A stretch of 64,000 bases of DNA from Haliscomenobacter hydrossis DSM 1100 (GTDB lineage: Bacteria > Bacteroidota > Bacteroidia > Chitinophagales > Saprospiraceae), in NCBI RefSeq assembly GCF_000212735.1, contig NC_015510.1:6325001-6389000 (forward strand). Direction: 5' to 3'. The notes under the pieces were generated by a model, which was given only the letters and a program-made list of their open reading frames with translations, did not search any database and was not told the origin of the DNA. Shown here piece after piece: positions 1 to 64,000 of this stretch (within the stretch, counting starts at the first letter, position 1; the number at the start of each line of letters is the position of its first letter). A program made the translations under genes and the position numbers.

Positions 1-517
1 ATGCAAGCGTCAGCACATAGGCCATCGGGTCGTTACTTCCACTTTCTAACTCTAAGGTGGGTCTTAGGTTGAACTTTAAAGCCAGACTTTTTGAGCGTAA
101 AATGGAAAATACGGCTGCTACGTCGGTGGAGGAAACAATAGAGCCCAATAGCATACTTTCGTAAACCGTAAAGTCGGTAACATACCAAACGAAAGTTCCA
201 AGTGTCACGGCAGTCAGCAATACGCCCAATGTGGATAAAACAATTCCTTCGGTGAGAACTGGTTTTACCGAAGCCCAATGGGTATCCAGTCCACCCGAAA
301 ACAAAATAAAGTTAAGTGAAACAATACCAATGAATTGTGCGATTTTTGGGTTGTCAAATTGAATGCCGCCAATGCCGTCAGAGCCTGCCAGCATCCCGAT
401 TGCTAAAAAGAGCAATAAAGTAGGGACGCCAAATTTGTATGAAGTTTTACCTACAATAATGCTTACAAATAGCAATATCGAACCAACCAAAAGTATATTT
501 TCAATTGTTAGATTCAT
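1..517 (-). CDS. K+(Na+)/H+ antiporter, CPA1 NhaP2/CvrA-like (5' part; runs off left edge)
   Basis: Inner-membrane cation/proton exchanger that would use the proton gradient to move K+ or Na+. The reading frame is open from an ATG at 517 down to base 1, giving about 172 residues with no stop. It begins MNLTIENILLVGSIL and continues with hydrophobic helices, a GVPTLLLFLAIGMLAGSDG segment, LNFILFSGGLD, a later SSTDVAAVFSIL stretch and ESGSNDPMAYVLTLA. The STDAAA-like and ESGxNDP motifs are typical of the CPA1 (NhaP/CvrA) antiporter core. C-terminal TrkA-type domains, if present, lie outside the window. A TATCTTTG -7 box sits about 25 bases upstream of the start. The 81-codon frame at 33-278 on the same strand is a shadow. 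Family call is firm; the transported ion is not known. Confidence 0.85.
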   Translation of the reverse strand, partial: MNLTIENILLVGSILLFVSIIVGKTSYKFGVPTLLLFLAIGMLAGSDGIGGIQFDNPKIAQFIGIVSLNFILFSGGLDTHWASVKPVLTEGIVLSTLGVLLTAVTLGTFVWYVTDFTVYESMLLGSIVSSTDVAAVFSILRSKSLALKFNLRPTLELESGSNDPMAYVLTLA

Positions 518-541
518 TATTTTTTCTTATATCTGTTTGTG

Positions 542-549
542 CAAAGATA
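542..549 (-). promoter_or_regulatory. Bacteroidota -7 box for the antiporter gene
   Basis: TATCTTTG on the minus strand matches the Bacteroidota -7 consensus TAnnTTTG exactly and lies 25 bases before the antiporter ATG. No good TTG is seen 19-20 bases upstream, so the -33 element is weak or absent. Confidence 0.5.
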
Positions 550-560
550 CCTTATTACTG

Positions 561-1313
561 TTATTCCTCCTTTTTCTGTAAGTTTATCTTGTGAGCAACG
601 GTAAACCTTAAAATGTCCCGGTTGTAAAAATCGCCATTTGGTCTTTGTTGAAACCAATTCAAATACCCAACTTCAAAGCTTAAATTTTGTGAAATGTCAT
701 ATCCTATGCCAGTATAGATCCTATTCTGTTCAAATACATTTTTAGAAATTTTATTGCCCGCATTCAAATGTATCTCGTCACTGACTTTGAGTTTCAGGAA
801 TCTTTTATCCGCTATTTTATACAATGGTATTGTTGCTTGTAGCCTGTAACGAAGCCGGAAATTGCCAAAGTCAAATCCATCTTCCAGCGCTGTTCTTTTC
901 GAGTTTGTGTTGTGGAAAAACCGGGCTTCCGCTCGATATCTATGGTCAATAGTTACTTTCCCTAGTTTTTGTTTGTAGGCAAATTCCAGGTGGGGCCTGA
1001 GTTCAGGAACCGTCAACTTATCCACTGCGTTTGGGTCGTTTGGATTTTGAAGAAACAAGCACATCCCCAAAGATGTCTCCCATCCGCTTGTACCCAACAA
1101 GCGATGAAGGTGAGTTCTGATTAAAAATTGATGTTGTGCAGTCGGGGTAATGTAATGGCGCTCTTGAAGCTCATTTTGAAAATACCATTTTTTATTGATT
1201 TCAAAAGTTGTAAATAATCCATACCACACTAAGTCCTGGTTTGTACTATTTTTTTGCCCGTAGCTATAATTTGCTGCCATGATTAAAAGGGCAATGCTTA
1301 CTACTTTTCTCAT
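561..1313 (-). CDS. DUF2490-like outer-membrane protein
   Basis: Predicted 250-residue exported protein of unknown function. I chose the ATG at 1313 because it opens directly with a Sec signal peptide (MRKVVSIALLIMAANYSYGQ); an upstream ATG at 1346 would add eleven polar residues before it. The mature part alternates aromatic and polar residues in beta-strand style: FQNELQERHYITP, a repeated ..RLRYRLQATIPL.. pattern, and a closing FEVGYLNWFQQRP..RFTVAHKI. This is the look of the DUF2490 family, thought to be small outer-membrane barrels in Bacteroidota and Proteobacteria. It lies between the antiporter and a low-GC block and has no obvious operon partner; its upstream side carries a dispersed repeat. 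Function is unknown. Confidence 0.7.
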   Translation of the reverse strand: MRKVVSIALLIMAANYSYGQKNSTNQDLVWYGLFTTFEINKKWYFQNELQERHYITPTAQHQFLIRTHLHRLLGTSGWETSLGMCLFLQNPNDPNAVDKLTVPELRPHLEFAYKQKLGKVTIDHRYRAEARFFHNTNSKRTALEDGFDFGNFRLRYRLQATIPLYKIADKRFLKLKVSDEIHLNAGNKISKNVFEQNRIYTGIGYDISQNLSFEVGYLNWFQQRPNGDFYNRDILRFTVAHKINLQKKEE

Positions 1314-1344
1314 GCTGATTTTATGTCCGTTATCATAACCGCTC

Positions 1345-1417
1345 ACGCGCTGCGGCTTGGCGAAGTTCTGAAAAAGAATGGAGTGGAGGAAGTTTTTCGG
1401 AACTTCGCAAAGCTGCG
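1345..1417. repeat. Palindromic repeat, copy A of a direct-repeat pair
   Basis: An imperfect inverted repeat: bases 1350-1375 (CTGCGGCTTGGCGAAGTTCT...) pair with 1393-1417 (TTTTTCGGAACTTCGCAAAG...). The left arm, 1345-1381, recurs in the same orientation at 4238-4274 with 34 of 37 bases identical. The two copies bracket the four low-GC genes between them. Confidence 0.75.
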
Positions 1418-1468
1418 GGTGTATAAAAGGCGACCGGAGGGAGAACTTTGTACAAGATCAGGGCTTTC

Positions 1469-1957
1469 TTATGTCGAAGGGTTTGGCTGATTATTTGAAT
1501 GATTCACTACTTTATATAACATTATAAAATTTATTATAGCCATTAACAACATGGGAATCCTTCTATAAATAAAATCAGTTGAAATAAGCCGTTCAATCAA
1601 TTCTAAAGAAAATTTTTTATCAAGCTCAACTTGAATAGGGATTTGAATAGTGATAGTTGAGACAAGGGTAATTAAATTAAAAAATAATGCTAACAAAACC
1701 AGCCACTTGGGTATAACCATCGGCCGAAACCAAAATAATAAAATCTGAGGGATGAAGGATAAAAAAAAGAAAACAACAAATAGCGGAATAATTAGCGTAC
1801 TATCAATTTGATGAAATTTAGGAAATTCATTTGCACCGACCGCACGCCATGTCCTGTAAGCAACCAAGGAATTTACTATACCTCCACCAAAAACATAGAA
1901 GGCTAGCAGAATATATACTGAGAATACAACCGTTGAAACTTTGTTCTTATTAGTCAT
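1469..1957 (-). CDS. Small polytopic membrane protein, unknown function
   Basis: A 162-residue protein with four predicted membrane segments, approximately residues 10-32, 53-76, 84-106 and 132-150, separated by short polar loops. I do not recognise the family. It is AT-rich and Ile/Leu/Phe-rich like the neighbouring accessory genes. A recognisable promoter (TTTG-N20-TATCTTTA at 1982-2013) stands just upstream, so it is probably transcribed on its own rather than from the DoxX-like gene. It could be an accessory membrane protein brought in with the low-GC block; no catalytic motif is seen. Confidence 0.55.
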   Translation of the reverse strand: MTNKNKVSTVVFSVYILLAFYVFGGGIVNSLVAYRTWRAVGANEFPKFHQIDSTLIIPLFVVFFFLSFIPQILLFWFRPMVIPKWLVLLALFFNLITLVSTITIQIPIQVELDKKFSLELIERLISTDFIYRRIPMLLMAIINFIMLYKVVNHSNNQPNPST

Positions 1958-1981
1958 TTTATGATTTTTAACGCAGCTTGG

Positions 1982-2013
1982 TAAAGATAAACCAGGAGTA
2001 CTAAATCTCCAAA
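1982..2013 (-). promoter_or_regulatory. Promoter of the 162-residue membrane protein gene
   Basis: On the minus strand TTTG (2010-2013) and TATCTTTA (1982-1989) are about 20 bases apart, one mismatch from the Bacteroidota TTG-N19-TAnnTTTG form, 25 bases before the ATG. Confidence 0.5.
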
Positions 2014-2065
2014 CAGTTGTAATCTTTCATTTTATCTATCTAATAATGAATAGTTTGGTCTCCTT

Positions 2066-2716
2066 TCATTTCTTTGCAAGTTGAGTAACAACCGTGATCA
2101 CCCAAATCAAGAGCATCCCAACAGCACTCAATAACACAAAATTTACTGGCATCGACTTGTCGGGTAATGGATTGCCACTCATCGCATATCGCAGCAAAAC
2201 GACGATAAAAAAGTACAATAGGCCTACATACGTCCAAACCCTCCGGGTAGAAAACTCAGCATTATTGTCCAGGTAATGTTGAGGTTTAGGCAAGGCGATG
2301 AATTTGAGTTTATTCCAGTCCCACAACAGCAGGTAAATGTTCCCAAGCAGCATTAAAAAAGTGATGATTTGAATACTGGCCGATTCAAACGAAAGGGTGA
2401 TGATGAAAATATTGAGTACGATGCTGAAAAATGCAACCGCCCCTAAGGTGCTGAAAACTTGAGACATCAACAGAAAACCGGCAATCAACTGTCCCCAGCC
2501 GATAAAATGCCAATACATTTCTGCCTGATACATGGCTTCGAAGAAGTGAGCTAGTGAACCACTCGCTGTACTTGCACCGGGTTCAGGCACAAACCTTTTT
2601 CCTTGAATCTTAAAAACACTCGCATAAACGAAAGAAGCCCCCAACAAATAGCGCAGCGAAATGGTGAAAATTTGGAGGATTCTATATTGTTTTAGTGTTG
2701 AAATGAGTTGTTCCAT
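2066..2716 (-). CDS. DoxX-like integral membrane protein
   Basis: A 216-residue inner-membrane protein with about five or six hydrophobic segments. The first reads FTISLRYLLGASFVYASVFKI, the form of opening helix seen in DoxX/DoxD-like proteins (GxxFxxxGxxKxxG-like). It is followed by helices around residues 70-95 (FIGWGQLIAGFLLMSQVF), 95-115, 118-135, 158-178 and 190-212. DoxX-type proteins have been linked to quinol or thiol redox chemistry, but here no redox cysteines are visible and the role is unknown. The methyltransferase gene ends 35 bases upstream, so the two may be co-transcribed. The family call is moderate. Confidence 0.5.
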   Translation of the reverse strand: MEQLISTLKQYRILQIFTISLRYLLGASFVYASVFKIQGKRFVPEPGASTASGSLAHFFEAMYQAEMYWHFIGWGQLIAGFLLMSQVFSTLGAVAFFSIVLNIFIITLSFESASIQIITFLMLLGNIYLLLWDWNKLKFIALPKPQHYLDNNAEFSTRRVWTYVGLLYFFIVVLLRYAMSGNPLPDKSMPVNFVLLSAVGMLLIWVITVVTQLAKK

Positions 2717-2751
2717 GTTGATTTATGACTCCTGTTCATCCAAACCTCGCT

Positions 2752-3522
2752 CTAGTTTACTCGTTGAATATACTTAATCCAGTTTCCAAAGTTAATGGTT
2801 TTAGTCGTATCGGCATGGTCAAAAAACAAAGTAAGTTCTTGGTCTAACCAATGTTCAACTTCCTCGTAAGTCGTTTGGTTTTGCTCCACTGCTGCAATGA
2901 TGTTACTCTGGGTTGTAAAGTATAAAGCAAGTTGCTTTTTGTTGAAGGCAACGGCATTTTTAAATTTTTCCTCGCCTACAACATTGAAATTCTTTGGCTG
3001 TAGATTTTCATTCGTCCAGGCATAAGCGTTGTTGCGCGGTGGCGAAGGAAACTTTTGCAAATAAACCTGTAGAAACCAATGGGGGAAGTTGGCACTACCG
3101 TGCATTTCAGCAATAAAGTGATTCTCGTAAAGCACGAGCCAGGATTTACTTTTTAAAAGCCGGTTCGCTTCTATTAAGAATTGGTCAATGTCAAACCAGT
3201 GCACACCCGAGCTAACGGTAATCAAATCAAAGGTATTGCCCTCAAAAGGTTGCTGTTCTGCTGATGCCAAAGCATAGTGTATGTTGTCTTTTTCCAGGGC
3301 ATGGTTCAACATCTCTGGTGATGCATCTGTCCCGTAAACATCTTTTGCAATTTCGAAAAGTGCTTTGGTGGAAAGCCCAGTCCCACAAGCAATGTCTAAT
3401 GCTTTATCCAGTTTATGGTCAATTTTTATAAAGTCCTTGATGTGTTTGATGGTATTGCCGTGAAAATCAGGTCGTCCCTTGGCATATCTTTCCGCTGCTG
3501 TTTTTGGATTAAAGTAGTTCAT
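2752..3522 (-). CDS. Class I SAM-dependent methyltransferase
   Basis: A 256-residue cytoplasmic Rossmann-fold methyltransferase (Methyltransf_11/25-like). S-adenosylmethionine binding is shown by motif I LDIACGTGLST (about residues 42-52), the acidic end of strand beta2 in VYGTDASPEML, and the post-motif region ASAEQQPFEGNTFDLITVSSGVHWF, where the ..FDLI.. strand and HWF resemble ubiE/trans-aconitate methyltransferase-like enzymes. The C-terminal half (ENHFIAEMHGSANFPHWF...) would form the substrate cap; the substrate cannot be deduced. It sits 35 bases upstream of the DoxX-like gene within the low-GC block. Confidence 0.8.
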   Translation of the reverse strand: MNYFNPKTAAERYAKGRPDFHGNTIKHIKDFIKIDHKLDKALDIACGTGLSTKALFEIAKDVYGTDASPEMLNHALEKDNIHYALASAEQQPFEGNTFDLITVSSGVHWFDIDQFLIEANRLLKSKSWLVLYENHFIAEMHGSANFPHWFLQVYLQKFPSPPRNNAYAWTNENLQPKNFNVVGEEKFKNAVAFNKKQLALYFTTQSNIIAAVEQNQTTYEEVEHWLDQELTLFFDHADTTKTINFGNWIKYIQRVN

Positions 3523-3593
3523 AGAGGTTTGGTTGTTGGGGTGTTAGGTTGCCTGGTCGCTCATGTTTTGAAAACGTGCTGTTAGATGATGGA

Positions 3594-4136
3594 TTATTTC
3601 CAGTAGCTATTTAGATATTTATCAATTTGTATTTTGTCTCTCAAGTCGAATAATTCCAAACTATTCCAGTCAATCAACACCATTTCACATTCTTCACCTA
3701 AATCATACAAGGCTAATTTAATTAAATCACATTGTCTAACTGAAACAATCGAACTAATTGACAGCCAAATATTTTTTACAAACTCGTCTTCCGTGTCAAA
3801 AAAGACCGTGAAGTTTGAGAAGCCATACGCTTTGGTTAGTCCAGTTTCGCAGTCAAGGATTTTATGACTGTCATAATTAATGCTTTTTGCCTTTTCAAAT
3901 TCAAAACCTGTCAACAGCTTCTCTAAATAATCAGTTCTGATTTCTTCGGAAAAAGTCGATACAGGCATTTGTCCTCGTCCAAATGTCTCTGTAAATCCGA
4001 AACCTGTTCTTGAATTATTTGCAAGGTCGCTTATTTGTCCAATGGTCTTTAATATGTATTCCTTATTTTCAAATGGAACAATTTCAATTTGACAATAATC
4101 ATCCTCCCAAAATAAAGGTAAATAATTTTGAGCCAT
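3594..4136 (-). CDS. Hypothetical protein, 180 residues
   Basis: Predicted cytoplasmic protein with no signal peptide or membrane segment. I chose ATG 4136 (MAQNYLPLFWEDDYCQIEIV) over the upstream ATG at 4166, because the extra MTKDCPKNKI looks non-conserved. The body is rich in acidic and aromatic residues (GFGFTETFGRGQMP, FDTEDEFVKNIWLSISSI, LYDLGEECEMVLIDWNSLELFDL). It resembles small stand-alone proteins seen in Bacteroidota accessory regions, but I cannot assign a family. It is AT-rich, on the same strand as the methyltransferase and 71 bases upstream of it. A function should not be inferred. Confidence 0.55.
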   Translation of the reverse strand: MAQNYLPLFWEDDYCQIEIVPFENKEYILKTIGQISDLANNSRTGFGFTETFGRGQMPVSTFSEEIRTDYLEKLLTGFEFEKAKSINYDSHKILDCETGLTKAYGFSNFTVFFDTEDEFVKNIWLSISSIVSVRQCDLIKLALYDLGEECEMVLIDWNSLELFDLRDKIQIDKYLNSYWK

Positions 4137-4237
4137 AATCTTATTTTTTGGACAGTCCTTTGTCAAAATATTTTGAAAACTTCCAATTGTTTAATTATTT
4201 ATATGTCTTGTTTGCAGTAGGTCGAATATTGCAGTTA

Positions 4238-4274
4238 ACGCGCTGCGGCTTTGCGAAGTTCCGAAAAATAATGG
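4238..4274. repeat. Direct repeat, copy B
   Basis: Begins ACGCGCTGCGGCTTTGCGAA and differs from 1345-1381 at three positions. Unlike copy A, the right palindrome arm is not present; instead a different hairpin-like segment follows (GTGCGCAG...CTGTGCGCAC). Confidence 0.7.
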
Positions 4275-4341
4275 TGCGCAGCGAGCCTTTTGTTCAAAAC
4301 GGAACTGTGCGCACCTGTTGCTTTCGTTGGGTAAAGCTATT

Positions 4342-4464
4342 CTACTTTTGATCCAATAGATTGAACGGGTTCTTGATTTCTAAAACGCCATCAATCAATT
4401 GCCCATGGCGCAAATTCCCAGAGTAAACCAGCACATTGGTATCCAGAAAATTTTTATCGCTCAT
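4342..4464 (-). pseudogene. PIN-domain (VapC-like) toxin with internal deletion
   Basis: A 40-codon frame overlapping the end of the upstream antitoxin gene by 11 bases, the usual arrangement for vapBC. It starts MSDKNFLDTNVLVYS, the N-terminus of a PIN-domain nuclease including its first metal-binding Asp. It then jumps straight to NLRHGQLIDGVLEIKNPF, which matches the conserved C-terminal end of the same family (..L.HGQ.IEG..I.NPF). About 80-90 central residues, with the remaining acidic catalytic residues, are missing, and the frame is preserved across the join. The product cannot be an active nuclease. Read directly from the minus strand; ATG at 4464, TAG at 4342. Confidence 0.75.
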
Positions 4465-4651
4465 TGGCCTCTTCGCGATTAAACTTAAACCCGCGAGTAT
4501 CCAAACGTATCGCCGTGAATTTTTTCTGTTCAGGCACTAGACGCTTGGGTTCGTCTTCGGTAATTGGAACAAAACGAATCACTTTCAGCTGTTCCAATTC
4601 GCGCAGTAGATTCAATGCGTGTAGGTCAAAAACTTCAATGGTGACAGTCAT
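4454..4651 (-). CDS. Antitoxin of a decayed vapBC-type module
   Basis: A 65-residue protein (MTVTIEVFDLHALNLLRELE...) that precedes and overlaps the PIN-toxin remnant, which identifies it as the cognate antitoxin. The N-terminal half is hydrophobic heptad-like (LHALNLLRELEQL), the middle is RFVPITEDEPKRL, and the C-terminal tail is basic (FTAIRLDTRGFKFNREEANE), likely the toxin-wrapping tail. No ribbon-helix-helix or AbrB fold is obvious. A promoter lies just upstream (4669-4699). The antitoxin is intact although its toxin is not. Confidence 0.65.
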   Translation of the reverse strand: MTVTIEVFDLHALNLLRELEQLKVIRFVPITEDEPKRLVPEQKKFTAIRLDTRGFKFNREEANER

Positions 4652-4668
4652 ATTTAAAGCTTATGCTA

Positions 4669-4699
4669 CAAAAATAAATGAAAAATAACTAAAGAGCAA
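4669..4699 (-). promoter_or_regulatory. Promoter of the antitoxin gene
   Basis: TTG (4697-4699) and TATTTTTG (4669-4676) on the minus strand, 20 bases apart, fit the Bacteroidota consensus; the ATG follows 17 bases later. Confidence 0.55.
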
Positions 4700-4764
4700 G
4701 TGGCTAAAAGAAATGTGTCAAAAACGCTCTTTCGAGGTGCAATCGGACAGGGTTGTCCCGCTTG

Positions 4765-5538
4765 CTACCCCAACACCATCTCCACAAACTCCGCCGTACT
4801 CTCCGCCACCTTCGGATTGTGCGTTAGTGCCTTGATGTACGCGCTCCCAATAATCGCCCCATTGGCGTACTGGCAAGCCGTTGCAAAAGTCTCGTGATTC
4901 GAAATCCCGAACCCGATCAGGCGTTTGTTTTTCAGTTGCATGTCGTTGATGCGGTTGAAATAGGCCAATTGAGTATCGGTGATGTCACTTTTGGCGCCGG
5001 TGATGGACGAACTCGACACCATGTAGATGAAACCGTGCGTCAGTTCATCTATCTTGCGGATGCGCTCGGGTTCCGTTTGGGGGGTGATCAGGAAACTCAC
5101 CGCCAGCCCCAGCGATTCCACGATGTCTTTGAAATACGTTTCATACTCGAACAAGGGTAAATCCGGCAAGATCAAGCCATCGACGCCCACTTCGGCTGCT
5201 TTTTCAAAAAAGGCCCGTTCGCCATATTGCATCACCTGGTTGAAATAGCCCATCATGATCAGGGGCATTTCGGTTTTTTTGCGCACTGCCGCTAGTTGTT
5301 CAAACAGCAGGGGCAAGGTCATGCCGTTTTCCAGCGCTGCGGTTCCACTTTCCTGGATGGTTGGCCCGTCGGCGAGTGGGTCGGAATAAGGCATGCCCAC
5401 TTCCACCAAATCCACGCCCGCTTTTTCGAGCGAAAGGATGATCTCTTCGGTGTCATTCACTCCCGGATAACCCGCGGTGAAGTATATGTTGAGTACGTTT
5501 TTGTCCTTGTTTTGGAACAATTTTTCGATTCTGTTCAT
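4765..5538 (-). CDS. trpA: Tryptophan synthase alpha chain
   Basis: Cleaves indole-3-glycerol phosphate to indole and glyceraldehyde 3-phosphate, passing indole to TrpB in the alpha2-beta2 complex. It is 257 residues, normal for the family. I use ATG 5538 (MNRIEKLFQ), which gives the canonical start; the open frame upstream to 5634 is repeat sequence. Visible motifs are NIYFTAGYPG near the N-terminus, VDLVEVGMPYSDPLADGPTI with the two acid catalysts (the E of VEVG and the D of PLAD), GLILPDLPLFE, and IYMVSSSSITGAK followed by LIGFGISNHE for phosphate binding. It is the last gene of the leftward trp operon, separated from trpB by a 205-base inverted repeat. Confidence 0.97.
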   Translation of the reverse strand: MNRIEKLFQNKDKNVLNIYFTAGYPGVNDTEEIILSLEKAGVDLVEVGMPYSDPLADGPTIQESGTAALENGMTLPLLFEQLAAVRKKTEMPLIMMGYFNQVMQYGERAFFEKAAEVGVDGLILPDLPLFEYETYFKDIVESLGLAVSFLITPQTEPERIRKIDELTHGFIYMVSSSSITGAKSDITDTQLAYFNRINDMQLKNKRLIGFGISNHETFATACQYANGAIIGSAYIKALTHNPKVAESTAEFVEMVLG

Positions 5539-5548
5539 TGGTAAAAAA

Positions 5549-5753
5549 GTTGAGAAGGTTGAGAAGTTGAGAAGGTTGAGGCTACCGCGAGCGACATGGC
5601 TACCGCAAGGCATAAATGATGTCGCAAGATTCATCTAATGGTATTGGAGTTGAATTAGGCTGTAGCATCGTTTGATTTCCTCCGCTCGTTCCATGTAACC
5701 TGCGGTAGCCATGTCGCTAGCCTCAACCTTCTCAACTCCTCAACTTTCTCAAC
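5549..5753. repeat. Large inverted repeat between trpB and trpA
   Basis: Left arm 5549-5607 and right arm 5701-5753 are near-complementary. Read on the same strand, both give a run of GTTGAGAAG/GTTGAGG units followed by a GCGACATGGCTACCGCA segment. About 93 bases of unique sequence separate the arms. No ORF with sense is inside. It fills almost the whole trpB-trpA gap. Confidence 0.8.
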
Positions 5754-5757
5754 CCAG

Positions 5758-6930
<1,173 letters not shown>

Positions 6931-6935
6931 GATGA

Positions 6936-7595
6936 TTATTGATTTAGTACTTGAATAAATCGTTGGATGGAAGCAATGTCTTTGAGTCCGGGAGCAGTTT
7001 CAAACTTGCTGTTGATGTCAACCCCGGCCAGCATCGGGTGTTTGAGGCGTTTGATGGCTTCCGCAGATTCTTCCGCAATGCCTCCACTGAGGAAAAAAGG
7101 CACCTCGCCCTGGTATTTTTCCAATAAACTCCAGTCGAATTGTTCACCGTTGCCGCCAAAAGAAGCCCCTTTGGTATCGAACAAAAAGTACTTGCAATAC
7201 GGCTCGTAGGCTTTTACGGTTTCAAAATCGAAGTTGGCATCCACACTGAAAGCTTTGATGATCGCAGCGCGGCGAATGCTGCTGAAACTCCACAAACTAA
7301 AGAGTTCCATACAATATTCCGCCCGCTCACTGCCGTGCAATTGGATGTAGTCCAACTCATAATCGTGGACCTTGTTGAGGACGTCCTCCAATTCTGAATT
7401 GACAAAAACCCCCACCCGGGCAATACTTTTAAGTGCCTGCGGGGATTCTTTGGCCAGCCATTTTTCCAGCTTTTTGTTGGCGGCGGCAAAGCGGGGCGAA
7501 AGTGGATAAAAAATGAAGCCAATGAAGTCGATGGGGACTTGACTCAGGGCCACAATGTTTTCCATATCGCGCATACCGCATACTTTGACTCTCAT
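6936..7595 (-). CDS. trpF: Phosphoribosylanthranilate isomerase
   Basis: Amadori isomerisation of phosphoribosylanthranilate to CdRP. It has 219 residues and a TIM barrel. MRVKVCGMRD carries the general-base Cys near the N-terminus, and GVDINSKFETAPGLKD carries the catalytic Asp. FFLSGGI forms the phosphate-binding turn, and YIQLHGSE is the conserved QLHG strand. It is a stand-alone enzyme, not fused to TrpC as in enterics. It stands 5 bases before trpB; the gap to trpC upstream holds a palindromic repeat. Confidence 0.95.
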   Translation of the reverse strand: MRVKVCGMRDMENIVALSQVPIDFIGFIFYPLSPRFAAANKKLEKWLAKESPQALKSIARVGVFVNSELEDVLNKVHDYELDYIQLHGSERAEYCMELFSLWSFSSIRRAAIIKAFSVDANFDFETVKAYEPYCKYFLFDTKGASFGGNGEQFDWSLLEKYQGEVPFFLSGGIAEESAEAIKRLKHPMLAGVDINSKFETAPGLKDIASIQRFIQVLNQ

Positions 7596-7631
7596 ATCGT
7601 TTGGCTTTCAGATTTTATTCACCACGGGTTT

Positions 7632-7711
7632 TGTTCACCACAGATTCACACAGATTCACACAGATTAATTTAAAAAAATCTGTGCGAATCTGTGCGAATC
7701 TGTGGTGAACA
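7632..7711. repeat. Palindrome of CACAGATT units between trpC and trpF
   Basis: A 35-base arm (7632-7666) made of tandem CACAGATTCA units, a 10-base AT-rich loop, then the complementary arm (7677-7711) of GAATCTGTGC units. A half copy with the same unit occurs at 27998-28030 upstream of pobA. Confidence 0.85.
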
Positions 7712-7756
7712 TAAAAATGTAATTTGTGGTGAACATAAAAAGCAGCGAAGCTGCGG

Positions 7757-8560
7757 TTAAAAACTTACTTGTGGTAAACTGTTCAGACTTTGCACAAATT
7801 CGGCAAAGCGTTGCTGGGGTTCTGGATCACTCATGAAGTATTCTCCAATCAAAAAACCTTGGAAACCAACCTGTTTTAACTCCTGGATGGTTTGGGGATT
7901 GTTGATGCCACTTTCTGAAATCTTCAGGAATTCCGCCGGAATCTGATCAAAAAGATCGATAGAGGTTTGTACACTGACCTCAAAATTCTTCAAATTGCGG
8001 TTGTTGACACCCACTATGTCGACCTCTGGGCAGAGTTTTGCCAATTGATCCCCCGAATGGATTTCCATCAACACTTCCAAACCCAGCGATTTGGCGGTTT
8101 TGGCCAAACTGCGCAGTTGATCCGCTTCCAGGCACTCGGCAATCAAGAGGATGACGTCGGCACCCATGGCCCTGGCTTCAAATACCTGGTAGTCGTGCAC
8201 CATAAAATCCTTGCGCAACACTGGAATTTGATTGGCCTCGCGCCCCGCAATCAGGTCGGCAGTGCTGCCACCAAAAAACTGCTCATCGGTCAGGATGGAC
8301 AAGCCCGAGGCACCCGCATCGGCGTAACCTTTGGTCACCGTAGCCGCATCTGCACGGGTATTGATGTCGCCCTTGGAAGGGGACCGGCGTTTGAATTCCG
8401 CAATGATGCCCGTGCGTTCAGGATGCAGCAGCGACTCGCGCAACGAATAGGTCTGCCGCCCAAAGTAGGGGCTTTTTTCCAATATGCTGATGGGCGTCAT
8501 GGCACTGCGCTCCGCTATTTCAATGTGCTTGTGGGCAACGATTTTGTCGAGAATGTTCAT
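7757..8560 (-). CDS. trpC: Indole-3-glycerol phosphate synthase
   Basis: Ring closure and decarboxylation of CdRP to indole-3-glycerol phosphate. It has 267 residues and is monofunctional. The family start MNILDKIVAHKHIEIAERS is present. AEFKRRSPSKGDIN holds the catalytic Lys and the phosphate-binding residues, VLRKDFMVHDYQ the second Lys, VGVNNRNLKNFEV the conserved NNR(D/N)L strand, and ISESGI plus FLIGEYFM the C-terminal phosphate cup. It is in the trp operon, with repeats filling both gaps. Confidence 0.97.
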   Translation of the reverse strand: MNILDKIVAHKHIEIAERSAMTPISILEKSPYFGRQTYSLRESLLHPERTGIIAEFKRRSPSKGDINTRADAATVTKGYADAGASGLSILTDEQFFGGSTADLIAGREANQIPVLRKDFMVHDYQVFEARAMGADVILLIAECLEADQLRSLAKTAKSLGLEVLMEIHSGDQLAKLCPEVDIVGVNNRNLKNFEVSVQTSIDLFDQIPAEFLKISESGINNPQTIQELKQVGFQGFLIGEYFMSDPEPQQRFAEFVQSLNSLPQVSF

Positions 8561-8567
8561 TTCTTTG

Positions 8568-8643
8568 AGGGTTCGGGGGTTTGGAGGTTCGGGGGTTCGA
8601 GGGCCCGGAGCACAACCCCCGAACCCTCGAACTCCCGAACCCT
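8568..8643. repeat. GGTTCGGGGG palindrome (family R3) between trpD and trpC
   Basis: Left arm with repeated AGGGTTCGGGGGTT units and right arm with CCCCCGAACCCT units around a GGGCCC centre. The trpD stop codon TAG is the first three bases of the element's TAGGGTTCG end. A second copy is at 12594-12670. Confidence 0.85.
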
Positions 8644-9631
8644 ATGATTGTACCAATTTCTTCCAACCGGCGATAGCCCGGCCACTTTCAATACTCTCCC
8701 GTGCTTCTGCAACACAGTCTTCCGCGGATTGTTCAGGTTTGATCACTTTGATGGCCATCCCTGCATTGGCGATGACGGCAGCTTTCTGGGCTTCGGTGGC
8801 TTGGTCTTCCAATACCGACATAAAGATTTTGGCCGCATCTTCAGAACTGTCCCCACCATCGAGGTCGTGTTGTTGGAGTTTTTTTAAGCCCAATTCTACG
8901 GGCGACCAGATGCGTTCACTGTCGTTGCTGACCACTTTGAAATCGCTGGTTAACGAAATCTCATCGTAGCCATCCAGCCCGTAAACAATGGCAAAACGCC
9001 GCCCTGACTGCTGCATGATGTATTGGTACATGCGCAACAACTCCATGCTGAAGGTGCCAAACATCTGGTATTTGGGTTGCACCGGGTTGACCAGTGGTCC
9101 CAACATGTTGAAGAAGGTACGGGTACCCAATTGCCGCCGGATGGGGCCAACTACTTTGAGGGCAGGATGAAACAAGGGCGCGTGCAAAAAACACATGCCT
9201 GCCTTATCCAAATGGCGGCGCAAAGTGTCCTGATCGGTAGTAAACTGGTAACCCATCTGGATCAACACATCCGAGGAGCCTACCGAAGAGGAAACCCCAT
9301 AACTGCCGTGTTTGCTCACCGGATAACCGGCACCAGCCACCACCACACAAGAAAGTGTGGAGATGTTGAAGGTGTTTTTGCCGTCGCCGCCCGTGCCGAC
9401 AATGTCGATGGTTTCGCGGCCTTCGAGGTCAAGTGGAACACAAAGTTCCAGCAAGGCATCCCGAAAACCTTGCAGTTCCGACAGGGTTATCGGGCGCATG
9501 TTGAACGCTGTGGCGAAAGCCGAAATCTGGACTTCGTTGTATTGTTCGGCAGCAATGTTGAGCAAAATTTGCCGGGCTTCATCCCGGCTGAATTTATCGT
9601 GTTCGTATAGCCGATTCAGCAGTTGTTTCAT
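8642..9631 (-). CDS. trpD: Anthranilate phosphoribosyltransferase
   Basis: Transfers phosphoribosyl from PRPP to anthranilate. It has 329 residues, normal for a monofunctional enzyme. Motifs are IVGTGGDGKNTFNIST (PRPP/Mg loop, about residues 78-93), VSKHGSYGVSSSVGSSDVL, and FLHAPLFHPALKVVGPIRRQLGTRTFFNMLGPLVNP, all diagnostic. The start MKQLLNRLYEHDKFSRDEA fits the family helical N-domain. It is not fused to TrpG, unlike in E. coli. The stop codon coincides with the edge of a palindromic repeat. Confidence 0.97.
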   Translation of the reverse strand: MKQLLNRLYEHDKFSRDEARQILLNIAAEQYNEVQISAFATAFNMRPITLSELQGFRDALLELCVPLDLEGRETIDIVGTGGDGKNTFNISTLSCVVVAGAGYPVSKHGSYGVSSSVGSSDVLIQMGYQFTTDQDTLRRHLDKAGMCFLHAPLFHPALKVVGPIRRQLGTRTFFNMLGPLVNPVQPKYQMFGTFSMELLRMYQYIMQQSGRRFAIVYGLDGYDEISLTSDFKVVSNDSERIWSPVELGLKKLQQHDLDGGDSSEDAAKIFMSVLEDQATEAQKAAVIANAGMAIKVIKPEQSAEDCVAEARESIESGRAIAGWKKLVQS

Positions 9632-9686
9632 TCTAAGGACTTATACATAATGATGCATGCATCCGCCTGCGGCGGAGGGTTGTTTT

Positions 9687-9964
9687 TAGCCACAAATGAC
9701 ACAAATTTTCACAAATTCAAGCACAAACTTCGTTTGCGCCTCGTACCACAACATGAATCATCCCGAATTTTTTAGTGCAACAAAAGCGACACATTTTTAA
9801 CACAAAGGGCACAAAGGAAAGCACAAAGAACACAAGGTAGCGCTTGTCTTTGTGCACTTTGTGCTTTTCTTTGTGTCCTTTGTGCTACTTTTTTGAACCG
9901 CTTTGGTCGTTTTTAAAAATTCGGGATGATTCATGTTTGTGCAAATTTGTGCAATTTGTGGCTA
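9687..9964. repeat. Nested palindromes between trpG and trpD (contains R4 copy 1)
   Basis: This fills most of the 375-base trpG-trpD gap. There are three concentric inverted repeats. The outermost is TAGCCACAAATGACACAAAT near 9687 against its complement near 9939-9964. The middle pair is 9752-9773 against 9915-9935 (CATGAATCATCCCGAATTTT). The inner CACAAAGG-type palindrome, about 9799-9888, is family R4. The inner unit recurs at 24184-24280 and 40034-40131. Nothing coding is seen. Confidence 0.85.
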
Positions 9965-10006
9965 ATAAAATTGCCAACAGCGCCGCAGGCACATGCTGAT
10001 TCATGT

Positions 10007-10612
10007 TTATGCCACCGCCGCTTTGGCTCCGGTTTTTTCCGCACAATAATCGATAAAATTGCGCAGCATTTTTTTGCCATCTGGCGTCATCACGGATTCG
10101 GGATGAAACTGTACTCCGAATACGTTGTAATCGCGGTGACGCATGGCCATGACCTCATTTTGGTGATCGACCGCAGTGACGATCAGTTCGTTGGGCAAGG
10201 TGTTTTTGGCCACAACCCAACTGTGGTATCGACCCGCCTCAAAAACCATCGGTACATCCTGAAAAAAATTGGCGTCATTGCCCAATTGTTTCATCAGGGT
10301 AGCCACGCCGTGGTACACCCGCGAAAGATTATCGAGGGTTGCACCAAAAGCTTCCCCAATGGCCTGATGTCCCAGGCAAACCCCCAAAATGCACTTGCTC
10401 GGGGCGTATTTTTTGATCAATTCCGGCATGATGCCCGCTTCGTGGGGCAAACCAGGGCCAGGAGAAAGCACAATCACGTCATACCGTGCTACGTCTTCAA
10501 GCGCGATGGCGTCATTGCGGTACACGTCTACGTTTTGCCCCAGAATTTCCTGGAAATATTGGACCAGATTGTACGTGAACGAATCGTAATTATCGAGAAC
10601 CAGCAGTTTCAT
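10007..10612 (-). CDS. trpG: Anthranilate synthase component II (glutamine amidotransferase)
   Basis: Class I glutaminase that supplies ammonia to TrpE. It has 201 residues. I chose ATG 10612 (MKLLVLDNYDSFTYNLVQYF), the invariant N-terminus; the open frame upstream to 10780 crosses a palindromic repeat and is not coding. The nucleophile is the Cys in GVCLGHQAIGEAFGA, the oxyanion/PGP segment is VLSPGPGLP, and the His-Glu pair is in FGVQFHPESVMT. It lies downstream of trpE, separated by repeat R5. Confidence 0.96.
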   Translation of the reverse strand: MKLLVLDNYDSFTYNLVQYFQEILGQNVDVYRNDAIALEDVARYDVIVLSPGPGLPHEAGIMPELIKKYAPSKCILGVCLGHQAIGEAFGATLDNLSRVYHGVATLMKQLGNDANFFQDVPMVFEAGRYHSWVVAKNTLPNELIVTAVDHQNEVMAMRHRDYNVFGVQFHPESVMTPDGKKMLRNFIDYCAEKTGAKAAVA

Positions 10613-10628
10613 GTTTATCGTGTTTGTG

Positions 10629-10788
10629 GAGTTTGTTTGAAAGTTTTGTTCAGGCTGCAAACGGTCTATTTTTACTAGAATTTCGTTCCGAAAATGCTCA
10701 TGTAGCCCTGCTACACTCCGCTTTTCGTGCCTTATTCTAGCAAAAATAGCCGCGTTTTCGCCTCTGAACAAAACTTTCAAACAAACTC
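10629..10788. repeat. R5 palindromic element, copy 1 (160 bp) between trpE and trpG
   Basis: Outer arms GAGTTTGTTTGAAAGTTTTG and its complement end at 10629 and 10788. The centre contains GAACGAA-type and GCACGAAAAGCGGAGT blocks, seen here as the reverse complement. A second copy of almost identical length is at 33733-33893. The central blocks are conserved between copies while the arms differ in sequence and stay self-complementary. Confidence 0.85.
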
Positions 10789-10799
10789 ATTGAGGGAAA

Positions 10800-12215
10800 T
10801 TATATTTTTTCGGCTTCAACCAAGGCTCTGGTCAAGGCACCCAATTTGTTGTGCACTTCCTGCAATTCACTTTCTTCCTTGCTGTCAACCACAATTCCGG
10901 CACCAGCCTGGTAGTACAAGGTATTGTCCTGGCTGAGGAAAGAACGAATCACAATGGCCTGGTTGATGGATCCATCAAATCCGATCATGCCCAAAGACCC
11001 GCCATAAAACGAACGGTTTTGGTTTTCGTATTGATTGATCAACTCAATGGCTTTGTATTTGGGTGCTCCGGAAAGTGTACCCGCCGGGAACGTATCGCCA
11101 AAAATTTGCACCGGGTTCGCATGCGCTGGTAAATCACCCGTTACCGTAGAAACCAGGTGAATTACGTGGCTGAAAAACTGGACCTCCTTGAGCTTGCGCA
11201 CTTGTACGTTTTCGGCGTGACGACCCAGGTCGTTGCGTGCCAGGTCAACGAGCATGATGTGCTCGGCATTTTCTTTGGGATCTTCAGCCAGAGCCAGCGC
11301 ACGGCGAGCGTCCTCAATGGTGTCTCCCGAGCGGCGGTAGGTACCCGCGATGGGGTTCAAACGTGCTACACCGTCGCGCACCACCATTTGGGCTTCGGGT
11401 GAAGAGCCAAAAATTTTGTAATTGCCATAATCGAAGTAGAAGAGATATGGAGAAGGATTGATGGAGCGCAGGACGCGGTAAACATTAAATTCGTCGCCTT
11501 TAAAATGGCGGGAGTATTGGCGGGAAAAGACGATCTGGAACACATCCCCAATTTGACAGTGGCGCTTGCCTACCCTCACCAGTTCTTTAAATTCTTCGTC
11601 GCTGAGGTTGCTTTGTTCCTGGCCTTCGAGGTGAAATTCGTGGGTGGGGATTTTTTGGCTGCGCAGCAGGGCTTCCAGTTTGTCCATTTCCGAAGCTTGT
11701 CCCGGCATCAAGTTCTCTAGTAGGTACAGTTCGTTTTTGTAATGGTTGATCGCAATGATGAAGCGATGCAGGGTAAAGCGGATATCAGGAATGTGGAATT
11801 TGCGCTTGCTGGGATCAAATTTCAGGGTATCGAAATATTGCACCCCGTCAAATCCCACGTGGCCAAATAGCCCGTTGTATACCGGATAGGGCGTATCCTG
11901 CTCGATGCTGAATTGCTGCGCAAAATGTTGCAGGGCTTCGGGCACGGTGGTCACATCGGTGACAAATGTTTTGCTGGTTTCGCCATCGGGTAGAAGGGTG
12001 TTGATGACCCCATCTTTGACCATAATTTCGGCGATGGCCTGCAAACCGATGTACGAAAAGCAGTCAACAGCGCTGCTGAAATCATTACTTTCCAGCATCA
12101 CGGGCTGGGTGTAGTGGTCGCGCACCTTCAAAAAAACGGAAACGGGGGTGACCATATCCGCCAGTTGTTTTTTGATGTGGGTGCGCAGGTGAATTTGTTG
12201 GGTTGTGCTGATCAT
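10800..12215 (-). CDS. trpE: Anthranilate synthase component I
   Basis: Converts chorismate to anthranilate with ammonia from TrpG, the committed step. It has 471 residues. The C-terminal chorismate-binding domain has FGSSPEAQM, NPIAGTYRRSGDTIEDARRA, HIMLVDLARNDLGR and TFPAGTLSGAPKYKA. Near the N-terminus the tripeptide in VMLESNDFSSAVD corresponds to the LES element of the tryptophan feedback site, so allosteric inhibition is expected (family knowledge). It is the first structural gene of the operon. The start at 12215 (MISTTQQIHLRTHIKKQLAD) follows the attenuator by about 40 bases. Confidence 0.97.
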   Translation of the reverse strand: MISTTQQIHLRTHIKKQLADMVTPVSVFLKVRDHYTQPVMLESNDFSSAVDCFSYIGLQAIAEIMVKDGVINTLLPDGETSKTFVTDVTTVPEALQHFAQQFSIEQDTPYPVYNGLFGHVGFDGVQYFDTLKFDPSKRKFHIPDIRFTLHRFIIAINHYKNELYLLENLMPGQASEMDKLEALLRSQKIPTHEFHLEGQEQSNLSDEEFKELVRVGKRHCQIGDVFQIVFSRQYSRHFKGDEFNVYRVLRSINPSPYLFYFDYGNYKIFGSSPEAQMVVRDGVARLNPIAGTYRRSGDTIEDARRALALAEDPKENAEHIMLVDLARNDLGRHAENVQVRKLKEVQFFSHVIHLVSTVTGDLPAHANPVQIFGDTFPAGTLSGAPKYKAIELINQYENQNRSFYGGSLGMIGFDGSINQAIVIRSFLSQDNTLYYQAGAGIVVDSKEESELQEVHNKLGALTRALVEAEKI

Positions 12216-12256
12216 TGTGTCTTTTGTATGTTTCAGAGATTAAAAAAGGGCATGGC

Positions 12257-12303
12257 TTAAAAACAAAAACGGCTTGCCGGGTGTGATCCGACAAGCCGTT
12301 TTT
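12257..12303 (-). terminator. trp attenuator terminator
   Basis: On the minus strand AAAAACGGCTTGTCGG (12303-12288) pairs with CCGGCAAGCCGTTTTT (12280-12265) across a 7-base loop, with only one U-G pair. It is followed by TTTTTGTTTTTAAG. It lies between the leader peptide stop (12343) and trpE (12215), the position expected for an attenuator. Confidence 0.9.
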
Positions 12304-12342
12304 GCGCTGTATGTTCGTGAACATCATCAATGGCTATCTACT

Positions 12343-12420
12343 TCACCCGAGAACGGAATGATTCAGACGCCACCACCAAATGTTTTGAACAGATACAGTC
12401 ATTGATTGAAAGTTTTTCAT
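12343..12420 (-). CDS. trpL: trp operon leader peptide with Trp-Trp-Trp
   Basis: A 25-codon frame that starts MKNFQSMTVSVQNI and continues WWWRLNHSVLG before TGA. The three adjacent Trp codons (TGG x3 at 12370-12378) are diagnostic of a tryptophan-sensing leader. The frame begins only about 9 bases after a -7 box. Stalling at the Trp codons under tryptophan shortage would leave the leader end (CTCGGGTGA, 12343-12351) free. That segment can pair with TCACACCCG (12278-12286) in the loop and 3' arm of the terminator, a plausible antiterminator with a two-base bulge. It is too short for normal ORF calling. The peptide itself should have no function beyond being translated. Confidence 0.9.
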   Translation of the reverse strand: MKNFQSMTVSVQNIWWWRLNHSVLG

Positions 12421-12428
12421 TTCGCTTG

Positions 12429-12458
12429 CAAAGATATGGGCTTTTGAGAAATATGCAA
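12429..12458 (-). promoter_or_regulatory. trp operon promoter
   Basis: TTG at 12456-12458 and TATCTTTG at 12429-12436 on the minus strand are exactly 19 bases apart, a perfect Bacteroidota -33/-7 pair. The leader ATG follows at 12420, so the mRNA has almost no untranslated leader before the peptide. Confidence 0.85.
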
Positions 12459-12497
12459 GAGGGGAGGGGATTTTTTTGAATTATTCGCAAAAATGAA

Positions 12498-12528
12498 CTG
12501 CCGATCCCCTTCTTCAAGGAATCGGCAG
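12498..12528 (-). terminator. Intrinsic terminator after the giant secreted protein gene
   Basis: Minus-strand hairpin CTGCCGATTCC / GGGATCGGCAG with a 9-base loop, followed by TTCATTTTT. It separates the upstream gene (ending 12668) from the trp promoter. Confidence 0.75.
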
Positions 12529-12593
12529 CCGGATATGCATCATGGAAAACGAAAAAAAAATAGCATGGGATTATATGAAAAACACTCACTATT

Positions 12594-12670
12594 AGGGTTC
12601 GGGGGTTCGTAGGTTCGGGGGTTCGAAGCACCAACCCTGGAGCCCCCGAACCCCCGAACATCGAACCCTA
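12594..12670. repeat. GGTTCGGGGG palindrome (R3), copy 2
   Basis: Same unit structure as 8568-8643, with TAGGGTTCG at one end and CGAACCCTA at the other. The TAG stop of the adjacent gene (12668-12670) is again the first codon of the element. Confidence 0.85.
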
Positions 12671-15600
12671 TTGCTTCACCACCCGCTCAAAGAACACCTG
12701 CTGACCGATCTGAATGCGCAGGAAATAAATCCCTGGGCGGAGGTCATCAATGTTGAGCTGGTTGGTATTGCGGAAGGATTTCACCACCGTTTTGCCATCC
12801 AGCGCCATCACCTTTACATCGGTGACGGAACCAGCGACACTGGCGATGTTCAGCTGACTGTTGGTCGGGTTGGGATAAACCGTTACGCCACTCAGCAAAT
12901 CTTCCGGGCGGACTGCACGAGGTGCATCCACAATATTAAAGGCAGTTTCTTCGGTATTCAGCGGTAGAATTTCACCATCCAGGCGGTTGAGGATGGCGTC
13001 GTCCGTTTTGAGCTTGGTTTCGGCACGCCCAACCAAATCGATGATGATGCCCTTCATTTTGGCCACTACACCATAACCCGATACCTCGTTTTGGTCCGTA
13101 CGGGTGATGGCAATATCGATTCTTCCTTCGTTGGGATAAACTTTGAAGATCGACTCTAAATTGACCTGCGGTTGACCCATCCAGGAAGTCGGTATTTCAA
13201 TGGTCAGGGCTTTGGGGTCGATGAGTTTGGGGTCAAATTTGACACTGAAGGCAACACCATAAATGTCTTTGATGACCTGATTATTGGCTCCCAGAATGAT
13301 TGGAATCTCAAAGCGGGTGCTATCGGCTAACTCACCTTTGGCCGGCATTTCAACCAGGATTTTGGGATCCAAATTCGTGGCTGGCAGGGGTTTTGGGCGG
13401 GTGAAAGGCCCGCGGGACAAACCAAAGTTGAAGGACAAGGCATCAATATCAAGGCGGTTGATTTCCCCATCACCATTCACGTCGGCGTGCTTGTAGTTGA
13501 TGGCATCGAAGAAAATTTCGGGCCAGTCCAAAGCCGGCGTAGGTTTCCAATCCCAGGAATTGGACTTAAAGCGGGCAATCCCTTTGCTGCCAAAGGCCTG
13601 ACCAATGTGCAAAAGGTCAAAGTGATTGGCGGTATTATCGAGGTTGACATCACCAGGCCACACATCGGTAATGCGCATGTTGCGGCACTTCACCGGGCCA
13701 AAGGTTACGGTGCGTTTGCAGGTCGTATCTTTGAGGTTGAGTAGCTCAACTTTGAAGAAGGTAACCCCGTCGCCCAACAAACCATTGATGGCAAAGGTGG
13801 TTTTTCCAGCTTCAAGCGTGTCCAGTATTTTGCCATTGATGGCAATGCGCAATGGACCTGGAGTTGGATTTTTGAAAACCAGATCTGCACTGAAAGCGCC
13901 GCCCGCATTACAAGGTTTTTGCTTCACATCCACGATTAGATCGGGGCATGGCCGCTCACAAGGCAACTTGACCTCCTGGGTTTCACAACAACCCTGACTA
14001 TCGTTGATGCAGACCGTGATTTTGAATACATCCTTGTCTTGGGCCAATTTGAAGTTGGCTTCCAAAGGCAGGCGGATCAAGGGGAAAGTACCGATGATCT
14101 TCCCATCAACCATGACATCGAAGAAGCGATTGAGTACATTTTCATACTTGAAGTTGATGTACAAACGCCGTGATCCATCCGGATTACAGCCCAAGCCACG
14201 AATCGCCAGGTTAGAAATTTTGCAAGGATTGGGGTCAACACATTTTGGCGCTTCCGCTTTGGTGGCAGCAAAACAGGTTGGGTTGGTCACATCTACCGCC
14301 AGAAACTCGATGTAGCCGCTGGGCGAATTGGGGAAAGGACCAATTTTTTGGGCTTCGCCGTTGTAAGGGAATGGCCCAAACAGCATGCCATTGGCGTAAA
14401 TGATGTAGCCTTTTTGTAAACTGGAAGTTGGTCTTGAAACCACCCAGGCTTTGGCGTAGAACTGCCCTTTTTCGCAAGGCAGCAGGTCTACTTTGATGCC
14501 ATCGATTGGACAATTGGACTCACACTTTTTCAACTCCAAACGGCCTGCTTGGGTACAACCTTTTTCTTTGTCTTCAACTTTGATTTCCAAAACCGCCACA
14601 TCGGCACTCAGTACCTGTACACGCAAGGGAAGCAGGTTGTAAGCATAAGTGCCATAAAGTTTGCCGTTGGCATATACGTTGAAGAATGTTCCGGTGTTTT
14701 TGTGCTCAAAATTGAGGGTGACGTAGTAGCCACCGGTGGGCAAGCACACCTGATCCAGCTTTAATGCCCCAATTTCACAAGGTGTTTGGGTGCAAGGAAC
14801 TTCATACAGCCACTTGATGCAACAATCCGGTGAATTTTTATCACAAACAACTATCCAATCGGTACGGCTATTTTTAGGCAAAGGTACTTTATCGATGCGT
14901 ACGGCCTGGCCTGTGTACTTAAACCGGGATTCAAAACCGGTAGAGGTTTGTAGCCAGAGGATGGAGTCTGTGTTGGTCGCTTTGAGCTTAACCAGCATGC
15001 TGTACGTCCCGTCGTTGTTGCACTTGACTTCCGTGACGCTGATGTCACTGAGGGAGCAGGGACGCTTGCAGTCGAAAGGTTTGATGTATCCTTTGCTGCT
15101 GCAGGAACGGGTATTGCTGTCGTACACCTCCAAGCGGATGGTGTCTTTTTGGGGAGCAGGCAGAATCAAACGAATGGGCAACTCCGTATACTTGTTTTTG
15201 CTGATTTCTTTGCCATTTTGCACCAATACGAAATAATCGGAATTGGTACGGAAATATTTGAAATCCAGGTAAGCATACACTTCACCTTTGTCATTACACG
15301 GTGCAGTTTTGATGACCAGTTCGCCCAATTCACATTCGGGGCACTTGGGCTTGGTCACCGTAACGGAAACACAACATTTTTCACTTTGCCCTTCTACACA
15401 GGCTTTGACCTCAAACGTAAGTGCATCGGTATTGATGATGACGTTTTCAATCAGCTGAGGGGTATTGAGCAATTTAAAAGGACCATATTTTTGCCCTTCA
15501 ATTTGCAGATAATAGGTGGCCAATAAGCTGGATGGACTCAAGTTTGGCAAGGGGGTAATCAGCAGATCGTAACCTCCTTTAGGGCTGCAACCCCGGATGA

Positions 15601-18013
15601 CCACTTTCAGCTCTTTAATCCGGCAAAGGGTATCGGAAGCGCAAACTATCTTTTCCAGGACAACCGTATCCGCACAGGGCTTTTCTACATCAGCAGCGTA
15701 AAAAACCTGACGAGGACTGGTCGTTGCACGCGTAAACGGACCAATCACCTGTGCTTTTTGGTCGTACCCAAAGGGGCCGTATTTTTTGCCATCCGGACCC
15801 ACTACGAAGTAGCCCCCTTTGCTGCCATTGCTGCTTTCGGTTTTAATCGAAGCGTAATATTTGTCTCCGCTACATTCAACGGGAGTGACACTGATCTTGA
15901 GTTTGCAGTCACAATCCTTGTTGATGATATCGGGAATGATTTCCAGACAACAGGTATCCACCAAACTTTCGGTGCAAACCTGGATTTTGAGCGGGATGAT
16001 GCCCCCGACAATTAACTCCAGCGGTTCTAACTTGAGTGGGAAACTACTGGGTTTAAACGGTCCCAATACTTTTCCGGGAACCTTGATGTATACTTTGTCT
16101 GATGTGAGCAAGTTTTCATCAAAGGCCGCATTGATCTCCAGTTGGTACTTTCCAACCACACCACAACCTGTTGCCACAGCCTTAATTTCTTTGATCGGGC
16201 AGAGGTCTGCTGGATTTGCACAAGATTTGCGACGAATGATTTTGGCGACGGTTTCCAAACAACATTTTTCCACATTTGGCAAACAAACCTGAACTTTCAG
16301 CACATTGCTAATGAGGTTGGGAATGGTTTTGGAAATGCTGATGCGCAAAGGCATCTTTTTTAAGGAATAAGTACCAATATTTATGCCATTGATGGTCAAG
16401 GTATAAGCAGTGTCTGCTGTTGGGCCCGATAAAAGATTAAGCGTAAAAATATCTTGCTTTTCTTCTTCACAGATGATGTACGCTGCGCTCAGATCACGGA
16501 TGGCGCAGGGTTGGCAGAAGAATTGTTTGATCTCTACCCTGTCGGCACAACGCTCATTCTCGGCATCACGCATGACCACGAGGTAATAACCATCAGCGTT
16601 TGGTTTGATTGGGCCTACCGAACCACCATTGACGGCATAGCGGAAGGGACCAAAGCGCTGGCTATTGACATAAATGTAATAACCGGAAAGCCCTTTGTTT
16701 TCACCACTAAACTTGTACAATACGTTGAACGTACCGTCATTTTTACATTCGGTCGGAGTTGCTGCAAATTCCTTAATGCCGCAGTAACTGGGATCATCAA
16801 GACAGGAGGTCTCAATCCTGATTTTTGGCACAGCGGTTAAACAACAACGGCCATTCGCCGTACTGACGCAAGCTTGAATCAAAAAAGTGGGAGAAGCACT
16901 AAGGGTAATGTATTTTTTAGAAATGGGAATTTCAAAAGGCAACTTTTCTGCTGGAAATTCGCCAAGTAGGATGCCGTTAAGCGATAAAATTACGTTGGCA
17001 TTGCTTGGCGCTACGGTGCCCAACTTGACCAGCAGGGTAGCAAAGGTGTCGCGAGGACAAAATTTGATCTCTACTTCGAGTTCTTTTAGTTCACAAGCCG
17101 CATTGGCACCACATTCGTAGGTAAAATCTTCGATTTTTATACACTTCGGATCTTTGCTGTCGCGAATGGTCAGGATGTACTTGCCGCTGTTGTTGATCTG
17201 GATGGGGCCAATGGCGGGGAAAACATCCTTGTATTTGAAAGGACCAAATTTTTGGTCGTTTACCGTAACGTAATAAGTAGCGGTGTCGGCCTTTGGATCG
17301 GTTTTAAAGGTAGCTGCAAGGTAAAATATGCCGTTGGGCGTGCAAGGACGAGGTAGTATTTTCAGATCGCGAATGCAATCAAGGGCAACCACATCCTTTT
17401 CGAATTCAATACAAACATTGTCGATCCCGAATTCTTGCCCACCGAAGGAAATCGAATCAAGGTCTCCTTCAAAACAGATGGTGCCTTGTAATAAATCGGA
17501 ATCCTCTTTGATGGAAACACTGGCTTTTACACCTTTTGCAACTTCTTTGCCTTGTAATGAACCCCAATCGTTCAGGACAGTAATGGCTTCGCCATTGATG
17601 GAAAAATTTTCTTCCCCACCGCCATCAATGAAGTTGAGGCAAACGCGCTTGGCTTTGCCTTTGGGTAAGTTGGTAAAGATCCACTTCAGGTTTACATTGG
17701 ATACAAATAGCACTTTGCCTTCAGCTTCGAGGAAATTGCCGTCAAACAGCAGCTTCTTTTCTTCTACAGTGATGGAACCAAATTCTTTGGTAGCGTTGGC
17801 GGTGAGAAATGATTCGATGGAAGTGGTAATGCCATCTTTTTTGAAGATAGAAGTACCTGGTTTTTGATTGGCATCGCTGCCGTACTTCGTTTTATCTGCC
17901 AGGTCATTGAAGTTAAAACAAACCTCTTGTTTTTGCGATTGAGCCTCTAACTGCGTCGAAAACAACCCAAAACAAAAAAGCAGTAGATAAACCCAATGTG
18001 TAGAATTGTTCAT
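12668..18013 (-). CDS. Giant secreted repeat protein with dockerin-like, cohesin-like and T9SS sorting domains
   Basis: A 1781-residue exported protein. ATG 18013 (MNNSTHWVYLLLFCFGLFSTQLEAQ) opens with a signal peptide. After an N-terminal beta domain come a dozen or so Cys-rich modules of about 90-110 residues, each beginning C.I..L and several carrying a V.G..FGPF.Y motif (for example VNDQKFGPFKY, VNSQRFGPFRY, YANGMLFGPFPY). Around residues 1480-1560 two dockerin-like calcium loops occur (GDVNLDNTANHFDLL and DVNGDGEINRLDIDAL). A cohesin-like beta domain follows (YGVAFSVKFDPKLIDP). The end has YPNPTNSQLNI and a type A T9SS C-terminal domain (GIYFLRIQIGQQVFFERVVKQ). It is likely cell-surface anchored or released; the ligand is unknown. 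Confidence 0.85.
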   Translation of the reverse strand: MNNSTHWVYLLLFCFGLFSTQLEAQSQKQEVCFNFNDLADKTKYGSDANQKPGTSIFKKDGITTSIESFLTANATKEFGSITVEEKKLLFDGNFLEAEGKVLFVSNVNLKWIFTNLPKGKAKRVCLNFIDGGGEENFSINGEAITVLNDWGSLQGKEVAKGVKASVSIKEDSDLLQGTICFEGDLDSISFGGQEFGIDNVCIEFEKDVVALDCIRDLKILPRPCTPNGIFYLAATFKTDPKADTATYYVTVNDQKFGPFKYKDVFPAIGPIQINNSGKYILTIRDSKDPKCIKIEDFTYECGANAACELKELEVEIKFCPRDTFATLLVKLGTVAPSNANVILSLNGILLGEFPAEKLPFEIPISKKYITLSASPTFLIQACVSTANGRCCLTAVPKIRIETSCLDDPSYCGIKEFAATPTECKNDGTFNVLYKFSGENKGLSGYYIYVNSQRFGPFRYAVNGGSVGPIKPNADGYYLVVMRDAENERCADRVEIKQFFCQPCAIRDLSAAYIICEEEKQDIFTLNLLSGPTADTAYTLTINGINIGTYSLKKMPLRISISKTIPNLISNVLKVQVCLPNVEKCCLETVAKIIRRKSCANPADLCPIKEIKAVATGCGVVGKYQLEINAAFDENLLTSDKVYIKVPGKVLGPFKPSSFPLKLEPLELIVGGIIPLKIQVCTESLVDTCCLEIIPDIINKDCDCKLKISVTPVECSGDKYYASIKTESSNGSKGGYFVVGPDGKKYGPFGYDQKAQVIGPFTRATTSPRQVFYAADVEKPCADTVVLEKIVCASDTLCRIKELKVVIRGCSPKGGYDLLITPLPNLSPSSLLATYYLQIEGQKYGPFKLLNTPQLIENVIINTDALTFEVKACVEGQSEKCCVSVTVTKPKCPECELGELVIKTAPCNDKGEVYAYLDFKYFRTNSDYFVLVQNGKEISKNKYTELPIRLILPAPQKDTIRLEVYDSNTRSCSSKGYIKPFDCKRPCSLSDISVTEVKCNNDGTYSMLVKLKATNTDSILWLQTSTGFESRFKYTGQAVRIDKVPLPKNSRTDWIVVCDKNSPDCCIKWLYEVPCTQTPCEIGALKLDQVCLPTGGYYVTLNFEHKNTGTFFNVYANGKLYGTYAYNLLPLRVQVLSADVAVLEIKVEDKEKGCTQAGRLELKKCESNCPIDGIKVDLLPCEKGQFYAKAWVVSRPTSSLQKGYIIYANGMLFGPFPYNGEAQKIGPFPNSPSGYIEFLAVDVTNPTCFAATKAEAPKCVDPNPCKISNLAIRGLGCNPDGSRRLYINFKYENVLNRFFDVMVDGKIIGTFPLIRLPLEANFKLAQDKDVFKITVCINDSQGCCETQEVKLPCERPCPDLIVDVKQKPCNAGGAFSADLVFKNPTPGPLRIAINGKILDTLEAGKTTFAINGLLGDGVTFFKVELLNLKDTTCKRTVTFGPVKCRNMRITDVWPGDVNLDNTANHFDLLHIGQAFGSKGIARFKSNSWDWKPTPALDWPEIFFDAINYKHADVNGDGEINRLDIDALSFNFGLSRGPFTRPKPLPATNLDPKILVEMPAKGELADSTRFEIPIILGANNQVIKDIYGVAFSVKFDPKLIDPKALTIEIPTSWMGQPQVNLESIFKVYPNEGRIDIAITRTDQNEVSGYGVVAKMKGIIIDLVGRAETKLKTDDAILNRLDGEILPLNTEETAFNIVDAPRAVRPEDLLSGVTVYPNPTNSQLNIASVAGSVTDVKVMALDGKTVVKSFRNTNQLNIDDLRPGIYFLRIQIGQQVFFERVVKQ

Positions 18014-18200
18014 GGTGCGATTATTTTTTGATACTACACTTTGCTCTTGATACAAAAATGCTACTTTTTTCAGACGTTAAAATTGACATAATCGTTGGAA
18101 TTTTGGAAAAAATTCTGGATTATTGACCCCGTAAAACGCCACAATTTTTTGTCAATCAGTAATTTGATGACAAAAAAAGTATGTCAAAAATTGATTTTTT

Positions 18201-19655
18201 GTGAGTAAAAATAAGCTGATCAGCAACCTGGAAAAATTATCTCGAAAAGAAATGACTCGTTTCAAAGAGTTCATCTTTTCACCTTACCTCAACAAACATG
18301 AGGAAGTACGCCGTTTGGTTGCCTACATTTCTGAGGTTTATCCTCGGTTAGACGAAAAAAAGTGTTCAAAGGAACATCTCTTTAAATCGGTTTTTGACAG
18401 GGGTAAATATAATGAAAAACTCTTGGCTCCAGTGTTAACATACACGCAAAGATTACTGGAACAATTTTGGGCTTACGAAGAATTTAAAGAAGACCACTAT
18501 TTTCAACGGTACATTTACCTGCGTCAACTGCGGACTCAACAGGCATTTGGGTCTTACGAACGCCTGTTTCAGGAATTGCATGAAAACCACAAGCCCTCCC
18601 CTTGTCTTGGTGCCGATCAGGCCCTGATGCGCTACATGCTGGCTGGTGAAGGGGAACGGTATTGGTCGCAATACAACAAATCAAATTTTGAAAATTATTT
18701 TCAACGCAGGCAGGAAGAGTTGGACGTGTTTTACCTGACTGAAAAACTGAAAGATGCCTGTGAGGCGTTGTTCCGACAAGAAGTGAGAAGGGATGAATGG
18801 GCGCCCCGCTTGGCTGAAGCGGTTTTGCAGGAAATCGAACAAAACCTGGACAGCTATCGTCGGGTGCCGTCAATCATTACCCACTACATGGTGTACCGCA
18901 TGCTTTCTGGAAATGATCCGACTTATTTTCAGGAGGCATTAGAGGTTTTCCGGGTGCATGAAGGGAATTTTACCAAAGCGGAGGTAAGTGAGTTGTACAA
19001 CCAGTTTAAAAACTACTGTTTGATCCGCATCAATCAGGGCGATCAAGCTTTTTTGGATAAACTTTTTGAATTGTACCAGTACCAACTGGATCGTGGATTG
19101 CTGCTGGAAGAAGGTGTTTTATCGGAATGGAATTACAAAAATATTGTAGCCGCGGGTATACGTTTGCGGCAGTTTGATTGGGTACGCAAATTTATCGAGG
19201 ATTATAAAGATAGCTTGACCCCAGAATTTAAAGACAATGCATACCGCTTCAATCTGGCGAGTTATCACCTCGCTATGGAAGAACACCATGAAGCGATGTT
19301 GTTGCTCCGCGAAGTGGAATACAGTGATTTGCGGTACAACCTCGGTGCCAAAACCATGCTTTTGCAGTCCTATTATGAACTTCAAGAATACGAGCCCCTA
19401 TTTTCGCTCACCGAATCGTTCCGGCAGTTGTTGATGCGCGACAAAACCATGTCGGAAAATTTCCGCAAAGGCTATTACAATCTGTTTCGCTTCACGCGTA
19501 AAGCGGCTTATCTACGCTCCCGTCTGGAGTATTTAACGGCTGAAAAAGCCATGCAGGAACTGGAAAGATTGAAAAGCAGTCTGACCAAAACCAGCGAAGT
19601 GTTTAGCCGAGCCTGGTTTGAGTCAAAATTGACTGCTTTGGCCAAAGAAATATAA
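18201..19655 (+). CDS. Conserved hypothetical alpha-helical protein
   Basis: A 484-residue cytoplasmic protein of unknown function, with a GTG start at 18201 giving MSKNKLISNLEKLSRKEMTRFKEF. It is almost entirely helical and rich in Leu, Tyr, Phe and Glu. It has TPR/SEL-like pairs in the C-terminal half (FNLASYHLAMEEHHEAMLLLREVEYSD, LGAKTMLLQSYYELQEYEPLFSLTESF). The N-terminal block FKEFIFSPYLNKHEEVRRLVAYI resembles a type often found in Saprospiraceae genomes, as far as I can recall, but I cannot name a family. No membrane segment or catalytic motif is seen. It is divergent from the giant secreted gene and 20 bases upstream of the DUF486 gene. Confidence 0.65.
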   Translation: MSKNKLISNLEKLSRKEMTRFKEFIFSPYLNKHEEVRRLVAYISEVYPRLDEKKCSKEHLFKSVFDRGKYNEKLLAPVLTYTQRLLEQFWAYEEFKEDHYFQRYIYLRQLRTQQAFGSYERLFQELHENHKPSPCLGADQALMRYMLAGEGERYWSQYNKSNFENYFQRRQEELDVFYLTEKLKDACEALFRQEVRRDEWAPRLAEAVLQEIEQNLDSYRRVPSIITHYMVYRMLSGNDPTYFQEALEVFRVHEGNFTKAEVSELYNQFKNYCLIRINQGDQAFLDKLFELYQYQLDRGLLLEEGVLSEWNYKNIVAAGIRLRQFDWVRKFIEDYKDSLTPEFKDNAYRFNLASYHLAMEEHHEAMLLLREVEYSDLRYNLGAKTMLLQSYYELQEYEPLFSLTESFRQLLMRDKTMSENFRKGYYNLFRFTRKAAYLRSRLEYLTAEKAMQELERLKSSLTKTSEVFSRAWFESKLTALAKEI

Positions 19656-19675
19656 ATTCACCAAAAAATCACCCA

Positions 19676-20044
19676 ATGAAAGGTATTGCAACCATTTTAC
19701 TCTTGTTGCTCTCCAACACCTTTATGACCCTGGCCTGGTACGGCCACCTTAAATTCAATCAGATGAAATGGTCGAGCCAGTTGGGCGTAGTGGCCATCAT
19801 TTTCATCAGTTGGGGGATCGCGTTCTTTGAGTATTGTTTTCAGGTGCCCGCCAACCGAATCGGCTTTAAAAACTACGGGGGCCCGTTTTCATTGATTGAG
19901 CTGAAAGTCATTCAGGAAGTGATCACCCTGGTAGTCTTTTCCGTATTTACGCTTTTAGTGTTCAAAACCGAAACCTTCCGCTGGAACCACATCGTTGGCT
20001 TTGGATTTTTGGTATTGGCGGTGTATTTTATTTTTAAAAAGTAG
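19676..20044 (+). CDS. DUF486 family small membrane protein
   Basis: A 122-residue inner-membrane protein with four membrane helices, related to the drug/metabolite transporter fold. Family features are SNTFMTLAWYGHLK in the first helix, ISWGIAFFEYCFQVPANRIG in the middle, LKVIQEVITLVVFSVFTL, and a C-terminal LVLAVYFIFKK. The EYxxQVPANRIG motif is diagnostic of DUF486. No transport substrate is known. It follows the helical protein by 20 bases, and its last 11 bases overlap the 3' end of pcaB on the other strand. Confidence 0.9.
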   Translation: MKGIATILLLLLSNTFMTLAWYGHLKFNQMKWSSQLGVVAIIFISWGIAFFEYCFQVPANRIGFKNYGGPFSLIELKVIQEVITLVVFSVFTLLVFKTETFRWNHIVGFGFLVLAVYFIFKK

Positions 20045-21368
20045 CCAGAACTCCATCGATCAGCCGATCACATTCTCCCAGCGCATTCGCAGGGTCAAAC
20101 AACTGTTCAATCTCCGTTTTGCTGAGTAATGCCTGGATGCGAGAATCCGCCAACACAATGATTTTGAGGTGGGTATGTGTAGCGCTAACCGTTTGGCACA
20201 GCGCTTCAATCCATTCGTGGGCGGTAGCCTTGCCCACTTTATCGGCCAAGGCCAATGAGATGTTTTCGGCGAAAATCAGTCCACGGGTCAGCTCCAGATT
20301 CTGACGCATCCGTTCGGTATCCACCTCTAATCCATTGGTCAAAACCAGCGCTTGTTGCAAAGCCCCTGCGCTGACTTTGCACAGCTCTACCAGGGGTAAC
20401 CATTCGGCGTGCCAAAGCCCGGTGGCGCGTTCGTGGTCTTGAGGCATGGCTTGCAACAGGGCGGCAACCAGCGCTGGCATGCGTTGAGCTGCCGCCAAAA
20501 TAGCTACACAACCCACCGGATTGCGTTTGTGCGGCATGGTTGAAGAGCCGCCCTTGCCAGCTCCTGCGGGTTCAAAAACTTCGCCTATTTCGGTTTGCAT
20601 CAACAAGCTGATGTCTTTGGCAATTTTACCCAAATTACCGCTCAGAATGCCCAACGTGCTGGCCAATTCCACCAGTCGGTCGCGTTGGGTATGCCAGGAA
20701 ATATGCGGTAAGGTTACATCAAGTTTTTCCGCCAGGCTTTGGGCGATGGCTTCAGATTTTTCTCCAAACCCTGCCAAAGTACCCACTGCGCCACCAAATT
20801 GAAGCACCAGATTGTGTTGTAAGTTGTACTCCAGCCGTTCGGCAGAACGAATCAGTCCATCTAGCCACGTCACAACTTTAAATCCAAAAGTAATGGGGCG
20901 TGCGTGTTGCATAAACGAGCGCCCGACCATGATGCTGTGGCGGTGCTCCTCGGCCAGGTGCCGCAGTTGAGCCAACAATTGCTTCAGGTCTTTTTGCATC
21001 AAAAGCACTGCGGCTTTGAGTTGCAAAACCATTGCGGTATCCATCACGTCCTGGCTGGTGGCACCCAGGTGTACGAATTTGGCAGCTTCGGGATCAATTT
21101 TTTTAACTGCCGCGGTCAGTTGTTTGACGAGGGGGATATTGGGATTGCCCGCCAAACCGATTTGCAGCTTCAAATTGACCATGTCGAGATTAGGAGCTGC
21201 ACATGCCTCAGTAATGGCCTGGGCGGCGGCAACTGGAATCATCCCCTGCTCGGCTTCGGCTTGTGCCAATGCCGCTTCGAAGCGTAGCATGGCCTCCAGG
21301 TAGGCTTCGGCGCTGAACAAAGTGTTCGCCTCTGTTTTGTAAAATAGGGATTCGAATAATGATTCCAT
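20034..21368 (-). CDS. pcaB: 3-carboxy-cis,cis-muconate cycloisomerase
   Basis: Lactonises 3-carboxymuconate, the product of protocatechuate 3,4-dioxygenase. It has 444 residues in the fumarase/aspartase superfamily. FVHLGATSQDVMDTAMVLQL is the second conserved region, with its TSxD motif. GKGGSSTMPHKRNPVG is the family signature loop with the catalytic Ser. The N-terminus MESLFESLFYKTEANTLFSAEAYLEAMLRFE matches pcaB rather than argininosuccinate or adenylosuccinate lyase. It is the last gene of the leftward pob/pca operon. It converges with and overlaps the DUF486 gene by 11 bases, so the two transcripts must overlap. Confidence 0.92.
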   Translation of the reverse strand: MESLFESLFYKTEANTLFSAEAYLEAMLRFEAALAQAEAEQGMIPVAAAQAITEACAAPNLDMVNLKLQIGLAGNPNIPLVKQLTAAVKKIDPEAAKFVHLGATSQDVMDTAMVLQLKAAVLLMQKDLKQLLAQLRHLAEEHRHSIMVGRSFMQHARPITFGFKVVTWLDGLIRSAERLEYNLQHNLVLQFGGAVGTLAGFGEKSEAIAQSLAEKLDVTLPHISWHTQRDRLVELASTLGILSGNLGKIAKDISLLMQTEIGEVFEPAGAGKGGSSTMPHKRNPVGCVAILAAAQRMPALVAALLQAMPQDHERATGLWHAEWLPLVELCKVSAGALQQALVLTNGLEVDTERMRQNLELTRGLIFAENISLALADKVGKATAHEWIEALCQTVSATHTHLKIIVLADSRIQALLSKTEIEQLFDPANALGECDRLIDGVLATF

Positions 21369-21402
21369 ATGCTCCTAGTTAGGCCAATTAGACATGAATA
21401 GA

Positions 21403-21548
21403 AACGCGGATGACGCGGATTGAGCGGATTAACGCTGATTTTTATCCCGCCTTCGGCAGAATGTGCGTAAAATAAAATCCCTTGGAGGCGTTGCCGAAGA
21501 CAAGCGCATTTATCCGTGAAAATCCGCCAAATCCGCGTCATCCGCGTT
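21403..21548. repeat. Inverted repeat between pcaF and pcaB
   Basis: Arm 21403-21430 (AACGCGGATGACGCGGATTG...) pairs with 21521-21548. An inner pair CTTCGGCAG...TTGCCGAAG sits in the centre. It occupies most of the pcaF-pcaB gap. Confidence 0.8.
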
Positions 21549-21571
21549 CCCATTACTGTCGCTTTGGTAAA

Positions 21572-22777
21572 TTATACGCGCTCAAAAATCACCGCATAAC
21601 CCTGCCCCACGCCAATACACATCGTCGCCAGCGCGTAGCGCTTTTGCTGTTTTTGCAACTCCAAAGCAGCGCTGTACGTGATGCGCGCACCCGACATACC
21701 CAGCGGGTGTCCCAGTGCAATCGCACCCCCGTTTACATTGATGCGCGGATCGTCATCAGCAAGCCCCAGACTACGGATACAAGCCAAGGATTGCGCCGCA
21801 AAAGCTTCATTCAATTCAATGACGTCAATATCTTCCAAACGCAACCCTGCTTTTTGCAGCACCTTTTGGGTGGCGGGCACTGGCCCAATGCCCATGATGC
21901 GCGGCTCTACTCCGACTACCGCTGAGGCGACGATACGGGCTTTGGGTACAAAGTTGTGGTCTTTGACCGCCTGTTCGGAAGCCAGCATGACCGCAATGGC
22001 ACCATCGTTCAGACCAGATGAGTTTCCCGCGGTGACCGTACCGCCTTCCTTTTTGAAAGCCGGGCGCAGTTGGGCCAATTTTTCCAGGGTACTGCCGCCT
22101 TTGATGAATTCATCCTGGGCAAAAACCTGGGTTTCTCCCTTGCCCACGGTAATCGAAACTGGACTTATCTCTTGGGCAAAACGGCCTTCGGCCTGAGCTT
22201 TGGCGGCTTTCATTTGTGAGTTATAGGCAAAAAGGTCTTGTGCTTCCCGACTGATCTGGTGGATCTCCACCAAATTTTCGGCAGTCACGCCCATGGCATC
22301 CGTGCCGTACATGGCCTGCATGCGGGGATTGACGAAACGCCAGCCAAAACTCGAATCGTACATTTGAGCATCCGTACCAAAGGGTTTGGCACTTTTGGAA
22401 ATCACCCAGGGACCGCGGGTCATGTGCTCCACACCACCAGCAAAATAGACGTCGCCATCACCAATGGCAATGGCGCGATGGGCGTTAACGATGGCGGCCA
22501 TGCCCGAAGCGCAAAGGCGGTTGACGGTTTCGCCAGGTACGGTAACTGGCAAGCCCGCAAGGAGCAGTGCCATCCGAGCCACGTTGCGGTTGTCGTCGCC
22601 CGCCTGGTTGACGCAGCCAAGGATGACGTCGGTAATTGTAGCGGGATCGAGTTGGGGGTTGCGTCGGAGCAAGTCCGCCAGAACCTGTGCTGCCAGGTCG
22701 TCGGCGCGAACGCTGGATAAACTGCCGCCAAAACTGCCGATGGGGGTACGGATGCCGTCGATGATGTAGGTTTGCAT
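21572..22777 (-). CDS. pcaF: 3-oxoadipyl-CoA thiolase
   Basis: Cleaves 3-oxoadipyl-CoA to succinyl-CoA and acetyl-CoA, the last pathway step. It has 401 residues from ATG 22777 ([18 protein letters not shown]), the standard PcaF length. The acylated Cys is in [11 protein letters not shown]. The closing motifs are [19 protein letters not shown] (catalytic His) and [14 protein letters not shown] (second Cys, CxG). The [15 protein letters not shown] and [10 protein letters not shown] segments favour the beta-ketoadipyl thiolase subgroup over plain acetyl-CoA acetyltransferase. Operon context makes the assignment firm. Confidence 0.95.
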
Positions 22778-22806
22778 GAGTTGGTTATTCGGGTGGTACA
22801 AGATTA

Positions 22807-24150
22807 TTACAATTTCTCCACAAATCTAGCCTGCGTTTTCAATCTCACCTCTTCCAAACTTGCCCCCGGCATCAACTCCACCAAAGTCAGCTGCCCTTCC
22901 AGGTACTTAAACACCGCCAACTCCGTAATCACCACATCCACTACACCAATCGCCGTGAGCGGCAGCGTACATTCGGGTACAATTTTCGATGTACCATCCG
23001 GGTCGGCGTGGGTTAAGGTCACGATGAGTTTTTTGGCACCGGAAGCCAAGTCCATGGCACCTCCAACTCCGAGGAGCGGCTTGCCAGGCACCGCCCAGTT
23101 GGCCAGATTGCCTTTTTCATCCACTTCCAGACCGCCCATGATGGCCACATCCACATGCCCGCCTCGAATCATGGCGAAACTGTCGGCACTGTCAAAATAA
23201 CTGCTGCCGGGCAGGGCAGTCACCGGGATTTTTCCCGCATTCACCGGATATTCCAACGCGCCGCCGCCATCGGCAGGGGAGGGGCCTACACCCAACATGC
23301 CGTTTTCGGTGTGCAGGATGATGCCATCCTCCGGCTTAATGAGATCGGCAACCAGGGTAGGAATGCCAATACCGAGGTTGACCACATCGCCTTTTTGCAG
23401 TTCGGCAAAAGCGCGTTTGGCCATGTTCATGCGGCTTTCACTCACTTTTTTGGCTGCGCTGACCGAGGCTGAAGACCCCAATACCTCCAGCGAGATATGG
23501 GCTTGCACCAGGTAATCAACAAAACAGCCGGGGGTATGGATGATATTGGGGTCAAGTGCGCCTAGGGGTACAATTTCTTCCACTTCAGCCACCACAATGT
23601 CTGCCGCAGTAGCCATGGCGCGGTTGAAGTTTTGTTCAGTCATGCGGTAAGTGAGGTTACCCGCCGTATCGGCTTTCCAGGCACGGATGAAGGCCACATT
23701 GCCCCGAATGCCGGGAATAAAGACTTGCTCCTGTCCATTGATCAGCATGGTCGGGCGGCCTTGAGCGATCAAAGTGCCTGCCGAACTTGGTGTATAAAAG
23801 CCGCCAATGCCCGCACCACCAGCCCGAATGGCTTCGGCCAGGGTGCCTTGGGGCAACAATTCATATTCCACTTCGCCGGATTGTGCGGCTTTGACCGCAT
23901 CGGGATTGGAGGTGAAAAACGAACCAATCATTTTACGGAGTTGCCCGTTGCGCAGCAAGCGACCACCGCCGAGGCCAGGTTCCCCTACGTTGTTGCCAAT
24001 GAAGGTGAGGTTTTTGGTACTGGTTTCAGCCAGGGCGTGCAGTAAATGTACCGGATTGCCGGTCATGCCGAAACCTCCGCCGAGAATGGTGTCGCCGTCT
24101 TTGACGAGTGTGGCGGCTTGTTGTGGGGTGATTTGTGGGACTGATTTCAT
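22807..24150 (-). CDS. pcaIJ: Fused 3-oxoadipate CoA-transferase (alpha-beta in one chain)
   Basis: Transfers CoA from succinyl-CoA to 3-oxoadipate. Both subunits are joined in one 447-residue chain starting [20 protein letters not shown] at 24150. The alpha half (about residues 1-225) has [19 protein letters not shown] and [11 protein letters not shown]. The beta half (about 235-447) has [14 protein letters not shown] and the catalytic glutamate in [11 protein letters not shown]. Similar fusions occur in mammalian SCOT, so scot-type activity on acetoacetate is the main alternative. Placement between pcaG and pcaF argues for the oxoadipate role. The frame upstream of 24150 is repeat sequence. 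Confidence 0.9.
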
Positions 24151-24183
24151 TCGAATTGTGACTTTAGTACAAAGTGTATTTTT

Positions 24184-24280
24184 TAACACAAAGGACACCA
24201 AGAAAAGCACAAGGAACACAAAGTTAGACAGTGCTATGCCTTTGTGCCCCTTGTGCTTCTCTTTGTGTTCCTTGTGTTAA
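24184..24280. repeat. R4 CACAAAGG palindrome, copy 2
   Basis: TAACACAAAGGACACCAAGA at the left pairs with the CTTTGTGTTCCTTGTGTTA end at the right. It occupies the pcaG-pcaIJ gap. Confidence 0.85.
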
Positions 24281-24306
24281 TTATCATTGTTTAAACTGTA
24301 TTGATG

Positions 24307-24897
24307 TTAAACATCAAAAAAGACCGTTTCCACTTCCCCCTGCATGTAAATATCAAAATGATACTCTGTGCGGCCATTCATCTCATGCCTTTGAGCAATG
24401 AGGGTATGACGTCGCTCCCGGGGTACGCTGTTCAACACGGCATCCTGCGCATTTGTTGCCGCCTCATCGGAAAAGTAGATGCGTGTATAAGCATGTACCA
24501 ATAATCCGCGCATGAGGACAATGAGCGCCAGATGTGGTGCCTGTCCATCCATACTTTGGGGTTTTACCGTTTCAAAGAGGAAGCGATTTTTGGGATCAGT
24601 ACCCGTTCCCATGCGGCCAAAGGCTTTGATATCGGGTTGCCAAACTTCGATCATGGCATCGGGAATGAGGTTGTTTTCGCCGTCAAATACGCGCCCGACG
24701 ATGTGGATGCGTTCGCCTGGAGTATCATCACCAACCAGCACGTCATTGGCAATCTGGTCAAAATCATATAAGTACTGCGCAGCAGTCAGTCCATAAGCAA
24801 AATATGGCCCTACGGTTTGAGAAGGTGTCTGTAGGGGCGACCCTTTGTGGTCGCCCTCCTCCCCGGTATTTTGTGAAGACGTTGGTAGAGCCATCAT
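24307..24897 (-). CDS. pcaG: Protocatechuate 3,4-dioxygenase alpha subunit
   Basis: Non-catalytic partner of PcaH in the intradiol ring-cleaving dioxygenase. It has 196 residues. TPSQTVGPYFAYGLT near residue 24-38 is the conserved N-terminal pattern, followed by RIHIVGRVFDGENNLIPDAMIEVWQPD. The iron ligands of the beta subunit are not conserved here, as usual for alpha chains; the C-terminal half has HLALIVLMRGLLVHAYTRIYF. Starts at 24897 or 24894 are both possible. Its ATG overlaps the pcaH stop codon by one base, so the subunits are translationally coupled. Confidence 0.93.
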   Translation of the reverse strand: MMALPTSSQNTGEEGDHKGSPLQTPSQTVGPYFAYGLTAAQYLYDFDQIANDVLVGDDTPGERIHIVGRVFDGENNLIPDAMIEVWQPDIKAFGRMGTGTDPKNRFLFETVKPQSMDGQAPHLALIVLMRGLLVHAYTRIYFSDEAATNAQDAVLNSVPRERRHTLIAQRHEMNGRTEYHFDIYMQGEVETVFFDV

Positions 24898-25592
24898 TAT
24901 CGATTTTCAAAGGGTGTTTCATGGTTGCCACGCAAGACGATATTGAATTCATAGCCCAATGCAAAACTTGGTTCGGTCAAATCCATGGTAAATTTGGAAA
25001 TGAGCAATTCCCGACCTTTGGGCGGCACACCCAGAAAGATGGGATCGTATTCCAACAATGGATCACCAGGGAAATACATCTGGGTCACCAAACGGCTTGA
25101 AATATTGTTTCCAAACAGGGAAAGGTGAATGTGGTTGGGCCGCCAGGCATTGGGATGGTTTCCCCAGGGGTATGCACCGGGTTTGATGGTGTAAAATTTG
25201 TAATAGCCTTCGTTGTCGGTCAAACAGCGGCCACCACCCAAAAAGTTGGGATCAAGCGGAGCAGCGTGTTGGTCTACTTTGTGGATGTAACGCCCGGCCG
25301 CATTGGCTTGCCAAATTTCCACCAGGGTATTGCGCACAGGTTGTCCCAACTCATCAATTACCCGTCCAGCGACGACGATGCGTTCGCCGATGGGTTCGCC
25401 ATTTTTTATGCCATTTTTGGTGAGGTCATTGTCCAGGGCACCAATGACGTCCATGCCGTACACCGGGCCCGTCCGCTCAGACAGGGTATGTTTGATCGGG
25501 ATCAAAGGTTTGCTCGGTGCACGCAGCACGGTGGATGTATAACCAGGATGCAGATAGGGCGGGTGTACGCTCCAGTCTCGTTTGTTTTCCAT
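24897..25592 (-). CDS. pcaH: Protocatechuate 3,4-dioxygenase beta subunit
   Basis: Catalytic subunit with non-haem Fe(III) that opens protocatechuate between its hydroxyls. It has 231 residues from ATG 25592 (MENKRDWSVHPPYLHPGY). The four iron ligands can be read: Tyr in NAAGRYIHKVDQ, Tyr in IKPGAYPWGNH, and the two His in RPNHIHLSLFG. The intradiol fold signature RIVVAGRVIDELGQPVRNTLVEIWQAN is present. It lies 14 bases downstream of pcaL and overlaps pcaG by one base. Confidence 0.95.
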   Translation of the reverse strand: MENKRDWSVHPPYLHPGYTSTVLRAPSKPLIPIKHTLSERTGPVYGMDVIGALDNDLTKNGIKNGEPIGERIVVAGRVIDELGQPVRNTLVEIWQANAAGRYIHKVDQHAAPLDPNFLGGGRCLTDNEGYYKFYTIKPGAYPWGNHPNAWRPNHIHLSLFGNNISSRLVTQMYFPGDPLLEYDPIFLGVPPKGRELLISKFTMDLTEPSFALGYEFNIVLRGNHETPFENR

Positions 25593-25606
25593 AAACACAG
25601 TTTTTA

Positions 25607-26761
25607 TCACGCTGTTTCAAAAACCTTCTTGGCCACCCGGAAAGCAGTATTGCTCACGGGCACTCCGGCATAAATGGCGATGTGCAACAGGGTTTCCTTG
25701 ATGTCTTCCAGGCTGGTGCCGGTATTGGCGGTGGCGCGCAGGTGCATGGCCAGTTCTTCTTCTTGCCCCAAAGTGGCCAAAACGGCAATGGTCAGTATAC
25801 TCCGCTCGCGTTTTGTCAAACCCGGCCGCGACCAAATGGCGCCCCAGGCATTGTTGGTGATGTATTCCTGAAAAGTGCGGTCAAATTCAGTTTTGTTGGC
25901 CTCCGCCCGGTCTACATGGGCATTACCCAGAACGGCGCGGCGGGTGATCATGCCTTTTTGGTACAGCGATTTTGTGTCGGAGTACACTACGAAATCCAGG
26001 ATTTCATGCACGATTTGCTGGGGTGCTTCCACGCAGGGGATGTGCCCGACGTCCGAAATCAGCACAAATTGAGCATTGGGAATGGAATTGGCCATACTTT
26101 CCACCAAAGCTGGCGGAGTAGAGCCATCCGCTGTGCCGCCAAAACACAAGCAAGGCAATTGGATTTGGGTAATTGCTGCACTCAAATCGTTGTCCCGAAT
26201 GGCGGCACAAGCCATGAGGTAACCTTCCAAAGGGGAGTTGGCCAACATGTTGCGATAGCCGAGTAATTCCGCCTGCCGTTCACGATGGAATTGTTCCGAA
26301 AACCACACTTTCATCACCATGTCAGCGATGCTCTCGATGCCTTCGTTGCGTACTTTTTCGATGCGGGAATTCCAGGTTTCGGTGCTGCCAATCTTGGGTG
26401 CGGTATTGCTCAGGATCAGTTTTTCGATGCGCTCAGGGTGGTTAACCCCAAGGTGCTGACCAATTATTCCTCCGATAGATAACCCTACAATTACCGCCCT
26501 TTCGATGTGTAAATAATCCATCAACTCCAGGGTGATCTCCGCGTAGTCTTTGATCTGAAAGGGTGTTGAAGGCAGACCCGAAAGTCCATGCCCCGGCTTG
26601 TCAAAACGCAGGATGTTGCCGTAGTCTTTCAACTTGTCAACCACCGCATCCCAAATCCGGAAATCGGTGCCCAGGGAATTGATGAACACAAACGTACGCG
26701 GACTTTGGTGGTCGAGGTACGCGTAATGGATGGGTATACCTTGCAAAATGGTCCAACTCAT
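25607..26761 (-). CDS. pcaL: Fused 3-oxoadipate enol-lactonase / 4-carboxymuconolactone decarboxylase
   Basis: Bifunctional enzyme for two consecutive steps, 384 residues. The N-terminal alpha/beta-hydrolase domain (PcaD, about 1-255) has LRFDKPGHGLSG and the nucleophile elbow VGLSIGGIIGQ, and a late SDVGHIPCVEAP carries the catalytic His. The C-terminal carboxymuconolactone decarboxylase domain (PcaC, about 265-384) has KRERSILTIAVLATLGQEEE, LAMHLRATANTGTS and the ALHIAIYAGVP-like LLHIAIYAGVPVSNTAF. The D-C order is that of PcaL known from actinobacteria. It starts 3 bases after pobA. Confidence 0.93.
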   Translation of the reverse strand: MSWTILQGIPIHYAYLDHQSPRTFVFINSLGTDFRIWDAVVDKLKDYGNILRFDKPGHGLSGLPSTPFQIKDYAEITLELMDYLHIERAVIVGLSIGGIIGQHLGVNHPERIEKLILSNTAPKIGSTETWNSRIEKVRNEGIESIADMVMKVWFSEQFHRERQAELLGYRNMLANSPLEGYLMACAAIRDNDLSAAITQIQLPCLCFGGTADGSTPPALVESMANSIPNAQFVLISDVGHIPCVEAPQQIVHEILDFVVYSDTKSLYQKGMITRRAVLGNAHVDRAEANKTEFDRTFQEYITNNAWGAIWSRPGLTKRERSILTIAVLATLGQEEELAMHLRATANTGTSLEDIKETLLHIAIYAGVPVSNTAFRVAKKVFETA

Positions 26762-26764
26762 GAT

Positions 26765-27943
26765 TTAGATGTCTTTTAAACCTACATAATTTTCAGCAAT
26801 CGTCGTGGCTTGCGCCTGTGAACTGCCGATGTAGTCAAATTTAGCCTTTTGTAACAAGTTTTCATAAGAACCATGTTCGGCCTGCTTGTGGAACAGGCGG
26901 GTCATGAAGTTGGAAAAATCCTGGGCGCGCCAGATGCGGCGCAGACAATTGGTTGAGTATTGTTCCAACAGGTCGTTTTGTTGGGTGTCATAAAAATGGA
27001 TCAGTGCCTGCGCCAGCCAACGGATGTCGGCTACGGCCAGGTTTAATCCCTTGCCTCCGGTGGGTGGTACAATATGCGCCGCATCGCCCGCCAGGAATAG
27101 TCGACCATGTTGCATGTTGTCGATCATGAAGCTGCGCATGGGGGTGATGGTTTTTTCAAAAATGGGGCCACTTTGTAAACTCCAGCCTTCGGTACCCAAA
27201 CGAATGGATAGTTCTTCCCAGATCCGCTCGTCGGGCCATGCGTCGATTTTATCCTCATTGTCCACTTGTAAATACAGGCGGCTAACTGAAGGCGAGCGCA
27301 AACTGTGCAAGGCAAATCCCCGCTCGTGATAGGCATAAATCAACTCGTCCGAGGAAGGAGCTATATTGGCCAGAATGCCCAACCAACTGAAAGGATATTC
27401 ATGGCGGAATTCGCGGTAAGAACCGGGGGGCATGGTTTTGCGCGAGATGCCGTGGAAACCGTCACAACCGGCTACAACATCGCAGCGCAGGGTATGGGCT
27501 GCGCCATTTTGGGTAAAATGAATAGCAGATTGAGTGCTATCAATGCCCTCAATGGCAGTTGCTTCGGCTTCAAAATGGATGTCGATGCCCCTGCTGAGCA
27601 CGGTGGCAATCAGGTCTTTGACTACCTCTTGCTGGCCGTAGATGGTAATGCGTCTTCCTCCGGTCAGTTCATCAAAAGGGACTCGAATCCGGTTTCCATT
27701 GAAAGAGAAAATGACCCCGTGGTGCTCCAAACCTTCGGCGGCTAGTCGGGCACCTGCACCCAATTCCTGGAGAAGGTCAACCGTATTTTGCTCCAAAAGA
27801 CCCGCCCGTACCCGACTTTCCACGTAGTCGCGGCTGCGGTTTTCCAAAATGACGCAAGGAATGCCGCTGCGTTGCAGCAATAGGGCGAGGGTGAGGCCAG
27901 CAGGGCCCGCACCGATGATGCCGATTCGGCTGTGGTGGTGCAT
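26765..27943 (-). CDS. pobA: 4-hydroxybenzoate 3-monooxygenase
   Basis: FAD and NAD(P)H enzyme that hydroxylates 4-hydroxybenzoate to protocatechuate. It has 392 residues, the PobA length. ATG 27943 (MHHHSRIGIIGAGPAGLTLA) leads straight into the GxGxxG dinucleotide motif. RVRAGLLEQNTVDLL, VVAGCDGFHGISR (the DG motif) and GRLFLAGDAAHIVPPTGGKGLNLAV (second FAD motif) are all characteristic. It is the first gene of the operon pobA-pcaL-pcaH-pcaG-pcaIJ-pcaF-pcaB. No linked regulator gene is in the window. Confidence 0.95.
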   Translation of the reverse strand: MHHHSRIGIIGAGPAGLTLALLLQRSGIPCVILENRSRDYVESRVRAGLLEQNTVDLLQELGAGARLAAEGLEHHGVIFSFNGNRIRVPFDELTGGRRITIYGQQEVVKDLIATVLSRGIDIHFEAEATAIEGIDSTQSAIHFTQNGAAHTLRCDVVAGCDGFHGISRKTMPPGSYREFRHEYPFSWLGILANIAPSSDELIYAYHERGFALHSLRSPSVSRLYLQVDNEDKIDAWPDERIWEELSIRLGTEGWSLQSGPIFEKTITPMRSFMIDNMQHGRLFLAGDAAHIVPPTGGKGLNLAVADIRWLAQALIHFYDTQQNDLLEQYSTNCLRRIWRAQDFSNFMTRLFHKQAEHGSYENLLQKAKFDYIGSSQAQATTIAENYVGLKDI

Positions 27944-27997
27944 GATGTAGGTGTTAACAAACAAAAACATCGCCTGAGGCGACACGAAAAGAATAAT

Positions 27998-28030
27998 TTC
28001 ACCACAGATTACACAGATTTACACAGATTT
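27998..28030. repeat. Half copy of the CACAGATT repeat
   Basis: TTCACCACAGATTACACAGA and further ACACAGATTT units, matching one arm of 7632-7711. The complementary arm is absent here. Confidence 0.6.
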
Positions 28031-28055
28031 CATGCAAAACAGCTCATGATTTGTG

Positions 28056-28823
28056 TTAAATAGTGAACATTTCACTGCGAAACTGTGCTCCGATTTCAGC
28101 AAGGAACAGCAACGTTTCGTTGTCCATGTCGATGTATAGATCCAGTGGATTGCTCCAAAGTACCACCTCCAACTCAGCGTTCAAATCGGGATGCGCTTGT
28201 TTTAAGGCAATCAAGCGGTCTTTAATGGGAACCAGGCGGTTCACGATTCTTCGAATCAGGTTAGCTGAAACGGTATTTAGGGTCATCGGGGTGCGGATGC
28301 TCCAAATGGTCGTTTTTGTGCCGTCGAATTCGGTATTATCGGTGCCGCCGAATTCGTCGGGTTCCAGTCCGAGCCACTGTACATAATCCGCTTTCGTCAG
28401 GGTGCTTGAACAGAGGTCGAAACCAGCAAAACCGGTACTGCTGATTGGTTTTTGTTTGCTGGTCAGCAAGAATTTTTGCTCATAATGGCTGAGCACCCGG
28501 CCAACGATGGCATCAAAATCCGCAGTACCGTAATGCTTGATCGAAAGTTCAATCATTTCGGTTAAAGCTGCTCCAGATTCACCACGCCAGGACCAATCCG
28601 GAGCTTCTACGATGTTGATGATCCTTCCATCCACAAAGGTGAATGGGTCACCAAAGTAGCCCTTAAATTCCTGGATGCATTTGACAATATCGCGGCTATT
28701 GTCGGTCGGCCAGTCTCTCAGGGCACTTTCAAACAGAAGGGCAATGTCCTTGAGTACATGATCACTTTCGTCTTGATCGACTAGGAGCATTAATGAGCGA
28801 AAAGTGCTTATTTTACGGGTCAT
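28056..28823 (-). CDS. Hypothetical protein, possible DUF4279-like C-terminal half
   Basis: A 255-residue cytoplasmic protein with no signal peptide. The N-terminal part is helical (LKDIALLFESALRDWPTD, CIQEFKGYFGD). The C-terminal half from about residue 130 has YVQWLGLEPDEFGGTDN..., WSIRTPMTLNTVSANLIRRIVNRLVPIKDRL and LFLAEIGAQFRSEMF. This arrangement (target-degree opening, Trp-containing strand, L..L...L.P..D.. helix, final LG..) resembles DUF4279 proteins, which often appear near toxin systems. This is a weak family guess. It is 28 bases downstream of the next upstream gene, likely co-transcribed with it. Confidence 0.45.
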   Translation of the reverse strand: MTRKISTFRSLMLLVDQDESDHVLKDIALLFESALRDWPTDNSRDIVKCIQEFKGYFGDPFTFVDGRIINIVEAPDWSWRGESGAALTEMIELSIKHYGTADFDAIVGRVLSHYEQKFLLTSKQKPISSTGFAGFDLCSSTLTKADYVQWLGLEPDEFGGTDNTEFDGTKTTIWSIRTPMTLNTVSANLIRRIVNRLVPIKDRLIALKQAHPDLNAELEVVLWSNPLDLYIDMDNETLLFLAEIGAQFRSEMFTI

Positions 28824-28851
28824 GTTTAGCAGTTTTTTTGATCATACACCC

Positions 28852-29592
28852 TCATCCCAATAAATACTTAAACCGACTTTTCCGATGATCCCTCAACTTA
28901 TAAGGCGCTTTGCACAAATCGGCCACATCATAACTTGCAAATTCACTTTCTGAAACCAGACTAACCTGCTCATGCAGACCGTGATTTTTCACAAAAAGAC
29001 ACAAGTTGCGGTTGGGCGTGATGTTTAGCCAGGATCCATTTTCTACATACTGCTCTTGCCGGGCCAGAAACAAATAAGTGCTGTCCACTTCCAGGGTTTG
29101 ACGGACCTCTGATCCGGGAAAATCGGTCAACAGGGTACCTTCTTCATCCTGGAGCCAAACGTTAAACCGGAATGGAGCACAGTCGGCTACATCTGCACAA
29201 CGTGCAAAATCTGGATACCGACAAGTGTAGGCTTCACGGTCGCTCTCGCGAACCCAGCCTTCGTTTTGCCAGGCTTCATGGCCAATACAGAGCAAGGCAT
29301 CCAAGGGGTTATTTGCTAAAAATTCCAACAAATACCGTTTTTGCGTTGCCAATACACAAGGTTTGTCCTCAAAAAAACCAAAGCTGTTTTGTCGGGGGAG
29401 AATACTTTGTGGGGATTGCCTGAAACTACGTTCGCCAGAGCTGGATAGATGACCTGTCGTGGCGGTACTTTCTCCGGTATAAAACAGCGTTCCAGCCGGG
29501 AATTTTGCCGATTGGTCCGGGCCGTAATAGGTGACTTCCCGGACAAAAAACTCCAGGAAAAGAACGGGTGCTGGAAAGGTGATGGATTTCAT
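28852..29592 (-). CDS. Hypothetical protein, 246 residues
   Basis: I do not recognise this protein. It begins MKSITFPAPVLFLEFFVREV, then has YTGESTATTGHLSSSGERSF. The middle contains GHEAWQNEGWVRESDREAYTCRYPDFARCADVADC with several Cys, and the end has LRDHRKSRFKYLLG. There is no clear membrane helix and no lipobox. It is probably in an operon with the downstream 255-residue protein (28-base gap). Just upstream on the same strand is a 33-codon open fragment that looks like the tail of a lost gene. Confidence 0.45.
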   Translation of the reverse strand: MKSITFPAPVLFLEFFVREVTYYGPDQSAKFPAGTLFYTGESTATTGHLSSSGERSFRQSPQSILPRQNSFGFFEDKPCVLATQKRYLLEFLANNPLDALLCIGHEAWQNEGWVRESDREAYTCRYPDFARCADVADCAPFRFNVWLQDEEGTLLTDFPGSEVRQTLEVDSTYLFLARQEQYVENGSWLNITPNRNLCLFVKNHGLHEQVSLVSESEFASYDVADLCKAPYKLRDHRKSRFKYLLG

Positions 29593-29607
29593 GGGGTCGC
29601 GTATTTT

Positions 29608-29709
29608 TTATTTTAGCACTGCAAAATACTTACCATTAAACCGATATTGCGTAAAAAGTTCCGTCACCGCCCCATCATTTGCAATCACGGGCGTAGAGCA
29701 CCTGAGCAG
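29608..29709 (-). pseudogene. Possible C-terminal gene remnant
   Basis: A 33-codon frame without a start codon, closed by TAA at 29608, reading ..CSTPVIANDGAVTELFTQY.. and ending ..NGKYFAVLK. The composition is protein-like, but I recognise no family. The rest of the 29593-29777 gap shows nothing else. Confidence 0.25.
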
Positions 29710-29777
29710 TTAAGGAGCACCAGCTATAAAAAACAACAAGTCTAATGGACAAAATGATGGCTGCCAGTTCAAGCTTA

Positions 29778-32123
29778 TTACCTCATCTCCTTGATGACCT
29801 CGCGATAACTCACCAGTTTTATCCCTTTCCGCACAAGCGCTTCTTTCACTTTTTCGCTGGTAAAAATGGTGGTCACATCCTGGCGTCCCTGGGCCACGTC
29901 TTCGTAGCCGATGTGGTGAATGGCGCGCAATTCAGCATTGTCGAGGCCCGGATGTTCAACAAAAACGTAGGTTTTGCCTGTCTCCAATTTGTCCAGCATG
30001 TTGATGAATCCCTGGATTCTTTCCTCGGTGGTTTTATTTTTGGAATCGTAGCCGGTGTAGCTGATCTTAAAATCATTGGCGGAATCCACATCCACCATCG
30101 GGATTTTGTATTCAGCGGCAACTTTGCGGGCCATCGCTTTTACTTCGGGCGCAAAAGCGGTGCTGTTCATGTGCCCTGAAACGTGGCTGAGGCGCGGAAT
30201 GTATTTCAAGGCCATATCAAGTTGTGCCCGCAGTTCTTTTTCGATGTCCTCAATTTTCCAGGCATTGGTCATCACCGATTGATTGGGGTAGTGGCTGTTG
30301 GGGTAAATCATCGGGTAAAAATAGCCGTCGGCGTTGCGGATGCTGGGGCAGTCGGTAAGGGGTCGCCATTTGATGTTGTCCCACTCGCTGGTGATGGCAA
30401 AGTGCAGGCCTACATCGATGCCCGGATTTTGCGCCAGCATTTTGACGGCTTCAGGGAACCAGGGTGAAGGTACAATCACTTCGATCGAGGTTTCGATGCC
30501 TTCTTTGTAACTCTTAATCAAGGCCTCATTGCCCGAGTGCGAATAGCCCATATCGTCGCCACGAATGATCAGGCGGGGCGGGTTGTTTAGATTGGGGCTC
30601 AACACCCCTTTGACGATGGCCCTTTTGCTGTTGCGGTTGAGGAGATTTTGAAAATCCAGCGAAATGTAATCGCCTTCAAAGCTGCACACGATGGTTTCGG
30701 TATGGGGGCTTTCGATGTAACGCAGGGTCAATTCCAGGGTTTTTTCATCTTTCCAGGTGTACGCGCCGGCCACTTTGAAGGGACCAATGCCTACCCGGTT
30801 CGATTGTGCCCCGGCTACGAGATAAGGACCCATTTTGCTGGTTGCGCTCATTTCCCATTTGCCATAGCCGAAGGGGATGCGGTGTTCCGTGGAATCAGTA
30901 TGCAGCGTCAGGTAACATACGTCTTTGATGAAGTCAAAACGCACCCGTTCCAGGGTTTTTTCCGCCGTAATGACCCCGAATGTGCGGCCATCCAGCGTAG
31001 GTTGTCGTGCTGGAATGGGATTTTTGGCGGGTAGTGGCAAGGCCAGGCTGGCAAGTTTTAACCCCAGGTCCATCCGCTTTTTGGGCTCGGAGGGGAGTTT
31101 TTTGGCGTGAAAAGCAGGCAACAAGTGCTTCCAGATCAAATTGAGTGCTCCCTGTAAATCGGCAGTTTCCGAGGTCGTGATGATCACCGCGTCCTGTTCG
31201 GGTAGGACCAGAATGTATTGGCCAAAGGCGCCATCACCACGGTAGGAATTGTGCCTGCTGCGCCACATCTGGTAGCCATAACCTTGCAGCCAGTCGCTGG
31301 AGTCTTTGCGGGCTTGCGGTGCCAAGGGATCTTGCATAATTTTCATGGTAGAGGCTTCTTCTACCCAGGCGGCGGGCAAAATTTGTTTGCCTTGCCACAT
31401 GCCTTTTTGCAGGAACAACTGACCGAACCTGGCCATGTCTTCGGTCTTGAGCCGGAGGCCCCATCCTCCCACGTTGATGCCCTGTGGATTGACTTCCCAA
31501 TCGATGCCCTCGATACCCAGCGGGTCAAAGAGGCGGGGTTTCAGGTAGTCCATGATTTTTTGGCCAGTGACTTTTTGTACAATGGCCGAAAGCATAAAGG
31601 TCGCCGCCGAGTTGTACACAAACTTGGTACCGGGCTGGTGCGGGATGGGCATTTGCAAAAAAGCCTCCACCCAGTTCTTTTCCACCACGACGGGCCCGGT
31701 GGGGTCTCTTTGATGGCCAACACTCATGCTCAGCAAGTCTTTGATGCGCAGTTCAGCCAGATTGGGGCTGACATTGGCGGGTAAATCATCCGGGAAAAAA
31801 GAAATGACTTTATCGTTTACGCTGAGCCGTTTTTCCGTTACAGCAAAACCCACCGCCGTAGCCGTAAAACTTTTGCTGACCGAATACATGGTGTGTTTGA
31901 GGTCGCGACGGTATGGATTCCACCAGCCCTCGGCGATGACTTTGCCGTGGCGAAGGATCATGAAGCTGTGGAACTCGTGGTTACTTTTCGCAGCAGCGTC
32001 CAAAAAATCGAGGATACCCTGAGAGGAAACGCCTTCGGCCTCAGGGGTGCTGCGGGGGAGTACATTCGTTTTTTGGGCAAATAACTGAATGCTGAGGAAG
32101 AGGAAAAGGATCGTTGCTCTCAT
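29778..32123 (-). CDS. Serine hydrolase (beta-lactamase class C fold) fused to ChbG/YdjC-like deacetylase
   Basis: A 781-residue exported protein from ATG 32123 (MRATILFLFLSIQLFAQ, signal peptide). The N-terminal domain (about 20-370) is a beta-lactamase-family serine hydrolase: HTMYSVSKSFTATAVGFAV has the SxxK nucleophile, FVYNSAATFMLSAIV the Tyr-x-Asn/Ser element, and GYGYQMWRSRHNSYRGDGAFGQ is typical of EstB-like proteins. The C-terminal domain (about 505-781) is a ChbG/YdjC-type carbohydrate deacetylase: LIIRGDDMGYSHSGNEALI carries the DD metal ligands, and DVGLHFAITSEW and RLSHVSGHMNST the metal-binding His. Its own promoter is at 32156-32187. Deacetylation or hydrolysis of a cell-wall or glycan substrate is inferred. 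Confidence 0.85.
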   Translation of the reverse strand: MRATILFLFLSIQLFAQKTNVLPRSTPEAEGVSSQGILDFLDAAAKSNHEFHSFMILRHGKVIAEGWWNPYRRDLKHTMYSVSKSFTATAVGFAVTEKRLSVNDKVISFFPDDLPANVSPNLAELRIKDLLSMSVGHQRDPTGPVVVEKNWVEAFLQMPIPHQPGTKFVYNSAATFMLSAIVQKVTGQKIMDYLKPRLFDPLGIEGIDWEVNPQGINVGGWGLRLKTEDMARFGQLFLQKGMWQGKQILPAAWVEEASTMKIMQDPLAPQARKDSSDWLQGYGYQMWRSRHNSYRGDGAFGQYILVLPEQDAVIITTSETADLQGALNLIWKHLLPAFHAKKLPSEPKKRMDLGLKLASLALPLPAKNPIPARQPTLDGRTFGVITAEKTLERVRFDFIKDVCYLTLHTDSTEHRIPFGYGKWEMSATSKMGPYLVAGAQSNRVGIGPFKVAGAYTWKDEKTLELTLRYIESPHTETIVCSFEGDYISLDFQNLLNRNSKRAIVKGVLSPNLNNPPRLIIRGDDMGYSHSGNEALIKSYKEGIETSIEVIVPSPWFPEAVKMLAQNPGIDVGLHFAITSEWDNIKWRPLTDCPSIRNADGYFYPMIYPNSHYPNQSVMTNAWKIEDIEKELRAQLDMALKYIPRLSHVSGHMNSTAFAPEVKAMARKVAAEYKIPMVDVDSANDFKISYTGYDSKNKTTEERIQGFINMLDKLETGKTYVFVEHPGLDNAELRAIHHIGYEDVAQGRQDVTTIFTSEKVKEALVRKGIKLVSYREVIKEMR

Positions 32124-32155
32124 GATGTTGGGTGTTGTAGGCGGTTGATGGTACA

Positions 32156-32187
32156 CAAATGTAGGAAGAAGAAACGGGAAGACCCAA
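32156..32187 (-). promoter_or_regulatory. Promoter of the hydrolase-deacetylase gene
   Basis: TTG (32185-32187) and TACATTTG (32156-32163) on the minus strand, 21 bases apart; the ATG is at 32123. Confidence 0.5.
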
Positions 32188-32277
32188 ATTATAGGATACA
32201 CTAAAATAAAGGTATTGATTACACGTAAATCAAAACAAAAAAACGGAAGCCAGAAAACTCAATTTCTAACTTCCGTA

Positions 32278-32353
32278 TGGAGCGGATAACAAGATTCGAA
32301 CCTGCGACCTCAACCTTGGCAAGGTTGCGCTCTACCAGCTGAGCTACATCCGC
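32278..32353 (-). tRNA. tRNA-Gly(GCC)
   Basis: A 76-base cloverleaf on the minus strand. The acceptor GCGGATG pairs with TATCCGC, the D-arm is GCTCAGCTGGTAGAGC, and the anticodon arm is CAACC-TTGCCAA-GGTTG with anticodon GCC. The T-arm contains GGTTCGAATC. The discriminator is U and the CCA end is encoded (32278-32280). Stop-free surroundings and a promoter at 32433-32464 support expression. Confidence 0.95.
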
Positions 32354-32432
32354 GAGAATGTGTGTGGGTGTGGGTTAGTGTGTGGGTGTTGCCAGGAAAC
32401 TTGTGCCAAAGCATTTTGTTTCAAAGCGTGCG

Positions 32433-32464
32433 CAAAGATAAATGCGCGAAGGGGAAAAAAGCAA
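32433..32464 (-). promoter_or_regulatory. Promoter upstream of tRNA-Gly
   Basis: TTG (32462-32464) and TATCTTTG (32433-32440) on the minus strand, 21 bases apart, about 80 bases before the tRNA 5' end. Nothing else is seen in the 32354-32560 spacer. Confidence 0.55.
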
Positions 32465-32560
32465 GTATTTGGGCAAAAAAATGCGAAAAATAATCGACTT
32501 TCTTTCCAATGTTCTGGAATTAAAGGATTTGAAGCATGAATTTTTTTTGAAGAGATCCCC

Positions 32561-33673
32561 TTAGTTTTCCACCATCATCTCCACATCCTTTTCCATCTTG
32601 GGCAAACGTACCCGGCGCAGCAGCGGGGGCAGCAAAGCCAGCGTGACCATGACCAAACCCGCCAAACCCAAGGTAATCGGGCGGGTTGCCGGCACACCAA
32701 TGGTGCAAATGGATAAAATCAAGAGGGTGGAAAAGGGCAAGGATAGCGCGATGAAATTCAAAGCCAGGCCAGGATTTAAAATCTTTGGACTGCTCGTTTT
32801 ATCCCCTTCCAACGTATGCACGGCGGCAATATGGGCAAAAGGCCAAAAACTCACCGCACTTTGCGGGAAAACCACGGCGAGGATCGCGGCAGCTGGACTT
32901 AAATTGGGCACCAGACTCAAAAAGATCCCACTGATCAGCAAGGTTAAACCCGCACGTAGGAACAAAATCCCCCCAATCAAACGCAACTCCGACCAACGCG
33001 GCTGTACCGAAATGCCGATGAACAAGAGCACCAGCGGCGTCATAATGGCCCCAATTTTGAGGACAACGTCTTGCAGGAACTCGGGCAAGCTTTGCATGTG
33101 CCAGCCCATACTCAGGCAAATCATGGCCACAACAATCACCAGGTTGACGGGCTCACGGATCAAAGTCAACAAGAGGTCTTTGACCTTGGCAGCAGTGGAC
33201 ACATTTTCACTCGGAAAAAAGCGGTAATACCAACGCATGGCCAGCAAATAGAGGACAATGAGCACAAATACCTTGTTGCCTAAATCGCCCAAAGCGGCCC
33301 AGGCCACCGCCTGATCTCCCTGGTATTCGGCCAAAATGGGGAAGCAGGAAAGCCCCGGTGCCAGAGAAGGAATCATCATCAACATGCTCCGAAACTCCGG
33401 GGTGCCCCGTGCAATGCCCATGAAGGGAAGCAACAGATAGCTCAAACCAAAAAGTAGCACATTAAAAATCAGCGCTAGAAGGGGCAAACTGATCAACTCT
33501 ACGCGTACTTCCGTTTTGAGCAAAGCAATAAAGATGGTAGCGGGCAAGGCCAGGCTCAAGATGATTGCTTTGATGCCGTCAGCTTGTTCTTTGCTTTTGA
33601 TTTTGGGTTTCAAAAGTATCCCGATGGCAATCAACGCCAATAGTGCGATGGCCTTTTGCAATGCGATGTTCAT
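32561..33673 (-). CDS. AEC family (auxin efflux carrier-like) permease
   Basis: A 370-residue inner-membrane transporter with about ten helices. The N-terminus MNIALQKAIALLALIAIGILLKP is followed by KAIILSLALPATIFIALLKT, the conserved first-repeat helix of the AEC/bile-acid:Na+ fold with its broken LxLPATIF segment. LPEFLQDVVLKIGAIMTPLVLLFIGISVQ is the equivalent in the second repeat. AEC proteins move organic anions such as malate or malonate; the substrate here is unknown. A polar 45-residue tail ends in EKDVEMMVEN. It is upstream of the tRNA and downstream of the aminotransferase, with a repeat between. Confidence 0.8.
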   Translation of the reverse strand: MNIALQKAIALLALIAIGILLKPKIKSKEQADGIKAIILSLALPATIFIALLKTEVRVELISLPLLALIFNVLLFGLSYLLLPFMGIARGTPEFRSMLMMIPSLAPGLSCFPILAEYQGDQAVAWAALGDLGNKVFVLIVLYLLAMRWYYRFFPSENVSTAAKVKDLLLTLIREPVNLVIVVAMICLSMGWHMQSLPEFLQDVVLKIGAIMTPLVLLFIGISVQPRWSELRLIGGILFLRAGLTLLISGIFLSLVPNLSPAAAILAVVFPQSAVSFWPFAHIAAVHTLEGDKTSSPKILNPGLALNFIALSLPFSTLLILSICTIGVPATRPITLGLAGLVMVTLALLPPLLRRVRLPKMEKDVEMMVEN

Positions 33674-33732
33674 GTGCTAAAGCTTCTATTCAAAGGGCTT
33701 GCCACACGGATGCGACAAGTCACCCTGATTTA

Positions 33733-33893
33733 GAGCTTGTTTAAGTTTTTGGAGCGAAGGCGAAAACGAGGCCATTTCTGACCAAATGAGGCACGAAAAG
33801 CGGAGTTTAGCAGCGCTAAATGAGCATTTTCGGAACGAAATTTGGTCAGAAATGGGCCATTTGCAGCCCGATCCAATAAACTTAAACAAGCTC
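33733..33893. repeat. R5 palindromic element, copy 2 (161 bp)
   Basis: Outer arms GAGCTTGTTTAAGTTT and its complement. Inner arms are ATTTCTGACCAAAT-like, and the central blocks GCACGAAAAGCGGAGT and GAGCATTTTCGGAACGAA are identical to copy 1 (10629-10788). The element stops exactly at the TAA stop codon of the aminotransferase gene (33894). Confidence 0.88.
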
Positions 33894-35072
33894 TTAGGCC
33901 AATACTTTTTTCAGACTTTCGGTAAAGAGTTTCAGTTCGTCGGGCAAACCTACACTCACCCGGCAGTACGTTTTGGCGTCGATCTCAAAAGAACGAACGG
34001 CCACTCCGGATTCCATCATTTTTTTCAAAAACTCCTTGCCATTCATCTCAATGGGGAAAAGAATGAAGCTGGTGTATGATGAAACGTAGTTGAAGCCCTG
34101 TTTTTTCAGTTCATCACACACGAATTGACGGCCTTCGGCGGTCAATTTCCGCGAGCGCTCCTGGAATTCTTTATCTTCCATACTCGCGATGGCCCCCATC
34201 ACCGAAGTGATGCACATGCCCATGTTGCCGCGTACCATGGAGTCAATTTTTTCCAAAGTTTTGGGCAGGGCTACGATGTAACCAATGCGCAATCCCGCCA
34301 TGCCATGGATCTTGCTGAAGGTACGCGCCACGATCACGTTTTTGCCTTTGGCCACCAAATCCACCATGCTGGATGCCATCGGATTTTCGAGGTAGTCAAT
34401 ATAGGCCTCGTCAACAAAGACTGGGGCTTTGTCTGCTGCCTTGATGCAAAAATTACGCAATTCCTTTGCATCCGTAAGCGATCCGGTTGGGTTGTTTGGG
34501 TTACAGACGTAAATGAGTTTAGTGTTGGCATCAATGGCTTTTTCCATGGCCATTACGTCGTGTGACCAATCCTTTTTGAGCGGTACATTTTTCCAAGTCG
34601 CCTTAAACGCCTTGGCCGTATTCACGAGGGACATGTATGCGGGGTCCGCCGATACAATGTTACCCCCTTCCAAGAAGTGGGTGATGGCTACTTTTTCCAA
34701 AAGGTCAGTTGAGCCGGGGCCCATCATGATGTAATCTTCCGAAACGCCTTCCCTTTCGGCAATCATCTTTTTCAGCTTCACGGCCTCACCATGCGCGTAG
34801 CGGTTGCCATTGATCGCCGATTCGATTACGGCCAGACGTGCCTTGGCAGAGGGCCCGAATGGATTCTCATTGGCATTGAGGCGGATAACACTCGGCGCCA
34901 ATACCGCAGGCAAGCGGTAATCAATTTCTTTGAGGCGACTTTGCTCCGACCAAAGCAGGGCCTGATCAGGAGCAATTGAGCTACGACCAAATGCCGCAGG
35001 AGTTACCGCTGCACCAGATGCAAGTACAAGGGAGGAACGCAGCCAACTGCGTCGACTTAAGTTGTTATTCAT
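33894..35072 (-). CDS. Tat-exported HisC-like PLP aminotransferase
   Basis: A 392-residue fold-type I aminotransferase related to histidinol-phosphate aminotransferase. The first 30 residues are a twin-arginine signal, NLSRRSWLRSSLVLASGAA, so the enzyme is probably folded with PLP and exported to the periplasm. Family motifs are VIRLNANENPFGPSAKA, YIMMGPGSTDLLEKV, LIYVCNPNNPTGSL (the Asn contacting PLP), VFVDEAYIDYLEN and RTFSKIHGMAGLRIGYIV with the PLP lysine. A cytosolic HisC would have no leader, so a role in histidine synthesis is unlikely. No his genes are near; the substrate is unknown. Confidence 0.85.
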   Translation of the reverse strand: MNNNLSRRSWLRSSLVLASGAAVTPAAFGRSSIAPDQALLWSEQSRLKEIDYRLPAVLAPSVIRLNANENPFGPSAKARLAVIESAINGNRYAHGEAVKLKKMIAEREGVSEDYIMMGPGSTDLLEKVAITHFLEGGNIVSADPAYMSLVNTAKAFKATWKNVPLKKDWSHDVMAMEKAIDANTKLIYVCNPNNPTGSLTDAKELRNFCIKAADKAPVFVDEAYIDYLENPMASSMVDLVAKGKNVIVARTFSKIHGMAGLRIGYIVALPKTLEKIDSMVRGNMGMCITSVMGAIASMEDKEFQERSRKLTAEGRQFVCDELKKQGFNYVSSYTSFILFPIEMNGKEFLKKMMESGVAVRSFEIDAKTYCRVSVGLPDELKLFTESLKKVLA

Positions 35073-35308
35073 GGCTAAAGTGTGTTTTGAGCAATAAAAG
35101 TTCAGTCCGAATTTGGTCGGAAATAGAAAAAAATCACGGAGAGATGTGAAAAGGACTTTGCTGATAGATGTACAAAATTGCTGAAAAAAAACGACAAAAG
35201 AAAATGAAAATGAGCCAGCTTTAAAAAAAGATGATATTGTTTAAAATGGCCTTTCTATTGAAAAAATATTTCGATAATCCAGAATAATTGGAATATTGTA
35301 TGGTTTGG

Positions 35309-38300
35309 CTATTGCTTGATTTTTCGCAAATAAACGAGGACTGCCCAGATGATTGCAATAATTAAGGTTAAAAAGATGCCAATGCCCCAAACCAGTTTGT
35401 GGGGGGAGCACAATGCCTGGGTGGCGCCTACCCCAATCAGGCCCGACCAGTAATAAGGATGCACCTCGTCGTGCGGACGATTGCGCAGCAAATCCAGTTT
35501 GGCTTGTTGGAGCGCAAGGTGTTTTTTTTGACCCTTTTTGAGATTTTGGAAAAAATCGACTACGATATCGGCGGTGCGGGCATCGTCTACACTCCACAAA
35601 GTAGTGACTACACTTTTGGCACCGGCGTGGATGAATCCGTGGGCCAAACTGATGATGCCTTCCCCCTGGTGGTAATCGCCAATCCCCGTTTCACAAGCAC
35701 TCAGGACCACCAATTCGGTGGGCAGCCGCAGGGCATACAAATCGCGGGTATACAAGTAATCGTTGCTGAGGGTATCTTTTTGCTCTGCAAAAGCCAGGGC
35801 CGAATAATTGTCTACATCCCGAAAATATTTTCCGTGGGTGGCCAGGTGTAAAATCGAATAATGGGGTGCCAACTGTAAAAAAGCCCCCAAATTGGCGGCA
35901 TGGCCAGTAAGTACTTTTGCTCCCCATAACTTGCCCAGTTTAGCGGCCTCAATGCTATTGTTGTACAGGGTTCCCAAGCCCAGGGAATGCTGTCTAAAAT
36001 CCGGAGCCATCGACAATAAGCTGGGCTTCAAGAGCCGGGTATGGCTCTTGCGGGACAACTCCCAGTACAAACTCCCCGAATAGCTGTATTGGATAGCGTA
36101 TTGGCGCAAGAGGTAAGCATGGCTTTTAAAATGCCCTATTTTTTTGGGCATTTTGCTGAGCAAAGCTTCAAACGGTAAAAAACTAAGCGGACCATCGGGG
36201 ATGATGATCAATTCTTCTATTCCTTTTAAAGCCGATTGCAGGGGCGCAAAGACTTCCTGGTGTAAGGCATGAGAGAGTTTCGTCCAGGCCAGCAAATTGC
36301 TGTCCAGTGCGGGCCCATTCAAGGCCGGATAAGCACGTAAAAGCAGGCGAAAATCAATGGCTTGTTGCAGGATGGAAGTGGATTTTGGCAAAGCAAATCC
36401 AGTGAATTGTTCCTTGCTGAGCACAAATACCAATAAACTGCTTCCCGTCTCAAAATATTCCACCATGGCTTGTTTGTGATGCAAGCGTTTTTTGCGCAGC
36501 AATTGAGCAGAATATACACTATCCGCTACCGGATTGATGCCCTTTTTTTTCTGCCAACGCAGCATTGCACGCTGTAAACTGTCCAGTCGGCGCATCAAGC
36601 CCAGCATTTTTCGCTCCAATTGGGGCGTTTTGGTGGGGCTGGTTATTTTTTCACTTTCCAACTCGGCCAGGCGGCTGAGCAAGCTCGCTTCCAGGTCTTC
36701 CATATCGGCTGGCACGGCAGATTGTGCCTTGGCCTGTCCCAATTGTACGGCTTCTAGCAGTTGGACGGCTTTGCTTCTTTCACTGAGGGCAAAGGCTTTC
36801 TCCAGATAAGTTTGTTCGCCACTTTGTTGCCAAATCCGGAAATTGATTTCCGTCGCTTCGCTGTACAGTGTGTATTGTTGTTGTAGCCAATATTGCCGGG
36901 CCGCTGAAGTGCTCATTTGGCGGCGCAAGAAGCCCATTAAGCGCAGGGCTTCAAGGTTGGAGTCAGCGGCTTTTTTTTGCCAGCGCAGGGTATTGCTTTG
37001 GTTGGTCGCACTGATGGCTTCGGCTTTCCAGGTACGGGCCTGCTGGGCCAGGATTTCCATAACTTCAAAGGTGATTTCGTTGCCCCACAAGGTTTGGCCC
37101 GGGCGGTAAGCCAGGGCATGTAGTGCTTTTTGCAAGAGGGCGCTGCTTTCGGTAATTTTATTTTGTTGCAGCAATATTTCGGCACGGGTGCGCAAAACCT
37201 GCGCATAGCCCAAGCCTTTGGTTTGACCGATTTGTTGCAAGGCTTGCAAGGCCTGCTGACTTTGTGTACTGGCTTGTGCTAAAAAACCCTGGCGGACATA
37301 ACAAATCGCTAGATTGTTGTGCATCTGGGCCAGATCGGGATGCCCTTCCGGAAAATACTGGTGAAAAATTTTAGCGGCAATCGAAAAATTCAGAATGGAC
37401 AGGGGGTACTCTTTTTTTTGCAAATAACAAACCGCGATATTGCTGTAGATGGTCGCCGCATAAACCTGATCCCCATACAACGTTTCAATTGGCCCCAAGG
37501 CGACCAGGTGATAGCTCAATGCCTCGTCGTAGTTGCCACTTCTTTGATAAGCCAAGCCGATTTTGTGCCAGGCGGAAGCACTGCCAGGTTCATTGGGGCC
37601 ACCATATAAATAGACCGCCTGTTGCAGGTAGGGAATTGCCGCCGGGAAGTCTCCTTTTTCGAGGAGCACTTCGCCAATGTTTTCCAAAGTAGGGGCAAGG
37701 GTAGGATGATTGGGGCCCAGTACTTTTTGGCGGATGTTCAACACCCGTTGAAAGAGTGATTGGGCCTGATCCCATTGCCCAACTTCAAAAAGGGCTTTGC
37801 CCAGGTTGTTGAGTGAAGGGGCAATTTTGGGATGATTCGTGCCAAAGATTTTTTCCCGAATGTGCAGGGCAGCACGGTGTTCGCGGGCTGCTTCGGCAAA
37901 ATCACCGATAAAATAGGCACAATTGCCCAGGTTATTGTGGCTCACCGCGATATCAGAATGATTGGCTGGTAAAATGGATTGCCGGATCTGCAGTGCTTTC
38001 TGGTGCATTTGTTGCGCCGCTGCATAATCCCCTTGTTTGACCAAACAATTGCCGATGTTGTTGTAGGAATCTGCGGTTTTTTCGTGTTTTTGGCCAAACA
38101 ATTGGCTGCGCATGTTGAGCGCATTTTGGTGCCATTGGATGGCTTGGGCTACATTTCCCTGGTTCAATTCGTATTCTCCCAGTCCATTCCAGGCCTGGGC
38201 GATGAGCGGATGACCTTTGGATTGATGAGCTTTGAGGAGTTTTATGGCACGGTGATAATTGGTATTTGCCGTAGGATAATCGGCTAGTTCCAGGGCGATG

Positions 38301-38506
38301 TCGCCGAGTAAAACCAGCGCCTGCGCGTTGATTTCCTGGTTGTTTTGACTTTGTAAAACCCGTTTGGCCAATGTTGCAGCTTCCTGGTAGCGCAGCGAGT
38401 CAAAAAGGGTGCTGGCTTTTTGCAAAGTGGCTTGCGCCTGGTTTTGGCACCACATAAAACCGGCCCAAAACACAAAACTCCCCACCAAGATGCAATGCTT
38501 GCTCAT
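35309..38506 (-). CDS. TPR-CHAT domain protein, caspase-like protease fold
   Basis: A 1065-residue protein. An N-terminal signal-like segment (CILVGSFVFWAGFMW) is followed by about nine TPR units of 42 residues (residues about 60-430, for example HSDIAVSHNNLGNCAYFIGD), of the kinesin-light-chain type. A helical linker comes next, then a CHAT domain (about 740-1035). The catalytic dyad is visible: His in SILHLATHGKYF (about residue 890) and Cys in VVLSACETGIG (about 935), followed by GEGIISLAHGFIHAGAKSVVTTLWSVDD. A membrane helix (LTLIIAIIWAVLVYL) closes the chain. It is divergent from a sigma factor gene. It may be a regulated protease in stress or defence; the target is unknown. Confidence 0.88.
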   Translation of the reverse strand: MSKHCILVGSFVFWAGFMWCQNQAQATLQKASTLFDSLRYQEAATLAKRVLQSQNNQEINAQALVLLGDIALELADYPTANTNYHRAIKLLKAHQSKGHPLIAQAWNGLGEYELNQGNVAQAIQWHQNALNMRSQLFGQKHEKTADSYNNIGNCLVKQGDYAAAQQMHQKALQIRQSILPANHSDIAVSHNNLGNCAYFIGDFAEAAREHRAALHIREKIFGTNHPKIAPSLNNLGKALFEVGQWDQAQSLFQRVLNIRQKVLGPNHPTLAPTLENIGEVLLEKGDFPAAIPYLQQAVYLYGGPNEPGSASAWHKIGLAYQRSGNYDEALSYHLVALGPIETLYGDQVYAATIYSNIAVCYLQKKEYPLSILNFSIAAKIFHQYFPEGHPDLAQMHNNLAICYVRQGFLAQASTQSQQALQALQQIGQTKGLGYAQVLRTRAEILLQQNKITESSALLQKALHALAYRPGQTLWGNEITFEVMEILAQQARTWKAEAISATNQSNTLRWQKKAADSNLEALRLMGFLRRQMSTSAARQYWLQQQYTLYSEATEINFRIWQQSGEQTYLEKAFALSERSKAVQLLEAVQLGQAKAQSAVPADMEDLEASLLSRLAELESEKITSPTKTPQLERKMLGLMRRLDSLQRAMLRWQKKKGINPVADSVYSAQLLRKKRLHHKQAMVEYFETGSSLLVFVLSKEQFTGFALPKSTSILQQAIDFRLLLRAYPALNGPALDSNLLAWTKLSHALHQEVFAPLQSALKGIEELIIIPDGPLSFLPFEALLSKMPKKIGHFKSHAYLLRQYAIQYSYSGSLYWELSRKSHTRLLKPSLLSMAPDFRQHSLGLGTLYNNSIEAAKLGKLWGAKVLTGHAANLGAFLQLAPHYSILHLATHGKYFRDVDNYSALAFAEQKDTLSNDYLYTRDLYALRLPTELVVLSACETGIGDYHQGEGIISLAHGFIHAGAKSVVTTLWSVDDARTADIVVDFFQNLKKGQKKHLALQQAKLDLLRNRPHDEVHPYYWSGLIGVGATQALCSPHKLVWGIGIFLTLIIAIIWAVLVYLRKIKQ

Positions 38507-38633
38507 TTCTCAACGTTTCAGAACGTGTTTTAACATTTGAACACGTCATGCATGGGCAAATTAGTTATTTTCGCAAAATGGTAAAATATTTCGAAAAACC
38601 TGGCACATTATTCTGCTTAAAAACACCTTACTC

Positions 38634-39236
38634 ATGAACGCCATCACCTACACGAACGAGTCATTTGTAGCGGCGATCAAAAAAGGCGGCACGGTTCGAC
38701 AAACCGCAATCCGCTGGTTGTACGACGACAAGGAATTACAGCAACGCGTCGTTTCATTCGTGAAGAACAACCGGGGCAACCAGGAAGATGGTACCGATAT
38801 GTTTCACGAAGGAATCATTGTGTTGGATCGCAATACCCGGGAAGATAAATTCCGGGGTGAAGCACCCATCAAAGGCTACCTGTATTCGATTTGTCGTTTT
38901 TTGTGGATGAACCAAATGCGCAAACAAGAACGCGTTACTTTGGTAGATCCCATCAAACCAGCACAGGAGGAACCGGATTTTGAAACACCAGAAGTTACTT
39001 TTCGCACGGAAGAGCGGAAAAATCTCCTGGGCCACCTGCTTGATCAACTCGGTGAACAATGCCGCAAAGTGTTGGAAATGTGGAAGCTTTCGTACTCAAT
39101 GGCTGAAATAGCGGATACCCTGCAACTCAGCAACGAGGCCAACGCCCGAAAAATTAAGTACCGCTGCCACCTGGCGTTGATGGAATATCTGGAAAAAAAT
39201 CCAGGCATGGTCAAACAACTTAAAGATGTGCTATGA
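38634..39236 (+). CDS. ECF-type RNA polymerase sigma factor
   Basis: A 200-residue sigma-70 family protein. Region 2 includes DMFHEGIIVLDRNTRE and KFRGEAPIKGYLYSICRFLWMNQMRK (core binding and -10 recognition). A variable acidic linker follows, then region 4 with a helix-turn-helix, YSMAEIADTLQLSNEANARKIKYRCHLALMEYL. The stop overlaps the next gene by four bases (ATGA), so the sigma factor and the membrane protein are translationally coupled, the common sigma/anti-sigma layout. It is divergent from the TPR-CHAT gene with 127 bases between starts, which makes that gene a likely target. Confidence 0.88.
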   Translation: MNAITYTNESFVAAIKKGGTVRQTAIRWLYDDKELQQRVVSFVKNNRGNQEDGTDMFHEGIIVLDRNTREDKFRGEAPIKGYLYSICRFLWMNQMRKQERVTLVDPIKPAQEEPDFETPEVTFRTEERKNLLGHLLDQLGEQCRKVLEMWKLSYSMAEIADTLQLSNEANARKIKYRCHLALMEYLEKNPGMVKQLKDVL

Positions 39237-39985
39237 AAATTGAAAATTACTACGACCGCATCGACCAGTACCACACTGGGGAACTTTCGGACAACGATAG
39301 TAAAAACTTCGAACGTGAATTAAACAGCAATGAAGAATTGCGCAATGCCGAAGAATTGTACCGTTTGAGCCTCAATGTGCTCGATTACGGCGTAGAAGAG
39401 AACCTGCGGAAAGATTTGAAAAATTGGGCTGCGGAAGGCAAAGATACTTCCAAAGGTGGACGCATCATCTCCCTGCGCAGCATGATCTTTGTTTTGAGTG
39501 CAGCGGCATCCGTGTTGTTGTTGATTTTCTTTGTGGCCCCTTATTTCATGCCTCAGCCTAGTTCAGCAGAGTTGTTTGCCAGCTATTACCAGACCCCCGA
39601 AGCATCGAACCTGCGTGGTGGCTCCGTGCCCCAAAATGCCATCAATGCGGCTAAAAAAGCCCTGGCCGAAGAAAGTTATGCCGATGCCGTGGAGGATTTG
39701 GCCAAAATACCCAGTGGTGATCCTTTGTACATTGAGGCTCAGTTTTACCTCGGGCATGCCATGATTGGTTTAAACAACCTCCCCGCGGCAAAAAATGCTT
39801 TTGAATTGGTAGCGGCATCTACGGAAATAAAGTTTCAGGAGAAAGGGGAGTGGAACTACCTTTTGGTCTGTTTAAAAGCGGATCAGTGGAACGACATCTG
39901 TGAAGCCAAATTAACCACCATCGCTCAGGATGCTGATCATTCTTTTTCGGCTCAGGCGAAAGAATTGCTGAAGAAGATGAAGTAA
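39233..39985 (+). CDS. Membrane protein with TPR tail, probable anti-sigma factor
   Basis: A 250-residue single-pass membrane protein. The cytoplasmic N-terminal 80 residues (YYDRIDQYHTGELSDNDSKN, FERELNSNEELRNAEELYR) look like the helical sigma-binding region of Bacteroidota anti-sigma factors but lack the zinc-binding His/Cys motif. A membrane helix covers about residues 82-105 (MIFVLSAAASVLLLIFFVAPYF). The outer C-terminal part contains TPR-like pairs (AINAAKKALAEESYADAVED, YLGHAMIGLNNLPAAKNAFE). It overlaps the sigma gene by four bases. The anti-sigma role is inferred from context. Confidence 0.65.
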   Translation: MKIENYYDRIDQYHTGELSDNDSKNFERELNSNEELRNAEELYRLSLNVLDYGVEENLRKDLKNWAAEGKDTSKGGRIISLRSMIFVLSAAASVLLLIFFVAPYFMPQPSSAELFASYYQTPEASNLRGGSVPQNAINAAKKALAEESYADAVEDLAKIPSGDPLYIEAQFYLGHAMIGLNNLPAAKNAFELVAASTEIKFQEKGEWNYLLVCLKADQWNDICEAKLTTIAQDADHSFSAQAKELLKKMK

Positions 39986-40033
39986 AATCTACACTGATTT
40001 ATAGCAAAATTTTGTTGCCAAAGCGACATTTTT

Positions 40034-40131
40034 TTAACACAAAGGACACCAAGAAAAGCACAAGGGACACAAGTGAGACATTGTTATGTCATCCTTGTGT
40101 CCCTTGTGCTTTTCTTGGTGTCCTTTGTGTT
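40034..40131. repeat. R4 CACAAAGG palindrome, copy 3
   Basis: TAACACAAAGGACACCAAGA pairs with the TTGGTGTCCTTTGTGTTA end. The left flank also shares AAAGCGACA-TTTTT with copy 1. The right edge supplies the TAA stop codon of the Uma2-family gene (40130-40132). Confidence 0.88.
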
Positions 40132-40741
40132 ATTTTTCAGTTACATCTTCTTCAATGGATTCCTCTGTTCCAAAAATATGCCCCAGATCCAGTTCAAATC
40201 CTGTCAAAACCGTAGAGCTGATTTTCCCACTGATTTCCTGGAGGTCGTGCAGTACATATTTATCCTCCTGCATGATGTAAATTTCGATGCCCTTGTTGAG
40301 CGGATCCACCAGCCAGTATTCCCGGATGGCAAAGCGCTCGCAGAGGTCTTTTTTGATGACGCGGTCTTTTTTGATGGTTCCAGGAGAAATGATTTCAATC
40401 ACCATATCGGGTGCGCCATGAATGTAGTCCCCATCTTCGATCAAAAAACTGCGTTCTTTGCTGACGAAGGCTAAATCTGGTTGGAAAGCATTGTGCTCGT
40501 CGAGATTGAGGTCAACTGGGGCAGAGAAAACCTCGCCTAATTTTTTTTCCTCAATGTAGGCGTCCAGTTCGGTAAGCAATTCCCTACACACCGCTTGATG
40601 AATGAGACTAGGAGTAGATCTCTTCAAAATTTCCCCATCAAAAAGCTCGTAGATAAGCAGGTCATCGTCGGCGAGTTCTAATTCGCGGAACGTTTCCCAG
40701 TTTACCTTCTCAATTTTAGGATCAGCAAGGATTGTTGCCAT
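40130..40741 (-). CDS. Uma2 family (PD-(D/E)xK-like) protein
   Basis: A 203-residue cytoplasmic protein of the Uma2 (DUF820) family, a restriction-endonuclease-like fold common in filamentous and gliding bacteria; its biological role is unknown. ATG 40741 (MATILADPKIEKVNWETF) was chosen over 40858. Visible motifs are the E of YELFDGEILKR, HNAFQPDLAFVSKER with the active-site Asp, APDMVIEIISPGT (the ExI part), then KKDRVIKKDLCERFAIREYWLVDP with the Lys. The stop codon coincides with the edge of a palindromic repeat, so its C-terminus may have been set by the repeat. It is divergent from the DUF2201/VWA gene. Confidence 0.85.
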   Translation of the reverse strand: MATILADPKIEKVNWETFRELELADDDLLIYELFDGEILKRSTPSLIHQAVCRELLTELDAYIEEKKLGEVFSAPVDLNLDEHNAFQPDLAFVSKERSFLIEDGDYIHGAPDMVIEIISPGTIKKDRVIKKDLCERFAIREYWLVDPLNKGIEIYIMQEDKYVLHDLQEISGKISSTVLTGFELDLGHIFGTEESIEEDVTEK

Positions 40742-40802
40742 GACTTTATAATTTCGGTGATCCAATTTAGTGTTTTTTTCAAAAAAATGGGTGCCGTAGT
40801 TT

Positions 40803-40810
40803 ACATTTGT
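40803..40810 (+). promoter_or_regulatory. -7 box of the DUF2201/VWA gene
   Basis: TACATTTG ends four bases before the ATG at 40815, suggesting a nearly leaderless transcript. No clear -33 TTG is seen. Confidence 0.4.
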
Positions 40811-40814
40811 TGCC

Positions 40815-42068
40815 ATGCAATCACCGCACCTTTTAGACCAGGTTTCCCAAACTACCATTCAGCTCATCCTGCATGAGCCCTTCTACGGGCATTTTCTAAC
40901 TGGACTGGTCAAGGAGCAGAATTCGGAGATTGCGACGATCTCACTAGGCGTCAATGTCAACAAAACGGTCAAATTGGCCATCAACCCAGATTTTTGGGAA
41001 AATACATTGCATGAACCTGCCCAAAGGCATGGAGCGCTCAAGCATGAAGTACTGCACCTCGTTTTTCGCCACCCTTGGCAGGGTAAACAGTTTGCCAATC
41101 GCCTGCTGTTCCACCTTGCTGCGGATTTGGTGGTCAATCAATACCTTGCACCAGCACAATTGTCGAGTGACGCCATCACCCTGGAGCGGTTTCCAGAACT
41201 GGAACTTCCGCCGTTTCGATCCATCGATACCTATTACGATACACTAAATGATGCCTTGAACAAAACCTTGCGCCAGGGCTTGATCATCAGCCCAGCTTTG
41301 TCTCAAGTGATGCAGGCGGGGAGTGGGGCATTAGCGGGGCATGAATTGTGGCACAAAGACGCCGACTGGCTCAGCGCGGCTGAAAAAAAACTACTCGATA
41401 GCCACCTCGACGACCTGCTGCGCACGACGGTGCAAAGGGTTGGAAGCAAAGGAATGGCTTCCTTGCCGCGGATGTTACAAACCCAGCTACAACTCCAATC
41501 AACGTCAGCTGAGCCGAGCCTGGACTGGCGCCGTTACCTGCGTTTGTTTTTTGGAGCAGGCCAGCGCACTTACCTGAAAAACACCATCCGCAAACCTTCC
41601 CGCCGCTATGGGGTCAACCCCGGCTTGCGGATCCGCAACAAACACAAGTTATTGGTGATCCTGGATACCTCGGATAGTATTGGTGACAATGAGGTGCAGG
41701 CTTTTTTCAACGAAATCCAGCACATCTGGCAGCAAGGCGCAGAAATAATGGTGCTGGAGTGTGATACCCAAATCAACAATACGTACATTTATCGGGGGAA
41801 TGCCCCTCTGGAAGTAAGCGGTCGGGGAGGCACCAACTTTGATGCCGCGCTGGAATACGCCAACCAAAAATCTGCCGCCGATGCGGTGGTGTATTTTACG
41901 GATGGATTGGGGCCGAGGCCAACTGTACTGTGTCGTAAACCGCTGCTCTGGATGATCAGTGAGCGGGGTGTGGCAGAAAATACGACAGAATGGATGTCAT
42001 TGCCTGGGAGAAAAGTAAAAATAAAAGTTGAGTCATCCCAAATTTTCGAAAAGCCAAATTCGGGGTAA
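40815..42068 (+). CDS. DUF2201 metallopeptidase-like / VWA-like domain protein
   Basis: A 417-residue cytoplasmic protein. The N-terminal putative metallopeptidase domain has HEVLHLVFRHP (about residues 76-86), a HExxH-type motif, with GKQFANRLLFHLAADLVVNQYL after it. The C-terminal VWA-like DUF2201 domain starts near residue 278 (LLVILDTSDSIGDNEVQAF) with an incomplete MIDAS (DTSDS). It continues with VSGRGGTNFDAALEYAN and DAVVYFTDGLGPRP. Partnership with a MoxR-type ATPase, encoded next on the same strand, is the usual arrangement for this family. A 368-base gap with nested palindromes separates them. The target of the pair is unknown. Confidence 0.85.
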   Translation: MQSPHLLDQVSQTTIQLILHEPFYGHFLTGLVKEQNSEIATISLGVNVNKTVKLAINPDFWENTLHEPAQRHGALKHEVLHLVFRHPWQGKQFANRLLFHLAADLVVNQYLAPAQLSSDAITLERFPELELPPFRSIDTYYDTLNDALNKTLRQGLIISPALSQVMQAGSGALAGHELWHKDADWLSAAEKKLLDSHLDDLLRTTVQRVGSKGMASLPRMLQTQLQLQSTSAEPSLDWRRYLRLFFGAGQRTYLKNTIRKPSRRYGVNPGLRIRNKHKLLVILDTSDSIGDNEVQAFFNEIQHIWQQGAEIMVLECDTQINNTYIYRGNAPLEVSGRGGTNFDAALEYANQKSAADAVVYFTDGLGPRPTVLCRKPLLWMISERGVAENTTEWMSLPGRKVKIKVESSQIFEKPNSG

Positions 42069-42089
42069 AAACTAATCGAGGAGCAATTG

Positions 42090-42374
42090 AATTTTGAATA
42101 GCTCCGGACGATCGCAGGGCCGATCAGCTCTGATTTTATAAACCCAAGTGATGAATTTTGGCTACGCCAAAATGTTTTTTTCACCACGACGGCACGACGA
42201 CACGACGTTTTGCTCCGCACCACACGACGCAAGCGTCGTGTTTTTTGAAGCGCGAAGCGCGAAAAACGTCGTGTCGTCGTGCCGTCGTGGTGAAAAAAAT
42301 AAGCAGCTTAGCTGCGCAAAAGCGTTAAGCTTAGAACTGATCGACCCTGCGGACGACCGGGGCTATTCAAAATT
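42090..42374. repeat. Nested inverted repeats between the VWA and ATPase genes
   Basis: The outer pair is 42090-42132 against 42333-42374 (AATTTTGAATAGCTCCGGAC...). The inner pair is 42175-42211 against 42262-42299 (TTTCACCACGACGGCACGAC...). A third small palindrome ACACGACGC-AAGCGTCGTGT and a GCGCGAAGCGCG element lie in the centre. This explains the whole 42069-42436 gap; the ORF across it is an artefact. Confidence 0.88.
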
Positions 42375-42436
42375 TAATGCTTTCGCGGTTCGCCCTTTTA
42401 TAAAATCGGGCTGACGAATGTTTCAATCAATCGAAC

Positions 42437-43528
42437 ATGCACAACTATCAATACTACGGAACACGCGTAAATGCAGCAGAACTCATTGCTTTCATCCAGC
42501 ATGTTTTTCAAACCAATTTATCATTAGAGGCTCAAGGCAAACGCAAAACCCCCATCTGCATCTGGGGCCGCCACGGCATTGGCAAAACGGAAATTGTAGA
42601 AACCCTCGCCCAGCAGCAAGGATATGGCTTTGTGTACATCGCTCCAGCGCAGTTTGAAGAAATGGGCGACCTGGTGGGCATGCCCGCGATTGAAAACGAT
42701 CGTACCGTATTTCGGGCCCCAGCCTGGGTGCCGAGTACGCCGGGTCCGGGTATTTTGCTGATCGACGATGTCAACCGTGCCGATGAGCGCATCCTGCGCG
42801 GCATCATGCAACTCCTGCAAAACCACGAACTGATCAGTTGGACCCTGCCTCCCCAATGGCAAATCATCCTCACCGCCAACCCCGATGGTGGCGACTATTC
42901 GGTAACCCCTCTGGACGATGCCATGCTCACGCGGATGTTGCACATCACGCTGGAATTTGAAGTGAAAGCCTGGGTCAAATGGGCGGAGCAAAATGGAGTA
43001 GACTCCCGGGGCATCAATTTTGTACTGCTCTATCCTGAAATCATCAGCGGGCAGCGCACTACGCCGCGTACGCTGGTACAGTTTTTTGCAGCCATCAAAC
43101 CCATTGCCGATTTGAGCGCCAACCTGGGGCTGGTGCGCATGTTGGCCGACGCTTGTCTGGATGAGCAAAGTGCCACGGCTTTCATCTCTTTTGTGAACCA
43201 CAACCTGGGGGAATTGATCACGCCCGAGACCATTTATAATGCGCAGGATTTTGAAAAAGAGGTCTTGATTCCTTTTCAAAAAGTGGCCTTGAAGCAGCCC
43301 ATTCGGGTGGATATTATTGCGGCGCTGTGTACGCGTTTAGTGAATTTCCTCTTGAATCAAACAAGTCCGATCTCTGCTGCTCAATTGACAAATATCAAGT
43401 CATTCATCAAGATCGATTTTATCCCCAATGACATTCGCTTCACCCTGTTACAGGATTTGATTGGGGGCGGATTGAGCGGTTTGTTGGCGGATGTGGAATT
43501 GGGGAGGCTGATGCTGAAAAAGATGTGA
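42437..43528 (+). CDS. MoxR-type AAA+ ATPase
   Basis: A 363-residue AAA+ ATPase that would remodel a protein complex together with the VWA partner. Walker A is in ICIWGRHGIGKTEIVETLA (about residues 43-61), Walker B is GILLIDDVNRADERILRGIMQ, sensor 1 is WQIILTANPDGGDYSVTPLDDAMLTRMLHI with the arginine finger in MLTRML, and sensor 2 lies in TPRTLVQFFAAIKPI. This AAA_5-like core is typical of the MoxR class. ATG 42437 (MHNYQYYGTRVNAAEL) begins the family N-terminal helix. Confidence 0.9.
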   Translation: MHNYQYYGTRVNAAELIAFIQHVFQTNLSLEAQGKRKTPICIWGRHGIGKTEIVETLAQQQGYGFVYIAPAQFEEMGDLVGMPAIENDRTVFRAPAWVPSTPGPGILLIDDVNRADERILRGIMQLLQNHELISWTLPPQWQIILTANPDGGDYSVTPLDDAMLTRMLHITLEFEVKAWVKWAEQNGVDSRGINFVLLYPEIISGQRTTPRTLVQFFAAIKPIADLSANLGLVRMLADACLDEQSATAFISFVNHNLGELITPETIYNAQDFEKEVLIPFQKVALKQPIRVDIIAALCTRLVNFLLNQTSPISAAQLTNIKSFIKIDFIPNDIRFTLLQDLIGGGLSGLLADVELGRLMLKKM

Positions 43529-43546
43529 TTTGTTTGTATTTCTTTT

Positions 43547-43576
43547 TTGATTTGTTGACAAATTAGTTTATTTTTG
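43547..43576 (+). promoter_or_regulatory. Promoter of the mazEF-like module
   Basis: TTG (43547-43549) and TATTTTTG (43569-43576), exactly 19 bases apart; the antitoxin ATG is at 43595. Confidence 0.65.
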
Positions 43577-43594
43577 TTTGAAAATAATTTAACA

Positions 43595-43819
43595 ATGACA
43601 CTTATTCATTTGCTCATTCCGGATGATCTAAATAATGAAATTAGAAAAGTAACTATTGATGTGGAGGACTTTGTAATATGCGCTATTCAACATGAACTAG
43701 AACGAACAAGATCTGCATCTGATTTGGAAATAGAAGCTGCTTCAATTATAGATCAATCGGATGATCTGCTGACTTCAGACGAGTTGAAATACTACCTAAA
43801 CCTCCCGGATTATGTATAA
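43595..43819 (+). CDS. Antitoxin of a MazF-type module
   Basis: A 74-residue acidic protein, ATG 43595 (MTLIHLLIPDDLNNEIRKVT). It is helical with an Asp/Glu-rich C-terminal tail (SASDLEIEAASIIDQSDDLL, ELKYYLNLPDYV), as expected for an unstable antitoxin that wraps the toxin. Family not recognised; identity rests on the eight-base overlap with the PemK/MazF toxin gene downstream. A perfect-spacing promoter precedes it. Autorepression is likely but unproven. Confidence 0.65.
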   Translation: MTLIHLLIPDDLNNEIRKVTIDVEDFVICAIQHELERTRSASDLEIEAASIIDQSDDLLTSDELKYYLNLPDYV

Positions 43820-44150
43820 ACAAGGCCAAATATGGCTAGTTAATTTTGACCCCAGTTTCGGACATGAATATCAAAAAACTCGGCCTGCGCTTATCATTGA
43901 AGCTGATGTGTATTTACCTTTAGGCTCTCTCCTTACGGTTGTTCCAATTTCATCTCAAATTTCCAAAAGTAACCTTCTTGATGTCATGCTTCCAAAAGAC
44001 GTGACTAATCGCTTGATCAGCGATTCACTCATTAAAACCCGTCAGATTAGTTCATTCGACGAACGGCGCTTCATTCGACTAATCGGTGTATGTAACCCTT
44101 CTGTTTTGCAAAATGTGCTGTCAAATGTTTCACTCTATCTTGGGCTGTAA
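43812..44150 (+). CDS. PemK/MazF-like mRNA interferase toxin
   Basis: A 112-residue toxin of the CcdB/PemK fold. It begins MYKQGQIWLVNFDPSFGHEYQKTRPALIIEAD, with the Q/G-I-W-x-V-N/D-F-P opening strand and the KTRPALI loop, whose Arg is catalytic in MazF. LTVVPISSQISKS holds the second catalytic Thr/Ser strand, and SLIKTRQISSFDERRF is the conserved third motif. Full length and intact, with its ATG overlapping the antitoxin gene by eight bases. Confidence 0.9.
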   Translation: MYKQGQIWLVNFDPSFGHEYQKTRPALIIEADVYLPLGSLLTVVPISSQISKSNLLDVMLPKDVTNRLISDSLIKTRQISSFDERRFIRLIGVCNPSVLQNVLSNVSLYLGL

Positions 44151-44222
44151 TGCCTGAGCCACTAGTCTTTACTTTCTATTTTTCTGATTGTAAAGTTCCA
44201 GCAATTGTGGAAACGTAGTCAA

Positions 44223-44283
44223 GGTGTTTCTGTAAATGCCCAACTAGCCGCATAGCAGCCAGTTGGGCATTTACAGAAACACC
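44223..44283. terminator. Perfect 23-bp inverted repeat, possible bidirectional terminator
   Basis: GGTGTTTCTGTAAATGCCCA plus ACT pairs perfectly with 44261-44283 around a 15-base loop. It lies between the convergent mazF-like and susD genes. There is no U-run, so it may end transcription inefficiently or be a repeat. The rest of 44151-44365 shows nothing. Confidence 0.5.
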
Positions 44284-44365
44284 CTGGCTAATCCGATTGG
44301 CAATCTCCAATTGCCCCATCTTTTGTTGGACTCAATATTCGGGATAACGTTCCCCTCTACTGAGC

Positions 44366-45739
44366 TTATCTCTTCTTATACAAATCCCAGTTCACCTCAG
44401 CCTGAGGATGTGGGAATTGCTGGAAGATCGTACCCCGATCAAAAGTAGTCGAAATCTCACTCAACTTATTATACCGACGTGCATCAATCCAGCGGTGGCC
44501 CCAAGGCTCGGCCCAGAGGGAATATCGACGCTGGTAAAGAATCTCGTTGATCAATGCCTCGGTGGTGGTAGCCCCGGTGTAGCTGCCAATCCCTGCTGCA
44601 TTGCGGATGATGTTTATTGCCGCCACTGCTTCAGTGGGCTGGTTCAGGTTGGCATGGGCCTCCGCTTTGAGCAAGATGAGTTCCTCGTTGCGGATAAAGG
44701 GAATCGGCGTTGTATTGGTTGCCCAGCGAGCATCCTGATGCGTACCAACCAGTGGCGTAGCATCTGTGGTGACGGTTACTGGCGTCGTTCTTTGGAGGAA
44801 CTTACGGGCCACGCGGGTATCGCCAGGGGTTGCATCCGCCAGAACAGAAGGATGCACCACAATGATGGTATTTATCGCCGCATTGGGTACATAATAGAGG
44901 GGGTTGAACCCATCAGGTGGACCAGTGAAGGGGTGCGCAGGCCCTCTGTCTAAATTTCCGTTCAGGTCCATAAAAGACTCGTTCAGAGCGGCCAGAACCC
45001 CTTGCCAATCCTTGCGGTAAGCATTCAAACGAGCCAGAATTGCCTTATTGACTTGACGCAGACCTGCAATCGTATTGAAGTTGGCAAAGCCGGGGGTCAG
45101 GCGCATGGGAAAATTGCCGGTACCTCCTGCTGCAAAGTCCTGATCGGCCTGATCCAGCACGGTCTTGATGTGATTGAGGGCTTCTACATAAGTAACAAAA
45201 GGCCCTGGATTGAGTGGGTCTTTGACGTCGATGCGGATGCCATTTTCATACACGAAATTGGCAGGAATCATAAACTGGTAGCCCTGGATCATTTTGGCAA
45301 AGCCAGAAACCGCTTTTTTCTCAGCATCGGACAACAACTGCGAACCGTTTGCCGAATTGATGAGGATATCAGCTTGTTGGATGGCCTGATAAGGGCTGGC
45401 CCAGGAACCACCCCCCGTAGTACCAAAGCCAAAATAAGCCCGATCAGGAACCCGTCCGGCCTGGCCTAGCCAATCGGTCTGGAAACGTGGGTCAGAAGCA
45501 TTGAGGTACCAGATTTCCCGGCCAAAGGTGTTCCAGGCTTGTGAGACGTTGGTGACATAGCCCCGGTGCGTTGATTCAAGGCCAGTGATCAGAAACTGTA
45601 CTTGTTCCCGCGTAGCATTTACGGCTACACTCGCCAGGGAGGGGTTGTTTGGGTCGAGCACCTCATCCAGTTCAAGTGGATTACAGGCAGAAAACACCAA
45701 AACCAGCGGCAGCAAAATATATTTAAGCATCTTTTTCAT
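44366..45739 (-). CDS. SusD/RagB-like nutrient-binding lipoprotein
   Basis: A 457-residue outer-membrane lipoprotein that forms the lid over the SusC channel. The signal peptide MKKMLKYILLPLVLVFSAC ends in a lipobox Cys (residue 19), followed by NPLELDEVLDPNNPSLASV. Tetratricopeptide-like helices (AIQQADILINSANGSQLL, IMIQGYQFMIPANFVYENG) and the closing EILYQRRYSLWAEPWGHRWIDARRYN block are typical of SusD. It lies 18 bases downstream of susC. No glycan-degrading enzymes are linked, so the ligand is not necessarily a polysaccharide. Confidence 0.93.
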   Translation of the reverse strand: MKKMLKYILLPLVLVFSACNPLELDEVLDPNNPSLASVAVNATREQVQFLITGLESTHRGYVTNVSQAWNTFGREIWYLNASDPRFQTDWLGQAGRVPDRAYFGFGTTGGGSWASPYQAIQQADILINSANGSQLLSDAEKKAVSGFAKMIQGYQFMIPANFVYENGIRIDVKDPLNPGPFVTYVEALNHIKTVLDQADQDFAAGGTGNFPMRLTPGFANFNTIAGLRQVNKAILARLNAYRKDWQGVLAALNESFMDLNGNLDRGPAHPFTGPPDGFNPLYYVPNAAINTIIVVHPSVLADATPGDTRVARKFLQRTTPVTVTTDATPLVGTHQDARWATNTTPIPFIRNEELILLKAEAHANLNQPTEAVAAINIIRNAAGIGSYTGATTTEALINEILYQRRYSLWAEPWGHRWIDARRYNKLSEISTTFDRGTIFQQFPHPQAEVNWDLYKKR

Positions 45740-45757
45740 GTTTCGACAGTTTTGGAA

Positions 45758-48727
45758 TTAAAAATCGAAGTTTACGTGGAAGAAAATTCTCCGCTGGGTA
45801 GGGTAGGGAGCAATGTCCACGTTGTTGTCCACTGAGCGCGCTCCGAAAGTGGAAGTCTCGGGATCGTAGCCAAAATAATCGGTAAACAGAAACACGTTAT
45901 TGGCGGAAGCACCCACTTTGATGCCCTTGAACGATCCGTTCAGGAAGTTGGACAAGGATTTTTGTGGAAAAGTGTAGTAGAGTCCTACTTCCCGAATCTT
46001 CATAAAACTGGCGTCCATCACCCAACGACCAGCGTTGTTGTACGGAGCGGGTGGACGTTGGCGGCCATTGGGGATCTCATCATTGTTGTCGTCATCAAAC
46101 CAGCCTGGAGTGGTACCCCCACTATCGCTCAAAAATGCGGTCAGGTTGATGTTGTCTCCTCCTTTTTTCCAATCGAGCAGGAATGAAAATTCCAGGTTTT
46201 TTAAAATGTTGAACTGGTTGAAGAAAGACAGGTTGAAATCGGGTTGATTATCACCCCAGAAAGTAAAGCCGCCGGGATTGGCTGCAACGGCTGGAGAACC
46301 CACAATGGTAGTAGGCGCATAACCTTCTGTATACAGGAAGGTGCCCAGTCCTGTGCCGAAAGCGCCCGCGAGATAGGTGGGAATTCCCAATCTGGTCAGC
46401 AATACCCGGTTTCTCCAGTACAATACCCGGGAGAACCAGCGGAAATTTGCAGATTCGATGGGTGTACCGGAAACGCCCAATTCAATCCCCTTGTTTTCCA
46501 ACTCTGCTTCGTTGCTGGGCGTAGTACTTACCCCCACGGAAGGAGAGAGGTTGAGGTTTTGGACGTTGTTTTGCGTGGTTTTGATGTAATAAGTGGCTTC
46601 AATGGCCAGGCGGTTGTTGAAAAAACCGGCATCTAGTCCAAATTCAAGCTCGGCTGCTCTTTCGGGCAGGATTTCGGTGTTGCCAATTTGTGTCGAAACC
46701 ACCGAACCCAGCAAACCGCCAATGTTGGCCCCAGTCAGTGAAGTGAAAGTGTTGCCAAAGGCCACTGGTCCAGAAGTTTCCCCGTAAGCAATCCGTGGCT
46801 TGAGTTGAGTGATGGGCTTAACGTTCCAGAAGCCAAAGTTGGCTACGTTGATGGCGAGCGAAGCACGTGGGAAAGCATAGAGTTGGGTTGGATCGCCGTT
46901 GAGCGTCGACTTGTCCCAACGAATACCCACCGTACCAATGATCTTGTCGTCGAAGTTGGCTTCCTGTTGCAGGAAGACCCCTGCTTCGCTGATGCTGCTG
47001 TTGAAGTTTTCATTGATTTCTTGAACCGTTGCCTGGCGCAGGTTCGTTTGGCCAGGCACCAGGCCCCGACCGCGGTTAAAGAGTGAGCTGCTTTTGAAGT
47101 CCAGGCGCACGATACCGCCCTGAGAATTCAAATACAACTTACCCAGGCTTTTGTTGAAGACCAATGCTGCCTGAACATTGGTATTGGTGTTTTCCTGACG
47201 CCCCACCAGAATATCTCCGGGGTTGGCCTGAGCGCGTTGGAACTGTAGAAATTCAGGCAGATAAACGAGCGTAGAGTTTTGCAAATAATCCAAACCGCCA
47301 GAGATGGAGGCCTTCAGGTTGCTGGTGCTGGTTTGGAGCAGATCTACCGACAGGTTAAAAGACTGAATAAATCGGTTAATCGTGGAGTTGTTGATGCCAT
47401 GATCGGTTACGGCTACCGGGTTTTCCGCAAAATAGGGGTTGACGGGATAAATGCCTTGCGCATTGGGTCGCAAATCGAAATAACTCGGCACGTAAGCGAT
47501 GTTGTAACCTATACTGGCACCGGAGTTGTTTTGATTGCCCGTAAAGCCACGATCTGTATCCGTTTTAAGGTAATTGGAGGTTACATTGAGGCGGATTTTT
47601 TTGGAAATTTTGTGCTCAATATTGGCACGGATGGAGTAGCGCTCAAAACCGGTTTTGCGGATGGTCCCATCTTCGGAAGTGATGTTTCCAGAAATGAAAA
47701 ACTTGGTTTTTTCATCTCCGCCGGTCAATGATAGTCGGGTATTGCTCAGCGTAGCCGGGTTGTTGTAGAAATAATCTTCGTAATCGATGAACGTTCCCTG
47801 ACGGAAGCGATCCAACTCGACCTGGCGCCGTGCGGCAGGAAAGAAATTATTGATTTTTGCTTCCGACCAGGTATCTACGCCCAACAGACGCAGTGGATTG
47901 GCTTGACCAATATCCTGAGAGAGGCTGATTTTGGTTTTGCCCATCGACCCTTTTTTGGTGGTGATGATGATTACCCCGGCATTGGCACGGGTTCCGTAGA
48001 TCGCCGCAGCCGAGGGCCCTTTCAGGATTTCAACGGTTTCGATGTCAGCAGGGTTAAGGTCGGCCAGTCGGTTGGAACCATCGTCCTGGGTGGAGGCACC
48101 TGCTCCGGAGACCGTTGCCCGTCCGGTACGCAGATAAGCATTGTTGGCATAAACGCCGTCCACAATAATCAGAGGTTGGGAGGCACCAGCCAGACTGGAA
48201 ATGCCCCGCAACTGGATCGAAAGGCCCCCACCGGGTGCGCCGCCGTTGGAGCGGATATTGGCACCGGCAACCTTACCATAAAGTGCCGCATCCGTGGTCT
48301 GAATCGTCGTTGTTCCCACCAGATCCTTGGCAGATACGGAAGTGATGGCATTGGCCAAATTGGCTCGCTTTACTGAAGAAGCCAAACCAGTAACGATGAC
48401 TTCCTCCAGGTTGGTGGCATCTTCGCGGAGCTGGATGTCCAACGTGTTGTTGGAAGGACTCGCCTTGACCATTTGAGTGAGGTAGCCAACTGAAGAGACG
48501 ATTAACGTAACTTCTTGATTACCGACGACTTCAAGGGTAAACCTGCCTTCAATGTCTGAAACTGCTCCCGTGATAGTTCCCTGAATAAGGAGGTTGGAGA
48601 AGGGGAGTGCTTCTTTGGTGCGGGCATCCGAGATGGTACCCGAAACCGTGAATTGAGCCATCAGATTTCCGGAGGTACACAGAAATAGCGCCCAAAACCA
48701 TACATAAAGTATTCCTGGTCTTTTCAT
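45758..48727 (-). CDS. SusC/RagA-like TonB-dependent transporter
   Basis: A 989-residue outer-membrane receptor. Signal peptide residues 1-24, then a CarboxypepD_reg-like domain (FTVSGTISDARTKEALPFSN), then the plug with LEEVIVTGLASSVKRANLANA, LRGISSLAGASQPLIIVDGV (SusC signature) and GPSAAAIYGTRANAGVIIIT, then a 22-strand barrel ending RIFFHVNFDF. Energised by TonB, it imports what SusD captures. It pairs with the next gene. No sigma/anti-sigma pair is adjacent. Confidence 0.95.
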   Translation of the reverse strand: MKRPGILYVWFWALFLCTSGNLMAQFTVSGTISDARTKEALPFSNLLIQGTITGAVSDIEGRFTLEVVGNQEVTLIVSSVGYLTQMVKASPSNNTLDIQLREDATNLEEVIVTGLASSVKRANLANAITSVSAKDLVGTTTIQTTDAALYGKVAGANIRSNGGAPGGGLSIQLRGISSLAGASQPLIIVDGVYANNAYLRTGRATVSGAGASTQDDGSNRLADLNPADIETVEILKGPSAAAIYGTRANAGVIIITTKKGSMGKTKISLSQDIGQANPLRLLGVDTWSEAKINNFFPAARRQVELDRFRQGTFIDYEDYFYNNPATLSNTRLSLTGGDEKTKFFISGNITSEDGTIRKTGFERYSIRANIEHKISKKIRLNVTSNYLKTDTDRGFTGNQNNSGASIGYNIAYVPSYFDLRPNAQGIYPVNPYFAENPVAVTDHGINNSTINRFIQSFNLSVDLLQTSTSNLKASISGGLDYLQNSTLVYLPEFLQFQRAQANPGDILVGRQENTNTNVQAALVFNKSLGKLYLNSQGGIVRLDFKSSSLFNRGRGLVPGQTNLRQATVQEINENFNSSISEAGVFLQQEANFDDKIIGTVGIRWDKSTLNGDPTQLYAFPRASLAINVANFGFWNVKPITQLKPRIAYGETSGPVAFGNTFTSLTGANIGGLLGSVVSTQIGNTEILPERAAELEFGLDAGFFNNRLAIEATYYIKTTQNNVQNLNLSPSVGVSTTPSNEAELENKGIELGVSGTPIESANFRWFSRVLYWRNRVLLTRLGIPTYLAGAFGTGLGTFLYTEGYAPTTIVGSPAVAANPGGFTFWGDNQPDFNLSFFNQFNILKNLEFSFLLDWKKGGDNINLTAFLSDSGGTTPGWFDDDNNDEIPNGRQRPPAPYNNAGRWVMDASFMKIREVGLYYTFPQKSLSNFLNGSFKGIKVGASANNVFLFTDYFGYDPETSTFGARSVDNNVDIAPYPTQRRIFFHVNFDF

Positions 48728-48884
48728 ACTAATGGATTATTTGGTTATCATGAACAAAAAGCGAAATAAAAGTAATGCTATTGTTTTTAATGGTAAAGCA
48801 ACGTATCTATTCTTTTTGGAAAAATTGGCAAAATGTCGAAAATGGGCAATTGTGTGGATTTTAGCTCCGGTGCTGTTTTTTTTC

Positions 48885-48936
48885 AAAAAAAAATGCTTCC
48901 CGGCAGAAGCAGTACACTCATCTGCCGGGAAAGCAT
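48885..48936 (-). terminator. Intrinsic terminator of the second giant secreted protein gene
   Basis: On the minus strand ATGCTTTCCCGGCAGA pairs with TCTGCCGGGAAGCAT around a 13-base loop and is followed by a T run. The hairpin begins immediately after the TAA stop codon at 48937. Confidence 0.88.
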
Positions 48937-51900
48937 TTATTGTTTGATTACTTTGTGTACCCAGAGCAATTCGCCACGGTCGAGCAACTTTACAAAATAA
49001 ATCCCGGGTGGCAATGAGGCAATTGATAACTCATAATTAGGCTGCCCGTTGGGGAGCTTTCCGGTATAAATTTTTCTGCCCCAAAGGTCAAGGATTTGGA
49101 ATTGTGCGGCTTTTAACTGGATTCCTTTCGTTTGTAAAGTGAGCCGACCTGAGCTTGGGTTGGGGAAGATGTGGAAGCTTCCGGTTGCTTTCAGGTCTTT
49201 ATTCGAAGTAGACATGCGATTACAAACGACAATGGTATCGTAGATTGTTTTTTCAATACAATCAAATCCTTGTTCGTCCTGGCCTATTGCCACGTAGGAG
49301 ATGTAGTAAGTGCCACTGGTTGTATAAACATGCATGAGTGTTGACCCTGAACCAAAATGACCGATACTCTGATCCCCATCACCCCAATCTACCGATTCGA
49401 TGTAACTGTTACAACGAAGATTACCGATGTTCAAGGTGACCTTGCAAGTATCCACAATCAGATTGAGGGCTTCCTCAACGGCCTGGCAAAAAACATTCAA
49501 ATCGGTGCAACAGGAATCGCATTTCACTTCTACTACAAAATTACAATAACAGGTATCCTGGCCACAAACACCCTTTAATCTTAAATTGTAAAAGCCGGAA
49601 ATATTGAATTCAGCGGCGGGAATGGCAAAATTAAAAAATGGATCGGCCAGCATCGGACCAGTTTTTACGGTCCCATTTGGTTTATTGAGTATCCAGAACA
49701 TTTGGGCGGTATCGCTGCATGAGTTGCCCTGACAAAGAAACTTACCTCCAAAGGTCCAGGGGATTGGGCCATTGCATTGGGCTACGAGGGTATCCCCACA
49801 ATCAACGAAGATATTCTGAGCGCCCTGGTAGGGTCGGTACGACATGTCGCTGTGGGTGCCGCAGGTGCAGCTTTGGCAGCTTACCTCCTTCAGTCTGATG
49901 TCATCTATAAAGAAATAGGCACCACTAAGTCCCTGGGGTAAATTCAGGCCCCCGTAAGCCACGATAAGGTTGGCATGTGGAGTTGAACCATTGAAGGTAA
50001 AAGTCTGACTGAAATAATGCCAGACGCTGTCGTTTGGAACACTAACATTGGGGAAGAGAGTTTGGAAATTGACTCCTGGCAAATATTTCAGGGTATGTAT
50101 CAATGGATAAGAAACATCCGATGCAAACTCAACGAGGGCTGGAATATTGCTGTTCGGACCATTGATGTTGTTGTTCGTTTTGGCCCAAAAGGACAACTCA
50201 TAAGACTTTCCTGGTTGTAAAGGTGTTGCCAGTTTAGTTTGTGCAGCTTCGGAAAAGTCCTGTGGGAAAGCGGCGGACCGGTACAATCCTAAAAACTTAT
50301 CATTGGGCGCTCCATTATGGGAATCAGTAGCTGGACTGCTATTGAAGGTGGAAACACCGACTTGCAAACCAAAAGAAGTGCATGTCCTGGTAAATAAATC
50401 CGGCGAAGCAGCCAGGGACTCCCAGCAGTCAATACTGGGCGCATTTGCTAAGAGGTTTTGAGGGTATAATCCACCACATCCGGAGCTTGATTCAAAGCCA
50501 CCATTCGATACCATATTACAAGAATCCATCGGGCAACTTGCTCGATCAACATAGACAAATATATAGGTGATATTTCCTTTTTCACCATTGGTACCTAAGG
50601 GTACATAGCGCAACAGGTTGATTCCAGGAGTAGCACCTGGGTTAATAGTAAAGGATGTTCCGGCAGTGGTGCTGGGGATAGCGGTACCAACCAATGTTTC
50701 CAAACATTCAAAGGATACAGCACCCTGATCATTGGCCAAAGGATAAATTACAGGACCGACTCCAGTTGTTGTAGTCGTGTACAAGTATGTGCCATTCGGC
50801 CCGATTCCGTCGTTCACACCAGCTACTGTTACATTATTGCAAGCAGAGCTTTGGTAATCATAAAAGGTCTGCTGGGCCTGGTTGCCGTATTGTCCGAGTA
50901 CCTGGTAACCCAATTGGCACAACACTTCTCGTTCTTCGGATTTGGGGTAGCGCTTCATATAGGCAGCCCCCCGATCGGTCATGTTCGACATCACATAGTA
51001 CTCGTTGTTGGGCTGTACCAAAGGTACTCTGCATTCATCTTCAAAATGGCTCAGTGAACTGCCATTGAAAAAACCATTGGGAGTAAAAACGGCTTGATTA
51101 ACGGTGGAAGAGTTAAATTGGATGGCATGTACACAAACTGTTTCATCAGGGTCGTGGGGATCGTTGTTGGGATTGGGATTCAAAACATCGGTGTTGGCCA
51201 GATTGGGATTGAAATCGTAATCGTACATGGAAGAACAAGCCCCCGCATTGGTGATGAGGGGCAAACTGCCCAGGTTGACCGGACTTTTCAAAAATGCATC
51301 ATATCGGCTGAAGTAATTTGGATTGGCTGGTGCAAAAAAGGAGGTTCCAGTATTGTTTGCAGGCACAATGAGTGAAGCAAAGCCCAGGGCATGAAGGACT
51401 TCGTGCAAGGCAACCGAATATAAATCGTACAAGTTTGCGGGTGTAGCACTGGCCAGATCGTCATGCCAAGCAATGCTGGAATTGGCAAAGTTAAAGGCTA
51501 AAAAGCCATGATAAAAACCCCCGCCATTTTGTGTGTTCAAGGGTGATACCAACCCGGTATATGAATCAACTCCGGAGTTGATGGTTTTCCAGATTTCATT
51601 ATCTAAAAGACCACCTTTTGAAGCTACACTTGGGGGCATGGCAAAAAAAGCTCCGGCAACTCCGAGTACATTGCTCGTTTGTGGATTGGGCACCGAAGGT
51701 ACGAAGGCCAAGTTGCGTATCAAAATTTTTACCCTCGCCGGATTGCCTGGATTGGGTTGTGGAATAAACTGGGATATGTCGCTAAAAACCTGGCAAATTA
51801 CATTCCTGCGAGCCATCTCGGTGGTCGAGCCGCCGAACATGCCACTAGTCGCCTCGAAATCCAGATCAAAATAACTGTTGGGGCAGGAGAGTCGGGATCT

Positions 51901-53559
51901 GCCTGATTCCTGCACCTGCAAATCTGCGAGGCGATAGGGATTCCCATATTGATCATACACCCGATCAAACCAAGCACCCGGCGTAGCACTTGGTGGAGCT
52001 TGCAGGCTATCTTCAGGCAGTTTTTCCACGATCACGTTGAACCTACAACTGGAGGTATCGCCGTTGGCGTAAGTCGCCCTAGCTACTACGGGCGTTGTAC
52101 CAAGGGGAAACATTGAGCCAGAAGGAGGGTTGTATTCCAAGGCAACCAGGTCAGATTGAGCCACATCCCAGTCAAATCCGACTCGGCGTTCTTTGTAGCT
52201 TGGTTCAACAAAAACTTTGATGTCGCCACAGTTGGCAATTGGTGCTGGCCCGGGGCAAGGGCCTCTGGTATTCCATCCGATAGGGTTATAATCTATGGCA
52301 CCCACTGGGGTGAGGGAAGTAAAATCTACATGATCGAGTTGGGGGCCTTCAAAAAAGGAAGTATCGACACTGAAAGTCACCAAATGATCTTTTGTACAAA
52401 GGGAACTCAGGTGCTCATCCGTCACTGCCAGAAAAGCGTCACCCTGTCCAAAATTATTAAAAATACCCGTTTTCCCGTCCGCAAAAGCGATTTTTACCGT
52501 TTGATCGACAATGATGGTAATCTGGCCGGTGACATGGCTATTTTCGCCGCTATCCAGATACTTGCTCCACACTATCCAGTTATTTGGGTCAGGGCTATTC
52601 GCTTCATCAATTCTTACCACTACTGCCCGGTCAATGCCCGCGATGTTTTTGGTACCCACCAAATAAATGTTTCCATTTACACTCGAGGTTTCCACCTGAT
52701 GGACGGCATCCAGGCCGTTCACCTTTACGGTCCAAATTGGGAACAGATTTACATCAAACTTTCTTAACAAGGGTGGTCCTCCGGTCGCCACCGAGGGGCC
52801 TGTAGCAACCACATTGCTTCCCTGCAAAGCGATATCTACAAAAACCTGAACCGAGGGATCCCTTACTCCTCCTAAAAAAGTTGGGTTTGGAATAGCATTA
52901 TCTGTACTGACAATAACACCTGCATTGCCGTCATAACCCGCTACAAAATATTGATTAGGAAACAACACTTCAATGTCACGAAAATAGCCATTGTCCCCAA
53001 GGTTGCCATAAATATTGACCATGTTGGTGGCTCCATTGGAATTCACATCCAGCAAAACGACATCATTGGAGAAATTGGGACTGTTGATAAAACCCGAAAT
53101 GGCAAAGTTTCCGACAGGCCTGGAGGTAATGCTGACAAATCCTTCGTTTTGGGCCAGGTCATATTCTTCTGAGAATTGTAATCCCCCATTTGGAGTCACA
53201 ATCAACAGCAAACTCCGGTTGGTTTGATCGAAGGGGAGCGTAAAACCCACCACCATCAGGTTGTATGGGTTAGGCCCATTATGTACCGGAGCCGCGTCGG
53301 TTAAGACGCAAGGCTTGTTTAATTTAATCGTCCAATCCAGTTTTCCACTCTGTAAAACATGGGATATGATTCCATGATTATCTTCACTACCAATGACGTA
53401 GTAGCCAGGATTGGTCGCATTATCAGGTACAACTTTGTGAAAATAGTTGTTCTGGCCATTGCCATAAATCCGCTGGAACTGTGCCTTTACCGGTGTGATG
53501 GTAAGCACCAATAACAAGCCCCATAAATACAGGGCAATCCAATTGAAGCTTGCTTTCAT
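48937..53559 (-). CDS. Giant secreted protein with metalloprotease motif, HYR-like domain and T9SS sorting domain
   Basis: A 1540-residue exported protein with a signal peptide (MKASFNWIALYLWGLLLVLTITPVKAQ). Residues about 25-420 form a repeated beta-propeller-like region (NYFHKVVPDNATNPGYYVIG). Residues about 440-530 resemble an HYR domain (PPSGSMFPLGTTPVVARAT). Around residue 720 ALHEVLHALGFASLIVP is a HExxHxxGF zinc-protease motif. Later come a Cys-rich carbohydrate-binding-like domain (CNMVSNGGFESSSGCGG ... SYELSFWAKTNN) and PKD-like strands. It ends NPSSGRLTLQTKG ... LPPGIYFVKLLDRGELLWVH, a type A T9SS domain. It is probably a surface or released protein; protease activity is inferred from the motif only. 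Confidence 0.83.
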   Translation of the reverse strand: MKASFNWIALYLWGLLLVLTITPVKAQFQRIYGNGQNNYFHKVVPDNATNPGYYVIGSEDNHGIISHVLQSGKLDWTIKLNKPCVLTDAAPVHNGPNPYNLMVVGFTLPFDQTNRSLLLIVTPNGGLQFSEEYDLAQNEGFVSITSRPVGNFAISGFINSPNFSNDVVLLDVNSNGATNMVNIYGNLGDNGYFRDIEVLFPNQYFVAGYDGNAGVIVSTDNAIPNPTFLGGVRDPSVQVFVDIALQGSNVVATGPSVATGGPPLLRKFDVNLFPIWTVKVNGLDAVHQVETSSVNGNIYLVGTKNIAGIDRAVVVRIDEANSPDPNNWIVWSKYLDSGENSHVTGQITIIVDQTVKIAFADGKTGIFNNFGQGDAFLAVTDEHLSSLCTKDHLVTFSVDTSFFEGPQLDHVDFTSLTPVGAIDYNPIGWNTRGPCPGPAPIANCGDIKVFVEPSYKERRVGFDWDVAQSDLVALEYNPPSGSMFPLGTTPVVARATYANGDTSSCRFNVIVEKLPEDSLQAPPSATPGAWFDRVYDQYGNPYRLADLQVQESGRSRLSCPNSYFDLDFEATSGMFGGSTTEMARRNVICQVFSDISQFIPQPNPGNPARVKILIRNLAFVPSVPNPQTSNVLGVAGAFFAMPPSVASKGGLLDNEIWKTINSGVDSYTGLVSPLNTQNGGGFYHGFLAFNFANSSIAWHDDLASATPANLYDLYSVALHEVLHALGFASLIVPANNTGTSFFAPANPNYFSRYDAFLKSPVNLGSLPLITNAGACSSMYDYDFNPNLANTDVLNPNPNNDPHDPDETVCVHAIQFNSSTVNQAVFTPNGFFNGSSLSHFEDECRVPLVQPNNEYYVMSNMTDRGAAYMKRYPKSEEREVLCQLGYQVLGQYGNQAQQTFYDYQSSACNNVTVAGVNDGIGPNGTYLYTTTTTGVGPVIYPLANDQGAVSFECLETLVGTAIPSTTAGTSFTINPGATPGINLLRYVPLGTNGEKGNITYIFVYVDRASCPMDSCNMVSNGGFESSSGCGGLYPQNLLANAPSIDCWESLAASPDLFTRTCTSFGLQVGVSTFNSSPATDSHNGAPNDKFLGLYRSAAFPQDFSEAAQTKLATPLQPGKSYELSFWAKTNNNINGPNSNIPALVEFASDVSYPLIHTLKYLPGVNFQTLFPNVSVPNDSVWHYFSQTFTFNGSTPHANLIVAYGGLNLPQGLSGAYFFIDDIRLKEVSCQSCTCGTHSDMSYRPYQGAQNIFVDCGDTLVAQCNGPIPWTFGGKFLCQGNSCSDTAQMFWILNKPNGTVKTGPMLADPFFNFAIPAAEFNISGFYNLRLKGVCGQDTCYCNFVVEVKCDSCCTDLNVFCQAVEEALNLIVDTCKVTLNIGNLRCNSYIESVDWGDGDQSIGHFGSGSTLMHVYTTSGTYYISYVAIGQDEQGFDCIEKTIYDTIVVCNRMSTSNKDLKATGSFHIFPNPSSGRLTLQTKGIQLKAAQFQILDLWGRKIYTGKLPNGQPNYELSIASLPPGIYFVKLLDRGELLWVHKVIKQ

Positions 53560-53914
53560 GATATCAGGATTTTAGGTTAAAAATGACGTGCCTTTATCAC
53601 CCTTGTCAAGGATGTACCGGAAGGTAGTTTGAAGAATTACCTGAAGTTTTTAGAAGAAAATGGTTGGCAAATTTTGAAAATGAATTCAAAAGGATAAGTT
53701 GTGCTAATCGAATCAAGGTAGGTTCAAAAATTGTTGTAAGTCCAATTGCAAATCTTTCGAAAATGGTCTCTAAAGCTAATTAATATTTGGATAAATTGCA
53801 ATTTTCGGCAATTTTTTTTTGAGGTGCATAGATGCTCACCTATGCCAATGATCAGATCAAAACCGCAACTTCGGGAAGCTTGGTTTATCGGGATATAGGC
53901 GACACTTGGGATTA
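53560..53914. other. Intergenic gap with a possible short coding remnant
   Basis: A 355-base AT-rich spacer. A stop-to-stop frame at 53587-53697 (+) reads ..DVPEGSLKNYLKFLEENGWQ.. for 36 codons without an ATG at its head. It looks protein-like but I cannot identify it. No clear promoter, RNA or repeat was recognised in the rest. Confidence 0.35.
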
Positions 53915-56482
53915 TCACCGCCCCTGAGACATCCCATACCAAACCTGGAACCCTTTCAACTCCCGGGTTCTGATGCTATCCATCGTCCGCATGTTTTTTT
54001 TCGTCAGCACCCTGGTCAGCGGCAAGTTGGAACGATTCAAAATCATTTCATGGTAAGCATGTCCGGGCAAAACTGACTTGATTTCTTCTCGGGTACTAAA
54101 GGGATTGTTGCTCAATACCACATTGCCAATGGCGATCAAAGGGGCCAGGGTTTCGCTCGGGACACTTTTTTCCATCGGCAGATTGGGCGAGTTGGCGGAA
54201 TAAGTAGGGTGCGTATTCATCAAGGCGACCACGTAAAAATTGCATTTGGCGGCCAGAGGATCCTGTGCTTTGTTGTTTTTCCAATCCTGGCAGGCCTGGT
54301 AAATTTCGAAGGCGGTTTTGAGGCCATAATTTTCGCAATAACTGGCGTCGCCATAGTTGCCCAGTTTGGGGATGTGCGCGCTGGCAGACATAAAAGGGAA
54401 CAACTCCGACAGATTGGCGGCATGCACCAGGGCCAATTCCTGCTTGGTGCTGTCTTCCATCCTTTTGTACAAATCAATGACATTGATGAAGCGCTGCTCG
54501 GCGGATAGGTTGATCACCGGATTGATCAGCACCCTGCGCCCGGTTTGTACGTGGGTGGAATTGGAAAAAAACAAAGGCAGGTCGGTTCGCCAGCGCTGAT
54601 TTTGGCCTTGATATAACCCGCTGAAAGAACTCCAGGCGAATTGATCTTTGGCGTATAGCGAAGAAAGAACGGATCTACCCGGTGTTTTGCCCCCGTTCAA
54701 GGCCCTTTCAATGGCTGCGCCTTCTTCTTCGCACAAGCGGATGTTGCGGTTTTTAAAATAGAAAAACCGCAAAAATTTGCGCAAGGTAGCTCCAAACACA
54801 TTGCCTGCAAGGCCAGAACTGATGAAATTGTGCTGGTAAATCTCGGTGCAGTACGCTCGATAGTCAAGCCCGCTTCCGCGCTCCCACCAGGCCAGAGCGG
54901 CCACTGTCCCTGGCGAACTGCCCGATACTGCACTGATGGCCAAGGTATGTTGCTTGAGGTCAAGTTCGAGCAAGCTGTCCAGCCCCAGCAAACAACTCGC
55001 GGACCAATATCCAGCCCTGGAGCCGCCACCTTCGCCGGAAAAAATGAAAACGGAATAACTTTTTATGGCCGGATTTTCCAGGGAATCCCGTCTGGCCTCC
55101 GTCCATTGATCCAGGTATTGGTGGAAACTCAGGCGTTCGGGCCGGGGCTTTTTTTCCAATAAATTGTATTGGGCAGTATGGGAGTTGGATACAAAGAAGA
55201 GCACAAACACGGCAATGACCCAAAAAACATACGCATAGAGGTTTAGTCTGTAGCCGCAGAACAGTTTAGCCGAGTTTGGCCAATTGATTTTCAGGAATAA
55301 TTTTTGAAAAAAACTGTAGTTCTGCTCTGCCTCTTTGGGTGGATTGGCGGCAAAAGCGACCACACGCCTGCCTGTATAGTACATGTAATCGACCAGGATC
55401 AACAAAAAGCCCATGCCGGTGTACACAAAAACAATGGGTGAAATGGGCTCCAGATTGGGCAAATAAATTCCCAAAAATGCCAGTACGAGGGTGGTAACAA
55501 ACAAAACCCGGTAAGAAAAACGGTTGCCATAAAACCGGTAGGCGTTCAGCCGTTCTTTAGGATTTCTGGCTAAGTCTTTAGCCTCGTCTTTGATGGTACT
55601 TTGCAGGTTGATTTTGGTATCCAATTCCACCGCAATTTGGCCAATGCGCAGCCCCAACCAGGTCTGGATGGATTGAAATTGTTTGATCCAACGCAAAAAG
55701 AATCCCCATACTGTCCCCCGCTTTTTATCGAGTGCTACATCGAGCGCAGCCAACTCGTTTTCCTTCTTTTTGCGAAACCCTGGAGCAGGACCGGTGATGG
55801 TCCAAAAAAAGAAGGCCCAAAAAATAGTGACCCATTTGAACCACCCGTAGTGCAGGTTGGGAAATGAAATTTCAACGTACAACACTGCTGCCAGACACAA
55901 TAGCCAATACAAGGTCTGGGCGATGTAGCTTTCATCGATGCTTATTTCCAACAACCAATAGACCACAAAGGTCAGCCCCAAACAGGCCCAGAACAAACCA
56001 CCAGGAAAATTTTCCCAGCCCTGGTCGAGCGCATAAATACTCAGCAGGAAGACCACAAAAGTGTAAAAACCTAAAAAACGCAAAACCACCAGGTAAGCCC
56101 GATTGCGCCGCAAGTCCCGATAGGTTCCTACATCCAGCAGGTGCCAGGGAATCAGCCAGATCGTCAAAGCGAAAATCAGCAACATTACGCCGCTCAACCA
56201 GGCGACGTACCAGGCCGGATTGTTGAGCAGGAGGGCCATGATGTCATGGCCTAAACTGGTAAAAATCAAGAGGTAGGCAATGAGCATTTGAATCAGGATC
56301 AAATACCAGCCTTGTAAGAGGGCAAAAAACACCGAAATCACTACCGGGAGCGCCGTGGTGGCGTGGTTGATCCTTATCTCTGGTTTGGTCGCCTTGGATC
56401 CATGCCGTAGATTGATGAAAATGAAGTAGATCAGGAAGGTGGTGGCGGCTAGGCCGAGTAGGGATATGATGGATTCAGGCAT
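53915..56482 (-). CDS. Polytopic membrane protein with C-terminal patatin-like phospholipase domain
   Basis: An 855-residue protein. About nine or ten membrane helices fill residues 1-230 and about 320-420 (for example IYFIFINL, WYLILIQMLIAYLLIF, VIAVFVLFFV). The C-terminal patatin domain (about 470-850) has FSGEGGGSRAGYWSA (oxyanion loop GGGxR, near residue 482), AISAVSGSSPGTVAAL (GxSxG nucleophile, near 522) and GNYGDASYCENYG, where a D-A replaces the usual D-G of the catalytic aspartate motif (near 709). It may act on membrane phospholipids. Ser-Asp dyad acylhydrolases of this fold are usually soluble, so the membrane block is unusual. It lies 46 bases downstream of the AlbA_2 gene. Confidence 0.82.
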   Translation of the reverse strand: MPESIISLLGLAATTFLIYFIFINLRHGSKATKPEIRINHATTALPVVISVFFALLQGWYLILIQMLIAYLLIFTSLGHDIMALLLNNPAWYVAWLSGVMLLIFALTIWLIPWHLLDVGTYRDLRRNRAYLVVLRFLGFYTFVVFLLSIYALDQGWENFPGGLFWACLGLTFVVYWLLEISIDESYIAQTLYWLLCLAAVLYVEISFPNLHYGWFKWVTIFWAFFFWTITGPAPGFRKKKENELAALDVALDKKRGTVWGFFLRWIKQFQSIQTWLGLRIGQIAVELDTKINLQSTIKDEAKDLARNPKERLNAYRFYGNRFSYRVLFVTTLVLAFLGIYLPNLEPISPIVFVYTGMGFLLILVDYMYYTGRRVVAFAANPPKEAEQNYSFFQKLFLKINWPNSAKLFCGYRLNLYAYVFWVIAVFVLFFVSNSHTAQYNLLEKKPRPERLSFHQYLDQWTEARRDSLENPAIKSYSVFIFSGEGGGSRAGYWSASCLLGLDSLLELDLKQHTLAISAVSGSSPGTVAALAWWERGSGLDYRAYCTEIYQHNFISSGLAGNVFGATLRKFLRFFYFKNRNIRLCEEEGAAIERALNGGKTPGRSVLSSLYAKDQFAWSSFSGLYQGQNQRWRTDLPLFFSNSTHVQTGRRVLINPVINLSAEQRFINVIDLYKRMEDSTKQELALVHAANLSELFPFMSASAHIPKLGNYGDASYCENYGLKTAFEIYQACQDWKNNKAQDPLAAKCNFYVVALMNTHPTYSANSPNLPMEKSVPSETLAPLIAIGNVVLSNNPFSTREEIKSVLPGHAYHEMILNRSNLPLTRVLTKKNMRTMDSIRTRELKGFQVWYGMSQGR

Positions 56483-56528
56483 GGATGGTTATGTAGGTAA
56501 GTTGAATTGGTGTTATAGAAGCGTACTG

Positions 56529-57692
56529 TCAAATTTGAGTTTCATTGGCTGGTCGGTGGATGATTACGTTGAATTGTTCAGTCTCGGGGAAATTGTGAAA
56601 TTCAATCGCCGGCCAGGCTTGTAAAGCACGAAGGATGCCGCTCCCCGCTCCCCGGTACGGCAACAAATCCAGGGCATAGGAGGCCAAAATATGGTTTCTG
56701 CGCCGACTTAGCCCGGCTTTTATCTGCTCAGTAGTTAGGCTATTGGGCAATTTTCCGGGACTTTTTATTTCTATGCGGTTGTCGAAAACAAACACCTTGA
56801 TGGAATCGTGGACGAAATAATCCCGATGAATCAGCGCGTTGATCAGCAACTCATTGATGACTATTTCGGGCACTTCTAAATCGCCCAGGCTATTAAAATC
56901 CTTGCCGTTTTGCACTTTGCGTAGACAGCCAATCACAAACTTTCGGGCGTCTTTGAACATGCGGGGCAAATCGCCACCGATGTTTTCACTGGAAAGGTAC
57001 TTGGTGCCCGCCAAATCATTGCCTTGAAACCAGATTGCCGCGATGTAGCAGTTGGGACTGAGCCGCTGGGGATTTTTGCCAAAAAGCAGGTTGCCCGCCA
57101 AATTGATCTTTCCTTCTGCCCCCAAAGTCAGGTTTTCGACTTTGGCCTGAAAATCCTCGATGGCAATGTCCTCCTGGTATTTTTTTTCATAAAACTCCCG
57201 AAACAAACCCCAATCCAGGTCTTTTATGGTAGATTCTCGGATCAGCATTTGTTCTGCGTATAGGTTTCCGCTGCTTTGCAGCATTCGGGAGAGCTCTTCC
57301 TTGCTGGTTACTTTGCGTTTGTCAGAACCATTTTTGATGAAAATAAGGCCGTCCTTGTCGGTGTGGGGCTTGTCGTTTCCTTCCGGGACATGGGCTACAA
57401 TCACTTTTTTGCCATCTACATCCACGGTCTCCGTATCAATGATGATGGCACTTTTCACGTGTTCATTGGCGGCAGTGGTCAGCATATTGTTGATCCGTTG
57501 AAGGTCCGCAAAGGAAAGCCCAACGATATCACCCGTTTTGTCATTTACCCCAATGATCAGCTTACCACCCTTGCTGTTGGCAAATGCGACTATCTCCTGC
57601 GCCACGCTGGTCGCATTGGTGACATTCTCTTTGAGTTGCACCCGACTGTTTTCGCCACCTGAGACCAAATTGAGGAGTTCTTTCGCGTCCAT
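56529..57692 (-). CDS. Schlafen AlbA_2 domain / ATP-binding transcriptional regulator-like protein
   Basis: A 387-residue cytoplasmic protein. The AlbA_2 domain covers residues 10-130: ENSRVQLKENVTNATSVAQEIVAFANSKGGKLIIGVNDKTGDIVG is the hallmark E.K.....I...I.AFAN..GG...IGV.D pattern. The middle has DDIAIEDFQAKVENL. The C-terminal HATPase_c_4-like part has VPEIVINELLINALIHRDYF, VFDNRIEIKSPGKLP and GAGSGILRAL. Such proteins occur in defence and regulatory contexts; no partner enzyme is nearby. Confidence 0.88.
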   Translation of the reverse strand: MDAKELLNLVSGGENSRVQLKENVTNATSVAQEIVAFANSKGGKLIIGVNDKTGDIVGLSFADLQRINNMLTTAANEHVKSAIIIDTETVDVDGKKVIVAHVPEGNDKPHTDKDGLIFIKNGSDKRKVTSKEELSRMLQSSGNLYAEQMLIRESTIKDLDWGLFREFYEKKYQEDIAIEDFQAKVENLTLGAEGKINLAGNLLFGKNPQRLSPNCYIAAIWFQGNDLAGTKYLSSENIGGDLPRMFKDARKFVIGCLRKVQNGKDFNSLGDLEVPEIVINELLINALIHRDYFVHDSIKVFVFDNRIEIKSPGKLPNSLTTEQIKAGLSRRRNHILASYALDLLPYRGAGSGILRALQAWPAIEFHNFPETEQFNVIIHRPANETQI

Positions 57693-57708
57693 AGGGTCTT
57701 TTTTTTTG

Positions 57709-57716
57709 CAAAGTTA
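57709..57716 (-). promoter_or_regulatory. -7 box of the AlbA_2 gene
   Basis: TAACTTTG on the minus strand, 17 bases before the ATG at 57692; the -33 element is poor. Confidence 0.4.
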
Positions 57717-57812
57717 CATTGTTCTGAAATTTACTGAGATCTTAATTTTTGAGGATTGGAGAGTTAACAAATAAAAGGCAATCCATTACCAAGATATTTT
57801 GTCTTCGATGGA

Positions 57813-57929
57813 TTATGGGCGGGGAAGCCCAGGTGATGGGAGTAAGCCGGAGCTTTGTTGCTCATACCATTCTGCCGCCTCAAAGAAATCAACCCTGGCT
57901 TTTTTACGGCAACGAAACGTTGATACCAT
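57813..57929 (-). pseudogene. Truncated ParE/RelE-like toxin
   Basis: A 38-codon frame overlapping the antitoxin end by 26 bases. It reads MVSTFRCRKKARVDFFEAAEWY followed by EQQSSGL, the conserved first helix of ParE/RelE toxins (A..D..EA..WYE.Q). It then shifts into unrelated PSPGLPRP and stops. The remaining two-thirds of a normal toxin of about 95 residues is absent, so the toxin is dead. Confidence 0.7.
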
Positions 57930-58152
57930 ATTTTTCTTTGAGTTCTTTGCTGATTTGTTCGCCAGTATAAAGTTCGGCAGTTCCGTTTTCAATTTCTGCC
58001 CAAGCTTGGTCTAAATCGGCCTTTTGCTCGTCCGAAAGCTCGAAATCATCCTCGGCCTCTTCATTTGCAATTTCTTTAAACAAGTAACGGGCCAGCTCAA
58101 TTTTTTCGAGTCTGGTGAGTTTTGAAACCTCTTCTAAGATACTTGTGCTCAT
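57904..58152 (-). CDS. Addiction-module antitoxin (Unstab_antitox-like)
   Basis: An 82-residue acidic protein, ATG 58152 (MSTSILEEVSKLTRLEKIEL). LTRLEKIELARYLFKEI followed by an acidic stretch and LSDEQKADLDQAWAEIENGTAELYTGEQISKELKEKYG fits the small antitoxins that precede ParE/RelE toxins. Its partner toxin has been truncated. The promoter lies at 58171-58201. Confidence 0.75.
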   Translation of the reverse strand: MSTSILEEVSKLTRLEKIELARYLFKEIANEEAEDDFELSDEQKADLDQAWAEIENGTAELYTGEQISKELKEKYGINVSLP

Positions 58153-58170
58153 AATTTTGGTTGTATTCAC

Positions 58171-58201
58171 CAAATATACTGGCAAAAAAGGTTTTTTGCA
58201 A
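58171..58201 (-). promoter_or_regulatory. Promoter of the antitoxin gene
   Basis: TTG (58199-58201) and TATATTTG (58171-58178) on the minus strand, 20 bases apart, 18 bases before the ATG. Confidence 0.6.
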
Positions 58202-58319
58202 ACGGGATTGTTAGTAGGGGAGAATTGGCAAAATGGGCCGCTTGTAAACGGAACGCCATCACCTCTACTGCATTAAAACTTGAGTAATTCATCTTTTTGC
58301 TGAACTATTCATGTCCTAA

Positions 58320-58640
58320 TGTACTGGCCGGGCGGCCTCAAAAGAGCAGTTTTATGTTTCTGCCTCCAGGGGGAAATTTGCCATTTCCATCCATACTGAC
58401 GACAAGCAAAATTTACTGCAATCAGTGGCCAGAACCTCACAGCGACAAACTGCCATTGAGTTGGTTGACAAAACTGGCGTAATGATGCAGATGAAAGATA
58501 AGCTTAAAAGAATTGGCTCGATTTATCGGGCTGGTGTTTCCAAATTCTCCCAGGCAGTCCAGCAAGGAAGCCGTTCTATTTTAAGCATGAATTCCAAACC
58601 TCCTCAACCTGCTTTCAATGCACCCTCAAGAACAAAATAA
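58320..58640 (+). pseudogene. 3' remnant of a MobF/TraA-type relaxase gene
   Basis: The frame is open from just after a TAA at 58317 to a TGA/TAA end at 58640, with no proper start. It reads ASKEQFYVSASRGKFAISIH then TDDKQNLLQSVARTSQRQTA and IELVDKTG. The ..FYVS.SR.....I.TD......AV.R....SA.EL pattern is the helicase-end motif (VTRA/S region) and tail of MobF relaxases. All of the nuclease domain and most of the helicase are missing. The upstream part 58186-58319 shows nothing else. Confidence 0.65.
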
Positions 58641-59016
58641 CGACGAGATCACCAACCTCTTCAGAGGAACGGACAACATTAGGAAGTCCAGGGGAAACAA
58701 CCCTTATTTTGGGATTACCGTTGAACGGGCTGGTATTCCTGAGAATGCCATTGCTTTGAAGTTCATCACCAGCAAAGGCGAACAAAGGGCTATCCATTAC
58801 CATGACATCATGTCACCAATGGATTTTGACGGGGTGGGGAAGATCGTTTTGTCAACCCCGCGTTTGGTGGCAACCATTGAAGGGCAAGATTTGGGCGAAC
58901 TTTTTGATTACATCATTGAGCACCGGGTGAAGTGGATTTCTGAGCCGCAATCTTCGTTTGTGGAGGTTGAGGTTGGAAAGCCGCAGGTGACGGGGGTGAG
59001 GTTTGAAGCTGCATGA
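58618..59016 (+). CDS. Hypothetical protein downstream of the relaxase remnant
   Basis: A 132-residue cytoplasmic protein that overlaps the relaxase frame by 23 bases, so it was probably part of the same operon. It reads MHPQEQNNDEITNLFRGTDNI, then ITVERAGIPENAIALKFITSKGEQRAIHYHDIMSPMDFDGVGKIVLSTPRLVATIEGQDLGELFDYIIE, and ends in a basic-acidic tail. I do not recognise the fold. It may be an accessory protein of the lost mobile element and seems intact. Confidence 0.5.
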   Translation: MHPQEQNNDEITNLFRGTDNIRKSRGNNPYFGITVERAGIPENAIALKFITSKGEQRAIHYHDIMSPMDFDGVGKIVLSTPRLVATIEGQDLGELFDYIIEHRVKWISEPQSSFVEVEVGKPQVTGVRFEAA

Positions 59017-59053
59017 ATTTGTAATTGCCTGTTTTTTAAGCTCTTCTCATATG

Positions 59054-59121
59054 ATCTAACGTCCAGCATACGCGTCGTGACCAGCTTTTGCTGGGCATGA
59101 CCGTTGTATGCCTTGTTAGGC
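59054..59121 (-). other. attC-like recombination site (integron cassette-type palindrome)
   Basis: A 68-base element directly downstream of the DnaJ-domain gene (on its strand). Read on the minus strand it starts GCCTAAC (fits RYYYAAC), has AGGCATAC facing GTATGC, a CCAGC-AAAA-GCTGG central hairpin, and ends GTTAGAT (fits GTTRRRY). This is the layout of an attC site. No integrase gene is in the window. Confidence 0.5.
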
Positions 59122-59128
59122 ACAGATT

Positions 59129-59989
59129 TTATTTTATTTCATAAATTGGCTCGAAGTCACTTATTTCAATTTCATTTAAAATTTTTCTCTCCATTCCCTT
59201 GTCAATAATAAGGCTCGCCAAATTATTTAGAATTTCTGAATCAATTCTTACTTGATGCAGAAAAAGTGAAGGAGACCTTTTTCTGCGGTTGTATCTATCT
59301 TGAATGAATTCATATAGTTCTGTATGAGAAAATCTTTTCTTATCTTTTCTTTCAAGAACTTCTTCTCTAAAATCCCTGAAAATTCTATTATGGGTACTTT
59401 CAAGTTTAAGGCTTTTCAAAATACTTTTCTCTTTTTCATCCAATCTATATGCGTAAACCCAAAAGAGTATAGTGATTAGTAGTAATTGAAACCAGAAAAT
59501 CGCAAATATTGGGTCATCAGGAGAAATCCACCTCTTCAGAATCGGATGTTCGCTTATTTGATTTGGGAATATCCAAATGAAAGATAAAATGGCAGTTATT
59601 ACAGCAAGTGATATTCTTGGCAGTTTATAAGGAACAGTACTTTCTGTCCTTGCTTCTGAAATTATACTTCTAAATTCTTGTTCCTTTTTTTCAATTTTTT
59701 GAGGCAGCAAATTCTCATTGGTCATTTGCATCAATGACCTTAATTGACTAATTCTAATTAAATCAGTTGAACTCTGATTAATAGCTTCATTTTCTTTTTG
59801 TTCTACAAATTCTAAAGCTTCGGACGCTTTAAGATAAACTTCTTTTTCATGTCCATTTTTATATTCTCCTCCATTTCTGTCAGGATGGAGGTCAGTAATG
59901 ACTTTTTTCAATTCTTTCTTGATTCCTTCGAAATCATTCGAATTTAATTCCAGAATGGTTTTTACTTGTTCTATAGTTTGAAATTCCAT
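59129..59989 (-). CDS. DnaJ-domain protein with two membrane helices
   Basis: A 286-residue AT-rich protein. An N-terminal J-domain-like segment has the HPD motif in VITDLHPDRNGGEYKNGHEK (about residues 31-50). A coiled-coil-like linker follows, then two membrane helices at about 127-145 (LAVITAILSFIWIFP) and 163-180 (FAIFWFQLLLITILFWVYAY), then a helical cytoplasmic tail. The role is unknown. The single gene flanked by an attC-like site on its 3' side and by GTTATGCATAAC at 60011-60022 beyond its start fits the anatomy of an integron gene cassette. Confidence 0.65.
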   Translation of the reverse strand: MEFQTIEQVKTILELNSNDFEGIKKELKKVITDLHPDRNGGEYKNGHEKEVYLKASEALEFVEQKENEAINQSSTDLIRISQLRSLMQMTNENLLPQKIEKKEQEFRSIISEARTESTVPYKLPRISLAVITAILSFIWIFPNQISEHPILKRWISPDDPIFAIFWFQLLLITILFWVYAYRLDEKEKSILKSLKLESTHNRIFRDFREEVLERKDKKRFSHTELYEFIQDRYNRRKRSPSLFLHQVRIDSEILNNLASLIIDKGMERKILNEIEISDFEPIYEIK

Positions 59990-59999
59990 TGTTTTTATT

Positions 60000-60276
60000 T
60001 TTCTTTCTTAGTTATGCATAACAAGCGCACTACCGTACTTCACCTTTTACTTATTCACCTCAAGGTTCGTGTATTTCTGTTTAGTTTGTACTTTTTCAAT
60101 CACCAATTGAACCAGACTAAACCTTTGGGATCAGGGTAATAGATAGTAAGATAATTTAGTTGTGAAAATAAGCACAGATACCCAGTTCTGCAAGTAAGTG
60201 TGGAAATAAAGTTAAAGATCATCAACCGATTAAGAGCGGGGCTTTTGTTGCAGCCCATTCTTGACAAAATGAAGAG
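60000..60276. other. Gap between the DnaJ-domain gene and the ssb remnant
   Basis: A roughly 280-base AT-rich stretch. It holds the 12-base palindrome GTTATGCATAAC (60011-60022) followed by AAGCGCACTACCG; no convincing gene or promoter is visible. Confidence 0.4.
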
Positions 60277-60294
60277 AGGGGCAATTAAGCCCCT
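60277..60294 (-). terminator. Short hairpin after the ssb remnant
   Basis: AGGGGC-TTAATT-GCCCCT on the minus strand about 14 bases after the stop codon. No long T run follows. Confidence 0.45.
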
Positions 60295-60307
60295 GCTCTA
60301 TTACCGA

Positions 60308-60544
60308 TTACTCAGAAACGGCATCCATAGCCTCATCTACTTCTTTACCAAGCAGACTGCCTTGCTTGTGGTACTCAATCTTCTCAACATAGCTGGCAAT
60401 GATTGAAGCTTGTCTGCGGGTAAACCCTTTCTCATCTTTGAATGCTTTGTAAGCAATGCCGCCAGTAATTTCAACGGCGTCACCTTTTTTCAGGTCTTTG
60501 GCAAAATGCGCAGCTTGTGCACGGAATACTAGTACATCATGCCA
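60308..60544 (-). pseudogene. ssb: N-terminally truncated single-strand DNA-binding protein gene
   Basis: A 78-codon fragment beginning WHDVLVFRAQAAHFAKDLKK and continuing GDAVEITGGIAYKAFKDEKG, which is the second half of the SSB OB-fold (WH.V..F...AE....LKKGD.V...G), with an acidic tail ending DEAMDAVSE. The first 45 or so residues of the OB-fold are absent. The apparent longer frame to 60691 is only the antisense of the next gene fragment. The cut point (about 60545-60556) coincides with the start of the opposing DUF6371-like fragment. Confidence 0.7.
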
Positions 60545-61054
60545 GATGGTACTCCTTATGGTGCCCAAATGGTTATGTATGACCCCGGAACCGGGAAAAG
60601 GCAAAAAAATGGATGGATACATACAGCTTTGAAAAATCGCCTTTCCAGAAAGGGGCAAACTTTGCCTGAATGGCTGATAAACTACGAGCATGCTCCAAAA
60701 ATTCCAGTGCCTTTTGGGCTACATTTATTGAAAGAAAGCTGTGGAAAGCCTGTTGCTGTTGTCGAAAGTGCCAAAACTGGGGTGATTATGACAGCTATTC
60801 AGCCGAAAGCTCTTTGGCTTGCAGTAGGGAGTCTTTCAAATTTGAATGAACAGAGATTGAAGGAGGTAAAAGACTTTGAAATAGTGCTTTATCCAGATTT
60901 AGGAGGGTTTGAACGATGGATAATGAAGGCAGATATTTTGAAGAAAAAAGGTTTTAAGATAGCTGTATCAGAGCTATTGGAATCGAACTCAAAAAGTTCA
61001 GAGAACAAAGCAGGGTATGATATAGCTGATTTCTTTTTAATAAAAAATAATTAA
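60539..61054 (+). pseudogene. 5'-truncated primase-like (DUF6371/Toprim-type) gene fragment
   Basis: A 171-codon frame; the genuine homology appears to begin around YGAQMVMYDPGTGKRQ. The rest, VPFGLHLLKESCGKPVAVVE then SAKTGVIMTAIQPKALWLAVGSL, LNEQRLKEVKDFEIVLYPDLGGFERW and GYDIADFFL, is the C-terminal Toprim-like part of DUF6371 proteins carried by Bacteroidota plasmids and integrative elements, where VESAKT and YPDLG hold the acidic residues. The N-terminal zinc-binding region is missing. It is joined head-to-head with the ssb fragment. Confidence 0.65.
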
Positions 61055-61190
61055 TTATATATTTTTAATAAATGTTTTAATTATTAAAAATGAATTATTT
61101 GTAAGCTGTCATCGCGGAATTATTCTGATTCTATTTACAGGAATACTTTTTTTTGCATTAGGTGCTCTTGCAACATGTTTAGTTTCTTTA

Positions 61191-61207
61191 CAACTTGCAA
61201 CAAGTTG
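61191..61207. repeat. Short inverted repeat upstream of the EAD gene
   Basis: CAACTTG-CAA-CAAGTTG is perfect and lies about 30 bases before the ATG at 61239; a possible operator. Confidence 0.35.
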
Positions 61208-61238
61208 CTATTTTATCATAAACTCCTTATGTGCACTT

Positions 61239-61796
61239 ATGATTGAAAAAAAATCGCTTTTGAGCTTTTTAGACGCTGGAGATTATAAAAGAGTCTTAGA
61301 CGTGCTTAAAACTATTGAGAACCAAAGTGAAAGTGCTTCTAAGCTACAGAAGGATTTAAATACATTAAATGATAAGCATGGAAAAAAGATTATATCTAGA
61401 CAAAAATACAGGTCAGAGTTAACGAAGTTAGTTCAATCAATTCGTGGAAATATCGAAGCCCTTACAGAGCAGGAATTAAAAGAAAGTAGATTGTCTGATT
61501 CTAAACAAAAATGGAGCCGATGGAAAAGAATTCTAGTTGGTATCGGCATTCTTGTCCCTACTTTATCAGCAATTTTAAATGCTGGTGGAAGCTTCTCAGA
61601 GTTCACAGGTTTCTCTTTGCGAGATATTTTCTTTAGCAAGAACGAAGCAAATGACACCCTAAATCAAGTAAATATTAAGACTTCTGGCCATAAAAGCCCA
61701 GCAATTAATGCACCTGGTGGTGAGGTTAAAATTGAATATCAGGAGCTACAACCCTCAAAAAATGCTATTGATAAAAGTGGTAAAACTAAAAATTAA
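61239..61796 (+). CDS. Effector-associated-domain (EAD11-like) transmembrane protein
   Basis: A 185-residue protein. The N-terminal helical domain (about 1-80), KSLLSFLDAGDYKRVLDVLK with LNTLNDKHGKKIISRQKYRSELTKLVQSI, resembles effector-associated domains. These are small adaptor modules that recruit effectors in bacterial conflict systems. A membrane helix follows at about 98-116 (ILVGIGILVPTLSAILNAG). The outer tail carries HKSPAINAPGGEVKIEYQE. Its stop is 9 bases before the TPR gene, so the two are an operon. The TPR partner shares the SPAxNAxGGEVxIxY motif. The AT-rich composition fits an accessory island. The EAD11 call is moderate. Confidence 0.65.
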   Translation: MIEKKSLLSFLDAGDYKRVLDVLKTIENQSESASKLQKDLNTLNDKHGKKIISRQKYRSELTKLVQSIRGNIEALTEQELKESRLSDSKQKWSRWKRILVGIGILVPTLSAILNAGGSFSEFTGFSLRDIFFSKNEANDTLNQVNIKTSGHKSPAINAPGGEVKIEYQELQPSKNAIDKSGKTKN

Positions 61797-61805
61797 CTAT
61801 ACTAG

Positions 61806-64000
61806 ATGAAACTAAAAATTGTTCTGTTCTTTTTACTTAACTCATTAATCGGGCTAGCACAAGTTAAAACAACAGGAGAGCAAAGCCCTGCTGTCATAGC
61901 TAAAAATTTTTCTGCCGTTTACGGAGTGCGTACTGATGCTATACTTGAAATCTTAAATGTTTTTGAAGAAAGTGGACTTAGTGCGATTGAACGGAAAAAT
62001 CGAACAGAGGAAATCTTAAAAACCTATCAAAAAACGCCAGAAAGAAAACAAGGAGGAAGCTATCTGAGCGAAACTTCAAAAAAAGAACTTGGAATTTTCA
62101 CCCATAACTCTAAGATAATTGATGCTCTTAATTGGGATTTGTTCGCCCAAAAGAAATATTTGTCAGTTTCTACTAGTGGAATAAATAGCCCTGCTGTAAA
62201 TGCTGCTGGAGGAGAGGTCAACATTTGGTATGGCGTTCCTCCTAAAGTACTTCAAGTATTGGCAGAAACATTAGAGAAAAATAAAATTGCCTTAATTGAT
62301 TTTGAAGATCGATTGAAAGAACTAGTCAAAAAATATGAGGCACTAAAGACTGAATTTGATTCTTATGGGAAGACTGATCCAATAATAAAAGAAGCTGAAA
62401 GACTATTAAATGAAGGGAATATTTTTGATGCTGAAAAGTTAATTGATTCAGATTATGGTACCTCAAAAAGACGGCAAGCCTATAAAGGATACCTTTTAGG
62501 GAAAACCAAGGAATTACTTTTGAAATATGATTCTGCGTCGATTGGCTTACGCGATGCTGTATTTCTTGAACCAGATAATTCTAAATACCTTATAGCACTT
62601 GCTCGTCTAGAATCTGTACTTGCTCATTATGATGATGCCCTATTGTATTATGAAAAAGCATTGGAAATTGAAGAACGGATAAATGCTAATCGCCCTGAAT
62701 GGTATTCTTTTTTATACTCTGATATTGGCAATGTAAGAAGACTAAAAGGAGATTATAATCTTGGCATTGAATATTTAAAAAAAGCAATAGCAATCGATTC
62801 CGTTATTTTAGGTAGAGAGGATGCAAACTTTGCTGTATATTTTAACAATATTGGTCTGTGCTACGATTCAAAAGGGGAATATGAAAGTGCCGTAAAATAC
62901 TATAATCGAGCGATTAAAATTAATCTAACTTTTTCAGGTAACGACTACTCAAAATTAGCGCACAATTATAATAATCTGGGAACTAGTTACCTGAGTAAAG
63001 GAGAGATTGACACCTCGATTAGCTGTTTAGAAAAAGCATTAACATATGCACTTAGTGCTTATGAAGGTAAACATTTGGTTGTAGCGAACACTTACAATAG
63101 CTTAGGCTCTGCCTGGCAAAAGAATGGTAATTATGAGAGAGCAAAAGAATTTCTAGGAAAATCGATACAGATTATTTCTCAAATTTTTGGAGATAGGCAC
63201 CCTGATTTAGCTGTACAATATAACAATATCGGGACAGTCCTGGAAGAACAAGGTCAATATGATAAAGCTATCTTTTTTTATGAAAGAGCACTTGAAATTG
63301 ACTCTCAGTTTTTAGGAATGAAACATCACCATGTGGCTATTCGGTACAATAATTTAGGGATGGCTTGGGCGCAAAAAGCTGATTACCAAAAAGCTATGGC
63401 CTTTGTTAAAAAAGCACTGAATATTGACTCTGTTGCCTTAGGTTATGAGCATCATCAACTGGCTAAATATTATGACAATCTTGGTAGCATATTTGTTGAT
63501 TTGGGAATCTACGATTCTGCAATTATTATGCACAAGAAAGCTTTACTTATTGATCTCTCTGCTTTTGGAGAGAATCATTCAAATGTAGGTACCAGATATA
63601 ATAATCTTGGCCTAGCCTTTCAACACTTAGGCCAACTTGATAAAGCTCTTGATTTTTATGAAAAGGCCTTGTCAATTTTGGAAAATAAACACGCAGATCA
63701 GCATCCTGATTTAGCAGCATGTTTTACTAATATAGGCTCTGTCTGGCAGGAAAGAGGCGATTTCAATAGAGCATTAGGTTTATTTGAAAAGTCATTACAA
63801 ATAGCAGTCAAATTTTTTGGAGATAAACACCCGCGTACTGCTATTGCCTTAGAAAAACTGGGTTTGATTTATAAAGATAAAGGTGATTATGATAAAGCGT
63901 TATCTTATTATAACCAAGCTTTCCTAATTGATTCTGTTGCTCTAGGAATGGAACATCCTGTAATTGCTGATCTCTACTATAAAATTGGTTCAGTTTGGCA
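61806..64000 (+). CDS. Secreted TPR protein, partial (runs off right edge)
   Basis: At least 731 residues from ATG 61806 with a signal peptide (MKLKIVLFFLLNSLIGLAQ). Residues about 20-200 have EQSPAVIAKNFSAVYG, NSPAVNAAGGEVNIWYG and a coiled coil. From about 215 on are more than ten 42-residue TPR units of kinesin-light-chain type (NTYNSLGSAWQKNGNYERAKEF, RYNNLGMAWAQKADYQKAMAF). The frame stays open to the end of the window. Similar chains often end in a CHAT domain, but none is visible here. It is in an operon with the EAD protein. Confidence 0.85.
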   Translation, partial: MKLKIVLFFLLNSLIGLAQVKTTGEQSPAVIAKNFSAVYGVRTDAILEILNVFEESGLSAIERKNRTEEILKTYQKTPERKQGGSYLSETSKKELGIFTHNSKIIDALNWDLFAQKKYLSVSTSGINSPAVNAAGGEVNIWYGVPPKVLQVLAETLEKNKIALIDFEDRLKELVKKYEALKTEFDSYGKTDPIIKEAERLLNEGNIFDAEKLIDSDYGTSKRRQAYKGYLLGKTKELLLKYDSASIGLRDAVFLEPDNSKYLIALARLESVLAHYDDALLYYEKALEIEERINANRPEWYSFLYSDIGNVRRLKGDYNLGIEYLKKAIAIDSVILGREDANFAVYFNNIGLCYDSKGEYESAVKYYNRAIKINLTFSGNDYSKLAHNYNNLGTSYLSKGEIDTSISCLEKALTYALSAYEGKHLVVANTYNSLGSAWQKNGNYERAKEFLGKSIQIISQIFGDRHPDLAVQYNNIGTVLEEQGQYDKAIFFYERALEIDSQFLGMKHHHVAIRYNNLGMAWAQKADYQKAMAFVKKALNIDSVALGYEHHQLAKYYDNLGSIFVDLGIYDSAIIMHKKALLIDLSAFGENHSNVGTRYNNLGLAFQHLGQLDKALDFYEKALSILENKHADQHPDLAACFTNIGSVWQERGDFNRALGLFEKSLQIAVKFFGDKHPRTAIALEKLGLIYKDKGDYDKALSYYNQAFLIDSVALGMEHPVIADLYYKIGSVW

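Follow-up and report, generated by a model that had tools for sequence, protein, structure and literature searches.

The trp leader of enterobacteria such as Escherichia coli comprises a promoter, a leader peptide with tandem Trp codons, alternative 1-2 and 2-3 pairings, and a terminator, all preceding trpE, and in this classical attenuator the outcome is decided during transcription. In other phyla, trp operons are controlled by T-box, riboswitch, or TRAP systems. For Bacteroidetes, Table 1 of Weinberg et al. 2010 gives the motif Bacteroid-trp with a "y" for cis-regulatory (PMC2864571). Bacteroid-trp is described as conserved upstream of the trp operon of Flavobacterium psychrophilum (PMC6414381), and strong clues are given for leader-peptide attenuation before amino-acid operons of this species (PMC9723704).

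Here, we analyzed a 64,000-nucleotide stretch of Haliscomenobacter hydrossis DSM 1100 (the window), which holds a putative trp leader. From sequence comparison and folding we infer, with a probability of about 0.9, that this element controls the trp operon by ribosome-mediated transcription attenuation, with leader translation, ribosome stalling, and an effect on read-through as its predicted steps. The leader shares with the enterobacterial Trp_leader the order of parts and the 1-2/2-3 alternatives, but it has three adjacent Trp codons, no Shine-Dalgarno–like sequence seen by eye before its start, and a segment 3 that runs past the terminator loop into the 3' arm. The F. psychrophilum candidates come from the same phylum and follow the same logic, but they belong to another family, and no antiterminator pairing is named in the accessible portions of the corresponding papers (PMC9723704 and PMC6414381). 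An Rfam scan of the window and of the leader returned neither Bacteroid-trp (RF01692) nor Trp_leader, and a sequence-only reading of this DNA, which had proposed the attenuator, did not recognize in it the known kind of element that is Bacteroid-trp.

A Trp-Rich Leader Precedes a Complete trp Operon

On the minus strand, promoter, leader ORF, and terminator are followed by trpEGDCFBA, and the operon is complete, with trpG to trpA lying within 4765..10780. The first gene, trpE (10800..12215), has TIGR00564 trpE_most as its best model, with 408.8 bits, which is below the curated cut-off of 517.7 for this model. The closest named TrpE relatives are 92% identical and come from MAG records labelled Chitinophagales or Saprospiraceae, in keeping with the placement made in the sequence-only reading. 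Among the other listed ORFs, all on the minus strand, trpG (10780-10007), trpD (9631-8642), trpC (8560-7757), trpB (6930-5758), and trpA (5634-4765) each pass a curated cut-off, and trpF (7595-6936) matches its NCBIfam models below cut-off. Because family matches to trpG begin only around residue 47-61 of the listed ORF, the true start of this gene lies further in. A palindromic repeat of the GGTTCGGGGG type has one copy between trpD and trpC (8564-8644) and another upstream of the trp promoter (12593-12668), nested long inverted repeats of 33-39 bases with 85-88% complementarity lie between trpG and trpD (9683-9968), and a perfect 25-base inverted repeat with arms 110 bases apart (10629-10653 and 10764-10788) lies between trpE and the likely trpG start.

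We surveyed trpE upstream regions of relatives. TrpE searches yielded 35 matches for 60 relatives and 190 matches for 248 genomes of the family, 39 of these 190 being outside the survey. After leaving out L002 (a 31% identical TrpE relative), L032, and L033, 155 regions were counted, 151 from the same family and 4 from other families of the same order. They were made up of 35 regions from the 60-relative search (30 loci and 5 stretches, with the 4 from other families among these 35), 20 further family loci, and 100 stretches. A Trp-rich leader is present in 148 of the 155: in 145 the leader starts with ATG and contains a pair of Trp codons that are neighbors or separated by a single codon, and in 3 more the Trp codons follow a TTG start or a start codon containing N. 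The scan found no leader in seven regions (L024, L055, L080, L095, L115, L119, and L125), of which L024 has only 146 bases upstream. When the 350 bases before trpE are scanned for ATG ORFs with a run of three or more Trp codons, such ORFs occur in 112/155 regions versus none in the reverse complement and none in 20 shuffled sets; the Trp-Trp-Trp leader peptide claimed from the sequence alone is supported. With at least two consecutive Trp codons, the count is 139/155 versus 2 in the reverse complement and a shuffle mean of 1.3. This conservation also bears on the alternative that the sensor is not a stalling ribosome but a T-box, a riboswitch, or an RNA-binding protein of the TRAP kind. Such control has its precedents in other phyla, but the conserved Trp codons point to translation, the sole Rfam-threshold match in the window is one tRNA, and the leader itself gives weak sub-threshold matches of unrelated families, all of which makes this alternative very improbable.

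In the window, TTG (12458-12456), 19 bases, and TATCTTTG (12436-12429) make up a minus-strand promoter (12429..12458), which we take to follow the Bacteroidota promoter consensus. This assignment, already made in the sequence-only reading, held up among relatives: of 145 leaders, 76 have TAnnTTTG in the 60 bases before their ATG, versus 3 for a control stretch 120-180 bases upstream, and in 63 of those 76 a TTG lies 17-23 bases before this motif. The leader ORF as listed (12343..12420, minus) encodes 25 aa, MKNFQSMTVSVQNIWWWRLNHSVLG, with three adjacent TGG codons at 12370..12378, the putative sensor, which are conserved in an alignment of 57 sequences (A1). The closest relatives, the three congeners L003-L005, have TTG in place of the first ATG (12420), which is in frame in L004 and out of frame in the other two, and a second ATG (12402 in the window) is common to all four, 24-26 bases past the -7 box (26 in the window). 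By this comparison the peptide therefore probably starts at the second ATG and has 19 aa, MTVSVQNIWWWRLNHSVLG; a start at 12420 is less likely. The "almost leaderless start" proposed earlier is thus doubtful.

An Intrinsic Terminator Separates the Leader from trpE

Between leader and trpE lies an intrinsic terminator (12263..12305, minus), with a 5' arm (12305-12288), a loop (12287-12281), and a 3' arm (12280-12263) followed by a U run. Its 18-pair stem has a folding energy of -29.9 kcal/mol (z -8.0 against 200 shuffles), with TTTT directly after it, and the region 12430-12216 folds better than 200/200 shuffles (z -3.9). A generic terminator scan of the window did not report this terminator, probably because the stem absorbs part of the U run. 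Among relatives, a first scan missed 20 of 145 terminators; a relaxed scan found them in 144 of 148 leaders, and the four missed (L022, L102, L111, and L118) hold hairpins by eye and were dropped from the pairing counts. Compensatory changes, one or more per pair, are seen at 11 of the 14 pairs of the consensus stem. The strength of the window's terminator would by itself suit a constitutive terminator or processing hairpin before trpE next to an incidental ORF. Against this stand the Trp-codon runs in 148/155 regions, with none of three in a row in controls, and the mutually exclusive pairings that covary (see below), and we consider such an arrangement highly improbable.

The surroundings of the element hold further features. 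In L003 and L005, the stretch from the trp terminator to trpE is longer by about 110 bases, which carry a palindromic GGTTGAGG/GGTTTAGG repeat and are absent in L004. Upstream of the trp promoter, a second terminator-like hairpin of 15 pairs (12530-12496, minus) probably ends the transcript of the preceding gene. A large minus-strand ORF (1795 aa, 12668-18055) with repeated cysteine-containing segments has its 3' end near the trp promoter, and its C-terminal stretch resembles a secretion sorting domain.

The Leader End and the Post-Stop Stretch Are Predicted to Form the Antiterminator

Segment i (UCGGGUG, 12344..12350, minus), the putative first antiterminator strand, lies where the leader ORF ends and overlaps its stop codon. 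The partner of i, segment k (CACCCGG, 12277..12283, minus), runs from the terminator loop into the top of the 3' arm. The sequence-only reading had paired the leader end with this loop and 3' arm across a two-base bulge; covariation backs the pairing, but the bulge is not needed, i and k being contiguously complementary in the window. In brief, the stretch that follows the Trp codons, taken from base 12 on, was paired with the loop of the terminator and six 3'-arm bases, and own partners were compared with swapped ones in 141 distinct sequences out of the 144 with leader and terminator. The duplex reaches -11.28 kcal/mol with the own partner versus -8.07 with swapped ones (z -16.5), and 0 of 5,000 swaps were as good. 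The swaps carry no phylogeny correction, and in controls z was -6.3 for reversed k and -2.7 for the top of the 5' arm; since reversed k deviates as well, part of the i:k signal reflects composition and relatedness. Changed yet matching i/k pairs include CGAATGA/TCATTCG (L009), CGGATGA/TCATCCG (L010), CGCTGTGA/TCACAGCG (L027), and TAGGAATT/AATTCCTA (L030). Segment i starts at a median of 16 bases past the last Trp codon (10-90%: 13-20, with one flanking base counted and the search begun at 12), a distance that we take to suit the downstream footprint of a stalled ribosome. It starts 12-22 bases past this codon in 130 of the 141 sequences, to which later counts refer, the other 11 being left out.

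After the stop codon, segment p (GAUAGCC, 12332..12338, minus), the putative second antiterminator strand, faces segment j (GGCUUGUC, 12297-12290, minus) in the terminator 5' arm. The pairing of p with the 5' arm is better than in 5,000 of 5,000 swaps (z -4.1), versus -0.5 for reversed p and +1.2 for the rest of the spacer. When the i-to-k stretch is folded alone, i:k forms at least 5 pairs in 122/130 sequences, the 5' arm forms at least 5 pairs with the upstream spacer in 125/130, and both occur in 122/130. The antiterminator, described as "compact" from the sequence alone, is accordingly larger in these folds, with the 5' arm also captured by the post-stop segment in those 122. On A1, 75.0% of cells are paired in the whole antiterminator versus 71.1% after shuffling and at most 41.8% in all slid versions, and there are 62 doubly changed cells versus 21.5 in shuffles (0/500). 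The main i:k helix has 89.7% of cells paired; p:j is loose, with 75.0% and 53.3% in its two parts.

These covariation and folding results describe the antiterminator as one predicted nested hairpin, in which the end of the leader takes the loop together with the upper 3' arm, and the post-stop stretch takes the 5' arm. The same attenuator with i:k as its only antiterminator pairing and the 5' arm free or pseudoknotted, as drawn in the sequence-only reading, draws on the fact that the strongest covariation among the antiterminator pairings belongs to i:k. It is nevertheless unlikely, for p pairs with the 5' arm in the MFE structure of 122/130 sequences and covaries with it, and if p:j were missing, the 18-pair stem could still be made for the most part. 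A pseudoknotted lower stem left by i:k, which we had considered, is made unnecessary by p:j.

The i:k pairing was not found in the accessible portions of PMC2864571, PMC6414381, PMC7366714, and PMC9723704, a coverage that stops short of the supplements of Weinberg et al., where the motif is given. Within this coverage, the antiterminator pairing, absent from the Rfam model, is the new detail.

A Conserved 1-2 Hairpin Offers the Alternative Structure

The leader and Trp-codon region can also pair with the post-stop spacer, forming a 1-2 hairpin (12307..12398, minus) that appears in the MFE structure and in covariation and holds segment i inside its tip. For the Trp codons and the codons before them against the post-stop spacer, z is -17.3, versus -3.9 for the reversed control and -0.8 for a decoy, the terminator 5' arm. 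The earlier view that no separate 1-2 hairpin is needed does not fit this conserved hairpin, which corresponds to that of RF01692. The tip helix (codons after Trp against i) is moderately supported, with z -6.3 versus -2.6 reversed; on A1, 66.3% of its cells are paired versus 62.0% after shuffling, and doubly changed pairs are at least as numerous in 160 of 500 shuffles. The switch would thus have both alternatives, the 1-2 hairpin and the antiterminator, the tip being less firmly established.

The Predicted Switch Operates during Transcription

In the proposed mechanism, RNA polymerase would start at the promoter and a ribosome would translate the short leader. With Trp-tRNA plentiful, the ribosome at the stop codon would cover i, the terminator would form, and transcription would end before trpE. 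With Trp-tRNA scarce, the ribosome would stall on the Trp codons and cover the 5' side of the 1-2 hairpin, leaving i and p bare; i would then pair with k, and p with j, in a nested hairpin formed before the rest of the 3' arm is made, allowing read-through into trpEGDCFBA. Without a ribosome, the 1-2 hairpin would hide i and the terminator would form.

We folded partial transcripts in which k is just exposed and the RNA is free from base 13 of the A-site codon on, the assumed ribosome edge. At least 4 bp of i:k are expected in 120 of 130 sequences with the ribosome on the last Trp codon and in 116 with it on the first, versus 0 with it at the stop codon and 18 without a ribosome. For the window, expected i:k is 6.5 bp (last Trp codon), 5.9 bp (first), 0 bp (stop), and 0 bp (no ribosome). 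Once fully transcribed, the terminator is far more stable than the antiterminator, and at least 4 bp of i:k are expected in only 7/130; antitermination must therefore be kinetic, decided during transcription.

Taken together, the locus has a tandem-Trp ORF before trp genes, an intrinsic terminator between leader and first gene, and, as judged from sequence and folding alone, exclusive 1-2 and antiterminator pairings placed for a stalled ribosome to decide between them. At this level the trp attenuator reading stands, with Trp leaders in most relatives and exclusive pairings that covary. The check proposed with it, conservation of Trp codons, terminator, and leader-end pairing, gave 148/155, 144/148, and z -16.5, respectively.

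The Leader Is a Putative Diverged Relative of Bacteroid-trp

The RF01692 model has no match in the window or its genome, the window scoring below the Rfam gathering threshold. Under strict filters, with weak matches lost, this model finds 41 genomes among 395 of the phylum and 2 among 198 of the order (37 and 1, respectively, above the gathering threshold). From 57 leaders of the family to which the window belongs, its own among them, we built a second model, R1. Of the 41 genomes with an RF01692 match, 39 also have an R1 match that overlaps it, as compared by eye among the matches listed; G747 is without a match, and G788 falls outside the matches listed. R1 matches 95 of 390 phylum genomes in all, a number of raw matches validated only by the RF01692 overlap and not a validated leader count. 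Since R1 matches RF01692 loci at the same places, the two groups are related by descent. Judged by the criterion that Rfam itself applies, the window falls outside RF01692, and its leader is best described as a diverged relative of this known family.

The likeness to Bacteroid-trp extends to a Trp-rich leader peptide, a hairpin of the Trp-codon region with the post-stop spacer, a GGCUUGUC-like terminator 5' arm, and a pairing of the i:k kind, but the window's terminator is longer and GC-rich. Neither i:k nor p:j is part of the RF01692 model, which stops within the terminator 5' arm. Of the 41 RF01692 loci, 30 were scanned, and 29 have leader and terminator, with a best i:k duplex of -7.8 kcal/mol or lower in each. 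In 25 distinct sequences, i:k swaps gave z -4.2 (1/5,000), versus +1.0 reversed and +0.3 for the 5' arm. Within the window's genome, the hairpin pattern GGCTTGTC-N3-10-GRCAAGCC, with a spacer that excludes the window's own leader, has no match elsewhere; a second pattern search, whose spacer also excludes this leader, gave one match.

A His Leader in the Same Genome and the Wider Meaning

In the same genome, the region before hisG (L190 1173-1298) contains a His-rich leader, MIAVFTHTHHHHGLHL, and then an intrinsic terminator, in which CCATTTGC could base-pair with GCAAATGG beyond the stop codon of the leader. Directly before this leader sits a tRNA-Phe gene (L190 1086-1161). By a loose rule that has no control, a short ORF containing three or more His codons occurs in 22 of 29 hisG loci, in 20 of them together with a terminator. 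For i:k-like swaps in his leaders, z is -3.9 (2/5,000), versus -1.9 for the reversed control. That his leaders may share the antiterminator design of the trp leader is suggestive, not settled. We lean slightly towards the view that Bacteroidota share one attenuator design for trp and, with His-rich leaders, for his operons, missing from the current RNA model, in which the leader end would pair with the loop and 3' arm, and the post-stop stretch with the 5' arm.

These findings explain likely trp regulation in a family that the public model mostly misses, RF01692 matching 2 of 198 order genomes under strict filters versus 148 of 155 regions with a leader, and they offer a concrete, covariation-backed antiterminator amenable to point mutations. 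Bacteroidota make little use of Shine-Dalgarno sequences, and our results suggest that amino-acid attenuation keeps its classical logic in such a phylum.
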